DNA from: Psychrobacter urativorans
GTDB lineage: Bacteria > Pseudomonadota > Gammaproteobacteria > Pseudomonadales > Moraxellaceae
Assembly (NCBI RefSeq): GCF_001298525.1
Contig: NZ_CP012711.1
Location: forward strand, 1 to 49,020
Direction: 5' to 3'
Length of the DNA stretch: 49,020 nt
The notes below the pieces were generated by a model that was not told where the DNA came from, made no database searches, and saw only the letters and a program-made list of their open reading frames with translations. How positions within the stretch are numbered: the first letter of the stretch is position 1; each line of letters opens with the position of its first letter. Below are positions 1-49,020 of the stretch, piece by piece. The position numbers were made by a program, and so were the translations under genes.

Positions 1-1137
1 TCAAACTTCAATAGTTGCAGTAAAAAATTAGATTTTCTAGAATCTTTTAGTCTGATAAATGCAACAGCTTGATTAATATTAGAATTATCTAGTTTTTTTG
101 GAATAATCGAAGTTCGACCAATCGTTCAAGCAATAGAGAATAAAACGTCATCTTCTCTTACAATAGACCTTTTAAGCGAACCTTCGTGAATACTCTTTGG
201 GATATTCTCCAGTCTTTCTGCTTTAATAAATCCATTATTATCGATATTCATCACTTTCAAAAATGGGATAATTGCTTCGTCTTTGGCTTTGGATAAATCA
301 GCTTTGCTAGGAGTGGTTCCTTTAGTTAGTTTCTCTGATACATCCAATACTTTTGTTATATTCCAACCCTCCAGAATCCAGCCCATTTCTTCCGTAAACT
401 CAAACGCATCAGGGAATAATGCTCGAATGGCGTGATTGTTGGTGTCAGTTTTTGGTATGGCTTGACGTTGTTCGTCACGTGCTGATAATTCGTCAGGTAT
501 GGGATTTCCTGCTGCGAGCGCATTATCAAGCACAGGATCAAAATCCACAAACCAACTTTTAAACAACGCTTGCGCCATCGCTTCTAGTGTCTCGTTCATT
601 TGGCGGTTAAGCTCAATTTTGTCATCTAACGAGCCAAGAATATGGGCAATGGCTTTTTGTTTTGGGAGCGGTGGGATTAGTAATGGAAGCTCTTTGATTG
701 TAGGTATATTTGTATAACCTTGCACTGAACCTGATTTATAGGCTAAATGTATTGCTTTAAATACATCACCTGTAACAACATAATAAAGAAAATCAGAATC
801 CAGAATCTCTATGTCTGGACAAATAATTGCTATAGAGCTAGAAATTCCAAATATATCGCCTTTTTTATATCTATAAGCATTTCCAAATGTACCAATTATA
901 CCTATCAGGATATCTCCATCCCGTGGTCTACGTTGAGCCTTAGATTCAGTTGAAAATAATTTTTCATAATCAGCTTCACTGATATAATCTACCTTATCTA
1001 AGGATAAGTGTACCCACTTTTATATTTTTGGAAGTTAAATATAAAATACCATCTTCTTGACGTTTTACTTTAGAGTGCGCCCCATCTGTGACATGACAAG
1101 TTTCACCAATTGTAAGACTCTTATACTCACTCGCCAT
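1..1137 (-). pseudogene. hsdS: Type I restriction-modification specificity subunit HsdS, broken and interrupted
   Basis: HsdS gives a type I R-M complex its DNA target through two target-recognition domains separated by conserved helices. The frame starts at ATG 1135-1137, overlapping the end of hsdM by 11 bp, and reads MASEYKSLTIGETCHVTDG. A one-base frameshift lies near 1000: the first frame ends in LILR-stop, while the shifted frame continues as DKVDYISEADYEKLF. The central conserved part (LPLLIPPLPKQKAIAHIL, then LNRQMNETLEAMAQALFKSW) lies about 590-700. A TGA at 126-128 then interrupts TRD2; the same frame continues as TIGRTSIIPKKLDNSN down to base 1. If base 1 is joined to base 49020 the frame continues with EEIQNT before meeting the end of an IS3 element. 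The gene therefore has two inactivating mutations plus a lost 3' end. The family call is firm; non-function is inferred from the breaks. Confidence 0.9.
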
Positions 1138-2713
1138 AACCCAACCCCTCCAAATTCTGACGAATCACCGCATCGAGCTGCTCAGACGCTTGCATTTGTG
1201 CGTATAGCGTTTGGCTCAGTTCCGCCATTTTGGTCTCAAACGGGATGCCGTCATCCTCAATCGCCGCTGCGCCCACATAACGCCCCGGTGTCAGCACGTA
1301 GTCATTGGCTTTGATATCAGCAATACTTGCTGATTTGCAATAGCCTGCTTCGTCTTCATAGGCTTCATAACCGCCTGCTTCCGCTTCACCGCGCCATGCG
1401 TGATAAGTGTTGGCAATGCCTGCAATATCATCAACGGACAGCTCTTTATGAGTGCGGCTAATCATACTGCCGATGTTAGGCGCATCAATGAATAACGTCT
1501 CACCGCTACGATTACGCAGTCCACGGGCTTGGCTATGGGCAGAGGTGGCTTGTTTGTCACGGCTGATAAACCATAAGCACACCGGAATTTGAGTGGTATA
1601 AAACAGCTGACCCGGTAGCGCAATCATGCAATCGACGAGGTCGTTTTCGATGATTTGTTGACGGATTTCGCCCTCACCACTGGTGGTCGACATGGAGCCG
1701 TTTGCGAGTACGAAACCAGCAGTCCCGTGTTCGGACAGCTTGGATATCATGTGCAATATCCACGCATAGTTGGCGTTGCCCGTGGGCGGCGTGGTGTAGC
1801 CTGCCCAACGAGGGTCATCGACCAGCTCGTCAGGCGCGCGCCAGTCCTTTTGGTTAAAGGGTGGATTGGCCATGATGAAGTCGGCTTTGAGGGTTTCGTG
1901 TTGGTCTTTTAAAAAGGTATTGGCCGCCACATCGCCCAAATTACTTGAGATACCGCGAATGGCAAGGTTCATCTTCGCCAATTTATAAGTGGTACTGGTG
2001 TACTCTTGCCCATAGATAGACACGTCTTTGGTGTTGCCGTGGTGACTTTCGATAAACTTCACCGACTGCACAAACATACCGCCTGAGCCGCAACAGGGGT
2101 CATAAATCTTACCTTGATAGGGTTCAATCATCTCAGCGATCAGATTGACCACTGATTTTGGCGTGTAGAACTCGCCACCGCCTTTGCCTTCACTTGCCGC
2201 AAATTTACCTAAGAAATATTCATAGACGCGTCCAACAGTGTCTTCCTCAGGATTACCAATGCTATCAATGTTATTGACCACATCAATCAGCGCTGACAAT
2301 TTACTGCTATCTAAGCCCAGACGTGAGAAGTAATTGTCCGGCAATGCGCCTTTTAGGGCTTTATTGGTTTTCTCAATGGTGCTGAGTGCCGTATCAATTT
2401 TTAGGGCAATGTCTTCTTGCTTGGCGTGTTGCTGGATAAAGTCCCAACGGCTGTCCTCTGGCAAATAGAACACATTATCTTTGGTATAAGCGGCGACCAT
2501 GTCGATGTGTTTTTCATGACCCGTGGCAATTAGCTTTTGGCGCTGTGCCTCAAAGGTATCACTGATGAATTTTAGGAAAATTAAGCTGAGGACAATACGC
2601 TTATATTCAGAAGATTCGACACTACCACGCAGCTTATTGGCAGTATACTAAAGGGCTTCTTCAAAGCGCACGTCTTTAGTAGTGTCATTTTTATTGACGG
2701 CAGGTTTTGCCAT
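1127..2713 (-). pseudogene. hsdM: Type I R-M DNA methyltransferase subunit HsdM with an amber codon
   Basis: HsdM is the adenine-N6 methyltransferase subunit of type I R-M systems. The natural start is ATG 2711-2713 (MAKPAVNKNDTTKDVRFEEAL), but codon 22 is TAG (2648-2650), where a Gln codon one base different would fit the family. After it the frame is open for more than 500 codons to TGA 1127-1129. A restart at ATG 2498-2500 would give a 457-aa protein without the N-terminal helical domain. The SAM-binding motif DPCCGSGGMF and the catalytic NPPF tetrapeptide (ADFIMANPPFNQ) are intact. The gene heads a reverse-strand hsdM-hsdS operon, with hsdR next if the window is circular. Only the nonsense codon is abnormal here, so loss in this gene may be recent. 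Amber suppression or reinitiation could leave some activity. Confidence 0.88.
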
Positions 2714-2949
2714 AATCGGTGGTCTCAATGTGGGTGATAAGTGATGGTTGGCTGCAAAGTGGTGGACGGGCAGCACAAAGATGACATATGGTAACAGTAA
2801 AGGTCTGATCATGACCATTGCTTACCTTAAAGACCTCAATACAATGATTTTAATTTTTGTAATTATTAATGTTGCTTAATCTATTTTCCCTTCATATTTA
2901 AACTATAAAAATGTAGAGGGTGAAACTCTATTATTTTTCCATCTTTATT
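2714..2949. other. Spacer upstream of hsdM
   Basis: No coding sequence is supported here. It should hold the reverse-strand promoter for hsdM. The right part becomes very AT-rich toward the replication origin. Confidence 0.4.
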
Positions 2950-3163
2950 AAGTTATCCACAGAAAAAATTGATTTTTTATTAAAAGGTTTTTATTTAATC
3001 GTGTTTAACCTTGTTTACTCTTGTTTAGAGCACTTTTTCCTTTTTAAAATCAAAGGGTTACAAGCCGAGAACACACAAAATGACGCGAGAACACACAAAA
3101 TGACGCGAGAACACACAAAATGACGCGAGAACACACAAAATGACGCGAGAACACACAAAATAT
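2950..3163. other. Plasmid replication origin (DnaA box, AT-rich repeats, iterons)
   Basis: A perfect DnaA-box consensus TTATCCACA lies at 2953-2961. It is followed by an AT-rich stretch with three 10-bp-phased TGTTTA motifs at about 3002-3031, a plausible unwinding region. Five iterons follow (separate entry). This order, next to a Rep_3 initiator gene, is the standard layout of an iteron-controlled theta-replication origin. The role is inferred from layout and family knowledge. Confidence 0.8.
3067..3163 (+). repeat. Iterons: 20-bp tandem direct repeats
   Basis: The 20-bp unit GAGAACACACAAAATGACGC starts at 3067, 3087, 3107, 3127 and 3147. The first four copies are identical and the fifth diverges after its first 15 bases. 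The units are spaced at 20 bp, about two helical turns, as expected for binding sites of the Rep initiator encoded just downstream. Confidence 0.9.
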
Positions 3164-3184
3164 CAAACATGTTTTTTTATATGG

Positions 3185-3211
3185 TTGATAACTGATTTTA
3201 TTCGTTATAAT
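3185..3211 (+). promoter_or_regulatory. Candidate rep promoter
   Basis: TTGATA at 3185-3190 and TATAAT at 3206-3211 form -35 and -10 like boxes with a short 15-bp spacer, between the last iteron and the rep start at 3244. Rep bound to the iterons could repress it. The -10 is convincing, the -35 less so. Confidence 0.45.
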
Positions 3212-3243
3212 ATATCTCCTAATTTGGGCAGAGAGAATCTCAT

Positions 3244-4155
3244 ATGGAAAACAATCTGGTCGCTAAATCAAATGATTTAGTAGTCGCTAGCTATGCGTTA
3301 ACTCGTCACGAGCAAAATTTATTATTGGCGTGTGTCAGTCAAATAAACTCGCTACCAGACGCACCGATTGTTTCTATTGAAAGTCGGTTCATCGTTACTG
3401 TTGAACAGATTAAAGGTTTATTTTATCGAGGTTCTACTGAGCGTAATGCTTATAGAGATTTGAAAAAAGCCGCTGACCATCTTTTTGAGAGAGAGGTGAC
3501 GATAAAGTTAGATAATGATGAGACGCTACGCACGCGATTTGTATCTAGTGTTAAATTTCAGCCCAATGATGCACAAGTGACTCTTAGGTTCGCTGAAGAT
3601 ATATTGCCTTATCTAACTCAGCTTAAGAATAATTTCACCCGATACAGACTCGCAGATACGGTAGAGTTAACTAGCGTTTACGCGGTAAGATTGTATGAAA
3701 TGATTGTGTGTTGGCAAGGGCAAAACAGATGGAGTGAAACTTTAGAGTTAGATGATTTTCGATATATGATGGGCGTTGAGGACAAATATCGACAGTTTAG
3801 TAACTTACGTGATCGTGTATTAAATACAGCCGTAGAGCAGATTAACGAAAACACTAATTACAACGTCACCGTTTCCTATCGAAAGGTTAAACGAGAACAT
3901 CGAAGCGTTACGTTTGCATTCTATAAAAAAGGAGCCCTCTTACTAACAGATGATAAGGGCGCATTGTCTTTAGATAAAATCAGACGTATCGTTCGCTCCT
4001 CACAATTCACTGCAGACTATAATGATCACCGCTTATTGTCAGTCGAAGCCAGAGAAAGTAACGAAGCGTTTTGGGCAAGAGCGGAACAACTGATAGCAGA
4101 GCGTCCAAAAGAGTTTTCTAAACGACCATTTGATGATTATTTTAAGTCAAAATAA
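3244..4155 (+). CDS. repB: Plasmid replication initiator, Rep_3 family
   Basis: A 303-aa initiator that binds the upstream iterons and opens the origin. The N-terminus NDLVVASYALTRHEQNLLLA is the hallmark start of Rep_3 (RepA/RepB/RepE-like) proteins, which carry two winged-helix domains; the length is typical. The start ATG 3244 is preceded by GAGAGA. The DnaA box, AT-rich region and iterons directly upstream, and parA downstream, agree with this role. It is the only replication gene in the window, so it should set the replicon type. Expression is probably autoregulated through the iterons. The symbol is generic because this family has inconsistent naming. Confidence 0.9.
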   Translation: MENNLVAKSNDLVVASYALTRHEQNLLLACVSQINSLPDAPIVSIESRFIVTVEQIKGLFYRGSTERNAYRDLKKAADHLFEREVTIKLDNDETLRTRFVSSVKFQPNDAQVTLRFAEDILPYLTQLKNNFTRYRLADTVELTSVYAVRLYEMIVCWQGQNRWSETLELDDFRYMMGVEDKYRQFSNLRDRVLNTAVEQINENTNYNVTVSYRKVKREHRSVTFAFYKKGALLLTDDKGALSLDKIRRIVRSSQFTADYNDHRLLSVEARESNEAFWARAEQLIAERPKEFSKRPFDDYFKSK

Positions 4156-4235
4156 GTAGATATTATCATTAGTTAGTTTGTAATTTTATTCACTATGTCA
4201 CTGTTTTTACTTAATAAATGCTATTTTTTACAGTA

Positions 4236-4299
4236 TACTCAAATACTCAAATACTCAAATACTCAAATACTCAAATACTCAAATACTCAAATACTCAAA
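4236..4299 (+). repeat. 8-bp tandem array upstream of parA (candidate centromere and operator)
   Basis: Eight perfect head-to-tail copies of TACTCAAA run from 4236 to 4299, ending 14 bp before the parA ATG. Short tandem 7-8 bp repeats upstream of a ParA gene are typical binding sites for ribbon-helix-helix partition proteins (omega and ParG type), which use them both as centromere and as operator. The matching RHH gene is at 4956. A related but much longer array lies at 45336-45535. Confidence 0.8.
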
Positions 4300-4313
4300 A
4301 CGGATAATCTCCT

Positions 4314-4952
4314 ATGAAAGTCATCGCAGTATTGAATCAAAAGGGTGGTAGTGGTAAGACCACTATTGCCACTCAGATTGCCCGTGGTTTGCAATTGCAG
4401 GGACACAGCGTATTACTGGTGGATAGCGATAAGCAGGGCAGTGCGCGCGATTGGCGCGCGGTTGATGAGGATAATCCGGTGCCAGTCATTGGTCTTGATC
4501 GTCCAACGCTAGATAAAGATTTAAAAAGCGTGTCTGATAAAGATTATGTGGTGATTGATGGCTCACCGCAAGCGACTAGCCTTGCTATCTCTGCTATTAA
4601 AGCGGCTGACTTTATATTGATTCCCGTACAACCAAGCCCGTATGATATTTGGGCAACCAGTGATTTGGTAGATTTGGTACAGCAGCGCATTGAAGTAATG
4701 GATGGTCAGTTAAAAGCCGCTTTTGTAGTATCGCGCGCTATTCAAAATACCAATATTGGTAAAGAGGTAGCGACGGCATTACTAGATTACGGTCTACCAG
4801 TTTTGGATACCAGAATCATGCAGCGTGTTGCTTATCCTAACAGCGCTGCCATTGGCAAAACCGTTTTTGATACCGAGTCGCCTAACAGCAATGCAATACA
4901 AGAAATGACGGCATTGGTTAATGAAATTAAAACATTTTTTATTGAGGAGTAG
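4314..4952 (+). CDS. parA: ParA-type partition ATPase
   Basis: A 212-aa Walker-type ATPase of the ParA/MinD family that segregates plasmid copies. The deviant Walker A KGGSGKTT is at residues 10-17, followed by LLVDSDKQGSARDW and then VVIDGSP as Walker B. There is no N-terminal DNA-binding extension, so it is a small (type Ib) ParA that relies on a separate RHH partner for DNA binding and autoregulation. The start ATG 4314 follows the 8-bp array and a weak RBS. It forms an operon with the RHH gene 3 bp downstream. Confidence 0.92.
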   Translation: MKVIAVLNQKGGSGKTTIATQIARGLQLQGHSVLLVDSDKQGSARDWRAVDEDNPVPVIGLDRPTLDKDLKSVSDKDYVVIDGSPQATSLAISAIKAADFILIPVQPSPYDIWATSDLVDLVQQRIEVMDGQLKAAFVVSRAIQNTNIGKEVATALLDYGLPVLDTRIMQRVAYPNSAAIGKTVFDTESPNSNAIQEMTALVNEIKTFFIEE

Positions 4953-4955
4953 GGT

Positions 4956-5165
4956 ATGAGTTTGGCTGCGGGTCGACCGAGTAAGAAAGTAGATAGTGAA
5001 TTGAGCTTATCAGATGTTACCGACCGTCCTACAAAGACCGTGCGGGTGAACTTTAATCTTGATGAAGAGATGTATATTAAGCTGAAAAAGCATGCGCTTG
5101 ATAGTCGTAAAACAGTAACGCAACTGCTTACTGAAATGATCGATGAAAAAGTGATTGAGCGGTAG
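4956..5165 (+). CDS. Ribbon-helix-helix partition protein (ParG-like ParB)
   Basis: A 69-aa protein with a flexible, charged N-terminus (MSLAAGRPSKKVDSE) and a C-terminal ribbon-helix-helix fold: beta strand TKTVRVNFNLD, then helices EEMYIKLKKHALDS and VTQLLTEMIDEKVIE. RHH dimers of this kind bind tandem short repeats and stimulate the ParA ATPase. Its position 3 bp after parA, and the array before parA, point to the DNA-binding member of a type Ib partition system. The RBS GGAGTAGGG lies across the parA end. Function is by analogy; no sequence-specific ParG identity is claimed. Confidence 0.8.
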   Translation: MSLAAGRPSKKVDSELSLSDVTDRPTKTVRVNFNLDEEMYIKLKKHALDSRKTVTQLLTEMIDEKVIER

Positions 5166-5234
5166 ATGAAGTAAAACTTAATTTCAGAAATTTCCATTTT
5201 TACATATTAGTAGTTATTTGATTAAACAAAAATA

Positions 5235-5265
5235 GGGCTTTCTTTATGTAGAAAGCCTTTTTTTT
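5235..5265 (+). terminator. Rho-independent terminator of the par operon
   Basis: The inverted repeat GGCTTTCT (5236-5243) / AGAAAGCC (5250-5257) with a 6-nt loop is followed by eight T. It sits 70 bp after the RHH stop codon. Confidence 0.85.
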
Positions 5266-5687
5266 ATTTATATGGCTAAAAAAGTATTGTTCAAAAAGAG
5301 ATAGATCGTCACTTTCAGTATAAAACGGTAGAAGAAATAATAGAACCTTTTCAAAGTGACGCTCTCAGAGGGGTGGATGGGCATATCAAGAAGTAACTAA
5401 CCTTTTTTTAAAATCACCTACCTTTCTTAAAGTAATGTTGCAAAAACTAATAAATGTTATAAGCAAGTCGCTTAATAAATATCTTGAAATGGAAAAAAAC
5501 ATGAGTATTCACTTTATGAGCACTGCAACCTTCTACAAAAACTTTCATGCTGTTTTAGTCGATAAAGATAGCTTTCCTAACTGGGCTCCTAGCAAGTTAT
5601 ATGCTTTAGATCACTCTGATATAGAATAATACTTCTAAAAACTTGTCAAAAGTTAACAGTAAAGACCTATTCACATCACCCTCAATC
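5266..5687. other. Spacer with possible gene remnants
   Basis: No complete gene is supported. A frame ending at 5396 reads KEIDRHFQYKTVEEIIEP and then QSDALRGVDGHIKK-stop; it looks like the C-terminus of a lost protein, but I do not recognise it. A 64-codon frame at 5435-5629 has an internal ATG at 5502 (MSIHFMSTATFYKNFHAVL) and could be a small protein. It has no recognisable family and a weak RBS. Confidence 0.3.
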
Positions 5688-5742
5688 AAAACCGGTCGCT
5701 CGGAATAGAACTATTTAAGTTCTATTCCGAGCGACCGGTTTT
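5688..5742. terminator. Long perfect hairpin, probable bidirectional terminator
   Basis: A perfect 25-bp inverted repeat (arms 5688-5712 and 5718-5742, 5-nt loop ATTTA) begins with AAAACC and ends with GGTTTT, so it can terminate in both directions. It insulates the replication block from the catabolic cluster. A stem this long and perfect could also be an RNA processing or protein-binding site. Confidence 0.65.
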
Positions 5743-5895
5743 CTTCTGATTAGAACTCATGCGCATTACTGTATCTTTGATATGTAGCATCTAAAGATAT
5801 CTCCATTGCTTTTTCACAATCTAGAGCTAATTTAATCCAATAGTTCAGGAAATTCTTTACAAATAAAGCCACTTAGTATAATTTATAAAAATGGA

Positions 5896-5913
5896 TTGTC
5901 GATAATTAGACAA
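5896..5913. promoter_or_regulatory. Candidate operator of the GntR-type regulator
   Basis: The inverted repeat TTGTC-N8-GACAA lies 38 bp before the regulator start. FadR-subfamily GntR proteins bind short palindromes of this general type, so autoregulation is plausible. The assignment is inference from position and symmetry. Confidence 0.35.
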
Positions 5914-5950
5914 AGTTAAAAAATAATAATTAAGCAATGGATGAATTTTT

Positions 5951-6607
5951 ATGTCTGGTAAATTTTCCAAAAGCTCGTTAAAACAGCAAATCGCAGAAGA
6001 AATCAAAAAAATGATTTTTGAAGGCAAGTTAGAGCAGGGAGAAAAAATCACCGAACTTCAGGTATCACAAAGCTTAGGGGTTAGTCGAACCTCGGTAAGA
6101 GAGGCGGTGTTGCTGTTAGAGCAAGAAGGCTTACTGATTTCTGAACCCTACAAAGACACGAGAGTGACGACCATTACCCAAGAAGAAGTCCTCGAAATCC
6201 TAATTCCAATGCGGCTGCAAATTGAAATATTTGCGCTAAAAAAAGGCTTTTCAGTTTGGGGAGAAAAAACGAAAACTCAGTTTAGAGCTATTCTAGAAGA
6301 GATGAAAAAAGCCATTTTTTATGAGGATTTATTAACATTTATTGAGTTAGATATTCAGTTACATGGACTGATCGTTCAGTCTTCTGGCTTAGAGAATGTC
6401 ATTCGAATTTGGGAAAGTATTGTCAATAGAATCCGCCTGCACTTTTTACATCAAAACAGTAGATCTGGAACGTTGGAAAAGTGGCTTGTTGAGCATGAAG
6501 AATTGATAAACGTTTTGGTAAATGGGAGCTCTGTCGACGAAGCAATCGAGGCGTTAAGAAGTCATATCGTCGATACCAATCTTCCAGACGTGTATTTATT
6601 GGATTAA
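5951..6607 (+). CDS. GntR-family transcription regulator, FadR subfamily
   Basis: A 218-aa regulator. The N-terminal winged helix-turn-helix (about residues 8-75) shows the GntR pattern LEQGEKITELQVSQSLGVSR followed by SVREAVLLLEQEG. The C-terminal all-helical FCD domain (about 85-210) has metal/ligand-type residues such as D (LDIQLHGLIV), H (HEELINVLV) and H (RSHI), as usual for sensing small carboxylates. It precedes two enolase-superfamily genes and a transporter on the same strand and probably controls them in response to the pathway substrate. A hairpin at 6610-6637 separates it from the next gene, so it may have its own transcript. Confidence 0.85.
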   Translation: MSGKFSKSSLKQQIAEEIKKMIFEGKLEQGEKITELQVSQSLGVSRTSVREAVLLLEQEGLLISEPYKDTRVTTITQEEVLEILIPMRLQIEIFALKKGFSVWGEKTKTQFRAILEEMKKAIFYEDLLTFIELDIQLHGLIVQSSGLENVIRIWESIVNRIRLHFLHQNSRSGTLEKWLVEHEELINVLVNGSSVDEAIEALRSHIVDTNLPDVYLLD

Positions 6608-6609
6608 AA

Positions 6610-6642
6610 AGCCGTTTGACAGCTAAGTGAAACGGCTGTTTT
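6610..6642 (+). terminator. Hairpin between the regulator and the enolase genes
   Basis: AGCCGTTT (6610-6617) pairs with AAACGGCT (6630-6637), 12-nt loop, followed by GTTTTA. It is a weak terminator or attenuator placed between the regulator gene and the structural genes. Confidence 0.55.
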
Positions 6643-6665
6643 AAAGTTCAAAAATAAGGATATTT

Positions 6666-7802
6666 ATGAAACTTGAAATTGACAAAATCGACGTATTTGT
6701 CGTTGCCGGACCCGATGCTAAATACAAAACCTCCTCGCATTATGATGACTTGGTCATCACCAATACCATTGTCAGAATACGGACAGCTGATGGCTATGAG
6801 GGATTTGGCGCTGCAATTTCTTGGACGGAAGGTGGCATTGATAAAAGCCTTGCAGAGTCTATCCGTCATTTGCTGCCCTTTCTGATTGGCAAATCGGCGC
6901 TGCACAGAGAAGCTATTTATTCTTTGATGGCAAGTCGCTGCGTACAAATGAAACCACAAGCATTGTCACCGATAGATATTGCGTTATGGGATTTGGTGGC
7001 GAAGTTCGCAAAAATGCCGCTGTACCAGATGCTTGGTGGCGCTAGAAATAAAATTTTATCTTATGCCAGCACGCCTTTCCTACCGACTATTCAAGCTTAT
7101 ATCAAACACGTTCAAGACTTAAAAAACCAAGGCTATAAGATTATTAAATTCCACACTTGGTGCATCTTTGAAAAAGATATGGCGTTAGTGGCAGCGATTC
7201 ATGAGGTGTTTAAGGACTCGGGTCTTAAATTCATGATGGACGTAGAAAGCGCTTATACCAGAGAAGAGGCGCTAAAAGCCGCGCGAATTTTAGAAAAGCA
7301 TGATTATATTTGGTTTGAAGCGCCATTATCCGACACTGATTTAGAAGGCTATAGAGACTTAAAATCCCGTGTTGATATCCCTATTCTAGCCGCTGGAAAT
7401 ACCTTACTTTATCTTAATCAAATTGAGCAAGGTATTCAAAACAACGGTTGGTCAAGTGTCCGTGTCGATGCCACGCTTGCAGGTGGCATTACTCAAACTC
7501 AAAAAATTATGGGGCTTGCAGAAGCCAATTCGATGACCGTTGAGCTGCAATCTTGGGGTTATACCTTGTCGCAAGCTGCCAACCTGCATCTCATGTTAGC
7601 TTATAACAACAGCACCTATTTTGAGCAAGCCGTTCCCGTTGAGCCTTTAGAGTTTGGCGCACTAACGACGATTAGAACGGATAAAGAGGGCTATGTACAC
7701 GCGCCAGATGGCAATGGATTGGGTATTGAGATGGACTGGACGTTAATTGAACAAGCGAGCAGTTATAAAATTACTCTGGATACAACAGGTTGGACAGCAT
7801 AA
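6666..7802 (+). CDS. Enolase-superfamily enzyme with atypical active site (MR/MLE-like)
   Basis: A 378-aa protein with the enolase-superfamily capping domain (1-125) and barrel domain. Reading the family motifs: base strand IIKFHTW gives K161-x-H163; metal ligands are D192 (MMDVES), E218 (WFEAP) and, at the third position where most members have Glu, Asn245 (LAAGNTL). Asn as third ligand is known from glucarate dehydratase. Asp268 is present in RVDATLAGG, but the usual His on the next strand is missing (LQSWGYT). Such enzymes abstract the proton alpha to a carboxylate and then epimerise or dehydrate. The exact reaction cannot be read. RBS AAGGA precedes ATG 6666. It lies upstream of a second, different paralogue and a BCCT transporter, suggesting consecutive steps on one imported substrate. 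Confidence 0.8.
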   Translation: MKLEIDKIDVFVVAGPDAKYKTSSHYDDLVITNTIVRIRTADGYEGFGAAISWTEGGIDKSLAESIRHLLPFLIGKSALHREAIYSLMASRCVQMKPQALSPIDIALWDLVAKFAKMPLYQMLGGARNKILSYASTPFLPTIQAYIKHVQDLKNQGYKIIKFHTWCIFEKDMALVAAIHEVFKDSGLKFMMDVESAYTREEALKAARILEKHDYIWFEAPLSDTDLEGYRDLKSRVDIPILAAGNTLLYLNQIEQGIQNNGWSSVRVDATLAGGITQTQKIMGLAEANSMTVELQSWGYTLSQAANLHLMLAYNNSTYFEQAVPVEPLEFGALTTIRTDKEGYVHAPDGNGLGIEMDWTLIEQASSYKITLDTTGWTA

Positions 7803-7901
7803 AACGGTTTTCTTTATTGATACCGATATCGCCACAGATAACCACCAACAACTCAAAATACTGTATTAACTTAAGAAAATTAATTAAAAGGATGTTTAAA
7901 G

Positions 7902-9017
7902 ATGAAAATAGTAGATATAGAAGTGATTAGCCTAAGAGTTCCAGCACTTGATCAAGCTTGTGAATGGGGCGAAGATGCGCTCATTGTGCGCGTGATTACC
8001 GATACGGGCTTAGTCGGGATTGGTGAAAGTGACACCTCACCGTTAGTAGCAAAAGCCATCATCGAAGCCCCAAATTCAAACCTATACTGTTCTGGTTTAA
8101 AGGCACTCTTACTGGGTGAAAGTCCTTTAGAGATTCAAAAACTTTGGGACAAAATGTATTGGGGTTCTAATTATTTAGGCAGACGCGGTGCGGGTATTCA
8201 TGCGATGAGTGCCATTGACATTGCGTTATGGGATATCGCTTCTCAATATCACCAAGTGCCTATTCATATCTTATTGGGTGGTAAGTATCGAGATAAAATT
8301 CGCGCCTATGGCACTTTTATACCCGCAGATATTCCAGACGATAACAGAGTGATTGCTAGAAAACTCAAAGAAAAAGGCTTTACCAGTCTGAAATTTGGTG
8401 GCGGCATCATGGGTAATGATCCGATTACCGATTATGAATTGGTGAAAGCCGTTCGCGAAGAATTGGGTGACGACTTTGAGCTACAAATTGACTTGGCTTC
8501 TAAATGGAACACCTATAGCCATTCAGCTGATATGTTCAAAAAATTAGAGTCATTCCATTTAAATTGGATTGAAGAACCTGTATTAGCTGATGATATGAAA
8601 GGCTATCTCAAACTGGCAAAACTGGCGGTGACCAAAATAGCTGGTGGTGAGTCATTAACCACACGCTATGAGTTTGAGGATTTTATAAGGCAAGCACAGC
8701 CCGATATTATTCAGCCCGATATTACTCGCTGTGGTGGTATTAGTGAGATGCGTATTATCAATAATATTGCTGAAATGAATGGCGTTAAAATGATTCCACA
8801 TGGTTTTAGTACGGGGATTTTATTAGCAGCTACCGTGCAATTCCTAGCGGCTACCAAGTATGGCGACTTGATTGAATATTCACAAAGTGAGAGTCCGTTA
8901 TTTACCAAACTGGTCAAGAATTTACTGCCATTAGAAGAGGGTCATGTAAGGGTGCTGGATACCATTGGACTTGGCGTAGAACTCGATGAAAATATAATGG
9001 AATTATACAAAATCTAA
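7902..9017 (+). CDS. Mandelate racemase-subgroup enolase-superfamily enzyme
   Basis: A 371-aa protein aligning closely in spacing with mandelate racemase. It has K164-x-G166 (SLKFGGG), metal ligands D197 (LQIDLAS), E224/225 (WIEEP) and E250 (AGGES), and the His-Asp dyad D273 (QPDITRCGG) and H300 (IPHGFSTG). The second catalytic Lys of the KxK motif is Gly here, which argues against simple racemisation by two lysines and leaves the His-Asp dyad and K164 as acid/base groups. An acid-sugar dehydratase or a betaine/hydroxyacid epimerase are both possible. RBS AAAAGGA lies 8 bp before ATG 7902. It is the middle gene of the cluster between its divergent paralogue and the transporter. Substrate is unknown. 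Confidence 0.82.
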   Translation: MKIVDIEVISLRVPALDQACEWGEDALIVRVITDTGLVGIGESDTSPLVAKAIIEAPNSNLYCSGLKALLLGESPLEIQKLWDKMYWGSNYLGRRGAGIHAMSAIDIALWDIASQYHQVPIHILLGGKYRDKIRAYGTFIPADIPDDNRVIARKLKEKGFTSLKFGGGIMGNDPITDYELVKAVREELGDDFELQIDLASKWNTYSHSADMFKKLESFHLNWIEEPVLADDMKGYLKLAKLAVTKIAGGESLTTRYEFEDFIRQAQPDIIQPDITRCGGISEMRIINNIAEMNGVKMIPHGFSTGILLAATVQFLAATKYGDLIEYSQSESPLFTKLVKNLLPLEEGHVRVLDTIGLGVELDENIMELYKI

Positions 9018-9068
9018 AGTAGTTAAAGGATTTATAGATTTAAAACCAAAATGGAATTGGGGATCGTC

Positions 9069-10646
9069 ATGAGTAGACAAGTAGATAAACTATTAATTTC
9101 TGTCAGTATCGCATTGGTAGTCATTGTGGTTGGCGCTTTGTATCTTCAGCCGGAGCAATCACAAGTGGTTGCAGGTGCTATCTTTGGGAAAATGACAGAG
9201 TGGTTTGGCTCGGGGGTACTGATATTCACTTTCCTCGGTGTTTTATTACTGGCTTTCGTGGCAACCAGTAAATATGGCAACATTCGCTTTGGGGAAGAGG
9301 CACCGGAGTACTCCAACTTCAAATGGATTTCAATGATGATTGCCTGTGGACTGGGCTCAGCCACTGTCTATTGGGCGTTTGTGGAATGGGCTTATTATAT
9401 TGAAACCCCTGGACTTGGCATTGAGGCAAACTCGCAAAAAGCATATGAGATGTCATTACCTTACAATATGTTTCATTGGGGTTTCAGTGCATGGACGCTA
9501 TACGCCTTAGTCGCACTTCCTATTTGCTATCATTTATATGTACGCAAAAATGCAGGGCTGAGTTTAAGCGCCATTGTTAGCGCGATTACGGGTATTAAGC
9601 AAAGTGGCGTACTAGGGCGTATTATTGATGTCATTTTTATCTTTATCTGTTTTGGCGCGTTAAGTATTACCTTAGGCGTTTCGGTTCCATTGGTTAATAA
9701 TGTCTTAAGTACGGTATTGGGCATTGAACCCTCATTTACGATGAATATCGTGTTGATTCTCATCATTTCTGTCGTCTATTCGCTAAGTTCTTATATCGGC
9801 TTACAAAAAGGTATGTCAAATTTAGCAGATTTTACGACAAAACTGGCGTTACTTCTCTGTGTTGGGGTTTTAGTTTTAGGACCGACGAATTTTATTATTG
9901 CAAATACTACTAACTCTCTGGGCTTAATGCTGCAGAACTTTGTGCAAATGAGTTTATTTACCGATCCTATTGGTAAAAGTGGCTTCCCGCAGTCATGGAC
10001 GATATTTTACTGGTTATACTGGATTACTTATGCGCCTTTCACTGGTATTTTCATTGCTAAAGTATCAAAAGGTCGCACGCTGCGCTCAGTCGTTATCAAT
10101 ACCTTAATTAGTGGTAGTGCCGGCTGTTTCTTGTTCTTTGGTATTATTGGTAGTCTAACCATTGATCGACAGTTGACAGGACTGGTCGACGTGGTTGGGA
10201 TGTTAGGGGCGGGTCAAGATAACAATGCCATTATTGCCGTCTTACAAACATTGCCATTCAGCAGCGCTTTCATGATTTTGTTCTGTGCAATCTCCGTCCT
10301 ATTTCTTGCCACAACTTTGGATGGTGCTGCATTTACTATGGCTTCTACAGCAACACCAAAATTACAAGGCAATGAAGAGCCACATCCGGTGCATCGCCTA
10401 TTTTGGTGTGTGATGTTAGCGCTAGTACCATTGACGATGATTTTTATCGGCGCAAGTTTAGATACGATTAAAACCAGTGCCATCATCACCGGTATTCCGA
10501 TTCTCTTTATTATGATACTTATCATCGTTGGTTGGTTAAAATGGATGGTGAAAGATTTTGGTGATGTGCCCTCTGATAAAATCGCTGAAGTATGTGCTTC
10601 TGGCATCAAGGAAACGCGACCAAAAGAGTTGAATGAAAAGGGATAG
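9069..10646 (+). CDS. BCCT-family transporter (betaine/carnitine/choline type)
   Basis: A 12-helix secondary transporter of the betaine-choline-carnitine family, about 525 aa. The diagnostic helix-8 segment FYWLYWITYAPFTGIFIA and the helix-3 region GLGSATVYWAFVEWAYY are both clear; the second resembles carnitine/betaine carriers. The reading frame opens at ATG 9051, but a GGGGAT box lies 5 bp before ATG 9069 (MSRQVDKLLISVS), so I prefer that start. The C-terminal tail is short, unlike osmoregulated members with long tails, which fits a nutritional importer. It closes the regulator-enzyme-enzyme-transporter cluster and is followed by a strong terminator. BCCT substrates usually carry a quaternary ammonium group, the best clue to the pathway substrate. 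Confidence 0.88.
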   Translation: MSRQVDKLLISVSIALVVIVVGALYLQPEQSQVVAGAIFGKMTEWFGSGVLIFTFLGVLLLAFVATSKYGNIRFGEEAPEYSNFKWISMMIACGLGSATVYWAFVEWAYYIETPGLGIEANSQKAYEMSLPYNMFHWGFSAWTLYALVALPICYHLYVRKNAGLSLSAIVSAITGIKQSGVLGRIIDVIFIFICFGALSITLGVSVPLVNNVLSTVLGIEPSFTMNIVLILIISVVYSLSSYIGLQKGMSNLADFTTKLALLLCVGVLVLGPTNFIIANTTNSLGLMLQNFVQMSLFTDPIGKSGFPQSWTIFYWLYWITYAPFTGIFIAKVSKGRTLRSVVINTLISGSAGCFLFFGIIGSLTIDRQLTGLVDVVGMLGAGQDNNAIIAVLQTLPFSSAFMILFCAISVLFLATTLDGAAFTMASTATPKLQGNEEPHPVHRLFWCVMLALVPLTMIFIGASLDTIKTSAIITGIPILFIMILIIVGWLKWMVKDFGDVPSDKIAEVCASGIKETRPKELNEKG

Positions 10647-10689
10647 ATGATTTAGTAGATAGCGTTATATCTCAAGGGCAATGATAATT

Positions 10690-10736
10690 TAGTTTAAAGG
10701 AAAGACTGCTTACAGAGCAGTCTTTCCTTTAAACTA
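10690..10736 (+). terminator. Terminator of the enolase/BCCT cluster
   Basis: A perfect 21-bp stem (10690-10710 with 10716-10736, loop TACAG) with A/T-rich outer ends lies 43 bp after the transporter stop. It is symmetric and could work in both directions. Confidence 0.8.
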
Positions 10737-10896
10737 TGTTATACCATAATGTTAGTCTTTTAGACAGTTTGATAAAAAAACAGCTCTATTCTAATAATAA
10801 AAAAATACAACTAATTACTTTACTAATAAGCTTCAAATCTATATTTTACTAGCGTTTAGTGCTTGACCTTCAATATAAAGATAAGTAAGTGAGTGG

Positions 10897-11115
10897 CTAA
10901 AGAGATGAAGTTCTCAGGTTTTTAGATACTGTTGCTATCAGCTGCCTTGAGCACTTGGCTGTCTTTTGAATGTCTAAATAGCTATGACCTGATTTAAGCA
11001 GACTGGCGATAATCTTACGCTTCTCAATATCCATTCGACGACCCACGTATTTGCCTTCCGCCTTGGCTCGAGCGATACCTTGTTGTTGACGATGGCGTCT
11101 GTCGGTAACCCTCCC
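10897..11115 (-). pseudogene. Serine recombinase, C-terminal fragment
   Basis: Reading leftward, the frame gives RHRQQQGIARAKAEGKYVGR, then IEKRKIIASLLKSGHSYLDI and QKTAKCSRQLIATVSKN, ending at TAG 10897-10899. This is the hinge and C-terminal helix-turn-helix of a resolvase/invertase. The catalytic domain is absent: the fragment abuts an IS3-family transposase fragment at about 11116. It is a remnant of a second resolvase, distinct from the intact one at 41901. Confidence 0.7.
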
Positions 11116-11774
11116 AAACCTAAGACACCTAATAAATAGAATTAAGCTGCCTGATTGAGTTTCTGTATTGGCATAAAACTACCATTGCCCATATTAGGAC
11201 GTTCATGATTATTGTGGTACAACCAACCTTCTGCTTGCTGACGGACTTGATCTAAAGTGGTAAATAACTCTTGGTTTAACCAATCATAACGCATGGTTCT
11301 ATTGTAGCGTTCAACATAAGCATTCTGCTGTGAATTACCAGGCTCAATATAACTGACCGTGATGCCTTTATCTTTGGCCCAGTCTTTGAGCGCATTACTG
11401 ATATATTCAGGGTCGTTATCACATTTTATCTGCATAGGCTTACCTCGATACTTAATGAGCTGATTGAGACTGCGAATGACCCTTTGAGCCGGTAGCGAGA
11501 AGTCAATCTCGACCGTGAGCGCTTCACGGTTATAATCATCAATCACATTGAACAGTCTAAAGCTGCGACCATCAGTTAGGGCGTTGTGCATAAAGTTCAT
11601 GCTCCAGCTTTGGTTTATCCTATTAGGTACAGCAAGTGGTATTGGTTTAATGCGGCGCCTGGGCTTGATTGTAAGGTTTAATTCAAGTTCACAATAGATG
11701 CGATACACACGCTTGTGGTTGTATGGCAGTCCCATGACATTACGCAGAGTTACCAATGGCTCGAGGGAAATCAT
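11116..11774 (-). mobile_element. Partial IS3-family insertion sequence
   Basis: The frame 11142-11774 encodes the C-terminal 210 aa of an IS3-family OrfB (DDE integrase fold). The two later catalytic motifs are present: Asp in QIKCDNDPEYIS and Glu in QQNAYVERYNRTM. The first region reads WSMNFMHNALTDGRSF, where the family has an Asp (WSMDFMHD): that first catalytic residue is Asn. The N-terminal helix-turn-helix half and all of OrfA are missing, so the copy cannot move. A second scrap of a related transposase is at 40240-40374. Confidence 0.8.
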
Positions 11775-11951
11775 CTAGCATCGCTTGCTCACGTGTGTTG
11801 TTGGCAATTTGCGACATCACACCATTACTTTTATAAAATTTATCAGCAACGGTATTGGTATAATTCCATGTCTTGATTGGTCAGCTTAAGGGAAAGTCCT
11901 GAGACGTTGACCATATTTTAGTGCTTTAAATTCCGTAAAATACTAAAACAT
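11775..11951. other. Spacer with an unrecognised coding remnant
   Basis: On the reverse strand a short frame reads IKTWNYTNTVADKFYKSNGV then MSQIANNTREQAMLDDFPRA and stops. It looks like part of a real protein, but it has no start and I do not recognise it. No other feature is seen. Confidence 0.3.
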
Positions 11952-11977
11952 AAGAGAGCCCTGTAGAGGGCTCTCTT
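11952..11977 (-). terminator. Terminator of the exported-protein operon
   Basis: An 11-bp stem, AAGAGAGCCCT (11952-11962) and AGGGCTCTCTT (11967-11977) with loop GTAG, lies 70 bp past the last reverse-strand gene, followed on that strand by a T-rich stretch. Confidence 0.75.
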
Positions 11978-12047
11978 ATTTCTTTAAATGATTTAACCAT
12001 CATTTACAATTTTGATTGTATTTAAGGTTTCACCTAAATTAATCTTT

Positions 12048-12740
12048 TTAAATATCACTCAGTACTTTTGGTTTATCTGATGAACTTGTCGGCATTTTGA
12101 ATTCAATACCAGCCTTTTTAAATAGTTTTGGATATTCCACCAAAGCCATAGTTGAATTTTTAGCAATACCAGTGATATCTCCGATCACACCTTTAGCATC
12201 AACTAAAGACATTCCTGTATTAGTCAAGCTTTTTGGATTTGATATTAAACCCGTACTTACTTGTTTAGCGCCTAGCGCCAATTCACGAGCCGTTAAACTT
12301 GCGATTGCAAAGTTTGTTGCAGAGTCCAACAAATGTGTCTTCTGCTCCGCATTCAATGCTGCCAGCTTAGCTACTGTTCCTTCTTCATCTTTTTGAGAGG
12401 CTTCTAAAACAGTATTAGATAACGCTACAATTTGTTTTTCAATTGCGTCCTTTTCTTTCAGATCAGAGGTCGTTTTTAGACTTTTCTGTTTTGCTTTTAA
12501 TTCATCTGAATCTTGTTTACTTGCGAGTAATGAAGCTAAAGCAGTACGACTCTGAGTAAACATTACATTGGTTGCTTTAGCCTGCGTGAAGAAACCGTTA
12601 ATATCCATATTTGAAGAAGATACGCCAGTAACAGATTCAGATAATGACGATGCCATCTTACTCAGCGACCCAAAACCTGCATAGACGCTTGATGTTCCCA
12701 TTGAAGCTGCTATTGCTAAAACAATTGCAATTTTTTTCAT
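12048..12740 (-). CDS. Exported protein of unknown function (third gene of operon)
   Basis: A 230-aa protein with a clear signal peptide (MKKIAIVLAIAASMGTSSVYA, cleavage after residue 21). The mature part is mostly helical and rich in Ala, Ser and Lys, with a likely coiled stretch around 75-110 (LKAKQKSLKTTSDLKEKDAI). It ends in a Ser/Lys-rich tail. I recognise no enzyme motif. It follows the 686-aa gene by 12 bp and precedes a terminator, so it belongs to the same transcript as the two other exported proteins and probably acts with them in the periplasm or on the outer membrane. Confidence 0.75.
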   Translation of the reverse strand: MKKIAIVLAIAASMGTSSVYAGFGSLSKMASSLSESVTGVSSSNMDINGFFTQAKATNVMFTQSRTALASLLASKQDSDELKAKQKSLKTTSDLKEKDAIEKQIVALSNTVLEASQKDEEGTVAKLAALNAEQKTHLLDSATNFAIASLTARELALGAKQVSTGLISNPKSLTNTGMSLVDAKGVIGDITGIAKNSTMALVEYPKLFKKAGIEFKMPTSSSDKPKVLSDI

Positions 12741-12752
12741 ACCTTGTTATCC

Positions 12753-14813
12753 CTATTTTGAAGAATCGGCTTTTTGCACGATTTGATTTAAAATTTTTGG
12801 TAAAGTCTCAAACATCTGAATGTTATACATTTCATGCCGATGCTGATGATCTATACCCTTTAATCTGATTTCTTGTTGCAAACCATAAGCCCCTATTTTT
12901 TCAGACTTTTGGTTGAATATGCGTGCACCACTAGCCATAACCAATGTGGCGTCACAATTACTTTTGTCTGCATTACATTTAATACTGTCTTGTTTCACTT
13001 CAGTCTTAAGTACCGGCTGTAAACATTCATCTTTTGGAATATAAAAGTTAACTTTCATATCTTTTTTAAACCCAGCATTTTCAGTCATAGCAACGACCGC
13101 ATCTTTCAGTAGGGTCTGTCCTTTAAAGCCTGAACCTGTCGCATAAAACGGTCTTTTCGACTGACTGGTAAAAGCGTGGTAAATCAAAGGACCAAAACCA
13201 TAAAATGGAATTTCACCGACTTGCTCGGTATGTAAGCTTGGACATAAAACACGCGATTGCTTCGAGTCACCCACTGGAGCAGAACTATCAAGCAAAACTC
13301 TGTCTCCAGAACGCACGGGTAAACGATCACTGCTGTTGACAGGGAAATCTAATTGCGCGGTAACTTTCGCACCTTGACGTTCCAAAACAGTCGCTTCCCA
13401 TGTTGGAATCAGAATATTACGTCCTGTTGCCTTATCTGAATGATAAACATGGACTTTCATTCCGGTACTTAAGCGTTCCCCCGCATCATCAATGGTAATG
13501 CGTTGACCACTTGAACTCGAGACTTTTAAATCAGAACGAGTAAATTGAATCCCTTTTTGAAATTGTTGACCTAATTTCAAAAGTGCGTTTTTCAATACAA
13601 CTTCTTTACGTGCCTCTAGAGAAAATCCCATTCCTTCTGAAATCACATCTTTAATATCATCTGTTGCATGTGCTGAGTAGATCACGCGACCAGAACGATC
13701 AATCATTTCACCAAACACTTCACTATGGAGAACTTGTTGCTGAGTTATTTTCCCAATCTGCTGTTGATAAGCAATTACAGGAATGACATTAATCCGAATA
13801 AAAAATTCAGGTAACTCACGTTGATTAATGTCTTCACTTTGCGCTAATACAGTCTGTTCACTAACACTTTGTGCCATAGCACTATAACGTCGATTGACTG
13901 GAGTCAAAGTAAATGAAGCTTGCTCACCTACTGCATCAGAAAAGATTTGCTCAATTAAATCTTTTGATTCGCCTTGATAAGTCAGTACATCAACCACTAA
14001 TGCTTTAGGCTTATTTATAGCCTGACGTGTATTGGTTGATACTTTACTAAAGCGTTTACTACGACCCTGCATCAATATTGGCAGTGCCACAGCATAATCA
14101 CTGTCCGCATGTACCACACGAATCAAATCGCCATCTATTGAACTCAGCTCATCTTGTGCAGCGATCCCTTGCTTAAAGCCTTTATCTAGAACCAAATAAG
14201 ATTTCCACTTATCAATCACTTGGGTCTCAGTTTCAGAAATTTTAAGTTTCGATTTTAATTCTTCAGTCACTTGCTTAGTCAATGTCAACAAAGTACTTTG
14301 AAATTTCTGTTTAATGGCTGTTTTTGTGGTAGGGGAATCAATTTCAGTAGTCAGTACCTGAATCGGTTGCGACAACGTCGCACTGTCACTATAAATGACC
14401 TCGCCCGACAACACGTTAGTGAGTTTTAGACTTAAGGTGACTGGCAGAAAAATTTCTGCTGTCGAATCCTTCTTGACAATGTATTCACTCGCGCGTAAAA
14501 CTTCTAGAGATGCTATATAAGTACGATTTTTAGTTTTTTGCGAAATAGTATCGACAACTTGTTCACCGAAATTTTGTTTTAAACCTTGTACAAAAAATTG
14601 CTCGGCTTGTTTACGAATGATTTCATTGTCAATCGCTTGACTAAAATCACACACAATAGAAGAACCATTCGCTTCATATTTGCTAGGATTGGTACGACAA
14701 CCTTGCTCCAATCCAAAAATACCTTTCGATGGGTAGATTTGAATATTCGCATTTGCCCATGCTGAAACAAGCATCGGCATAGCCAAACATAAGACTTTGA
14801 ATTTTATGTGCAC
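12753..14813 (-). CDS. Large exported protein, CsgG/FlgT-like in places
   Basis: A 686-aa protein with a signal peptide ending at ANA (residues 1-22). The N-terminal third contains EIFLPVTLSLKLTNVLSGEV followed by IYSDSATLS, a strand pattern seen in CsgG-like and FlgT-like periplasmic domains. A later segment, ITIDDAGERLSTGMKVHVYH, resembles the small beta-barrel at the end of FlgT-type proteins. The C-terminal part has several paired Cys (ECLQP, SIKCNADKSNCDATL) suitable for disulfides. The start overlaps the upstream gene by 10 bp, so translation is coupled. The similarity is by eye and weak; no molecular function can be claimed. Confidence 0.7.
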   Translation of the reverse strand: MHIKFKVLCLAMPMLVSAWANANIQIYPSKGIFGLEQGCRTNPSKYEANGSSIVCDFSQAIDNEIIRKQAEQFFVQGLKQNFGEQVVDTISQKTKNRTYIASLEVLRASEYIVKKDSTAEIFLPVTLSLKLTNVLSGEVIYSDSATLSQPIQVLTTEIDSPTTKTAIKQKFQSTLLTLTKQVTEELKSKLKISETETQVIDKWKSYLVLDKGFKQGIAAQDELSSIDGDLIRVVHADSDYAVALPILMQGRSKRFSKVSTNTRQAINKPKALVVDVLTYQGESKDLIEQIFSDAVGEQASFTLTPVNRRYSAMAQSVSEQTVLAQSEDINQRELPEFFIRINVIPVIAYQQQIGKITQQQVLHSEVFGEMIDRSGRVIYSAHATDDIKDVISEGMGFSLEARKEVVLKNALLKLGQQFQKGIQFTRSDLKVSSSSGQRITIDDAGERLSTGMKVHVYHSDKATGRNILIPTWEATVLERQGAKVTAQLDFPVNSSDRLPVRSGDRVLLDSSAPVGDSKQSRVLCPSLHTEQVGEIPFYGFGPLIYHAFTSQSKRPFYATGSGFKGQTLLKDAVVAMTENAGFKKDMKVNFYIPKDECLQPVLKTEVKQDSIKCNADKSNCDATLVMASGARIFNQKSEKIGAYGLQQEIRLKGIDHQHRHEMYNIQMFETLPKILNQIVQKADSSK

Positions 14814-16312
14814 TGTGTACCACCGATGCAGAGTGTGATGGTATTTCCAGCTAGTAATCGCTCAGCACTTGATAACGTTGGGCTTACTTTACGTAGCGCT
14901 TTAGCCAATTCTGCACTAATCGGTTTGTCACTCTTATAGGTCATGGTCATTTCAACCAATTTGCCGTCTTGAGTGCGAATATCGATATTTTCTGCGCCAT
15001 CCATTTCATCTAAAGCAATATACAAATCATCCCCTAGACGTGACGAAACATTACCAGAAACACTTTTCACAAAAACGGTAATCTCTTTACCGTACATCGA
15101 GCGATTTTTTGCATAACCTAAAATCTGTGGTCCAACTTGGCTAACGGCTAATTCACCTAGTTTCTTTGCTACATTAGTACGGCACGAGTCTGTGGTCGCA
15201 CCTGTCGATGATTCTGTACGAGTTTCCCCGCCCATTAAAGTTGAATCATCTACCGAATAAATTTTAAAACTTACCGCACCATCGCAGACAAATTGACCCG
15301 TGGCACTCGAACGACCACGATCATAAATATAAGAGCTACCAGCCATAAACCAGTCCGCTTTTTCTTTACGCGCCGCGATTACTAGCTTATTAAGCTCTAC
15401 ATCACTCATGAGTTGTTGAATTGTCATACTACGACCATTTAAATACTGACTTCTGAAACGGTCAGAATCGAGCAACCGCAAATCATAACGAGATGCAGCA
15501 CTTGCAATTGCATTTAATGTTTGATTATTACGCTCAGCTTTAGTACTTGGTGTTTGATATTCCACATATTTCACAAAACTTTGAATATCATTTTGACTTT
15601 CAGATTGGCTATATTTTGCCGACTCACTGGCATTGTAGCTACTTGAGGATGCTGATTTACCTGAATTATTATGGCTTGCTGAACGAGCTGAAACACCAAC
15701 CCCCGCTCCATAATAATTATCATAGGCATAGCCTGAGGCAGCAGCTGAACGTCCTTTTGTAGAATAAGAATCTGACGCACTGGCTTTGGCACTTTCACTA
15801 GCTTTGTAACTGGCATCTTCATTATAGCTATAGCTACGATCTGCAAAATAAGAAGTAAATTCTTTAACTGGCTTAGCGTTATCTTTTGGTACGCCGAAGT
15901 ATTCATCCATCACAATCATAATCGGACTGGTGCGACCATTTTTCTTTGCCAATCCTAAATCATTAAGAATTGAACGAAATTCTTGGTCATCTATTTCCAG
16001 ACTAACTTGAGTGACTAATTCATTGTTGCTGTTGGTACTACTGCCTCGGTTTAGCACATAATTACTGTCAATTTGTTTGACAATGTCATTTAAATATTGA
16101 CTCGCTTCATTCATCGCCTGCGGACCATTAATACGCTTAATGAGCGCAATGACAGCATCAGTTTTTGCATTGTTGTATGCTTGATTACGTGTGCCATTCA
16201 GATCTTTTTTGATGATAGGTGTAGCACCTTCCCCATGCACTTTAATAATTTCAGCATTACTAACTTGAACAACCCCCAAACACAAAAGTATCAATATAGC
16301 CTTTTTCATCAC
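14804..16312 (-). CDS. Exported protein with Ser/Tyr/Ala-rich low-complexity centre
   Basis: About 502 aa, first gene of a three-gene reverse operon. The frame opens with GTG ATG; with AAGGG upstream, ATG 16307-16309 (MKKAILILLCLGVVQVSNA) is the likelier start and gives a signal peptide cut after NA. Residues about 35-125 (ARNQAYNNAK-like NGTRNQAYNNAKTDAVIALI, then SNNELVTQVSLEID) look like the N-terminal fold of FlgT/LPP20-type periplasmic proteins. Residues about 155-245 are a repetitive Ser/Ala/Tyr stretch (SYSYNEDASYKASESAKASA). The C-terminal half has an ordered domain (ADWFMAGSSYIYDRGRSS) and ends with a Cys pair. The low-complexity centre suggests a surface or polymer-forming role, which is speculation. 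Confidence 0.72.
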   Translation of the reverse strand: MMKKAILILLCLGVVQVSNAEIIKVHGEGATPIIKKDLNGTRNQAYNNAKTDAVIALIKRINGPQAMNEASQYLNDIVKQIDSNYVLNRGSSTNSNNELVTQVSLEIDDQEFRSILNDLGLAKKNGRTSPIMIVMDEYFGVPKDNAKPVKEFTSYFADRSYSYNEDASYKASESAKASASDSYSTKGRSAAASGYAYDNYYGAGVGVSARSASHNNSGKSASSSSYNASESAKYSQSESQNDIQSFVKYVEYQTPSTKAERNNQTLNAIASAASRYDLRLLDSDRFRSQYLNGRSMTIQQLMSDVELNKLVIAARKEKADWFMAGSSYIYDRGRSSATGQFVCDGAVSFKIYSVDDSTLMGGETRTESSTGATTDSCRTNVAKKLGELAVSQVGPQILGYAKNRSMYGKEITVFVKSVSGNVSSRLGDDLYIALDEMDGAENIDIRTQDGKLVEMTMTYKSDKPISAELAKALRKVSPTLSSAERLLAGNTITLCIGGTQCT

Positions 16313-16742
16313 TCACCCTTTTAATTAAAATTTCTAGCTACCTTTATAATTTTTTTACTAGATTTTAAATTCAGGGCTTACTCGATAATTATCTCTGTCA
16401 GAAATTAAGGTCGCCTTCTTTAAAGTTTGCGTAAGTCCTAAAATTAATTCATTATATACAAAAAACAAACATCCAAGTAACAAATGTTAGTATTAAACCC
16501 AAAAAAATAACGCTGCTTTTTATTGATTTTTTAAGAAAAAATTCTTACAGAAAGCTAGTTCAACTTATTAATGGTATGAGGTTCTATTTACATAGAATGC
16601 AAAATATACATACACTATCAAGATATTTATTACTGAAAAAATTATTGTTTTTATGGTGCATCACTTTACCGAACAGGCTCTAGTCTAATCCAAATAAAAC
16701 CGATACAATCCTATTAAACAATCGCATTTAATGATATAAACG
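16313..16742. other. Spacer upstream of the exported-protein operon
   Basis: About 430 bp of AT-rich sequence without a supported gene; it should contain the reverse-strand promoter of the operon. A small inverted repeat, TTCTAT-N4-ATAGAA, lies near 16582. No clear operator is seen. Confidence 0.35.
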
Positions 16743-16896
16743 ATGACTTATTCAATCGACTATCGCAAACAGGTACTTTCCAGCATAGCTGATGGTATGA
16801 CTATTCGAGAAGCTTCGCTGTTTTATTGACTTATTACCAGCACAATTCACAGTTGGCAGCAGAATTGAGTCCCTAAAATAACGAGAAATAAAGCAC
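16743..16896 (+). pseudogene. 5' remnant of an IS630-family transposase gene
   Basis: ATG 16743 starts MTYSIDYRKQVLSSIADGMT then IREASLFY-stop, parallel to the start of the IS630-type gene at 42636 (MTYSLDFRRQVLKSIDDGMT). After the stop the frame still resembles the homologue (TIHSWQQN) before it is cut off by IS3 copy 1 at 16897. It is a relic of an older element into which the IS3 element landed. Confidence 0.7.
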
Positions 16897-16946
16897 TGAA
16901 CCGCCCCGGTATTGTCGGAGACTTAACTTTCTGAGAGCGTACGACA

Positions 16947-17321
16947 ATGAAAACATGAAACTACACTCCTGAGATTAAAGAACGCGCCGTTTACATGCTA
17001 ATAGAAGCATTAAGCGACTATCCATCTACATGGTCAGCCATTCAAGCCATAGCGTCAAAGATTGGCTGTACACCTGAAACTCTACGATTATGGAATAAAA
17101 AGCATATCGAGCAAACCATTCCTGCCTCAGTACAAGCTCAAAGCCAAGAGCAACGCATTAAAGCGCTTAAACGTGAAAATAGAGAGCTTAAACAAGCCAA
17201 CGAAATAATACGCAAGGCTGCTGCTTTTTTTCGCCCAGGCGGAGCTCGACCACACGCCTTAGTAATGATTCAATTCATTGATGATCATAAAGGTCATTAT
17301 GGGGTCGCGCTAATCTGTTGA
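16947..17321 (+). pseudogene. IS3 OrfA (with fused OrfB start), copy 1
   Basis: OrfA carries the helix-turn-helix and leucine zipper of IS3 transposases. ATG 16947 is followed after two codons by TGA (16956-16958) where copy 2 has an Arg codon. The rest (NYTPEIKERAVYMLIEA, then CTPETLRLWNKKHIEQTIPA, then the zipper RIKALKRENRELKQANEII) is open. A run of seven T after the zipper, against six in copy 2, puts OrfA in one frame with the start of OrfB, imitating the frameshifted fusion product. The fused frame then stops at 17321. Confidence 0.8.
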
Positions 17322-18229
17322 GTACTACCGATTGCCCCATCAACTTATTATCGCGCTAAAGACTTAAGCGACAACCCACACAAGCGCTCACTGCGCAGAC
17401 AGCATGACGATTATTACATCAGCGAGATCAAATATATTTGGCAGGATAGCAAATGCCGTTACGGCGCTCGTAAGGTTTGGCAGCAGATGAAAGCGGATGG
17501 CACTCGTGTAGCACGCTGTACGGTAGAACGTTTAATGAAGCAACATGAGCTGCAGGGCGTCTGGCGTGGCAAAGGCAAAATTACCACCAACATCCGTGAC
17601 GACCAAAAACGCGCTGATGACTTTGTCAATCGTAACTTTAATGCTCATCGCTCTAACCAGTTGTGGGTTGCGGATTTTACCTATATCAAGACATTGAGCG
17701 GCTGGGTGTATACCGCTTTTATTATTAATGTGTTTGCACGCGCTATTGTCGGCTGGAAAGTATCTAATCGTATGAACACGGATATGGTGATAGCAGCGTT
17801 AAATCAAGCGATAGTAGATAGGAACAATCCTAAGAATTTGATTCATCATAGCGATAGGGGCATTCAGTACTTATCCATTCGCTACACTTCTAGGATGACT
17901 GACTCTGGCGTGATTGCCTCTGTGGGTACGACTGGTGATTCGTACGACAATGCACTGGCTGAAACGGTCAACGGGCTTTATAAGTCTGAGGTGATTCATT
18001 ATTTAAAGCAGAACTGGAACGGTGTAAATGATGTTGAATTAGCCACGCTTGAATGGGTGGCACTGCGAGCACAGCTCTTGTCTTGCTAAGCTAAATCGAT
18101 AATTAATCGATTTTTAACGCTTCTCAGGTTTAATACAACCCATTTGTATAGCACGATTGGTTATGTGTTACCTTTTGAGTTTGAAAGACGGTATTATGAT
18201 AATTTAACCCTATCAGGCATCGCTGCCTG
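17265..18229 (+). pseudogene. IS3 OrfB transposase, copy 1
   Basis: The frame starts at ATG 17265 (MIQFIDDHKGHYGVALIC) and meets TGA at 17319-17321 where copy 2 has Arg. It then runs open from about 17322 with the DDE motifs: WVADFTYIKT, HHSDRGIQYLS and DNALAETVNGLYKSE. A 67-bp insertion at 18061 truncates the C-terminus (EWVALRAQLLSC-stop); beyond it the original end (TIGYVLPFEFERRYYDN) can still be read. Nonsense plus insertion make it inactive. Confidence 0.85.
18061..18127 (+). repeat. Small inserted element (site A) inside IS3 orfB
   Basis: Copy 2 of the IS reads GGGTGGACTGGTTTAATAAA at this place; copy 1 instead carries 67 extra bases starting CACTGCGAGCACAGCTCTTG and ending TTCTCAG. 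The start matches the reverse complement of an insertion in the IS630 transposase at 43372-43433 (CACTCGAGCACAGCTCTCGT), and the ends agree too (CTCAGG). The centre contains the palindrome AATCGATAATTAATCGATT. Confidence 0.7.
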
Positions 18230-18371
18230 ACTCAAGTAAATCAGCAGCCGATATAGTCGGGGCGGTTCAGAACGCAAAAACCGTAGTATATAACAAGTAC
18301 CTTTACTTAAAAGGCATCATTAAAATTTCGCGTCCCGCACTACCAATAAATTAGAGTTGTATCAGTCATTG

Positions 18372-19115
18372 TTAACGCATAAATAAGCCACCATTCATAT
18401 CCCACGTCGCCCCCGTCACTCCAAACGCATCGCGTTGCAGTAACTGAGCGACAATATTTCCAATAAAACTGGGGCTACCCAAGGCTTTTACAGGGATAAC
18501 ATTTTCTAATAAATGTTGCAGTTTTTCAGGCGGAACCAGCTCATATACAATTGGTAAATCTATAGGACCAGGGGCAACTGCATTCACGGTAACGCCATTT
18601 GCTGCTAAATTGCTCGCAAACACCTTAGTCATGGTCAGAATGCCTCCTTTGCTCGAAGCATAATGGACGCTGGCGGCTGCACCGCCATTTTGACCTGCTA
18701 ATGACGCCATATTAACAATACGTCCGTAACCTTTTTCTGCTAAATAAGCACCAAATACTTGGCAACCAAATAACGTACCGCGCAGATTAACGTTGATAAC
18801 CTTATCGAACTCCTCAGCAGTCACCTCCATTACAGGCGTCATTAAAGTAAGCGCTGCGTTGTTAACAAGACCATTCACTTGTCCAAAATGCGCTTCAACA
18901 TTCGCTAATACTTGCTCAAAATCCTGTTTTTTGGTCACATCTAACTTAAACCCAACCGCAGTGTCGGCATCAGAATCAAGTTTCTTGGCTGTCTCGACTA
19001 CCTTTTGCTCATTAACATCCGTTATTGCTACGCGAAAACCGTTGCTGATAAGCGCTTTGGCGATATATTCACCTAAGCCTTGTGCAGCACCAGTGATTAC
19101 AATGACATCTTTCAT
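18372..19115 (-). CDS. Short-chain dehydrogenase/reductase (IacE/FabG-like)
   Basis: A 247-aa classical SDR. It has the cofactor motif TGAAQGLG (residues 8-15), NNAA (about 87-90), the catalytic Ser in NMASLAGQNG, and Y-x-x-x-K in HYASSKGG. Asp36 after the second strand (AITDVNE) favours NAD(H) over NADP(H). It is 52 bp downstream of a small IacB-like gene on the same strand; in indole-3-acetate (iac) catabolic clusters an SDR and IacB occur together, so an aromatic side-chain oxidation role is possible. No oxygenase of such a pathway is in the window, so the pair is isolated or serves another pathway. Confidence 0.85.
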   Translation of the reverse strand: MKDVIVITGAAQGLGEYIAKALISNGFRVAITDVNEQKVVETAKKLDSDADTAVGFKLDVTKKQDFEQVLANVEAHFGQVNGLVNNAALTLMTPVMEVTAEEFDKVINVNLRGTLFGCQVFGAYLAEKGYGRIVNMASLAGQNGGAAASVHYASSKGGILTMTKVFASNLAANGVTVNAVAPGPIDLPIVYELVPPEKLQHLLENVIPVKALGSPSFIGNIVAQLLQRDAFGVTGATWDMNGGLFMR

Positions 19116-19167
19116 TATGGCTCTCTTTTAATAACTATCTTTGGATAGTTCGCTCTTAATAAATGTC

Positions 19168-19527
19168 TTATTCAGGAACAACCAATTCTCTACCGATACG
19201 GGCTTCAATCTTACAATATTTCCATAATTTATAAGTACCGTCACCAACAGGAACTGTTCTAAAGAAATTACAAGCGGCAATGATCGTTTCGATATCTGGT
19301 ACGTCAGCCATGATATAAGCCATCCAAGGTGCCGTTGAGGCGGCGCCTACTTGTAGACGGTCGTCATCCATAATACCTAGAATGTTTAACCCCGGTAATT
19401 CGTCAATATTTTGTATCATTTGGCTAAATGCCTGCCAAACTTGCTTCATCTCTTCTATCGGAGCATCCATAAAGTTTTGGTTAATACCTATACAAAATAA
19501 TACGCGGTGTGACTCTAGCTTTTCCAT
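19168..19527 (-). CDS. IacB-like small protein
   Basis: A 119-aa cytoplasmic protein: LFCIGINQNFMDAPIEEMKQ, MDDDRLQVG, WMAYIMADVPD, and CNFFRTVPVGDGTYKLWKYC near the C-terminus with KIEARIGREL. This pattern resembles IacB of indole-3-acetate degradation clusters, whose biochemical role is unsettled; the fold is likely dimeric alpha/beta-barrel type. It is the first gene of a two-gene unit with the SDR at 18372. Identification comes from memory of family sequence and is moderately sure. Confidence 0.6.
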   Translation of the reverse strand: MEKLESHRVLFCIGINQNFMDAPIEEMKQVWQAFSQMIQNIDELPGLNILGIMDDDRLQVGAASTAPWMAYIMADVPDIETIIAACNFFRTVPVGDGTYKLWKYCKIEARIGRELVVPE

Positions 19528-20085
19528 TGAGATACCTTCTTAAATTGGTTTTAGACTGAAATAAAAAGTAAATGGCTGATGATGCTAACGACGGTTACGA
19601 TAGCGCTGAACGATTATTTTAAACACTTTATCAGAACCATTTTTTACTTAATTAGAATATAGAATCTGGCTAAATGCTGATTCACTTTTTTGTAATAGTC
19701 TAGTAATTTAAAGTCTCTCTACTTTTAAAAGGTGTGAATATTTGGTCATGTAGATGAGTTATATCTTGATAGCCACTACTTAATAACCACTAACTGTTAA
19801 GTAGTTAGCGTTTTTAGGTAATCAATCAGGATAGGTTGTTTGTCATAACTATTTGAAGGGTAATTAATCGAAGGGTAATTAGCTAGTCTCACTGAGATAT
19901 ACCCCTCTAAAACCTCCTGACAATCACGCTAATCTGCATTTTTAGCTTGATTAGTGCGTTATACAGGCTTCGAGACTTGCTATCTTAATAAAGATTTTTT
20001 CCAAAACTTTTTATGACTTTATCGGTCAGAGGATGACAAGTTTGAAAATGAATAGCCTATATAACAAATCACTCTCTTATAACGT
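19528..20085. other. Spacer between the SDR/IacB pair and the Rrf2 gene
   Basis: About 560 AT-rich bases without a supported gene. The reverse-strand promoter of the IacB-like gene must lie in its left part. A short local repeat, TCGAAGGGTAATTA overlapping TTTGAAGGGTAATTA (about 19850-19881), is present. I see no convincing terminator or operator. Confidence 0.35.
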
Positions 20086-20514
20086 CTATTGTTGATTACG
20101 GATTTGCTCAATCACATCCGCAAGACTCGATTTTTCTAGTTCTTCTTTTAAAACCTCTTCTACCCGATGCAAGATAGGGTTAATTGCTGATTGAATATGC
20201 ATCCCTACCAAACAACGCTCACTGGTATCTTGATGGACATCAAACAATTCTTGTGATTTATTATCTGCATATACCGCTTCATACACCGCTAATAATGGAA
20301 TCTGCTCTGGTGGCTTCGTTAAGCGCGCACCGGCAACCCCAGCGCGCACATGAATCAGACCAGCCGCTTTTAACAGACTCATGATCTTACGAATCACCGC
20401 TGGATTGGTATTAACGCTAGAGGCGATAAAACTTGATGAGGTTACCTCATCTTGGTAAATGTCCAATACCGCTAAAATGTGAATACCGACCGAAAAACGT
20501 GTCGTGATAGACAT
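20086..20514 (-). CDS. Rrf2-family transcription regulator (YwnA-like)
   Basis: A 142-aa winged-helix regulator: RFSVGIHILAVLDIY at the N-terminus, the recognition helix region SVNTNPAVIRKIMSLLKAAG and wing VRAGVAGARLTKPPEQIPLL are typical Rrf2. It has a single Cys (SERCLVGMH), so it lacks the three-Cys Fe-S cluster of IscR/NsrR types and belongs to the cluster-less group that senses redox or electrophiles. It is divergently placed to an NAD(P)-binding oxidoreductase gene, the same arrangement as in YwnA/YwnB-type pairs, and probably represses that gene and itself through the palindrome at 20674-20698. Confidence 0.85.
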   Translation of the reverse strand: MSITTRFSVGIHILAVLDIYQDEVTSSSFIASSVNTNPAVIRKIMSLLKAAGLIHVRAGVAGARLTKPPEQIPLLAVYEAVYADNKSQELFDVHQDTSERCLVGMHIQSAINPILHRVEEVLKEELEKSSLADVIEQIRNQQ

Positions 20515-20673
20515 ACCGCCTCTCTCTCTTATTTATTAATTTAATAACCTACAGAATAACATTTTTATGACACTCACTACTTTTGACAGTTTACGGTTCA
20601 AACACGCTTATTAAAAGCTGGTTTTTTTTAATAATTATTCATAGTTGACTTCAATAAGTATTCATTTTATCAT

Positions 20674-20698
20674 ACCTGTAACTTAAATAGTTACAGGT
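20674..20698. promoter_or_regulatory. Candidate operator of the Rrf2-type regulator
   Basis: A perfect inverted repeat ACCTGTAAC-TTAAATA-GTTACAGGT lies in the divergent intergenic region, 64 bp before the oxidoreductase start. Size and symmetry suit a dimeric Rrf2 regulator. GTAAC/GTTAC cores flanking an A/T centre occur in operators of cluster-less Rrf2 proteins. Confidence 0.6.
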
Positions 20699-20761
20699 TG
20701 GTATTATATTAATGACCACCTTGCTGTTTCAATATTAATTAACAATAAACAGGAATACATT

Positions 20762-21403
20762 ATGAAAATTGCCATTATCGGTGCTACTGGTCAGTCTGGA
20801 CGTTTGATTATGCAAGAAGCTTTGGACCGAGGTCACAAGGTGACGGCTATTGTTCGTAGCCCAGAAAAATTACCACAAGACAGTGCGATTGATGTGGTCG
20901 CAAAAGATATTTTTGAGTTGACGGCTGCAGACTTGACGCCATACGATGTGGTAATTAATGCGTTTAATGCAACTTTTGGTACGGAAGAGCAGCATGCAAC
21001 GGCAGGTCATGTGTTGATTGATGCGCTAAAAGGGCATACCAATACTCGTCTCGCTGTTGTCGGTAGCGGTGGTAGCTTATTCACGGATGAGAGTCACAGT
21101 GAGCGGATTCATGAATCAGTAGGTTTCCCTGCTCAGTTCTTAGATACGGCATTACAGATGCGTAAAAACTTGGAAGAGCTGCAAAGTACGTCAGATTTGA
21201 ATTGGGTCTATCTAAGCCCTTGTGGTCTATTCGATGCGCAAGGCAAACGTACAGGCCGTTATGCTACGGGCAGCGATGTGGCCTTAGTGAATAGCAAAGG
21301 TGAGGCGTATACCAGTTATGCTGATTTTGCCATCGCCATGCTTGATGAGATTGAGCAGCCTGAACATCGTAACGAGCGTTATGCTGTCGTCTCAGAATCT
21401 TAA
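20762..21403 (+). CDS. NAD(P)-binding Rossmann-fold oxidoreductase (YwnB/NmrA-like)
   Basis: A 213-aa atypical SDR: N-terminal IAIIGATGQSGRLIMQEALD with GxxGxxG at residues 7-12, then VTAIVRSPEKL typical of NADP-binding. The middle contains LAVVGSGGSLF and the C-terminal part SPCGLFDAQGKRTGRYATGS. The catalytic Tyr-x-x-x-Lys of classical SDRs is absent, as in NmrA-like and flavin-reductase-like relatives. The divergent neighbour is its probable Rrf2 repressor, so it is likely induced by reactive or electrophilic compounds. The substrate is unknown. RBS CAGGAA precedes ATG 20762. Confidence 0.82.
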   Translation: MKIAIIGATGQSGRLIMQEALDRGHKVTAIVRSPEKLPQDSAIDVVAKDIFELTAADLTPYDVVINAFNATFGTEEQHATAGHVLIDALKGHTNTRLAVVGSGGSLFTDESHSERIHESVGFPAQFLDTALQMRKNLEELQSTSDLNWVYLSPCGLFDAQGKRTGRYATGSDVALVNSKGEAYTSYADFAIAMLDEIEQPEHRNERYAVVSES

Positions 21404-21569
21404 GAAACATTAGATATTATTGGTCGTTATTAATGCTCAATAGTCGCTTGTTGATGTTGCTGTGGCAATGATTTCAGCAAGTGACCACATTATTTGGGGT
21501 AACACTATTTAAGTGTGAATCAATTTATATTGATAAGCCATTAAGTATACCAATACAATCAGCAGTTCT

Positions 21570-21595
21570 AAGTCACCGTATCGGTGACTTTTTTA
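21570..21595 (+). terminator. Rho-independent terminator
   Basis: AAGTCACCG (21570-21578) pairs with CGGTGACTT (21582-21590), loop TAT, followed by six T. It lies 167 bp past the oxidoreductase stop, inside a 430-bp stretch (21404-21835) that otherwise holds only the promoter region for the export operon. Confidence 0.85.
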
Positions 21596-21835
21596 TGCCT
21601 AAAGTTATTTACCATCATGTCTCTTATAGGAGCAGTTGCCATTTTTGAGTGGTTTACACGTGCATCAACTACTTATATTCTTGAGGTAATCTAGGAAGCT
21701 GCAGCCCAATCCTATCTATTGCTAAAATATCGGCTATTATTACTTTAGTAAAATCTTTCAGGTAAACTTCCATAATGACTAAATGTAGCAAAGGCTATGC
21801 TTAGATAGCTCTCTACTCTGAACGGGAGAAACTCA

Positions 21836-23077
21836 TTGCGCGCTATTCCTTATAAATCTATCGTTAGCGCACTATTGCTCATATGTATTGCTGCTTTTTT
21901 AGCTTTTCGCTGGTGGCAAGGACCATTATTACCAAGCTATAGCATATCCTCTATGCCTTTAGTGCAGACGGTAGTAGCGACTGGACGTGTTGTTGCCGTA
22001 TCGCGTACTGAAATTGGTAGTGAAGTCGCTGGGGTGGTACTAGAGCGGCTGGTACAAGAAGGCGAGCAAGTAGCAGCAGGGGATTTATTGCTAGTACTCA
22101 GTTCAGATGAAGTTACCGCTCAAGTGCGTCAAGCAGAGGCAGCGTTGGCAGAGCTTATAAGTAGTAACCGTCCACAGGCAGCAGTGGATTTGGTCAATGC
22201 TGAAGTAGCGTTGGCACAAGCCACCCGTAATGTCGAGCGTAGACGTGAGTTGGTAGCCATATCGGCCATCTCTGATGAGGAGATGGAGCAGGCAATCCAA
22301 GCACAAGCACAAGCCCGTAATAACCTTGAAAACGCCCGCCTGAAAGCAAAGGCATTATCCTCTGGTGGTGTGGAGGAGGACTTATTACGTGCCCGTATCG
22401 CAGCATTGCAGGCTCAGCTCAACAAAACGCAAGTACGTAGCAAAGTATCAGGCACTATCCTGACCCGTAATGTGGAGATAGGCGATTTAGTACAGCCGGG
22501 TCAGAGCCTGTTCACTATCGCCCTTGATGGTAATACTGAAATACGCGTACCGCTTGATGAGCGTAATTTATCCCGACTGGCTGTGCAGCAACAAGCTATT
22601 GCAATTTCTGATGCTTATCCTGATAAGCCATTCCCCGTGCGTATTAGCTTTATTGCGCCAACCATAGATCCACAGCGTGGTACGGTAGAAGTGAGATTGG
22701 CAGTCGATCCTGTACCTGATTTCTTGCGTCAAGATATGACGGTATCGGTGAATATCGAAACGGATCGACGGGCAAAGGCATTAGTGATTCCCAATGATGC
22801 GCTAGCCAATGTTAAAGAAAGTAATGCTGAAGTTCTGCTATTGCGTAATGGTCAAGTACAACGCCAACAAGTGAGATTAGGATTACGAGGGTTGTCAGCA
22901 TCAGAGGTGCTCTCAGGTTTAAGCGCAGGCGATGAGATTTTGGTTGATGCCACTGCCTCACTAGCTGATGGCGCACGAGTTAGAACCAAGCTACAAGCAG
23001 CACCTTTTGCTAATACTGATGCTGATAAGATTATGAGGGCAAATAATAAGAGCCAATCAGCGGAGACAGTCAATTGA
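21836..23077 (+). CDS. Periplasmic adaptor (HlyD/MacA-type) of ABC export operon 1
   Basis: A 413-aa membrane-fusion protein. It has an N-terminal membrane anchor (about residues 8-27, IVSALLLICIAAFLAFRWW) and a split lipoyl/barrel domain (VVAVSRTEIGSEVAGVVLER, then QEGEQVAAGDLLLVL). A helical hairpin about 100-200 is rich in Ala/Gln/Glu, followed by the second lipoyl half (VSGTILTRNVEIGDLVQPGQ). The frame starts with TTG at 21836 after GGGAG; no better ATG exists. The stop overlaps the permease start (TTGA). It would link the inner-membrane MacB-like transporter to an outer-membrane channel not encoded here. Cargo is unknown. Confidence 0.85.
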   Translation: MRAIPYKSIVSALLLICIAAFLAFRWWQGPLLPSYSISSMPLVQTVVATGRVVAVSRTEIGSEVAGVVLERLVQEGEQVAAGDLLLVLSSDEVTAQVRQAEAALAELISSNRPQAAVDLVNAEVALAQATRNVERRRELVAISAISDEEMEQAIQAQAQARNNLENARLKAKALSSGGVEEDLLRARIAALQAQLNKTQVRSKVSGTILTRNVEIGDLVQPGQSLFTIALDGNTEIRVPLDERNLSRLAVQQQAIAISDAYPDKPFPVRISFIAPTIDPQRGTVEVRLAVDPVPDFLRQDMTVSVNIETDRRAKALVIPNDALANVKESNAEVLLLRNGQVQRQQVRLGLRGLSASEVLSGLSAGDEILVDATASLADGARVRTKLQAAPFANTDADKIMRANNKSQSAETVN

Positions 23078-24345
23078 CGGCTTTTTTCGGTAGACTTTGG
23101 ATTGAAGCCACCATTGCCATCAGTTTTTTGCGCGAGGGACGAATACAGTCGCTCATGATTACTCTGGGAGTGGCGATAGGTGTTGCGGTTATTATATTTA
23201 TTACCGCATTGATTCAAGGATTACAGACCAACCTTATTGACAGTACCCTCGGTAGTCAGGCACATATTCGCTTAGTATCGCCAGATGAAGTCAACCTAAT
23301 AGCGCCGCCTGCTGATGATACGCTACAACTGATACAAGAAGACAAACGTCCGCAGCGTCTGCGTTCAATCAATAATTGGCAGCAAATCACAGATACTTTA
23401 GATCAACAACCGCTCTTAAAAGCAGTATCACCAAACGTATCTGGGCCTGGTTTCGTACGGCGTGGTGAGGCACTAGAATCAGTAATTTTAGTAGGTACTG
23501 ATTTGGAGCGCTATCAACAGATCATACCACTCAATGAGTATTTAATCAGTGGCGAGCTCCGAGTGGGCGCAGATAATGTATTGATTGGCAGTGAGTTGGC
23601 TAAAAGTTTGGGTGTAGAAGTCGGTAGCAAACTGCGTTTAGATACTGGTCAAGACGATGGTGATAGTAGTCCCAGTAATAACCTTAGTAATAAACTCAGT
23701 AGCAACAGCGCTGTAGTCAATATCGCTGGTATATTCGAGCTCGGCGTACGAGAGCTAGATGCGCGCTACGTTTATCTAGACCTAAAACAAGCGCAGTCCT
23801 TACTTGGCTTGCCGGGTGGTATCACAGTCATTGATTTGACGGTTGAAGACATCTTTGAGGCGGAGAAAATCGCTGCACAAGTCGGGCGCTTGACCTCGCT
23901 GCAAGCAGAAAGCTGGATAAAAACCAATGCCCAATTGCTGAATGGTCTCACCGCTCAAAGCCTGTCCAGCAATATGATTGTAGGTTTTGTAGCAATCTCG
24001 GTGGCTTTTGGCATTGCCAGTGTGTTGTCGGTCAGTGTAGTTCAGCGTACGCGAGAGATTGGTATCCTACGAGCAATGGGCGCAACCCGTCAGCAAATCT
24101 TGCGAATATTCTTATTTCAAGGGGCTGTATTTGGCTTGCTAGGCTCTATTGTCGGTAGTGGCGTCAGCTATGTATTGGTATGGTCTTTTAATACCTTTGG
24201 ACCCAATATATTTACGATTCCAATATCGATAAACTTAATTTTAGTGACTATGTCGTTAGCAACGCTAACCGGTGTTATAGCAGCCGCTATCCCAGCGCGG
24301 CGAGCAGCGGCACTTGATCCCGTGGTGGCTATTCGCTATGTCTAA
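23074..24345 (+). CDS. ABC transporter permease, MacB/FtsX type, export operon 1
   Basis: A 423-aa inner-membrane protein. Helix 1 (about 25-48: SLMITLGVAIGVAVIIFITA) is followed by a large periplasmic domain (50-300) and three C-terminal helices. The FtsX signature is SVVQRTREIGILRAMGATRQ and the following QILRIFLFQGAVFGLLGS. Such permeases do not channel substrate through the membrane but couple ATP hydrolysis to periplasmic movements (mechanotransmission). The TTG start at 23074 overlaps the adaptor stop by four bases; the 3' end overlaps the ATPase start. It is a single-domain permease with a separate ATPase, as in DevBCA-type systems rather than fused MacB. Confidence 0.87.
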   Translation: MTAFFGRLWIEATIAISFLREGRIQSLMITLGVAIGVAVIIFITALIQGLQTNLIDSTLGSQAHIRLVSPDEVNLIAPPADDTLQLIQEDKRPQRLRSINNWQQITDTLDQQPLLKAVSPNVSGPGFVRRGEALESVILVGTDLERYQQIIPLNEYLISGELRVGADNVLIGSELAKSLGVEVGSKLRLDTGQDDGDSSPSNNLSNKLSSNSAVVNIAGIFELGVRELDARYVYLDLKQAQSLLGLPGGITVIDLTVEDIFEAEKIAAQVGRLTSLQAESWIKTNAQLLNGLTAQSLSSNMIVGFVAISVAFGIASVLSVSVVQRTREIGILRAMGATRQQILRIFLFQGAVFGLLGSIVGSGVSYVLVWSFNTFGPNIFTIPISINLILVTMSLATLTGVIAAAIPARRAAALDPVVAIRYV

Positions 24346-25117
24346 TAATGATTCCAACGACACTTTTAACAATCGTTCTGCTAATCTTTTTAATAAGACG
24401 TCAACCCTTATGTCCAGTCAATATCACGAAGTTTTGCGTCTAGAGGCACTAAAAAAATCTTATAACATCGGTCAGCCTAATGAGATTGAAGTGCTGCATG
24501 GTATTGACTTAACGATTAATAATAATGACTTTGCAGCACTGATTGGTCCTTCAGGTTCGGGTAAAAGTACCTTATTAAATGTACTCGGTTTACTTGATCA
24601 GCCAACCAGCGGTGAGCTATATCTGTTGGGTCAAGCAACCAGCGCCATGAATGATGCCGGTCGCACCGCTTTACGTGGTAGTAGTATTGGCTTTGTTTTT
24701 CAGTTCCATCATCTGATTCAAGCCTTTAGCGCCTTAGATAATATCTTGATGCCGCTAACGTTGACACAGGGTCGTCCAGATAAGTTCGCTATTCAAAAAG
24801 CGCATGAACTACTGGCAGCTGTTGGGCTAGAGCGCTTCGCTGACAGTAAACCTAACGAGCTCTCAGGTGGTCAGCAACAACGTGTGGCCATTGCACGAGC
24901 ATTGATAACTCAGCCTGCATTGTTATTGGCTGATGAACCTACGGGTAATCTGGATACGGTTACGGCTGGCGAAGTATTTGAGCTGTTTCGCAAAGTCAAT
25001 CAGGAACGTGATTGCGCAGTATTGCTGGTCACTCATGATCCGCGCTTGTCAGCATCTTGTGATCGCACGATTAATTTGGTTGATGGTCGGATTGAGAGTG
25101 ATACGTTGAATAATTGA
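24338..25117 (+). CDS. ABC transporter ATP-binding protein, LolD/MacB-type, export operon 1
   Basis: About 260 aa. It has Walker A GPSGSGKSTLLN, Q-loop GFVFQFHHLIQAFSALDNI, signature LSGGQQQRVAIARAL, Walker B LLLADEPTGNLD and switch His in VTHDP: all complete. The frame is open from TTG 24314, but ATG 24338 (MSNNDSNDTF), overlapping the permease stop, is the natural start. The first ~35 residues are a polar, poorly ordered extension before the nucleotide-binding domain (VLRLEALKKSYNIG). It energises the permease encoded just upstream; the three genes form one tightly coupled operon. Confidence 0.88.
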   Translation: MSNNDSNDTFNNRSANLFNKTSTLMSSQYHEVLRLEALKKSYNIGQPNEIEVLHGIDLTINNNDFAALIGPSGSGKSTLLNVLGLLDQPTSGELYLLGQATSAMNDAGRTALRGSSIGFVFQFHHLIQAFSALDNILMPLTLTQGRPDKFAIQKAHELLAAVGLERFADSKPNELSGGQQQRVAIARALITQPALLLADEPTGNLDTVTAGEVFELFRKVNQERDCAVLLVTHDPRLSASCDRTINLVDGRIESDTLNN

Positions 25118-25763
25118 AAAATATAGTATTGATAATAAAAGCCATTTTGGTGGTGCACTTATCAACAATATTAGAGACTTATTTAAGCATTCGTTTTTTA
25201 ACGATTTACCTCACTCTATAATTACCTAACCATAAATTTCCAGTTCAAACATCATGAGTATAAGTTTTTTTAGTATAAGTCTATTTGTTTTACACAAAAA
25301 ATCGTCTCTACTTTTGATGTCTATTGAAAGACTTTTATGCCATAGGCTATGAGAGAAAGCTCTTAAATATAGCAGCATTTTCTCTACCTATCCAAATCAT
25401 CCGCCTTATCCTTAAAGGTTTCCACAACGACAGCAAAAATGTCATCCCAATCCGCATCATTTGCCAAAAAAGGATAATCCTTAGGAAGCTTATTACTCTC
25501 AACACCTTTATTTTGTGGCAAATTGCGAATAATCCTATTTTGTTAAAAGCAGTATTAGATCAATGGCTGCGCATTATGAAAGAGTTTCCTAAAAAACTCA
25601 GTTTAAGCTAAAACTATTTTAAACTCAGAATACATTCAACCAAAAAGCTCTAACCGATACTTGAGCACCGCTTAGAGCTATTATTAAGTAAGATTACGAT
25701 GGAGCATTAAAGATTAGTAAGCAGCATTCTTAATCGTCATTGTAAGAGCGATCTAGTCGCCTA
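25118..25763. other. Spacer with a probable coding remnant
   Basis: No intact gene is supported. On the reverse strand the frame 25384-25542 reads NRIIRNLPQNKGVESNKLPK and then DYPFLANDADWDDIFAVVVE followed by TFKDKADDLDR-stop. It has no ATG, only a TTG with AGGA upstream. Its acidic, protein-like composition suggests the C-terminus of a lost gene, though I cannot name it. The 95-codon forward frame over the same DNA looks like its shadow. Confidence 0.35.
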
Positions 25764-26324
25764 CTAATCTAGGCGATTACTAATAACTTTGCCAGTCATG
25801 CTATCGATAACCATTTTGTGTATTTCATTACCTTTAGCAACTTTAATCTCATAAACTGACTTGCCATTGTCAACATCAAATCCTGCTTTAATAATTTTTC
25901 CATTTACATTTTGAGTAGCTTTTTGCATTGCTTGGGTTAGGCTAACTTTAGCCTGTTTCATCGCTTTATATTCGGCCATATCTTCTCTATCAAGCTGATC
26001 TTGTTTAGCGCTTAAAACCTCCCCTGTATCAGCATCGATTCTTATTTTATATTCGGTATCATGAGCGATGAACTTGACGTCGTATTTACCACCTACCGAA
26101 TAACTTTTTTGATCAAACTCTGCACTGACAAGATCCCCTTTAATCGTTTTATTACCAATAGCAATGGCTTGTTCAAGGCTGATTTTACTTTGTGCTGCTG
26201 CTACCGCTTCACTGACCTTTAAGGTTGGTGTCGCAGCTTGTGCGATAGAAATAGTAGCGCTGCCAGCCGCTACCATACCAAGTGCCATAACAATAGACTT
26301 GCTAAACATTGATAGGGTTTTCAT
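25764..26324 (-). CDS. Exported PepSY-domain protein
   Basis: A 186-aa periplasmic protein with a signal peptide ending in AQA (about residue 30). It has two PepSY repeats: SLEQAIAIGNKTIKG with KYDVKFIAHDTEYKIRIDAD (about 48-108), and SLTQAMQKATQNVNGK with YEIKVAKGNEIHKMVIDSMT (about 127-184). PepSY domains bind or inhibit proteases and often accompany membrane flavocytochromes. Here the next gene on the same strand is a ferric-reductase-like membrane flavoprotein, a common pairing. Spacing of about 160 bp allows a joint or separate transcript. Confidence 0.85.
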   Translation of the reverse strand: MKTLSMFSKSIVMALGMVAAGSATISIAQAATPTLKVSEAVAAAQSKISLEQAIAIGNKTIKGDLVSAEFDQKSYSVGGKYDVKFIAHDTEYKIRIDADTGEVLSAKQDQLDREDMAEYKAMKQAKVSLTQAMQKATQNVNGKIIKAGFDVDNGKSVYEIKVAKGNEIHKMVIDSMTGKVISNRLD

Positions 26325-26487
26325 GATGTTCTCCTTGTCTTTGAGGTTTTACAAGCTGCTGCATCAATCAATCCGCATTAAAGAATATAATAAAATCTTA
26401 GCATGTTAAGGATTGATTTAGTTATTGTATTTATTGAGAAAGTATTAATGATAGTACAGGTCAACTCTTAACTAAACCTTAAGCTTT

Positions 26488-27748
26488 CTAGCGGAAATCA
26501 AAGAACTCATAATGAATATTCTGCACAGGAATGCCATTTTCTTTCATTAATTCCTGTACTCTTTTTAAAAGACCTTTCGGACCACAGAAAACTAATCTGA
26601 ATACTCTTTGGATCAACTTCACTGGCTGCTTGGCGAATGGTTTTGGCCATAGCATCACTGCCACTCGGGTTCGCTACTAACTGGACGCCTGACTGCTCAG
26701 TTATTTCCTGCATGCGCTCAACACTAGGAAAAGCGCGCGATGGATCGAAACAATACACCAAAGTGGCACGGTCAAAATGATTAATGGTTTTATCCTGCTG
26801 CCAAGAAATAAAGGGTGAAATGCCGACGCCTGCACCAATCCATATTTCACGTTTTGCACCCTCTTTCCGTTTAAAGCGACCATAAGGCGCATAAATATCG
26901 GCCAACATACCTACTTTGGCTTGTTCATTTAGCTTTTTCGTATAATCACCTAATGCTCGAATCACGAAATGAATATTTCCAGTATCAGAATGGGCATTGG
27001 CTATGGTAAACGGATGTGGCTCGCGCAACCCTGATTCTTTAAGAGAAATAAAGGCGAATTGACCTGCCTTGAATGGAAATTTCTTACTAACTGGCTCAAA
27101 TTCTAAATGTATCGCTGCTTTACCATGGGATATAGCGGCTAACTTGTATTCACCAGCTTTGGCGATGAATGGATACAATAGCATTTTATACAGCGCTGCA
27201 ATCACGCCTACTGTGCACAGCACTGCCAACCAGATGCCTGATGGGCTCGTCAATGTGATAGGTGACTTAATGCTTAACCAATGCAGAATGACAATCAGAA
27301 AAAGCGGGCCTGAGAATTTATGCAACCAACGCCAGTTGCCATAAGGGATTTTTCGATTCAGCGCCAGTAGGATAATTAAACCTAGGACGACAAAGCTAAG
27401 TTGACGCACTATACGCGTCCAATATTTAGGAAGTTCTAGAATAGGGGCAAGTTCCCAAGTGTCTAGTTCAGCTTTAAAAACGAAATGATAGACGGCAAAA
27501 ACCAGTGCCCATATGGCGAGCCACTTATGAGCGTCATAAACTCTATCAAGACCGCCAAAAAACCATTCAACACCGTGCCAACGGCTAGCCAATATGCATG
27601 AGCTGGCCATACATGCTAAAGCCGCAGCGCCCAGTATCAAACTTGCGGTTGCTGAGGTTACCCACGTTTCAGAGGGGATTTGCATGAGCACAGTGATTGA
27701 TGTAATGAGCACGATGCCAACGATAGCTTGCCAAGCTTTTATAGCCAT
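26488..27748 (-). pseudogene. Ferric reductase-like membrane flavoprotein with a C-terminal frameshift
   Basis: The protein has a ferric-reductase transmembrane domain (helices over about residues 1-200, with heme-binding His in YDAHKWLAIWALVFAVYHF and RWLHKFSGPLFLIVILHW) and a C-terminal FAD/NAD(P)H domain (HPFTIANAHSDTG, then GAGVGISPFISW). The long frame ends at 26507 in a nonsense-like tail. Shifting by one base near 26597-26602 restores LVFCGPKGLLKRVQELMKEN and the expected end IHYEFFDFR at TAG 26488-26490. So a single extra base replaces the last ~40 residues, including the FCGP NAD-binding motif. Either the gene is newly inactivated or this is a sequence error. It pairs with the PepSY gene downstream. 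Confidence 0.8.
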
Positions 27749-27977
27749 AATGATTCCCCTAAGAATTGCTGTACTCTATAACAGTTACTGTATTTATAAC
27801 TTTACCATACGCGGTAAAACATAGGAGAAACTTAGTGCAGCTTAGGAATTGTGTTAGTTGCTAACTTTAATTTCATATCAATAATCTGATAAGGAAAAAG
27901 ACATTTTCAGCGCTTATACCTGATGTTGACGAGCGTATTAAATCTTGATTTATTTCTTGCTTTGATTGTACTTTTAG

Positions 27978-28005
27978 ATAAGATAGTAATTAATTACTAT
28001 CTTAT
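27978..28005. promoter_or_regulatory. 28-bp perfect palindrome, likely TetR operator
   Basis: A perfect palindrome centred at 27991/27992 with core AGATAGTAATTAATTACTAT lies 6-12 bp before the TetR-type start. It probably overlaps the promoter of the tetR-efflux operon and is a strong candidate for autorepression. Confidence 0.75.
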
Positions 28006-28016
28006 TCGGAGTGGTC

Positions 28017-28625
28017 GTGAATCCCTACCCAAAGCATCTACCGGCTGATGAGCGTCGCGCCGTAATTATCAAGTCTGTCGTGGAGCTTGCCGGTACACAA
28101 AACCCGAGTAAGATTACGACTGCCGCTATCGCTAAACATATGGACTTGACGCAAGGTGCGCTATTTCGGCATTTCCCGAATAAGGAAGCCATTTGGCAGG
28201 CAGTCATGGAGTGGATGACAGACAGCCTATTAACCAAAATCGATGGATCTACACAAGGAATTGAATCGCCTTTGAGAGCAATGGAGGCGATGTTTATGAG
28301 TCATATCGAATTCGTGACCGAGCACCCAGGTGTACCGAGAATGGTGTTTGGGGAGCTACAATCTGCTGAATCAACACCAGCTAAGCTTGTAGTGCAAAGC
28401 TTAATTCAGCGCTACGGTGAGCGTTTGCATTTGCTAATAGATAAAGGCAAGGACAGCAGTGAATTACCGTCATCTCTTGATAAGGAAGCGGCGGCAATGC
28501 TGTTTATTGGTACGATTCAAGGATTGGTCATGCAGTCGCTGCTAGTAGGCGATGTGGGACGCATGCAGCGCGATGCGCCACGGGTCTTTAGGATTTATCA
28601 GCGCGGCATAAGGGATCTTCAATGA
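28017..28625 (+). CDS. TetR/AcrR-family repressor of export operon 2
   Basis: A protein of about 202 aa. The N-terminal HTH (about residues 12-58) reads ITTAAIAKHMDLTQGALFRH then FPNKEAIWQAVMEW, a textbook TetR domain. The C-terminal part is helical and ligand-binding. The frame opens at GTG 28011, with a second GTG at 28017 (MNPYPKHLPADERRAVII); the RBS CGGAG fits the latter. The stop overlaps the adaptor gene start as ATGA. Position, coupling and the 28-bp palindrome point to local control of the downstream exporter by its substrate. Confidence 0.86.
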   Translation: MNPYPKHLPADERRAVIIKSVVELAGTQNPSKITTAAIAKHMDLTQGALFRHFPNKEAIWQAVMEWMTDSLLTKIDGSTQGIESPLRAMEAMFMSHIEFVTEHPGVPRMVFGELQSAESTPAKLVVQSLIQRYGERLHLLIDKGKDSSELPSSLDKEAAAMLFIGTIQGLVMQSLLVGDVGRMQRDAPRVFRIYQRGIRDLQ

Positions 28626-29774
28626 AAAATTCACCTTTACAACGTCGAACTTTAGCGCTGTTTGCCGTTATTATTCCATTGCTGGCTCTCTTCATCTATG
28701 TCGGTCTACGATCAGGGCCGCTAGCCCCTATTGCTGTGACGGTAGCAAGTGTGGAGTCCGGAGCCATCACACCAGCGCTGTTTGGCATCGGCACGGTAGA
28801 ATCACGTTATACCTACAAGATTGGACCGACAATTGCAGGTCGCGTTAAAAGCTTGGACGTGAATGTGGGCGACCAGGTTAAAGCTGGACAGGTACTCGGT
28901 GAGATGGAGCCAATCGACCTCGATGATAGAGTGCGCTCCCAAGAATCAGTATTCAAGCGTGCAGAAGCGGTATTAGAAGAGTCGAAAGCTCGGCAAGTCT
29001 ATGCAAAAATACAGGCGCAACGCTATGAGGGACTATTGGAAATACAAGCGGTTAGTGAGGAGAGCGTCGCTACGAAAAAACAGGAGCTACAGGTTGCTAA
29101 TGCTGAGCTATCCGTCGCTCAGGCAGACCTTGCTCGAGCACGCTCTGACAGTGAAGGACTGGTTGCACAAAAGAAGTAATCTACGCTTGATCGCACCGGT
29201 CGATGGGGTGGTTGCCGTACGTGATGCCGATCTTGGCACCACGGTCGTCGCAGGGCAGGCAGTGATAGAGGTAATCGACCCCAAAAGCTTATGGATTAAT
29301 GTACGCTTCGACCAAATCAACGCATCGGGACTGGCTGGAGGCCTGCCGACTCGTATTTTTCTACGCTCGCGTACCGACCAAGTTTTGAAAGGTAGCGTGA
29401 TGCGTGTGGAACTTAAGGCTGATGCGGTAACTGAAGAGATGCTAGCGAAGGTGATATTCGATAATCAACCAGAACCTCTACCGTCTATTGGAGAACTGGC
29501 AGAAGTTACCGTTGATTTGCCAGCGCTCTCAGTCGTTCCTCTGATCTCTAACGCTGCCGTCCAGCGCCAAGGGGGCAAAGTCGGTGTCTGGCAGATTGTG
29601 GATGGTGATCTGCGTTTTTCTCCGATCAAGCTCGGTGTATCCGACCTCAATGGTTATGTGCAGGTGCTCGAAGGTCTTAACCAAGGCGACCAAGTCGTGA
29701 CCTATAGCGAAAAGGCATTGAAGCCGAGTAGTCGTATCAAGGTGGTTGATCGCATCTCAGGAGTGTCACCATGA
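28622..29774 (+). pseudogene. HlyD-type adaptor of export operon 2 with a frameshift in an A run
   Basis: The first frame gives a membrane anchor (ALFAVIIPLLALFIYVGL), the lipoyl half (ESRYTYKIGPTIAGRVKSLD then VNVGDQVKAGQVLGE) and a coiled-coil hairpin, then stops at 29179 (GLVAQKK-stop). The other frame carries on at once with SNLRLIAPVDGVVAVRDADL, the second lipoyl half and barrel, to TGA 29772-29774. Removing one A from the run at 29169-29172 gives VAQRSNLRLIAPVDG and a single ~383-aa adaptor. Start and stop both overlap neighbours by ATGA. The rest of the operon is intact, so slippage at the A run, a recent mutation or a read error are all possible. Confidence 0.8.
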
Positions 29775-30973
29775 TCAGCTTAGCTGGTCGTGATATTCTC
29801 CATTCTTGGGGGAAATTCGTCTTCACTGGCATTGGTCTAGGTCTACTAATCGGTGTCACTCTCGTCATGGCAGGAGTGTATCGTGGCATAGTAGACGATG
29901 GCAAAGCCTTGCTCGACAATAGTGGTGCTGATCTTTGGGTCGTGCAAAAGGACACACTAGGTCCTTATGCGGAGTCATCCAGCATTAACGATGACGTGTA
30001 TCGCACCATTCTAGCTATGCCGGGTGTTGCCCAAGCAGCGAACGTCACCTACCTAACCACGCAGGTACATAAGGGCGAAAGTGATGTACGCACTATGGTG
30101 GTTGGCATTGCACCCGGTGAGTTGGGAGCGACACCTGGATGGCCTCCTTATCTGGTTGCTGGGCGCCAAATTACGCGCGCGCACTACGAAGCGGTGGCCG
30201 ACATCGCTACCGGCTTTAAGCTGGGAGATTCTGTCACTATTCGCCGCAATGATTATATCGTTGTAGGGCTGACACGGCGCATGGTATCTTCTAGCGGCGA
30301 CCCAATGATATTCGTTCCGCTCAAGGATGCCCAAGAAGCTCAATTTCTTAAAAATAACGACGCCATTTTGCAAAATCGACGGCGTACCGAAGCCAATCCT
30401 GCCTTCAATCGCCCCGGTGTGCCAGGCTTGCTGGAAGCTGTGATTGCTTCGCAGAGCACCAATTCATCTGTCAACGCAGTACTGGTCACACTAGAGCCCG
30501 GTTATGCGCAGAATGAGGTAGCCGAATCTATCCAGCGCTGGAAGCGTTTGACCGTCTATACTCGGGCACAGATGGAAGACATCCTCGTCGGTAAGCTGAT
30601 CGCTACATCGGCTAAGCAGATTGCTATGTTTCTAGTCATTCTAGCTATTGTTAGTGCAGCTATCGTCGCTTTCATCATTTATTCGCTAACTATGGATAAA
30701 ATACGCGAGATCGCGGTATTAAAGCTCATCGGCACCCGCAATCGGACTATCGCTGCAATGATTATGCAGCAGGCGCTCGCATTAGGCGTAATCGGCTTCG
30801 TAGTCGGCAAGATTACCGCTACTTTCGCCGCACCTCTGTTTCCCAAATACGTACTGCTCACGCCAATAGATTCCGTAATAGGTTTTTTTGCCGTGCTCGT
30901 GATTTGTATACTTGCAAGCATCATCGCCATTCGTATGGCTCTCAAGGTCGATCCGGCCGAAGCGATAGGGTAA
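29771..30973 (+). CDS. ABC transporter permease, DevC/MacB-FtsX type, export operon 2
   Basis: A 400-aa membrane protein. Helix 1 is about residues 15-36 (FTGIGLGLLIGVTLVMAGVY), the periplasmic domain is 40-270, and three C-terminal helices start with IAMFLVILAIVSAAIVAFII. The cytoplasmic link KIREIAVLKLIGTRNRTIAA is the FtsX signature. Translation is coupled to the adaptor gene upstream (ATGA) and the ATPase starts 4 bp downstream. The base composition of this operon looks more GC-rich than the surrounding plasmid, which hints at a separate origin; this was judged by eye only. Confidence 0.87.
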   Translation: MISLAGRDILHSWGKFVFTGIGLGLLIGVTLVMAGVYRGIVDDGKALLDNSGADLWVVQKDTLGPYAESSSINDDVYRTILAMPGVAQAANVTYLTTQVHKGESDVRTMVVGIAPGELGATPGWPPYLVAGRQITRAHYEAVADIATGFKLGDSVTIRRNDYIVVGLTRRMVSSSGDPMIFVPLKDAQEAQFLKNNDAILQNRRRTEANPAFNRPGVPGLLEAVIASQSTNSSVNAVLVTLEPGYAQNEVAESIQRWKRLTVYTRAQMEDILVGKLIATSAKQIAMFLVILAIVSAAIVAFIIYSLTMDKIREIAVLKLIGTRNRTIAAMIMQQALALGVIGFVVGKITATFAAPLFPKYVLLTPIDSVIGFFAVLVICILASIIAIRMALKVDPAEAIG

Positions 30974-30977
30974 CCCA

Positions 30978-31688
30978 ATGACTAAAAAAGGAATATACAT
31001 CGAAGGGCTAAGCAAAAGCTTTGGCAAAGGTGACACTGCTGTCTATGCGTTGAAGGACGTAAATATGCATGTTGAGCCAGGTGAAGTTGTTGGATTGATC
31101 GGGCCTTCTGGATCAGGTAAAAGTACGCTGCTAAAATGTCTAGGCGCTGTGATCGATCCAAGCGCTGGTCGCATGATGTTGGGTGATCAAGTCATCTATG
31201 ATGATGGTTGGAAAGTCCGTGATCTACGCGCCTTGAGACGCGACAAAATTGGTTTTGTCTTTCAGTCACCATACTTGATTCCGTTTCTTGATGTCACCGA
31301 CAACGTAGCGCTACTGCCGATGCTGGCAGGCGTCCCGAATGCCGAGGCACGAGCGAAGGCACTTGAGTTACTTACCGCACTTGATGTACATCAACGAGCT
31401 AAAGCCATGCCTTCACAGCTCTCCGGTGGTGAGCAGAAACGGGTTGCTATCGCGCGTGGATTGGTCAACCAGCCACCAGTAATCCTTACGGATGAGCCTA
31501 CTGCGGCTCTCGATAGTGTGCGTGCCATGGCGGTGATTCGCATCCTAAATGATATGGCGCGGAAGTTTGAGACTGCCATCATCGTTGTCACTCATGATGA
31601 AAAAATTATTCCAACTTTTAAGCGTATCTACCATATACGTGATGGTGTCACCCATGAGGAAGTTGGCGAAGGCAGAGAGTTCGAGTGA
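30978..31688 (+). CDS. ABC transporter ATP-binding protein, DevA type, export operon 2
   Basis: A 236-aa nucleotide-binding protein with complete motifs: Walker A GPSGSGKSTLLK, Q-loop FVFQSPYLIPFLDVTDNVAL, signature LSGGEQKRVAIARGL, Walker B VILTDEPTAALD and switch His VTHDEK. It powers the FtsX-type permease upstream. Together tetR, adaptor, permease and ATPase form a self-contained, repressor-controlled exporter like DevBCA-type systems. It is not a close duplicate of operon 1: the two ATPases differ throughout outside the motifs. Confidence 0.88.
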   Translation: MTKKGIYIEGLSKSFGKGDTAVYALKDVNMHVEPGEVVGLIGPSGSGKSTLLKCLGAVIDPSAGRMMLGDQVIYDDGWKVRDLRALRRDKIGFVFQSPYLIPFLDVTDNVALLPMLAGVPNAEARAKALELLTALDVHQRAKAMPSQLSGGEQKRVAIARGLVNQPPVILTDEPTAALDSVRAMAVIRILNDMARKFETAIIVVTHDEKIIPTFKRIYHIRDGVTHEEVGEGREFE

Positions 31689-31770
31689 TAAAACGAATCA
31701 TGTATAAAAGTATCATATGTCATAGCAAAAGCCGCAGTCTTGATCACATCAACTAAGTAAAATACTAGAC

Positions 31771-31820
31771 AAAAAGGTTGCTAACGCTATATATATAACG
31801 TAGCGTTAGCAACCTTTTTT
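31771..31820 (+). terminator. Terminator of export operon 2
   Basis: A long inverted repeat, AAAAAGGTTGCTAACGCTA (31771-31789) with TAGCGTTAGCAACCTTTTT (from 31801), ends in a run of T. It lies 83 bp past the ATPase stop. Confidence 0.88.
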
Positions 31821-31980
31821 TAATATATAAATAAATTCGTTAATAAGGTTTATCTATATTTTACTACTCATAAACTTAAAATTTTTAATACTTGATTTAA
31901 TGGATAGAAAAGCATTAAAAACAGTTTAAGCTATAATAAGTATAGCTAGTTCAATAGTCAAAAGCTTAGTTTAGAGAAGG

Positions 31981-32154
31981 CTAAGAACTAGTTTTGGGTA
32001 TATTAATAAAGAAATTAAAGCCAGTAAACACTGATGTAGGAGCCGCGACGAAGACCGTAATGAAATAGGCGAGTTGCTGCAAACTGTTATACTTGGTCCA
32101 GCTCTCGTCGGGCGGAAAGTTGAGCGACCGATAATGCAACCGATGCCGCGTTTG
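31981..32154 (-). pseudogene. Remnant of a cytochrome b561/Ni-Fe hydrogenase-type b subunit
   Basis: The reverse frame reads HYRSLNFPPDESWTKYNSLQ and then QLAYFITVFVAAPTSVFTGF, ending at TAG 31981-31983. The pattern (W-x-x-YNxLQxLAY, hydrophobic helix, TG) matches an inner helix of bacterial cytochrome b/b561-like membrane subunits. Neither the start nor the heme-ligand helices before or after it are present. It lies in a 750-bp stretch between export operon 2 and the MgtC gene (31689-32434) that otherwise holds a terminator and nothing clear. Confidence 0.45.
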
Positions 32155-32434
32155 GAAAGACCTCCCAACTTACAGGGACAATCCTCTGCCCCTGATCGGT
32201 AGAAAACAGCAGAATGTAGATGACAATACCATTATTTATGAATTAAGATTGTTTGGATAAGACTGGGTAATAGATACTATAGATAGCCTGTTAGCTCAGT
32301 TAGCAGTCTTAATAGGTTTATCACTAGAGCATACAGCAAGCACTATGACAACGTTAACCCAGTGAGAGCACTTCACATGAACGGCTATTCGTCATGCTGC
32401 GTAATAAAAATCTCCCAAGTTTAGTTATACGGAT

Positions 32435-33721
32435 TTGACAGCAGGGGTCATAGAGAGTGGGAGGAGTTTCATAATTGTTAATACATTTACGATTGAACCT
32501 GTCCAAAACTTAATGACTGCATCTACTGCAGCACTAGGTTGTGGACTACTCATTGGTCTAGAAAGAGAGCGTAGTAAACAACGTGAAAATCAACACAGCT
32601 TTGCAGGTATTAGATCTTTTGCAATTTGCTCTCTATTAGGGGCAATTTGTTTTTCTTTCGGTTTTTTTATGGGAATCATAGGGGCATTGATAGTAGGTGG
32701 TATAAGTATCATCTCTATTAATAAACAAATTGAAGATCCAGGTGTAACCACTGAACTTGCTTTTATACTCACCTATTTTATAGGTGGACTATGTTTATGG
32801 TATATTCCTTATGCAGCTGCACTTACAGTAGTTCTTACCTTCCTTCTAATGACAAAGCATTCAATGCATGGAGTAGCGGTTAGGTGGATTACTGAGCTTG
32901 AATTCAAAAATGGTATCTTTTTACTTGCTTTACTTTTAATTGCACTTCCTTTAACCCCCAATAGGGCTCTTTGGGGTTCAGTACTAAATCCTTATATTAT
33001 CTTAAAATTATTGACATTGATTTTAGCCATTCAAGCACTAGCACATATGGCAAAGATGCTTCTACCATTACGCCACGCCATGTTATTATCTGCCTTAGCA
33101 TCAGGATTTGTATCCAGTACCGCCTGCGTTGCAAGCCTTGGAATGGAAGTTCGTCATGGTCGTGCCGATGCAAAAGAAAATGCTGGAGCTGCCCTTATAT
33201 CCTGTGTCGCAACAGTGGTACAACTTCTTATTATTGTTGCAGGTGTAAGTTTTAGTTGGCTTAAAATTTTATTATTCCCATCTATTATTGCCATTATAAT
33301 TTTAGTTATTCCTGCAATATGGTTGATGAGAAAACCTCGATCCGGAGAGAAAGCTAAGTTAGCTGATACACCCATGTTTAGTTTAAAAGAGGCAGGTATC
33401 ATTGTAGTGACACTTACTATTATTCAAGTACTTGTTTATGGTTTAAGTTTATGGCTGGGTGACGCAGGTCTTGTTGCAGGAACCGTACTCAGTTCTATGT
33501 TTGAGGTGCATGCAGCAATGGCTGCCGTAGTAATGCAAGGGAACCCAACTAACCCTATTTTATTGCTCGCCTTATTATTAGGTTTAGCGACACATGCAAT
33601 TTCTAAATCAATTAATGCGGCAATTACTGGTGGTTTTCAATACGCACTTGCTTTTGTTCCAACCCAAATTATTCACATGACTGTTTTAATTATCTTGATA
33701 TATACTATGACGAATAATTAA
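32435..33721 (+). CDS. MgtC/DUF4010-family integral membrane protein
   Basis: The protein has an MgtC-like N-terminal domain, marked by ALGCGLLIGLERERSKQ, and a C-terminal DUF4010 domain (GFVSSTACVASLGMEVRHGR, VLSSMFEVHAAMAAV). About 10-12 helices are visible. The frame opens with TTG 32435, but a strong GGGAGGAG lies at about 32460-32467, before an ATA ATT GTT stretch. Translation may therefore begin at a non-AUG codon near 32471 or at ATG 32513, and the true N-terminus is uncertain. The family is widespread and of unclear function; roles in ion homeostasis have been suggested. No operon partner is present. Confidence 0.8.
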   Translation: MTAGVIESGRSFIIVNTFTIEPVQNLMTASTAALGCGLLIGLERERSKQRENQHSFAGIRSFAICSLLGAICFSFGFFMGIIGALIVGGISIISINKQIEDPGVTTELAFILTYFIGGLCLWYIPYAAALTVVLTFLLMTKHSMHGVAVRWITELEFKNGIFLLALLLIALPLTPNRALWGSVLNPYIILKLLTLILAIQALAHMAKMLLPLRHAMLLSALASGFVSSTACVASLGMEVRHGRADAKENAGAALISCVATVVQLLIIVAGVSFSWLKILLFPSIIAIIILVIPAIWLMRKPRSGEKAKLADTPMFSLKEAGIIVVTLTIIQVLVYGLSLWLGDAGLVAGTVLSSMFEVHAAMAAVVMQGNPTNPILLLALLLGLATHAISKSINAAITGGFQYALAFVPTQIIHMTVLIILIYTMTNN

Positions 33722-34286
33722 AAAATTTCTCTAATTTATGGGTGTAATGGACATTTTTCATGCTGATACAGGGTTTAATGACATATGCACATTTACGTCA
33801 GAGCGTTTCTAAAAGTTTAAGGTAAGTTGCTTCACACCCTCGATTTGAGGTCGAACCCATCGAAAAACCTCGAAATGTCATCAACAAATACACTGTGATG
33901 TACACTAAAAGTAAAAATCTACAGTTAATAATGTAAATATCAGCAACTTACCTATCAAGCATGGTACCCAAATAGGGAACCGAACCAGTGAAGGCATTTA
34001 ATTGGTTCGGTATAGATATGCCGATAATGCCGGTGCAGTTTAGTTATCTTAAATTCAGTGCTAGAAGTAATTGCTGAAAGCTTAGATAAATTAGGAGAAA
34101 ATAAAAGATTAAAAGTGATAGCGTTTGCTACCTTTTTAAAAGTCAAAAGGAGTGCTCGAAAGGCTCAAATCCTATGACTGGTAAGCCAGTCAATATTCCT
34201 GAATGAGTAACAATCAAAGTTACCTTAAGTGAAAATTTAATAGACTCAAGAATCTGAAACCTGATTTTAAATCCATAGTTAGAGTT
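33722..34286. other. Spacer with repeats and a small coding remnant
   Basis: No intact gene. It contains a 12-bp inverted repeat pair (33820-33953, separate entry) and TAGGGAACCGAAC at 33973-33985, an inverted match to the 35-bp repeats at 35639 and 38942. A short forward frame at 34060-34179 reads VLEVIAESLDKLGENKRLKV then IAFATFLKVKRSARKAQIL-stop; it is protein-like, but I do not recognise it. Confidence 0.4.
33820..33953. repeat. 134-bp segment bounded by 12-bp perfect inverted repeats
   Basis: AGGTAAGTTGCT (33820-33831) is repeated inverted as AGCAACTTACCT (33942-33953). The interior contains no long frame. It may be a MITE-like element or the paired ends of a deleted IS; no flanking duplication was identified. 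Confidence 0.5.
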
Positions 34287-35201
34287 TTATGTTCTATGGC
34301 GTTTTGCCATATATTTGCCAAGTAAGGGCAAGCAAAATGCTGGTAATTGAAAAGCACCCAGTAACGGTAAAAACACCGCACCCATGAAGGGGGCAGTTAT
34401 GGTGTAAGCAAGTAATACATTGCGTCCGCCACACACCAGCGCAGCGACAATGGCATTTTCATAGCCAAAACGCCGATATATGATATAAGCGGTAAAATAA
34501 AATACCAATGCCAATACAGAACTTAGTACCAGTAATAACAACGCTTGCCACGGATCATGGTCAAAGGTTGTACGAAATCCTGCCATTAGTCCCAATGGAA
34601 ACAACATCAGCAGTAAAATATTAAACTGTCCAATTTTGGGATAATAACGTGACAAAACAGCAGGTGAAACAAACCGACGCACTCCCACAGCTAGCACCAT
34701 TGGCATAACAATATAAACTAACAAGCGATTGACATACATACCAACGTCTATATGCGCATTTTCATCGCCTAATAGCCACAATACGCCTAATAATGTACAT
34801 GGCATAACGAGCGTAGCAGCGATAGTTTTTGCCGTCGCCAGTTGTGCATCAAACCCCACCGCATTGACCAACGCACCACTACCAAACAATGGGGCAGTGG
34901 CACCAAGACCTGCAATAGCCAATAGCCAATCGCCACGTACACCGAGTGCATAAGCAATTAATGTTAAAACCAGACTCATTCCCCCGCTTTGTAATAAGGC
35001 AAAAACCCACACATAGCTTGTCGCTATACGCTTTAACAGCGCGTATTGGTCGATGCCCAGTAAAGTAAAAAACATCAAAAAGAACAGTATTTGGGGTAAA
35101 TATACCAATATCGCATTGGATAAGTTTGGAAAAACAAAGCCCACAATGGCGCAAACTGGCATAATTAATGTGCTATGACGCGCAATAAAACGAAGAAGCA
35201 T
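34287..35201 (-). CDS. BASS-type (SBF family) sodium/bile acid symporter-like transporter
   Basis: A 304-aa membrane protein with about ten hydrophobic helices. The pattern GATAPLFGSGALVNAVGFD in the middle and ALVCGGRNVLLAYTI near the end corresponds to the two crossed-helix regions of BASS/SBF transporters that bind sodium and substrate. Family members import bile acids, pantothenate or keto acids, or export arsenite (ArsB-like ACR3 is a relative), so the substrate is not predictable. It stands alone on the reverse strand, upstream of the PKS module and outside its bracketing repeats. Confidence 0.72.
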   Translation of the reverse strand: MLLRFIARHSTLIMPVCAIVGFVFPNLSNAILVYLPQILFFLMFFTLLGIDQYALLKRIATSYVWVFALLQSGGMSLVLTLIAYALGVRGDWLLAIAGLGATAPLFGSGALVNAVGFDAQLATAKTIAATLVMPCTLLGVLWLLGDENAHIDVGMYVNRLLVYIVMPMVLAVGVRRFVSPAVLSRYYPKIGQFNILLLMLFPLGLMAGFRTTFDHDPWQALLLLVLSSVLALVFYFTAYIIYRRFGYENAIVAALVCGGRNVLLAYTITAPFMGAVFLPLLGAFQLPAFCLPLLGKYMAKRHRT

Positions 35202-35638
35202 GACCTTTCCTAATAAAAATATTCATAAAAAAGCGGGTATTACTTCACCTTTTTTACCATCTGTTATGCAAATAATCCCCACATGATACTCTTTTAGTAT
35301 TTTAATTATCTAATCATGACACTGTTACAGTTTACTGCCTTTTTAAGGCCGTACCATTTTTTTACTAGAAAGACGCCGCATATTTCATGGTTTATACTGG
35401 TGTTTGCAGTAAGCTTCTTATGCTCTCTAGGTTTGCGACATTATCAATATAACTATTGGACAAATGAATACCATAAAAAGTATTTCTTTGATGCGTATGC
35501 TGAACCACGCTGGGATTGTTTGAGATTCAACAATTTTAGAGAGTATGAAAATTCCGAGGTATCTCATACATCTGCCACATCGATGCATATATAGCACACC
35601 GACATAATTTAATGAGTTGGTAATTGCTAAACTGATTG
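35202..35638. other. Spacer with a possible short membrane-protein frame
   Basis: A 92-codon forward frame (35316-35594) starts MTLLQFTAFLRPYHFFTRKT and has one strong helix (ISWFILVFAVSFLCSLGL), then turns into unlikely sequence. It may be the degraded start of a membrane protein; I do not recognise it. The reverse-strand promoter of the BASS transporter must also lie here. Confidence 0.3.
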
Positions 35639-35673
35639 AATAAGTTCGGTTCCCTAGTTAGGACTTGAATTTT
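35639..35673 (+). repeat. 35-bp direct repeat, left copy (brackets the PKS module)
   Basis: Begins AATAAGTTCGGTTCCCTAGT and matches the copy at 38942-38976 at 32 of 35 positions, same orientation. Between the two copies lie the methyltransferase, FAD oxidoreductase and type III PKS genes. The reverse complement carries TTCAAGTCCT...CTAGGGAACCG, reminiscent of a tRNA 3' end, but no tRNA folds here. From 35674 to 35920 no gene is seen apart from the methyltransferase promoter region. Confidence 0.75.
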
Positions 35674-35920
35674 TGACTATACCGTTAAAGACTGCCTAGA
35701 ATTTAATTTTATCATTACGAATATGGAATTGAGCCATTTATTCTTTAGTAGTTTACGTATAGTATAATTATTAGTTTTTAGGGAGATGATGAAAGATCAT
35801 CAGAGTACTTAGGAATTACATAAGAAACAAACCAAATCTAGAGCAACGAGTCTCTCTGTACTGTATTTATAGTGAAGGTGTTGTTATTTGCGGCATTAAA
35901 TAAATTCCTGGAAAAAAACT

Positions 35921-36613
35921 ATGCTATCACATCGCTCAAATGAAAAAGAAATTCTTGATTTAGGTCCGGGCAACTACACCGCGGAAGAATTTACTCATTG
36001 TCAAAAAATGCTATTTCGTATCAACCAAATTCTTGGAACCTTTCACGGGACAGTGAATGTGTTAAAGAAAAGTGGGGAAAAAGCGCATGTGATGGATGTT
36101 GGATGTGGCGCAGGCTTATTTATTCTTAATCTCAGTCGCCATTTTCCAAAGATGACATTCCATGGCATTGATATCTCGTCTGAAGCGATTGATATGGCTA
36201 ATCATGAGAAGTCCGTATTTACATCGGATACCTCAAATGTGAAATTTGAGAAAATGGCTGAGCCTGAATTAACATTTGATGAAAATAGTGTTGATATCAT
36301 TTTGGCAACCATGGTTTGCCACCACATGAGCAACGAAGAAATTATTGCCTTTTTCAAACAAGCATTACGCACCACAAAAGACAAAGTCATCATTAATGAT
36401 TTGCACCGCAACCCCATTGCCTATTGGTTTTATTACCTTTTCAGTCCAATCTTATTTCGCAATAGGCTCATCACCTATGATGGTCTTATCTCCATCAAAC
36501 GTGGCTTTATCCGTCAAGAATTAATTACCTTGTTAGAACAAGCAGGAATGAAACACTACCAAGTTAAATGGTGTTTCCCATTTCGTTGGAGGGTTATCAT
36601 TTGGAAGAAGTAG
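35921..36613 (+). CDS. SAM-dependent methyltransferase of the type III PKS cluster
   Basis: A 230-aa class I methyltransferase: motif I VMDVGCGAGLF at residues 57-67, acidic strand end GIDISSEAI, and post-motif DIILATMVCHHMSNEEI. The C-terminus has the basic/aromatic patch CFPFRWRVIIWKK. Together with the overlapping FAD gene and the convergent PKS gene it matches the gene content of SrsABC-like phenolic lipid clusters (PKS, methyltransferase, flavin oxygenase), in which the methyltransferase modifies an alkylresorcinol or alkylpyrone. The last 13 bp overlap the next start, so the two are coupled. Confidence 0.8.
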   Translation: MLSHRSNEKEILDLGPGNYTAEEFTHCQKMLFRINQILGTFHGTVNVLKKSGEKAHVMDVGCGAGLFILNLSRHFPKMTFHGIDISSEAIDMANHEKSVFTSDTSNVKFEKMAEPELTFDENSVDIILATMVCHHMSNEEIIAFFKQALRTTKDKVIINDLHRNPIAYWFYYLFSPILFRNRLITYDGLISIKRGFIRQELITLLEQAGMKHYQVKWCFPFRWRVIIWKK

Positions 36614-37659
36614 TCATTATCGGTGGTGGCGTTGCGGGACTAGCGTGCCTAAATGCATTACTGGATCAAGGTATAGCGGCGCTTTTAATCGAAGGCTCAA
36701 CCATCGGCACACCTAAAATGTGTGGCGAATTCTTAGCACCGATTGCGGCGCAGCAACTACAGCTTTGGGATATTGACCCTTTTATCCCCATTCCTCATGC
36801 CACGTTTTATGCTGGAAGCAAACAATTAGATATTCACTTCACTAAGCCCTCTGCTGGCATATCAAGAAGTGATGTTGAGCTAAAGTTAGCTGTACGAGCA
36901 CGCAGACTGGGTGGACGCATACGTGAAAACACCTATCTAGAGTACACAACACCCGCCACTGAAAGAACGCCATTTTACTTCAAATTATCCACGGGTGAAA
37001 TCATTGAGGCTAAAAGTGCTTTTTTTGCAATAGGTAAACTTGGCAACAACACAGACAATAAAAAAATCACTCTGCCTTATTTTGGTTTCAAATTGCATTT
37101 TTCCCATACCGAAAATGATCATAGTCTTAAGATGTTCAGTCTGGATAAAGCTTATTTGGGAATCGTTCCAATCAGCGAGACAGTAAGTAACTGTTCCTGT
37201 TTGGCAAAACGAGAAGTGGTTGATGCTGCAACTTCGCCGAATGAATACTTTCAGCATCTGACACAATCTCATCCTGTGCTTAAAAAACTATTCACCCCGC
37301 TTGATCTTAGCGCTATCGATATTATGTCGGGTCGCGCACCTGCATTTACTCAAAAAAACCCGCCTAACTGGCCTAACAGCTACTGGATAGGGGATGCAAT
37401 AGCGTCGCTTTACCCTGCGATTGGTTCTGGATTTGCGCATAGTGTTGATAGCGCTATTCAAGCGGTACAGTTTTACTTAAAACAACAACCTGAGCTCTAT
37501 CGTATCAACTATTCGAAATCGATTAAAACAAAAGTACTATTAGGGAACGTACTTAACGCCGCATTACTGCAACCAAAGGTGGGTCAATCGGCTCTTCCTC
37601 TACTGAAACGATCACCTAAGCTGGTGAACTTTGTACTCAAAAAGCTTGATTATGTTTAA
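36601..37659 (+). CDS. FAD-dependent oxidoreductase of the type III PKS cluster
   Basis: About 352 aa, geranylgeranyl-reductase/PHBH-like flavoprotein. The FAD-binding motif VVIIGGGVAGLACL is at the very N-terminus when translation starts at TTG 36601, seven bases after GGAGGG (36588-36593); the frame is open further upstream to 36568, but that start has no RBS. MCGEFLAPIAAQQL and, near the end, WIGDAIASLYPAIGSGFAHS (second FAD motif with GD) are typical. In comparable clusters this enzyme hydroxylates or oxidises the phenolic product, giving hydroquinone/quinone lipids. The 3' end overlaps the convergent PKS gene by 4 bp. Confidence 0.8.
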   Translation: MEEVVIIGGGVAGLACLNALLDQGIAALLIEGSTIGTPKMCGEFLAPIAAQQLQLWDIDPFIPIPHATFYAGSKQLDIHFTKPSAGISRSDVELKLAVRARRLGGRIRENTYLEYTTPATERTPFYFKLSTGEIIEAKSAFFAIGKLGNNTDNKKITLPYFGFKLHFSHTENDHSLKMFSLDKAYLGIVPISETVSNCSCLAKREVVDAATSPNEYFQHLTQSHPVLKKLFTPLDLSAIDIMSGRAPAFTQKNPPNWPNSYWIGDAIASLYPAIGSGFAHSVDSAIQAVQFYLKQQPELYRINYSKSIKTKVLLGNVLNAALLQPKVGQSALPLLKRSPKLVNFVLKKLDYV

Positions 37660-38744
37660 TTCGGCTGGTTTATCTTAAGTAACATTGACTCTAAGGTTAA
37701 TCCAGGTCCAAAAGCGCAACTAAAAACAGTTTCTTGATGATTCTTAACTGTCAAATTAGCCATCAATTCTTTCAAAACAAACAAGATGGTGGCTGATGAC
37801 ATATTTCCATACTCACGCATCACATGATAAGCATGCTTGTTTTTGTCTTTTGTAATATTTAACGCTGTTTCACAGGCTTGCAGTATTTTCATACCGCCTG
37901 GATGAATGGCATAGTGATTAACATCGGTGATCGCTTCCTGTCTTAATAGTTTCTCCATAAACTCCGCAATCCCTGACTCAATCGCTTCTGGAACATAGGA
38001 TTTTAAAACAATATCAAACCCTGAATCTCCTATGTGCCATGCCATATCTTCGCTAGTCTGTGGTAATAAATCGCACTTGAAGGCCTCGATCGATAGGCTC
38101 TTCCGATTCTCAGCCATAGGCTGAATCAGTGCCGCTGCTGCCCCGTCTGCAAAAATCGCATTTGAAACCAGATGATCCAAATCATCATCATTTTGAAAAT
38201 GCAGACTGCAAAGTTCAACACTCACCACTAAAACAACAGCGTCTTTATTCGCGCGACAGGCATCATCTGCCACCTTCAACGCGTTAAAGGCACCGTAACA
38301 TCCCATAAAATTGATTGCTGTGCGTTTGGCACCGGTGTGCAACTTTAATTGCTGCACAATTTCAATATCTAAGCCGGGCGCATACATGCCTGTACAACTG
38401 ACTGTAATAACATGTGTGATATCGGCAAATGTGGCATCGGACTGCTCCATACACTGCTTGATAGCAGAGACGGCTAACGGCAGCGCATGCTCTTTATAAA
38501 GTGCCATCCGACCTGCGGTGGTTAAATCAGGTGATGATATGTCACTTTTGGAATTTGAGAGATGCCCCATATCGCTGAGCACACTATGCCGCGATTCAAT
38601 ACCCGTCGCATTATAAATAAATCTAAGCAGTCTTTTTTTTGCAGGAATCAAGTGCAACCGTTCTGCAATAAGCTCTGCGGCTTCACTTTGCTTGAATTTA
38701 TGCTGCGGGACTGCGGTTCCAATGGCGGTAATACTGCTTTTCAT
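37656..38744 (-). CDS. Type III polyketide synthase (chalcone/alkylpyrone synthase family)
   Basis: A 362-aa homodimeric-type PKS. The catalytic triad is complete: Cys149 in INFMGCYGAFNA, His281 in YAIHPGGMKI, and Asn314 in EYGNMSSATILFVL. SCTGMYAPGLDIEIVQQL and the C-terminal GPGLTLESMLL (GFGPG-type loop) also fit. Bacterial members condense a fatty acyl or other starter with malonyl-CoA units to alkylpyrones, alkylresorcinols or similar. It is convergent with the methyltransferase/FAD pair and the three most likely act together. Starter and chain length cannot be read. No acyl-carrier or CoA-ligase gene is adjacent, so starters must come from host metabolism. Confidence 0.88.
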   Translation of the reverse strand: MKSSITAIGTAVPQHKFKQSEAAELIAERLHLIPAKKRLLRFIYNATGIESRHSVLSDMGHLSNSKSDISSPDLTTAGRMALYKEHALPLAVSAIKQCMEQSDATFADITHVITVSCTGMYAPGLDIEIVQQLKLHTGAKRTAINFMGCYGAFNALKVADDACRANKDAVVLVVSVELCSLHFQNDDDLDHLVSNAIFADGAAAALIQPMAENRKSLSIEAFKCDLLPQTSEDMAWHIGDSGFDIVLKSYVPEAIESGIAEFMEKLLRQEAITDVNHYAIHPGGMKILQACETALNITKDKNKHAYHVMREYGNMSSATILFVLKELMANLTVKNHQETVFSCAFGPGLTLESMLLKINQPN

Positions 38745-39003
38745 CCTGAAATCCTGCTTTATAAAGACTGAATAACAATATTACATGTTTATTACTACCA
38801 ACCCTATTAAAATATAAGGTGGTGTTCTAAAAAGCATGCTGGCATCAGACATAACCATAAGTCTTAGTAAGCAAAACAATTAGCCAATATTTCAAAGCTT
38901 GTATAGCGCACCGAACGTGTTCCTATAACAGCGCTTATGATAATAAGTTCGGTTCCCTAGTGAGGACTCGAATCTTCGGTTACAGGATAATGATCCTAGT
39001 AGT
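38745..39003. other. PKS promoter region and right boundary repeat
   Basis: Contains the reverse-strand upstream region of the PKS gene and the right 35-bp repeat (38942-38976, separate entry). No coding sequence is supported. Confidence 0.4.
38942..38976 (+). repeat. 35-bp direct repeat, right copy
   Basis: Begins AATAAGTTCGGTTCCCTAGT and matches the left copy at 35639-35673 with three differences. It marks the right edge of the 3.3-kb type III PKS module. Confidence 0.75.
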
Positions 39004-39207
39004 TTAAGCTTTTTGGATAACTCCTTTGCCATATTCGTACATTAATCCAAGATTGTATTTAGCTAATGAATTGTTTTGATTAGCTAAATTTTGATACCAT
39101 CCTATAGCCTTAGAATAATCTTGACGCACACCAATACAAACTGAGTTATTGCTGGTTAATATGTAAATGCTATTGATGGTTAAGCGGACAGAGTCCGCCT
39201 GATTTCT
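39004..39207 (-). pseudogene. Sel1-like repeat protein remnant
   Basis: The reverse frame reads VRQDYSKAIGWYQNLANQNN and SLAKYNLGLMYEYGKGVIQK, ending at TAA 39004-39006. This is the Sel1-like (SLR) repeat pattern with A, G-Y, G and K/G-V at their usual places. Before it the frame opens after a stop at 39208 with no start codon. Only about one and a half repeats remain of a protein that normally has several. Confidence 0.65.
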
Positions 39208-39771
39208 TTATGAATAACTCGACCACTGTTGATATTATTACTTAAAAGCTAGAGATTTCTTAGCAAGGGTTAAATACATGTATAGAGAACTGAGCTCGTT
39301 ATTATGTGTTCTCAAACTGACTGTTTATATAGAGCAAAATAAAAAATAAAAAAGCCCGCAAATATTTGGTTTATAGCTAATGGTTTACCTCCTACAATAG
39401 TCTACATTCAAGATATCATCTACTTACACCAGTCAAAAATACTTCTAGTTAATTATTATAGGTACACTGTCATATACACTGAGCTCGATTTACCTACCAT
39501 TAGCCTAAAATATTAGAAATCAAATAATTTGCTATAGACCGATCGTTTATGAACAACCTTATTATGGTTTCATTAACAGAGTTCTTCGGATTACTCCCTC
39601 AAAAGATACTCTAGATTTGTATAAACCCGCAACAATAGAACAACTTGCTGTTACTATTACTACCTGATGAATTCTTAATGATCAACAATGAAAAAAAATG
39701 TTGGTTACGATTGAAGAGCTTTTACTTGGCAAGCAGTTATTAGGTACTTAATCACTATAAGGGGGTAAGCC
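39208..39771. other. Spacer with an unrecognised coding remnant
   Basis: A forward frame at about 39532-39666 reads YRPIVYEQPYYGFINRVLRI and then TPSKDTLDLYKPATIEQLAV before stopping; it is protein-like, has no start and is unknown. ACCTACCATTAGCCTA at 39492-39507 is repeated exactly at 41756-41771. Nothing else is seen. Confidence 0.35.
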
Positions 39772-40158
39772 ATTAACCTATTCACTCTAACGAAAATTTC
39801 AGTAATAGCAGTAGCACTGCTCACCTCATCACTCAGCTTGGCAAATAATAAAAACAGCAAAAGAGTCGTTTATCCTGGTCCTGTCAAAGTATTACCAACA
39901 ATTTGCACCAAAGGCGGTAGTGCGTCAGTCATTATTAAAAGTGTGGATGTTGGCGATGGTTATCATGCTGACATGCTGCTAAACGGCAAAGTAGTTAGTG
40001 CCTATTGTGATGTGGGTGATTGCGCTCTACTTTATAAGTATGGCATCACCAATGTGAAAGCTAAGGTTAAGCTTGGTTATACTTACATGGAAGAATACGA
40101 GAGTACCAAGACCTGCACAATTACCGATATAGAGCTCACCCCTGATCAGAAAATGTAA
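39772..40158 (+). CDS. Small exported protein, apparently starting at ATT
   Basis: The first ATG/TTG start in frame is TTG 39838, but in-frame sequence upstream encodes a good signal peptide: (M)NLFTLTKISVIAVALLTSSL followed by SLA. This begins at ATT 39772-39774, six bases after GGGGG (39761-39765) and just after a TAA. ATT is a rare but known start codon; alternatively the ATG has mutated. The mature protein (about 107 aa) contains two Cys pairs (ICTKGG, AYCDVGDC, KTCTI) and a beta-rich pattern. No family is recognised. It is followed after 80 bp by IS debris. Confidence 0.6.
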   Translation: MNLFTLTKISVIAVALLTSSLSLANNKNSKRVVYPGPVKVLPTICTKGGSASVIIKSVDVGDGYHADMLLNGKVVSAYCDVGDCALLYKYGITNVKAKVKLGYTYMEEYESTKTCTITDIELTPDQKM

Positions 40159-40239
40159 GGCGACAGCTCAACTAACTTCGCTTATAGGTATTGGTTTTTT
40201 TACTAAAGCTGCAATGCCCTAACAGATGGTAAATCCTTT

Positions 40240-40374
40240 ATGCTATTTAGTTTCATTGATGCTTATAATCATGAAGCGTTAACGGTGGAGATTGATTTCT
40301 CTATGCTGGCTTAAAAAGTCACACGGAGTTTGAACGAGCGATTAAAAATATTTGAGAAAAATGGTTTTATTTGA
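40240..40374 (+). pseudogene. IS3-family OrfB scrap
   Basis: LFSFIDAYNHEALTVEIDFS then MLA-stop-KVTRSLNERLK corresponds to the segment RLFNVIDDYNREALTVEIDF of the IS3 transposase fragment at 11142-11774. Only this internal piece survives, with a stop in it. The remainder of 40159-40452 shows no other feature. Confidence 0.7.
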
Positions 40375-40452
40375 GGTAGCAGATAGGCGAGTAATGATAC
40401 GCCGCTCTGAATTGCTTATTAAACAATATTGATAAATTATCAAGGATAACCA

Positions 40453-41469
40453 GTGAAAACTGTCAAACTACTACCTATCGTACTTGCTTTAGGCGTAACG
40501 CTTAGTGCTTGTCAAACCAAGAAAATTGATTGCAGTAACAAAGAAGGCTTATCTGCTGTTATCGCTGCACTCACTAAAGATGCAGAACAAGAGATTAAAT
40601 CAACCAATCCCACCGTTACTCTCTCAGCGATTCGGGCAGCAATAAATAACCTTGCTTTCTCTATCAAAGAGGTGCGAACCTCAAAACAAGATCCCAATAG
40701 TACCAAAGTTTTCTGTGAAGCAGCTTTCGTAGTAAATGTACCGGTAAACGTCATTGAAGATGCGGAAGAGGCCATGAAGAAAGCAGGATACGATAGTAAT
40801 GTCGAACTTGCTTTAGAAGAAAATGGGTTCGAAATCTCATCTGCTGCTGCCAATAGCTATCAAGCAACGATTTCTTATAATCTGCAACCTACAGATGATG
40901 GTAAGAGCACTCTATCAAGGATTGATGAAGGAAAAACACAAGTCGTCAATGCTATTCACGATTTAATTGTTTGGTCAATGGCAAAAAACGAGCTTGCAAA
41001 ACAAAGTGATAAAATCACTCAAGACGTAATTGTCATACCAGAAGTTAAGCCTGAAGTTAAGATTGAAACAGCACCAGCAGAAATTGAACCAGTACAAACT
41101 ATTGATACGGCACAAACCTTTAATAATGAGCCCGTATTTGAGGAATTCTTCCAAGCTAATACTGGTGAAAATTATTTCAACTGTGCTTATAAAGGAAAAA
41201 CAGCCAGTAAAAAATGCTTGGTTACCATAACTGAAGTGAACGCCTCAATAGATTCTCGAATCAGAGAGCGTTATGAGCCCCATTATACATTTCCAAAAAT
41301 GGTTATTAAATGGCCAGACGGAGATGTGAGTCGCTACGTTTCTCTGAGCGACAATAGCAATGATGAAATCCTTAATCTGGCTAATAGAAACGCATATCAA
41401 GTTCGTGACAACAATCCCATAGACTTATTTATTGATAGTCAAGGCGAAGAGCATGTTCACTTATGGTAA
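40453..41469 (+). CDS. Lipoprotein of unknown function
   Basis: A 338-aa lipoprotein starting at GTG 40453 (MKTVKLLPIVLALGVTLSAC): the lipobox LSAC places the lipidated Cys at residue 20. Residues about 28-180 form an Ala/Glu-rich helical/beta domain (SNKEGLSAVIAALTKDAEQE); about 195-225 is a Pro/Glu/Val linker (VIPEVKPEVKIETAPAEIEP). The C-terminal domain carries YFNCAYKGKTASKKCLVTI and a GDVSRYVSLSDNSNDE segment. No catalytic motif is recognised. Anchored to a membrane with a long linker, it could bind a surface ligand. It has no neighbouring partner gene on the same strand. Confidence 0.72.
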   Translation: MKTVKLLPIVLALGVTLSACQTKKIDCSNKEGLSAVIAALTKDAEQEIKSTNPTVTLSAIRAAINNLAFSIKEVRTSKQDPNSTKVFCEAAFVVNVPVNVIEDAEEAMKKAGYDSNVELALEENGFEISSAAANSYQATISYNLQPTDDGKSTLSRIDEGKTQVVNAIHDLIVWSMAKNELAKQSDKITQDVIVIPEVKPEVKIETAPAEIEPVQTIDTAQTFNNEPVFEEFFQANTGENYFNCAYKGKTASKKCLVTITEVNASIDSRIRERYEPHYTFPKMVIKWPDGDVSRYVSLSDNSNDEILNLANRNAYQVRDNNPIDLFIDSQGEEHVHLW

Positions 41470-41900
41470 TCGTCACTCAGATTTTGGATAGCTCGTGTTT
41501 AGCCATATAGGACATTTTTTCAAAATAACCGCTAGCTAGATTTTTAGAATTTACCCGTAATGCGAGATCAGCTAAAACCATTACAACTAAAATTAATGAT
41601 AAAGTATTCAAGTTCAATACCACTGGCATCAGCTTTAAAACCATTGATAGATAAGAGTAAGAATAACGAAGCTAACAATAGAGATATTACACAGTGTGGC
41701 TTGTTATCCAAAACGCTAATCGCCCTAACAAGCCTAGTCAAAATAGTTCGAGGTAACCTACCATTAGCCTATACCCAAATCATAAAATATCTAAACGATA
41801 ATTCAACTATCATTAAACTTGTTTTAGTAATTAAATGATAGTAATATCTCGGTATTATCAATGAACATTAATTATTAAGTCTAAGTAATAGAGGTGGGTT
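41470..41900. other. Spacer upstream of the resolvase, with remnant frames
   Basis: The forward frame 41529-41651 reads PLARFLEFTRNARSAKTITT then KINDKVFKFNTTGISFKTID before stopping; it looks like a C-terminal remnant and is unrecognised. The 92-codon frame at 41560-41838 overlaps it and seems less likely. ACCTACCATTAGCCTA (41756-41771) duplicates 39492-39507. The probable res region lies at 41806-41842. Confidence 0.35.
41806..41842. promoter_or_regulatory. Candidate resolvase binding site (res-like)
   Basis: ACTATCATT (41806-41814) and AATGATAGT (41834-41842) form a perfect 9-bp inverted repeat with a 19-bp AT-rich spacer, 58 bp before the resolvase start. This is the usual location of a res site and resolvase operator. 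Assignment is by position and symmetry. Confidence 0.45.
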
Positions 41901-42491
41901 ATGACCGTTCGTATTTATGTGAGAGCCAGTACTAAGGATCAGGACGCTACCAGAGCATTAGCGGATTTGGTTACGTTCAGTACACGCTATGGTGAGACCT
42001 ATGTGGATTACGTTGAGCACTTCAGTGGTACAAAGCTCGAAAGACCAGCACTCACTCAGTTACTCAATGACGCTGAGCAAGACGATATCTTATTGGTTGA
42101 AAGCGTGGATAGACTGAGCAGACTATCCCAAGATGATTTTGCCATCCTAAAACAGCGTATTAAAGATAAAGGCTTACGATTGGTGGTGGCTGATCTGCCA
42201 ACCACGCATACGGTGAGTGAGGGTATGACTGGTGATATCCTAAAGGTAATTAACAACATGCTGATCGACTTATTAGCAACGATGGCTAAGTTAGACAACG
42301 ATAAGCGTAGAGAGCGTATTAAGCAGGGATTGGCGAATAGCGGATATAAACCTAGTGGTAAGAAGCCAAACACAGCGAAACACAAGCGTATTAAAGACTT
42401 AGCCCGTCAAAACAATATGACAAAAGATGAGATAGCTAAAGCGGTTAGCGTTGGAGTGGCTACCGTTTATCGGGTGTTAAAACAGGGGTAG
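41901..42491 (+). CDS. Serine recombinase (resolvase/invertase family)
   Basis: A 196-aa protein. The catalytic Ser is residue 10 (IYVRASTKDQD), with the DRLSRLSQDDF motif (about 70-80), the E-helix region ILKVINNMLIDLLATMAKLD, and a C-terminal helix-turn-helix (MTKDEIAKAVSVGVATVYRV). It is complete and likely active. In a plasmid with a par locus such an enzyme most often resolves multimers through a res site next to its gene; a DNA-invertase role is the alternative. RBS GAGGTGGG precedes ATG 41901. Confidence 0.88.
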   Translation: MTVRIYVRASTKDQDATRALADLVTFSTRYGETYVDYVEHFSGTKLERPALTQLLNDAEQDDILLVESVDRLSRLSQDDFAILKQRIKDKGLRLVVADLPTTHTVSEGMTGDILKVINNMLIDLLATMAKLDNDKRRERIKQGLANSGYKPSGKKPNTAKHKRIKDLARQNNMTKDEIAKAVSVGVATVYRVLKQG

Positions 42492-42635
42492 TAGCTGAGG
42501 TATTTTAAATATTAACCCATCATTATTATGATGAGTACTATATATTATTTTTGTTCATAAACAGCTGATATATAGTCAAGCCCACTTAAAAGTGTTATAA
42601 ACTAATGATCAAACTTAATTGTTATTATAAAGATC

Positions 42636-43544
42636 ATGACGTACTCACTAGATTTTCGTAGACAAGTTCTCAAAAGTATAGATGATGGTATGACCTACGT
42701 TCAAGCAGCTGAATTCTATAATCTCAGCCCAACCACCATACAAAACTGGAAGAGACGTGTTCATAGCAAAGCAACCAGGCAAACCAAGCCCTATAAAATA
42801 CCAGATGACGTGCTACTCAATGATGTCAAAGAGCATCCTGATGATTATCAATACGAAAGAGCTCGTCGTTTAAACTGTAGTAAAACAGGCATTTATCATG
42901 CCTTAAAAAGCCTTGGTATCAGTCAAAAAAAAGACCTTAGAACATCCAAAAGCTTATCTGATCAAAAGAACAGCGTATCACAGTAAGCTCACTAGCTTGC
43001 CGCAGCAAGGCTACCCCATTGTGTATATGGATGGAAGTGGCTTTGAGGCTGAAACTATTCGTCCTTACGGCTATGCACCGATAGGCAGACCTTGTATTGA
43101 TAGCTACAACTGGCAAGCAAAAAATCGAACCTAATGTCATCGGTCCTCTCTATGAAAAGATGCTGTTTGCGCTTGATTACTTTGAGCACAACATTAACAG
43201 CAGCTCATTTTACCACTGGTACAAATACACGCTAATTCCAAGTCTTAAAACTAAATGTGTGTCGTGATGGATAATGCCCGTTTTTATAAAAATAAGCATA
43301 TTCAAAAGCTATTAAATAGGCATGGTCATCGTATTCTTTGGTTGCCACCCTACAGCCCTGATCTAAATCCTGAGCGAGCATAAAGCAAAGCACTGCTTTG
43401 CCCGAGCCCAAGACGAGAGCTGTGCTCGAGTGGGAAAAGAAGTGGGCACAAGCAAAGTTTCTACCCCAATGCTGGATGCAAAACGACTTATTTAAATTAT
43501 TTTATGATATTTGCCCTAGCCATAACCATTTTATTTTGAACTGA
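42636..43544 (+). pseudogene. IS630-family transposase gene, multiply broken
   Basis: Part 1 (42636-42986) holds the helix-turn-helix (TYVQAAEFYNLSPTTIQNWK). A shift near 42925 leads to part 2 (KKTLEHPKAYLIKRTAYHSK, then YPIVYMDGSGFEAETIRPYG with the first catalytic Asp) to about 43130. Later parts read FALDYFEHNINSSSFYHWYK, VMDNARFYKNKHIQKLLNRH (second Asp) and WLPPYSPDLNPE. There the insertion interrupts the usual NPIEKKW motif. KKWAQAKFLPQCWMQNDLFK and the end DICPSHNHFILN follow. At least three frame breaks plus the insertion make it non-functional. Confidence 0.85.
43372..43433 (-). repeat. Small inserted element (site B) inside the IS630 transposase
   Basis: About 62 bp separate the codons for NP and EKKW of the transposase. 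In reverse complement it begins CCACTCGAGCACAGCTCTCG followed by TCTTG, and ends GCTCGCTCAGG, matching both ends of the element at 18061-18127. Its centre holds the palindrome GCAAAGCAGTGCTTTGC. The start differs from site A by one indel and one substitution. Confidence 0.7.
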
Positions 43545-43566
43545 CTATAGTAATATCTGTCTCCTA

Positions 43567-44624
43567 CTAATCATTTAGATGTGCAAATAAAAGGGGTTTT
43601 TGTGCTTCTATCAGGTTTAACACAGGTGTCACGCAGGCATCAATTTCTTCGAATAACGTTTGCCAGTAAGCCATAGGTTGGTTTGAAAATGCCTTTTCTA
43701 CTGCTCGCCCTGCTACAATACTTTGTAATGTATTAGGCATTACACCACATTGCCAATGATCTTTAATATAGCCAACTAGATGTAATGTCTTGCATAGTGT
43801 TTGCCATTATTTAAGTTCTAGGGCACCAACAGCCATATAGCGGTCATCTTGAGCCCTATAGATTCGGTAACAGGGTAGTGACTCAGCGGAGATATACTCA
43901 GTGACATTAGATATTGATCATCAATATCCTTAATTGTTTTATCACTATTTTTTGACATAATCATATGATTATACAAATTATGCGTCATACTAATAGATAT
44001 ATGTCGGCCCTTGCCTATATTTTTAGCCGCAAAAACAGCAGCCAATATAGAGAATGCAATGTCGCTACTAACTAATAAGTCTGCAAACAGTACATTAGGC
44101 TGAGCTTGTTCGCCCGAAGTAGTTTTTAACTGAGCAAGCGCTCCACTCATTGCCATAAAATTGATGTCAGATCCTGCTTTCTCAATCCAAGGTCTGGCTA
44201 GAACTTTGAATGCGTCAGAAGTACCGAAGTTAGTAATAGAAACCATTAACAACTTTAGATTAATAGTATTCAAAGTAGTAACATCTAATCCCATATTAAC
44301 AAGTTATCCAGGGATAAAGTCATCTAACATTACATCAACATTTTTTAAACGCTCTTTGATTATGTCAACTCATGCAACAGTACTAAAATTTACTTTCTCA
44401 GAATATATACCATGATTTGAAATATGGAATAACTCACCAAACGTATATGTTGCATCGGCATTTTCTAATTCAATTTTAACAACTTCTGCACCTAATTCAG
44501 TCGATAGGCGTGCAGCGAATGAGCCTGTTAGATTACGAGTAAGATTCACCACTTTGAGCCCTTTTAAGCTGCCTTTGATCGTCGCTACCGTATCATTATT
44601 ACTAAGTTTAGTATTACTGGACAT
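43567..44624 (-). pseudogene. Family III CoA-transferase / alpha-methylacyl-CoA racemase gene, decayed
   Basis: The start at ATG 44624 reads SLKGLKVVNLTRNLTGSFAA and RLSTELGAEVVKIE, the N-terminal pattern of CaiB/AMACR-type enzymes. TGA follows (frame resumes as VDIIKERLKNVDVMLDDFIP), then TAA, then a long stretch (FADLLVSSDIAFSILAAVFA, GKGRHISISMTHNL). A one-base shift near 43870 moves to the frame CYRIYRAQDDRYMAVGALEL, then another TAA and a clean end (QSIVAGRAVEKAFSNQPMAY, PVLNLIEAQKPLLFAHLND) at 43567. Three stops and a frameshift show long decay. Such enzymes move or epimerise acyl-CoAs, including carnitine-CoA. Confidence 0.8.
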
Positions 44625-45335
44625 TCAGAAAAACCTCATACTGTTGTATTATATTAACTAATAAATACGCGAAAATAATAAATAAATTTAGAGTTTTCGA
44701 ATTAGTAAATCCGCCTGGATTTTCATCTATGAACAGATGATTATAGTCTATAGTCAAGCAGCATAAGCATGTAAATCAATGAGTTAGATACATATATCCA
44801 TCAAAAATATTCGGAAATAATTTGGACACCAATCTGGACACCAAAAGGCAATTTTTATTATCAAGAACCCTTATAATACAATGAAATTAGGTATAGTTAT
44901 CCCCAAGGGTACTTTTGAGGGTAATTACACCCTCTTCAATCTTTTCAACATTTATCAGAATTATTTCAACTCTAGAAATCATATATAAATCTTAGAATTA
45001 TAAGATCGGTTCTAAGAAAACAGACTATGATACCTATATTTTTTAACGTTCTCTTAATAATATTAAGCTCGCGGCTCTTGAATGAATAGACTTGTTCGAT
45101 AAAAATTTTTTACAGCGTACGATACGGTATATATCATCTTTTGAGTCTATAAAGCAGCCTTGTGATAATTCTTAATCCGTTAAGATAAGAGACCTAACTC
45201 AAATAAACGACCTCCCATCCATATAGTCGGAGTGGTTGACACGATTGATAATCTTGAATATCTAATACTGACTTATGATAGGACATAAAATATTTCGTTA
45301 CTTTTAAGCAAATGGTTGTAAAATTCTAGCCATCA
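44625..45335. other. AT-rich spacer with IS-end relics
   Basis: No gene is supported. CTATAGTCAAGCAGCATAAG (about 44740) resembles the IS630 left end. ATATAGTCGGAGTGGTTGAC (45221-45240) resembles the right end of the IS3 element (ATATAGTCGGGGCGGTTCA) and looks like a solo relic. A 35-codon frame at 44881-44988 (MKLGIVIPKGTFEGNYTLFN) is too short to support. The doubled phrase TGGACACCAATCTGGACACC lies near 44823. Confidence 0.4.
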
Positions 45336-45535
45336 TTTACTTATTTACTCATTTACTCATTTACTCATTTACTCATTTACTCATTTACTCATTTACTCAT
45401 TTACTCATTTACTCATTTACTCATTTACTCATTTACTCATTTACTCATTTACTCATTTACTCATTTACTCATTTACTCATTTACTCATTTACTCATTTAC
45501 TCATTTACTCATTTACTCATTTACTCATTTACTGA
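45336..45535 (+). repeat. 25-unit, 8-bp tandem array
   Basis: TTTACTCA is repeated head to tail: 23 perfect copies from 45344 to 45527, with one degenerate unit on each side (TTTACTTA at 45336, TTTACTGA at 45528), 200 bp in all. The period equals that of the array before parA (4236-4299), and both share TACTCA in every unit (ACTCATTT here, ACTCAAAT there). It lies 40 bp beyond the 3' end of hsdR and encodes nothing. Confidence 0.9.
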
Positions 45536-45575
45536 AAGGTTAGCTTATTTTGCTTAGGCAATCCATCAAATATTT

Positions 45576-47674
45576 TCAAACTACCCGATGCTTCTTAAAG
45601 TTCTCCGCCTGCTCGAATATTTCTTTATACACCTCACCACGATCAATGGGCGGATAACCCCACTCATCAAGTAATACCATCAGATCGAACTGGAGCTCAG
45701 CCTTGATATCTTCGCGCTTGTTCCAGTCTGTGTATTTAGCTTTGTCGTCAATCACTTGTTTGACGGCTTTAGACAGCTCTAGCAGCTTGTCTTCAGGATA
45801 AGTGAAGTCGTATTTATGGGCCAGTGACAGCAGAATGTCATAAAATGCTTTTTCCTCAAAGTCGATGCCCATCTCACCGAACGAATCCATTTCAGCCCTC
45901 AGTTCATGGTATAGCTTGATAATTTCATCGGAGAAGTCACCTAGCACATCGTCACGGAGCACATCTTGCTCATCACGCTCATTGTACTTAGCGACTAAAG
46001 CTGTCATTTTTTTAGTGAAGTCGACGCCCTTGACCTTATTGGTCTTCTTTAGCTCACCAATAGCTTTGGCCAAGAGTTGCTGGAGCAGCTCTAGCTTGGT
46101 ATTGGGCTGTTTGATGGCTTCTAGTTTCGCAAGGTAATCATCATCGAATAGGTCAATCTCACCATCGCTGGTTTCGCCCAATTTAAAGATTTCCTCCACC
46201 CCATCACTAATTAATGCCGCTTTGACCAAGTCACGTACCTTTTGGTTCATCTGCTCGACGTCAGGGGCTCCGCCCGTGGTGATTTTAAACAGAATGGTAC
46301 GAATGGCTAGGTAGTAGTGAATACTGTCCTTATGCGCCTGTGTGAGCTCATTACTTCCGACGCAAATGTCATAAGCAGACTTTAGACGCTTTGCTAAGTC
46401 CATAAAGGTTTTTTCTAGTTTCTTACTTTGCAGGGTAAAGTTAGCAGCAGCATTGAGGCAGTGCAGCTGTTCAGTAGGCGTGCCTTTAAAATAGGGGCCG
46501 CTGTCAAAGGTGTGGAACATGGCTCCAAGCAGGCTCAGATGGTCTTTGACCACCACCACTGACTGTCTGATGTCATCAATATCTTGCTCTTGACCGCCCG
46601 TATAGTGCGATAGGGCTTGGTTCATCTGCTTTTTAATACCGATATAATCCACCACTAAGCCGTTCTCTTTGCCCTCAAACTTACGGTTGACCCGTGAGAT
46701 GGTCTGAATCAGGCTGTGCTTTTGTAGCGGCTTGTCGATATACATGGTGTCCAAAAAGGGGACGTCAAAGCCAGTGAGCCACATATCAACGACGATGGCG
46801 ATTTTAAAGTTCGATTGACCATTCTTAAACTGGCAATCGAGCTCTTTGCGGTAGTCCTTGTTGCCCAGCTTATCCCACAAGGCTTTGGGGTCGTCTTGGT
46901 TACGGGTCATGATCATCTTGATCCGTTCCATAGGCTTGACCTTTTTCTGCTCTTGCTCAGATAAGACAGATCCTGTTGCGCAAGCTCTAATTTCATCCCA
47001 TTCAGGACGCAAGGCAATAATCTGTTTATAAAACTGGTAGGCAATGCCGCGACTGCTACACACAAACATGGCTTTGCCTTTTTGGGTGGTGCCCTCAAAG
47101 ATACGTGCCTCATAATGCTCGACAAAGTCTTTGGCAATCGTTTCAATGCGGTCAGGATCGCCTAAGATGGTCGACATACTGGCCATGTCAGTTTTGCTTT
47201 TCTCAATCTGATAATCATTAGCACCAGCATCGCTACTGGCTTGGTAGTATTTCTCTACCTCGTCCAATTGACGACCATCAAGCAAGACTTTGGCAGCGCG
47301 ACCCTCATAAATAATACGGACAGTAATATCATCAAATACCGATTCAGTCATGGTGTAGCTGTCGACCACAGGCCCAAAGACTTTAAGCGTGGCATCGACT
47401 GGTGTTCCGGTAAAACCGACGTAGGTGGCGTTCGGTAAGGAATCATGCAGATATTTGGCAAAGCCGTAGGTTTTTTTCACGCCCTCATCAGTGACGGTGA
47501 TTTTTTGATCGAGGTTGATTTGGCTACGGTGCGCCTCGTCAGAGATACAAATGACGTTGGTACGAGTGGTTAATAACGCCAAGTCTTCGGTGAATTTATG
47601 AATGGTGGTGAGGAATACGCCGCCACTCTTACGCCCTTTCAGCTGTTCTCGCAAATCCGCGCGACTCTCGACAC
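45576..47674 (-). pseudogene. hsdR: Type I restriction endonuclease HsdR, 5' end removed by IS3
   Basis: HsdR is the translocase/nuclease subunit of type I R-M. The remaining frame (about 700 codons) begins at the IS3 end at 47675 with VESRADLREQLKGRKSGGVF, FLTTIHKF, then the DEAH box (VICISDEAHRSQ), VGFTGTP, later VDMWLTGFDVPFLDTMYIDK and LIQTISRVNR (helicase motifs V and VI), and the C-terminal helical part ending FKKHRVV. Missing are the N-terminal PD-(D/E)xK nuclease domain and Walker A, roughly 300 residues by family length. The first possible start in the remnant is TTG 47652. It cannot cut or translocate DNA. Confidence 0.92.
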
Positions 47675-47724
47675 TGAACCGCCCCGGGATTGTCGGAGAC
47701 TCAACATTCTGAGAGAATACGACA

Positions 47725-48063
47725 ATGAAAACACGAAACTACACTCCTGAGATTAAAGAACGCGCTGTTCGTATGCTGATCGAAGCAGCAAACGACTATC
47801 CCTCCACATGGTCAGCTATTCAAGCCATTGCCCCCTAAGATTGGCTGCACGCCTGAGACCCTGCGATCCTGGCATAAAAAGCACATCGATCAAACTATTC
47901 CTGCCTCAGTGCAAGCGCAAAGTGACAAAGAGCGCATCAAAGAGCTTGAACGCGAGAATAAAGAGCTTGAACGCGAGAATAAAGAGCTTAAGCAAGCTAA
48001 TGAAATCATCAGAAAGGCTGCGGCTTTTTTCGCCCAAGCGGAGCTCGACCTTCCACCCAAGTA
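47725..48063 (+). pseudogene. IS3 OrfA, copy 2, frameshifted
   Basis: ATG 47725 gives MKTRNYTPEIKERAVRMLIE and DYPSTWSAIQAIAP-stop at 47836-47838. One extra base in the CCCCCT run (47831-47836), compared with copy 1, shifts the frame. The rest (KIGCTPETLRSWHKKHIDQT, then a zipper with a duplicated ELERENK heptad) is open from 47828 and ends in TAA just before the orfB ATG. The HTH protein is therefore split; this copy may not transpose by itself although orfB is intact. Confidence 0.8.
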
Positions 48064-48966
48064 ATGATCAGTTTTATTGATGATAACAAAGCTGAGTATG
48101 GGGTCGAGCTGATCTGTAGAGTCCTACCGATTGCCCCGTCAACTTATTATCGTGCTCAAGACTTAAGCGACAACCCACACAAGCGTTCACTGCGCAGTCA
48201 GTATGACGACTTTTACATCGGTGAGATTAAACGTATTTGGCAGGTCAGCAAATGCCGTTACGGTGCGCGTAAAGTCTGGCAGCAGATGAAAGCTGATGGG
48301 TTAAAGGTTGCTCGTTGTACCATAAAGCGTTTAATGAGCCAGCATGGCCTACAAGGCGTTTGGCGCGGCAAAGGCAAGATTACCACCAACAGCCGTGACG
48401 ACCAAAAGCGTGCTGGCGACCTAGTTAACCGCGACTTCACCGCCCATCGCCCTAATCAGCTATGGGTCGCTGATTTTACTTATATCAAGACAACTAGCGG
48501 CTGGGTCTATACCGCCTTTATTATTGATGTGTTTGCTCGCGCTATTGTCGGTTGGAAGGTATCAAAGCGCATGAACACCGATATGGTGATGGCGGCATTA
48601 AACCAAGCAATAGCAGATAGAAACAATCCCAAAGATGTCATTCATCACAGTGATAGAGGGGTTCAGTACTTATCTATTCGCTATACCGATAAGATGACGG
48701 GCTCTGGCGTGATTGCTTCTGTTGGTACAACAGGCGATTCATACGACAATGCATTGGCTGAAACGGTCAATGGGCTTTACAAGTCTGAAGTGATTCATTA
48801 TTTAAAGCAGAACTGGACTGGCATTAACGATGTTGAATTAGCCACGCTTGAGTGGGTGGACTGGTTTAATAAAACCCGTTTGCATAGCACGATTGGTTAT
48901 GTGTCACCCTTTGAGTTTGAAAAGCGGTATTATGATAATTTAAATCTGTCAGGCATCGCTGCCTGA
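48064..48966 (+). CDS. IS3 OrfB transposase (DDE), copy 2
   Basis: A 300-aa intact OrfB: N-terminal region with RYGARKVWQQMKADGLKVAR, then the integrase core with catalytic Asp in LWVADFTYIKT, Asp in HHSDRGVQYLS and Glu in DSYDNALAETVNGLYKSEVI. The end is STIGYVSPFEFEKRYYDN, as usual for the IS3 family. ATG 48064 overlaps the OrfA stop (TAATG). In IS3 elements the active enzyme is an OrfA-OrfB fusion made by ribosomal frameshifting, and a T6 run sits just upstream at about 48025. OrfA is broken here, so a full fusion would lack the HTH. Confidence 0.92.
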   Translation: MISFIDDNKAEYGVELICRVLPIAPSTYYRAQDLSDNPHKRSLRSQYDDFYIGEIKRIWQVSKCRYGARKVWQQMKADGLKVARCTIKRLMSQHGLQGVWRGKGKITTNSRDDQKRAGDLVNRDFTAHRPNQLWVADFTYIKTTSGWVYTAFIIDVFARAIVGWKVSKRMNTDMVMAALNQAIADRNNPKDVIHHSDRGVQYLSIRYTDKMTGSGVIASVGTTGDSYDNALAETVNGLYKSEVIHYLKQNWTGINDVELATLEWVDWFNKTRLHSTIGYVSPFEFEKRYYDNLNLSGIAA

Positions 48967-49020
48967 CTCAAGTAGTTCTACCTCCGATAAAGTCGGGGCG
49001 GTTTAGTATTTTGTATTTCT

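Follow-up and report, generated by a model that had tools for sequence, protein, structure and literature searches.

Organization of the plasmid

The window analysed here is the whole stretch of 49,020 nucleotides from contig NZ_CP012711.1 of Psychrobacter urativorans (assembly GCF_001298525.1, forward strand), which resembles Psychrobacter plasmids of the Rep3 plus ParA/ParG kind. The features referred to below are the following:

126..725, minus strand: fragment of hsdS (Methylase_S)
1127..2500, minus strand: hsdM, N6 methylase
3066..3161, plus strand: 20-bp repeat in 4.8 copies upstream of rep, probable iterons unrelated to the arrays, as judged from Tandem Repeats Finder (TRF) and position
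3244..4155, plus strand: rep, replication initiator of the Rep3 family (Pfam Rep3_N/Rep3_C)
4236..4299, plus strand: parA-proximal array, 8 units of TACTCAAA, putative parS and operator
4314..4952, plus strand: parA, 212 aa, ParF-type Walker ATPase (Pfam AAA_31/CbiA)
4956..5165, plus strand: parG, 69 aa, predicted ribbon-helix-helix (RHH) centromere-binding protein, putative partner of both arrays
41901..42491, plus strand: serine recombinase, 196 aa, with homologues near many other arrays of the TACTCA family
45336..45535, plus strand: parA-distal array of 25 octamers (23 exact copies of TTTACTCA), putative ParG-binding supernumerary centromere
45576..47654, minus strand: hsdR, type I restriction subunit of which the C-terminal part (692 aa) is present
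47808..48966, plus strand: transposase genes of the IS3 type, next to the truncated hsdR (Pfam rve, HTH_21)

As judged from gene order and similarity, the partition system of the plasmid is probably of type Ib, with a TP228-like ParA/ParG pair; binding of ParG to the arrays and stabilisation of the plasmid are putative. ParA is a small ParF-type protein without an N-terminal HTH domain, its 212 residues matching from residue 1, and its best solved relative in the PDB is ParF (4dzz; E 4.2e-24, residues 1-206). The parG gene starts 3 bp past the end of parA, and its product matches the Pfam family ParG with an E value of 7e-4 and 20.1 bits, just below the cut-off of 21.4. Among 17 aligned ParG relatives, 16 match PF09274 at E values up to 1, the best at 2.7e-5, and the match to ParG 1p94 has an E value of 0.29 with the single sequence and of 0.006 with a profile. 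The parA-proximal array directly precedes the ATG of parA at 4314 and is recorded by TRF at 4235-4299 with a period of 8, 8.1 copies and 100% matches; written as boxes, it consists of ACTC plus AAAT eight times over, which fits short boxes with AT-rich spacers beside parA.

The hsdR gene lacks its N-terminal part, as compared with the 3213-bp gene of plasmid pA53P4, and adjoins the IS3-type element, whose first frame (47808-48080) shows no Pfam match and was assigned to the element by position. This frame contains a mismatch-free repeat of a 21-bp unit in 2.4 copies (47939-47989). Because the type I restriction genes span the two ends of the contig, a circular molecule is inferred, and the annotation suggests the order distal array, hsdR, IS3, hsdS, hsdM, iterons, rep, proximal array, parA and parG around the circle. 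Elsewhere in the window, matches to CoA-transferase family III occur in two separate minus-strand open reading frames (43818-44624), apparently representing a broken gene, and two large adjoining minus-strand frames of 686 and 502 aa without a Pfam match occupy positions 12753-16312.

Sequence and surroundings of the distal array

The initial annotation of this DNA had described a 200-bp array of 25 octamers, 23 of them perfect, with degenerate edges, and this description was reproduced by a unit split of the window and by TRF. Positions 45336-45535 consist of exactly 25 octamers, namely TTTACTTA, 23 copies of TTTACTCA and TTTACTGA, and TRF reports an array at 45333-45533 with a period of 8, 25.1 copies, 98% matches and zero indels. 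The period and the TACTCA core that had been noted as common to the parA array agree as well, and the difference of two adjacent bases between the array types was located in the spacer, outside the core. Both arrays follow one scheme, consisting of a TACTCA core plus a 2-bp spacer, which is AA in the proximal and TT in the distal array when written in one register. The distal array holds about three quarters of the arrayed units of the plasmid (25/33).

Outside the two arrays, the window contains 27 single TACTCA sites, where a first-order Markov model predicts 23.8, and no two TACTCA sites at 8-bp spacing; the chance-level occurrence of single sites and the absence of such pairs indicate that the arrays are not an effect of base composition. 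The exact three-unit pattern of TTTACTCA occurs only at the distal array in the genome of the organism (2.93 Mb in six contigs, the window lying on the sixth). Since reversing TTTACTCA yields a rotated form of the same unit, a reversed-sequence control has no value here.

A 40-bp gap separates the distal array from the 3' end of hsdR; on its opposite side, no clear gene is seen over roughly 700 bp. A coding role was rejected, since none of the listed open reading frames of at least 50 aa (start codons ATG, GTG and TTG) extends into the array. The 711-bp left flank gave zero matches elsewhere in the window, and among the fetched loci it matched only the window's own copies; a search around the array for an inverted repeat comparable to the 142-bp repeats of pP62BP1 yielded no more than a single weak pair of 21 nt. 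The idea that the array is framed by a repeated flank or by inverted repeats was therefore rejected. A minus-strand transcript of the array is not predicted to fold (z +3.05), and no terminator-like site was seen in a site scan of the array. An operator or terminator role was rejected on the basis of gene geometry, RNA folding and the site scans.

Occurrence of the arrays in the genus

A census with an array pattern, which matches about once per array, yielded 79 places in 52 of 105 Psychrobacter genomes; since the pattern requires ACTC, the conservation of the core in this census is partly given by construction. Five places without TACTCA (G023:C5, G073, G075, G085:C20 and G103) were dropped, leaving 74 arrays in 49 genomes. 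One array found with another pattern (G022:C30) stands outside the co-occurrence counts, and a threshold of three units adds further short arrays, e.g. on G013:C2, G055:C2 and G065:C2. ParA was found in 43 of the 105 genomes at an E value of 1e-60 or better and ParG in 44, one of these being a fragment. TACTCA arrays are present in 38 of the 43 genomes with ParA and in 11 of the 62 others (Fisher p 2e-13, a value which ignores kinship). Forty-seven of the 74 arrays share their contig with parA, 10 of them as proximal and 37 as distal arrays, and a distal array occurs on 31 of the 43 parA contigs. The 11 array-bearing genomes without ParA gave no match even at E 1e-8 with the same query that matched 43 genomes, and two plasmid-like array contigs of ParA-less genomes (G052:C2 and G076:C2) contain no clear ParG (best E 0.03). 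In a family sample of 249 genomes (91 from this genus and 158 from others), arrays of at least three units were found in 53; outside the genus they occur in only 6 of the 158, all of one other genus, two of them inside large contigs (G153 and G175).

The bias of the census pattern toward ACTC was removed by a motif-free TRF scan of the window and 18 public Psychrobacter parA plasmids (646,686 bp in total), the latter representing 19 Psychrobacter records with a matching par region minus NZ_CP022042.2, which is equal in length to the retained plasmid of P. cryohalolentis K5. All 37 period-8 arrays found (37/37) share the core TACT[C/T]A, although the 19 plasmids are partly non-independent, four being near-identical over the array regions and pWB2 and pVan23-1 likewise. 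By unit, 20 of these arrays consist of TACTCAAA, 7 of TACTTATA, 5 of TACTCATA, 4 of TACTCATT and 1 of TACTCATC. The array of the window belongs to this family, sharing core and period with the parA-proximal arrays associated with the same ParA family. A period-9 array with 16.6 copies of TACTCAAAA was found in addition on pPsych006 (NZ_CP060391.1, 30887-31032). Four period-7 arrays and a second period-9 array, also detected by TRF, are unrelated in sequence. In a further locus (L145), an 8-bp array runs on in 9-bp units past position 4067. With a 9-bp period, as in these two cases, any ParG bound along the array would be phased differently around the helix.

Seventeen of the 37 period-8 arrays are proximal and 20 distal. 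A distal one is present on 16 of the 19 plasmids, or on 17 if the period-9 array of pPsych006 is counted, and its absence from three plasmids indicates that a distal array is dispensable. Since 13 of the 20 distal arrays lie on the parA strand, the orientation looks free. The median copy number by TRF is 10.2 for proximal and 8.5 for distal arrays, and distal copies exceed proximal ones in 7 of the 14 plasmids carrying both, with a Spearman coefficient of -0.06 between proximal and total distal units.

Related arrays and turnover of their units

Close relatives of the window's ParA and ParG are encoded by plasmid pA53P4 (NZ_MN657118.1) and by Psychrobacter GP33, and both also have a second array at hsdR. 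On pA53P4, which carries four arrays in total, a proximal TACTCAAA array is accompanied by a TTTACTCA array of 27.4 copies (92% matches by TRF) that adjoins the 3' end of an hsdR gene of full length. In GP33 a proximal array is accompanied by a short TTTACTCA array, next to an hsdR of which a 3' remnant is left. The window and GP33 can be aligned from the array end into hsdR over 475 bp with 76% identity, and in both of them the array has been retained beside an incomplete hsdR. GP33 contains a short third array of TACTCATA (G065:C2:55908-55936), and a run of short TTGCTTA-type tandem repeats lies near its TTTACTCA array (about 3640-3695 of locus L065).

The TTTACTCA unit also occurs next to parA. 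In Acinetobacter baretiae and A. boissieri, arrays of 19 and 7 boxes of this unit, respectively, separate a rep-like gene from parA, and the ParA proteins of the two species are 72-73% identical to that of the window. In these two species the arrays flank parA-parG, a second array following past parG (L073, 6746-6925, spacer AAAC, 23 boxes; L074, 1004-1095, spacer AAAT, 12 boxes). In pA36P2 and plasmid 1 of P. cryohalolentis K5, units of the TTTACTCA, TACTCAAA and TACTTATA types are mixed in both orientations in the region before parA. Another Psychrobacter clade, comprising pWB2, pA17P4 and others, has proximal arrays of almost pure TACTTATA; here the proximal core is TACTTA versus TACTCA in the distal arrays, which counts against a role of the distal arrays as extra centromeres.

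The ribbon of RHH proteins is the part that reads the DNA. The residues R-V-N-F of the predicted ParG ribbon are kept in 23 of 24 ParGs and V-R-V-N-F in 19 of 24, and those keeping R-V-N-F include ParGs from plasmids whose proximal arrays consist of TACTCAAA, of TACTTATA or of TTTACTCA. The sole exception stems from Moraxella osloensis, whose plasmid is without such an array. A lock between spacer type and ParG was rejected, since distal arrays with AA, TT, TA and TC spacers all occur on plasmids whose proximal array is of the AA type.

The initial annotation had taken the homogeneity of the array as a sign of recent expansion or active maintenance, and for the relatives this is supported by different unit numbers between 100% identical flanks. 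The distal arrays of pA13P4, pA19P4, pA52P6 and pA18BP3 contain 4, 8, 4 and 9 copies, respectively, between flanks that are identical over 388-500 bp, and pWB2 and pVan23-1, again with identical flanks, differ in their distal (34 versus 19 copies) as well as in their proximal arrays (16.5 versus 23.5). The type of unit changes as well: an array of pP32BP2 (spacer TC) and the hsdR array of pA53P4 (spacer TT) have a common 114-bp flank with 82% identity, and they probably represent one array by descent in which all units have been replaced and the core has been kept. Two single arrays consist of two homogeneous blocks with the spacers CA and then TA (L198, 1-148, with 9 + 9 spacers, and L157, 3961-4012, with 3 + 3), looking as if one unit type were replacing another. 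The left and right flanks of the arrays in general form a few paired clusters, with some reshuffling.

The position relative to genes was called for 60 arrays, of which 7 overlapping an open reading frame of at least 90 aa and 15 without a neighbour on one side were not counted. Among the 38 de-duplicated arrays with both neighbours and no such overlap, 6 have an outward-reading start no more than 120 bp away, namely 5 at parA and the distal array of pA36P2, 90 bp before an open reading frame. Only 1 of the 33 countable non-parA arrays is thus promoter-proximal.

Recombinase modules and arrays on large contigs

A homologue of the serine recombinase is encoded in 42 of 67 array loci (a raw count over array loci only), and 33 of the 67 contain a member of a 527-aa family, one member of which is Fic by Pfam. 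In G022:C49 (L152, a whole contig of 3516 bp) and in G053:C1 (L181, arrays at 771678 and 774935), the genes for Fic and a serine recombinase lie between two direct TACTCAAA arrays. The segment between the arrays spans 3.2-3.3 kb in both cases and may be an array-bounded module that moves by recombination between arrays. In the window, the recombinase lies 2.8 kb from the distal array and on the opposite side compared with these modules.

TACTCA arrays were also seen on very large contigs (G002:C1:2210891, G020:C1:1423018, G027:C1:1143578 and G013:C2:1656122), three of which exceed 1.4 Mb, G013:C2 reaching past 1.65 Mb. G002 and G020 have no ParA match, and on a chromosome-sized contig of G053 an array lies beside an apparently integrated par locus. 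The arrays on large contigs are possible relics of integrated plasmids or decoys. Taken together, the recombinase and Fic neighbours, the partly reshuffled flanks, the array-bearing genomes without ParA, the array contigs without a clear ParG and those of chromosome size favour a mobile origin of the arrays and leave room for relics and decoys.

Discussion

The distal array probably serves the resident type Ib ParA/ParG pair as an extra centromere located away from parA, a reading based on sequence comparison to which we assign a probability of about two thirds. For its two components, binding of ParG to the 25-unit array appears highly probable, and centromere activity of the array is rated as likely. 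In the proposed mechanism, ParG dimers would coat the 25 octamers via the TACTCA core at approximately one dimer per 8-bp unit, hardly reading the two spacer bases, and nucleoid-bound ParA would capture the coated distal array as it does the 8-unit array at parA, with a presumed gain in plasmid stability. Because ParB proteins of the RHH type do not spread from their sites, a bigger partition complex could be built only from more units, provided either by a longer array or by a new array elsewhere. By analogy with pSM19035, an array of 25 units should be a strong ParG scaffold. The proximal array would also be the operator of the par genes, and the distal one would act as a cargo handle with little regulatory role.

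This assignment is suggested by the use of TTTACTCA as the parA-proximal unit in Acinetobacter and its admixture to the proximal regions of pA36P2 and the K5 plasmid, and by the conservation of R-V-N-F across plasmids with different proximal units. The co-occurrence of arrays and ParA, the single core of the period-8 arrays, the position mostly away from promoters, the concerted change of units and the persistence of arrays beside an incomplete hsdR point in the same direction. Points against it are the array-bearing genomes without ParA, the recombinase neighbours, the split between TACTTA and TACTCA cores, the period-9 array, the three plasmids devoid of a distal array and the score of the window's ParG below the Pfam cut-off.

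The arrays might instead have been spread by recombination modules containing serine recombinase, Fic or restriction genes, or by recombination between arrays, the distal copies being functionless. The frequent recombinase homologues and members of the 527-aa family, the two Fic-recombinase segments enclosed by direct arrays and the arrays in 11 genomes without ParA would be expected from such a history, but the arrays track ParA across genomes, their units were replaced in concert with retention of the core, those of the window and GP33 are homogeneous although the neighbouring hsdR is incomplete, and the window's recombinase is neither adjacent nor on the side seen in the modules. We consider this unlikely. 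Still less credit is given to the idea that ParG on the distal array mainly buffers the free protein, tuning par expression or excluding related plasmids. The excess of distal over proximal units in the window (25 versus 8) and in half of the plasmids carrying both could reflect such a buffer, and the arrays on the chromosome-sized contigs of G002, G027 and G013 could be decoys; however, the distal sites have the same architecture as the proximal centromere, and a tuned buffer might track its operator, whereas over 14 plasmids the number of proximal units shows no correlation with the total of distal ones.

The initial annotation had left two options, a second, larger centromere for the same ParA/RHH pair and the centromere of a lost or foreign partition system. 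The former gains good support from the comparisons given above, and the latter has become very improbable: TTTACTCA is indeed the proximal unit type in Acinetobacter, but tblastn searches with the window's Rep, ParA and ParG revealed no par or rep relic or further copy near the array, the second array at hsdR recurs in GP33 and pA53P4 together with similar ParA/ParG proteins, and TTTACTCA units are also part of a proximal region within Psychrobacter (pA36P2). We give almost no weight to the idea that the array, with ParG bound, acts as an operator of a neighbouring gene or blocks its transcription, for which the pA36P2 array upstream of an open reading frame would be the example, as this array is the single promoter-proximal case outside parA, the window's array is bordered by the 3' end of hsdR and a stretch without a clear gene, and it shows neither a folded minus-strand transcript nor a terminator-like site. 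A neutral microsatellite produced by slippage, with no binding protein, would explain the variation of unit numbers between identical flanks, but one core in all 37 period-8 arrays is unexpected from random octamers, which makes this reading equally far-fetched.

Returning to the distal array as an additional centromere, the data suggest that spare centromere-like arrays are a regular and quickly resizing feature of Psychrobacter ParA/ParG plasmids. As a tentative extension, which we regard as possible but somewhat doubtful, homogeneous arrays of ParG sites might be gained, lost and resized (from about 3 to 34 units) anywhere on the replicon, on recombinase modules and on chromosomes, so that partition strength or the rivalry of replicons for ParG would evolve by array copy number and not by protein change. 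If so, dispersed arrays would be the substitute of RHH systems for spreading. Annotations limited to the repeats in front of parA can overlook many candidate centromere sites on such plasmids, which is also relevant for the construction of vectors for cold-active bacteria.

Comparison with known systems

According to the available passages of PMC3346939 (2012), plasmid pP62BP1 of Psychrobacter DAB_AL62B carries an 8-bp AATACTCA array before parA as its putative parS and separate TTTACTCA repeats, eight as reported, in an intergenic region, for which binding of ParB was left open; plasmid 1 of P. cryohalolentis K5 is described there as having 12 AATACTCA repeats away from parA, and the organisation before parA was considered unique to pP62BP1. 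The same layout before parA is found in the window and is common among the ParA/ParG plasmids of the genus. The second array differs in size, with eight reported units in pP62BP1 (4.4 copies by TRF in the record) versus 25 in the window. For pP32BP2, the proximal array is given as parS (PMC6579772, available part), and distal arrays are not mentioned in the available parts of PMC6514802, PMC10779009 and PMC10457243. Among the matches listed, a scope outside of which most subscription papers fall, PMC3346939 and PMC6579772 are the only papers on arrays of these units, and none of the matches reports a rule for the whole genus, the link of the arrays to ParA, their common core, or the concerted change and numerical turnover of units. 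As far as these sources extend, one second TTTACTCA array is thus already known (PMC3346939), and the genus-wide regularity and the unit turnover are new.

In phage-plasmid N15, several centromere sites are distributed over one replicon, and they consist of inverted repeats recognised by an HTH-type SopB. The Psychrobacter plasmids share the dispersal of sites with N15 and differ in combining an RHH protein with arrays of octamers. The tetramer of the TP228 centromere is ACTC with 4-bp spacers, and its boxes lie beside parFG. The type Ib system parFGH of TP228 consists of a ParF-like ATPase and a small RHH protein encoded just downstream, and its centromere is built from tetramer boxes with AT-rich spacers, the boxes being described as degenerate (PMC7308502, available passages). 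The window likewise encodes a ParF-like ATPase, with a gene for a small, predicted RHH protein just downstream, and contains boxes with AT-rich spacers; unlike the degenerate boxes of TP228, these are exact and occur in large, homogeneous and dispersed arrays.

The delta/omega/parS system of pSM19035 comprises six sites of 7-10 heptads of the sequence WATCACW, which overlap promoters (PMC9499535 and PMC4498918, available parts); one RHH dimer binds per 7-bp repeat without spreading, and at least four contiguous repeats are required for full activation of the ParA ATPase (PMC9499535, available part). Common to both systems are contiguous short repeats for an RHH-type ParB at several places of the plasmid, the binding being putative in the case of the window. 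The units of the window are octamers of the type TACTCATT and not WATCACW heptads, the distal arrays lie mostly off promoters, and the range of about 3 to 34 units is much wider than the 7-10 heptads of pSM19035. According to the authors of PMC9499535 (available text), how many parS sites stability requires has yet to be established. The arrays described here bear on how a non-spreading RHH partition system builds a big enough partition complex, and the Psychrobacter plasmids represent a natural dose series, which includes near-identical plasmids differing in array length.
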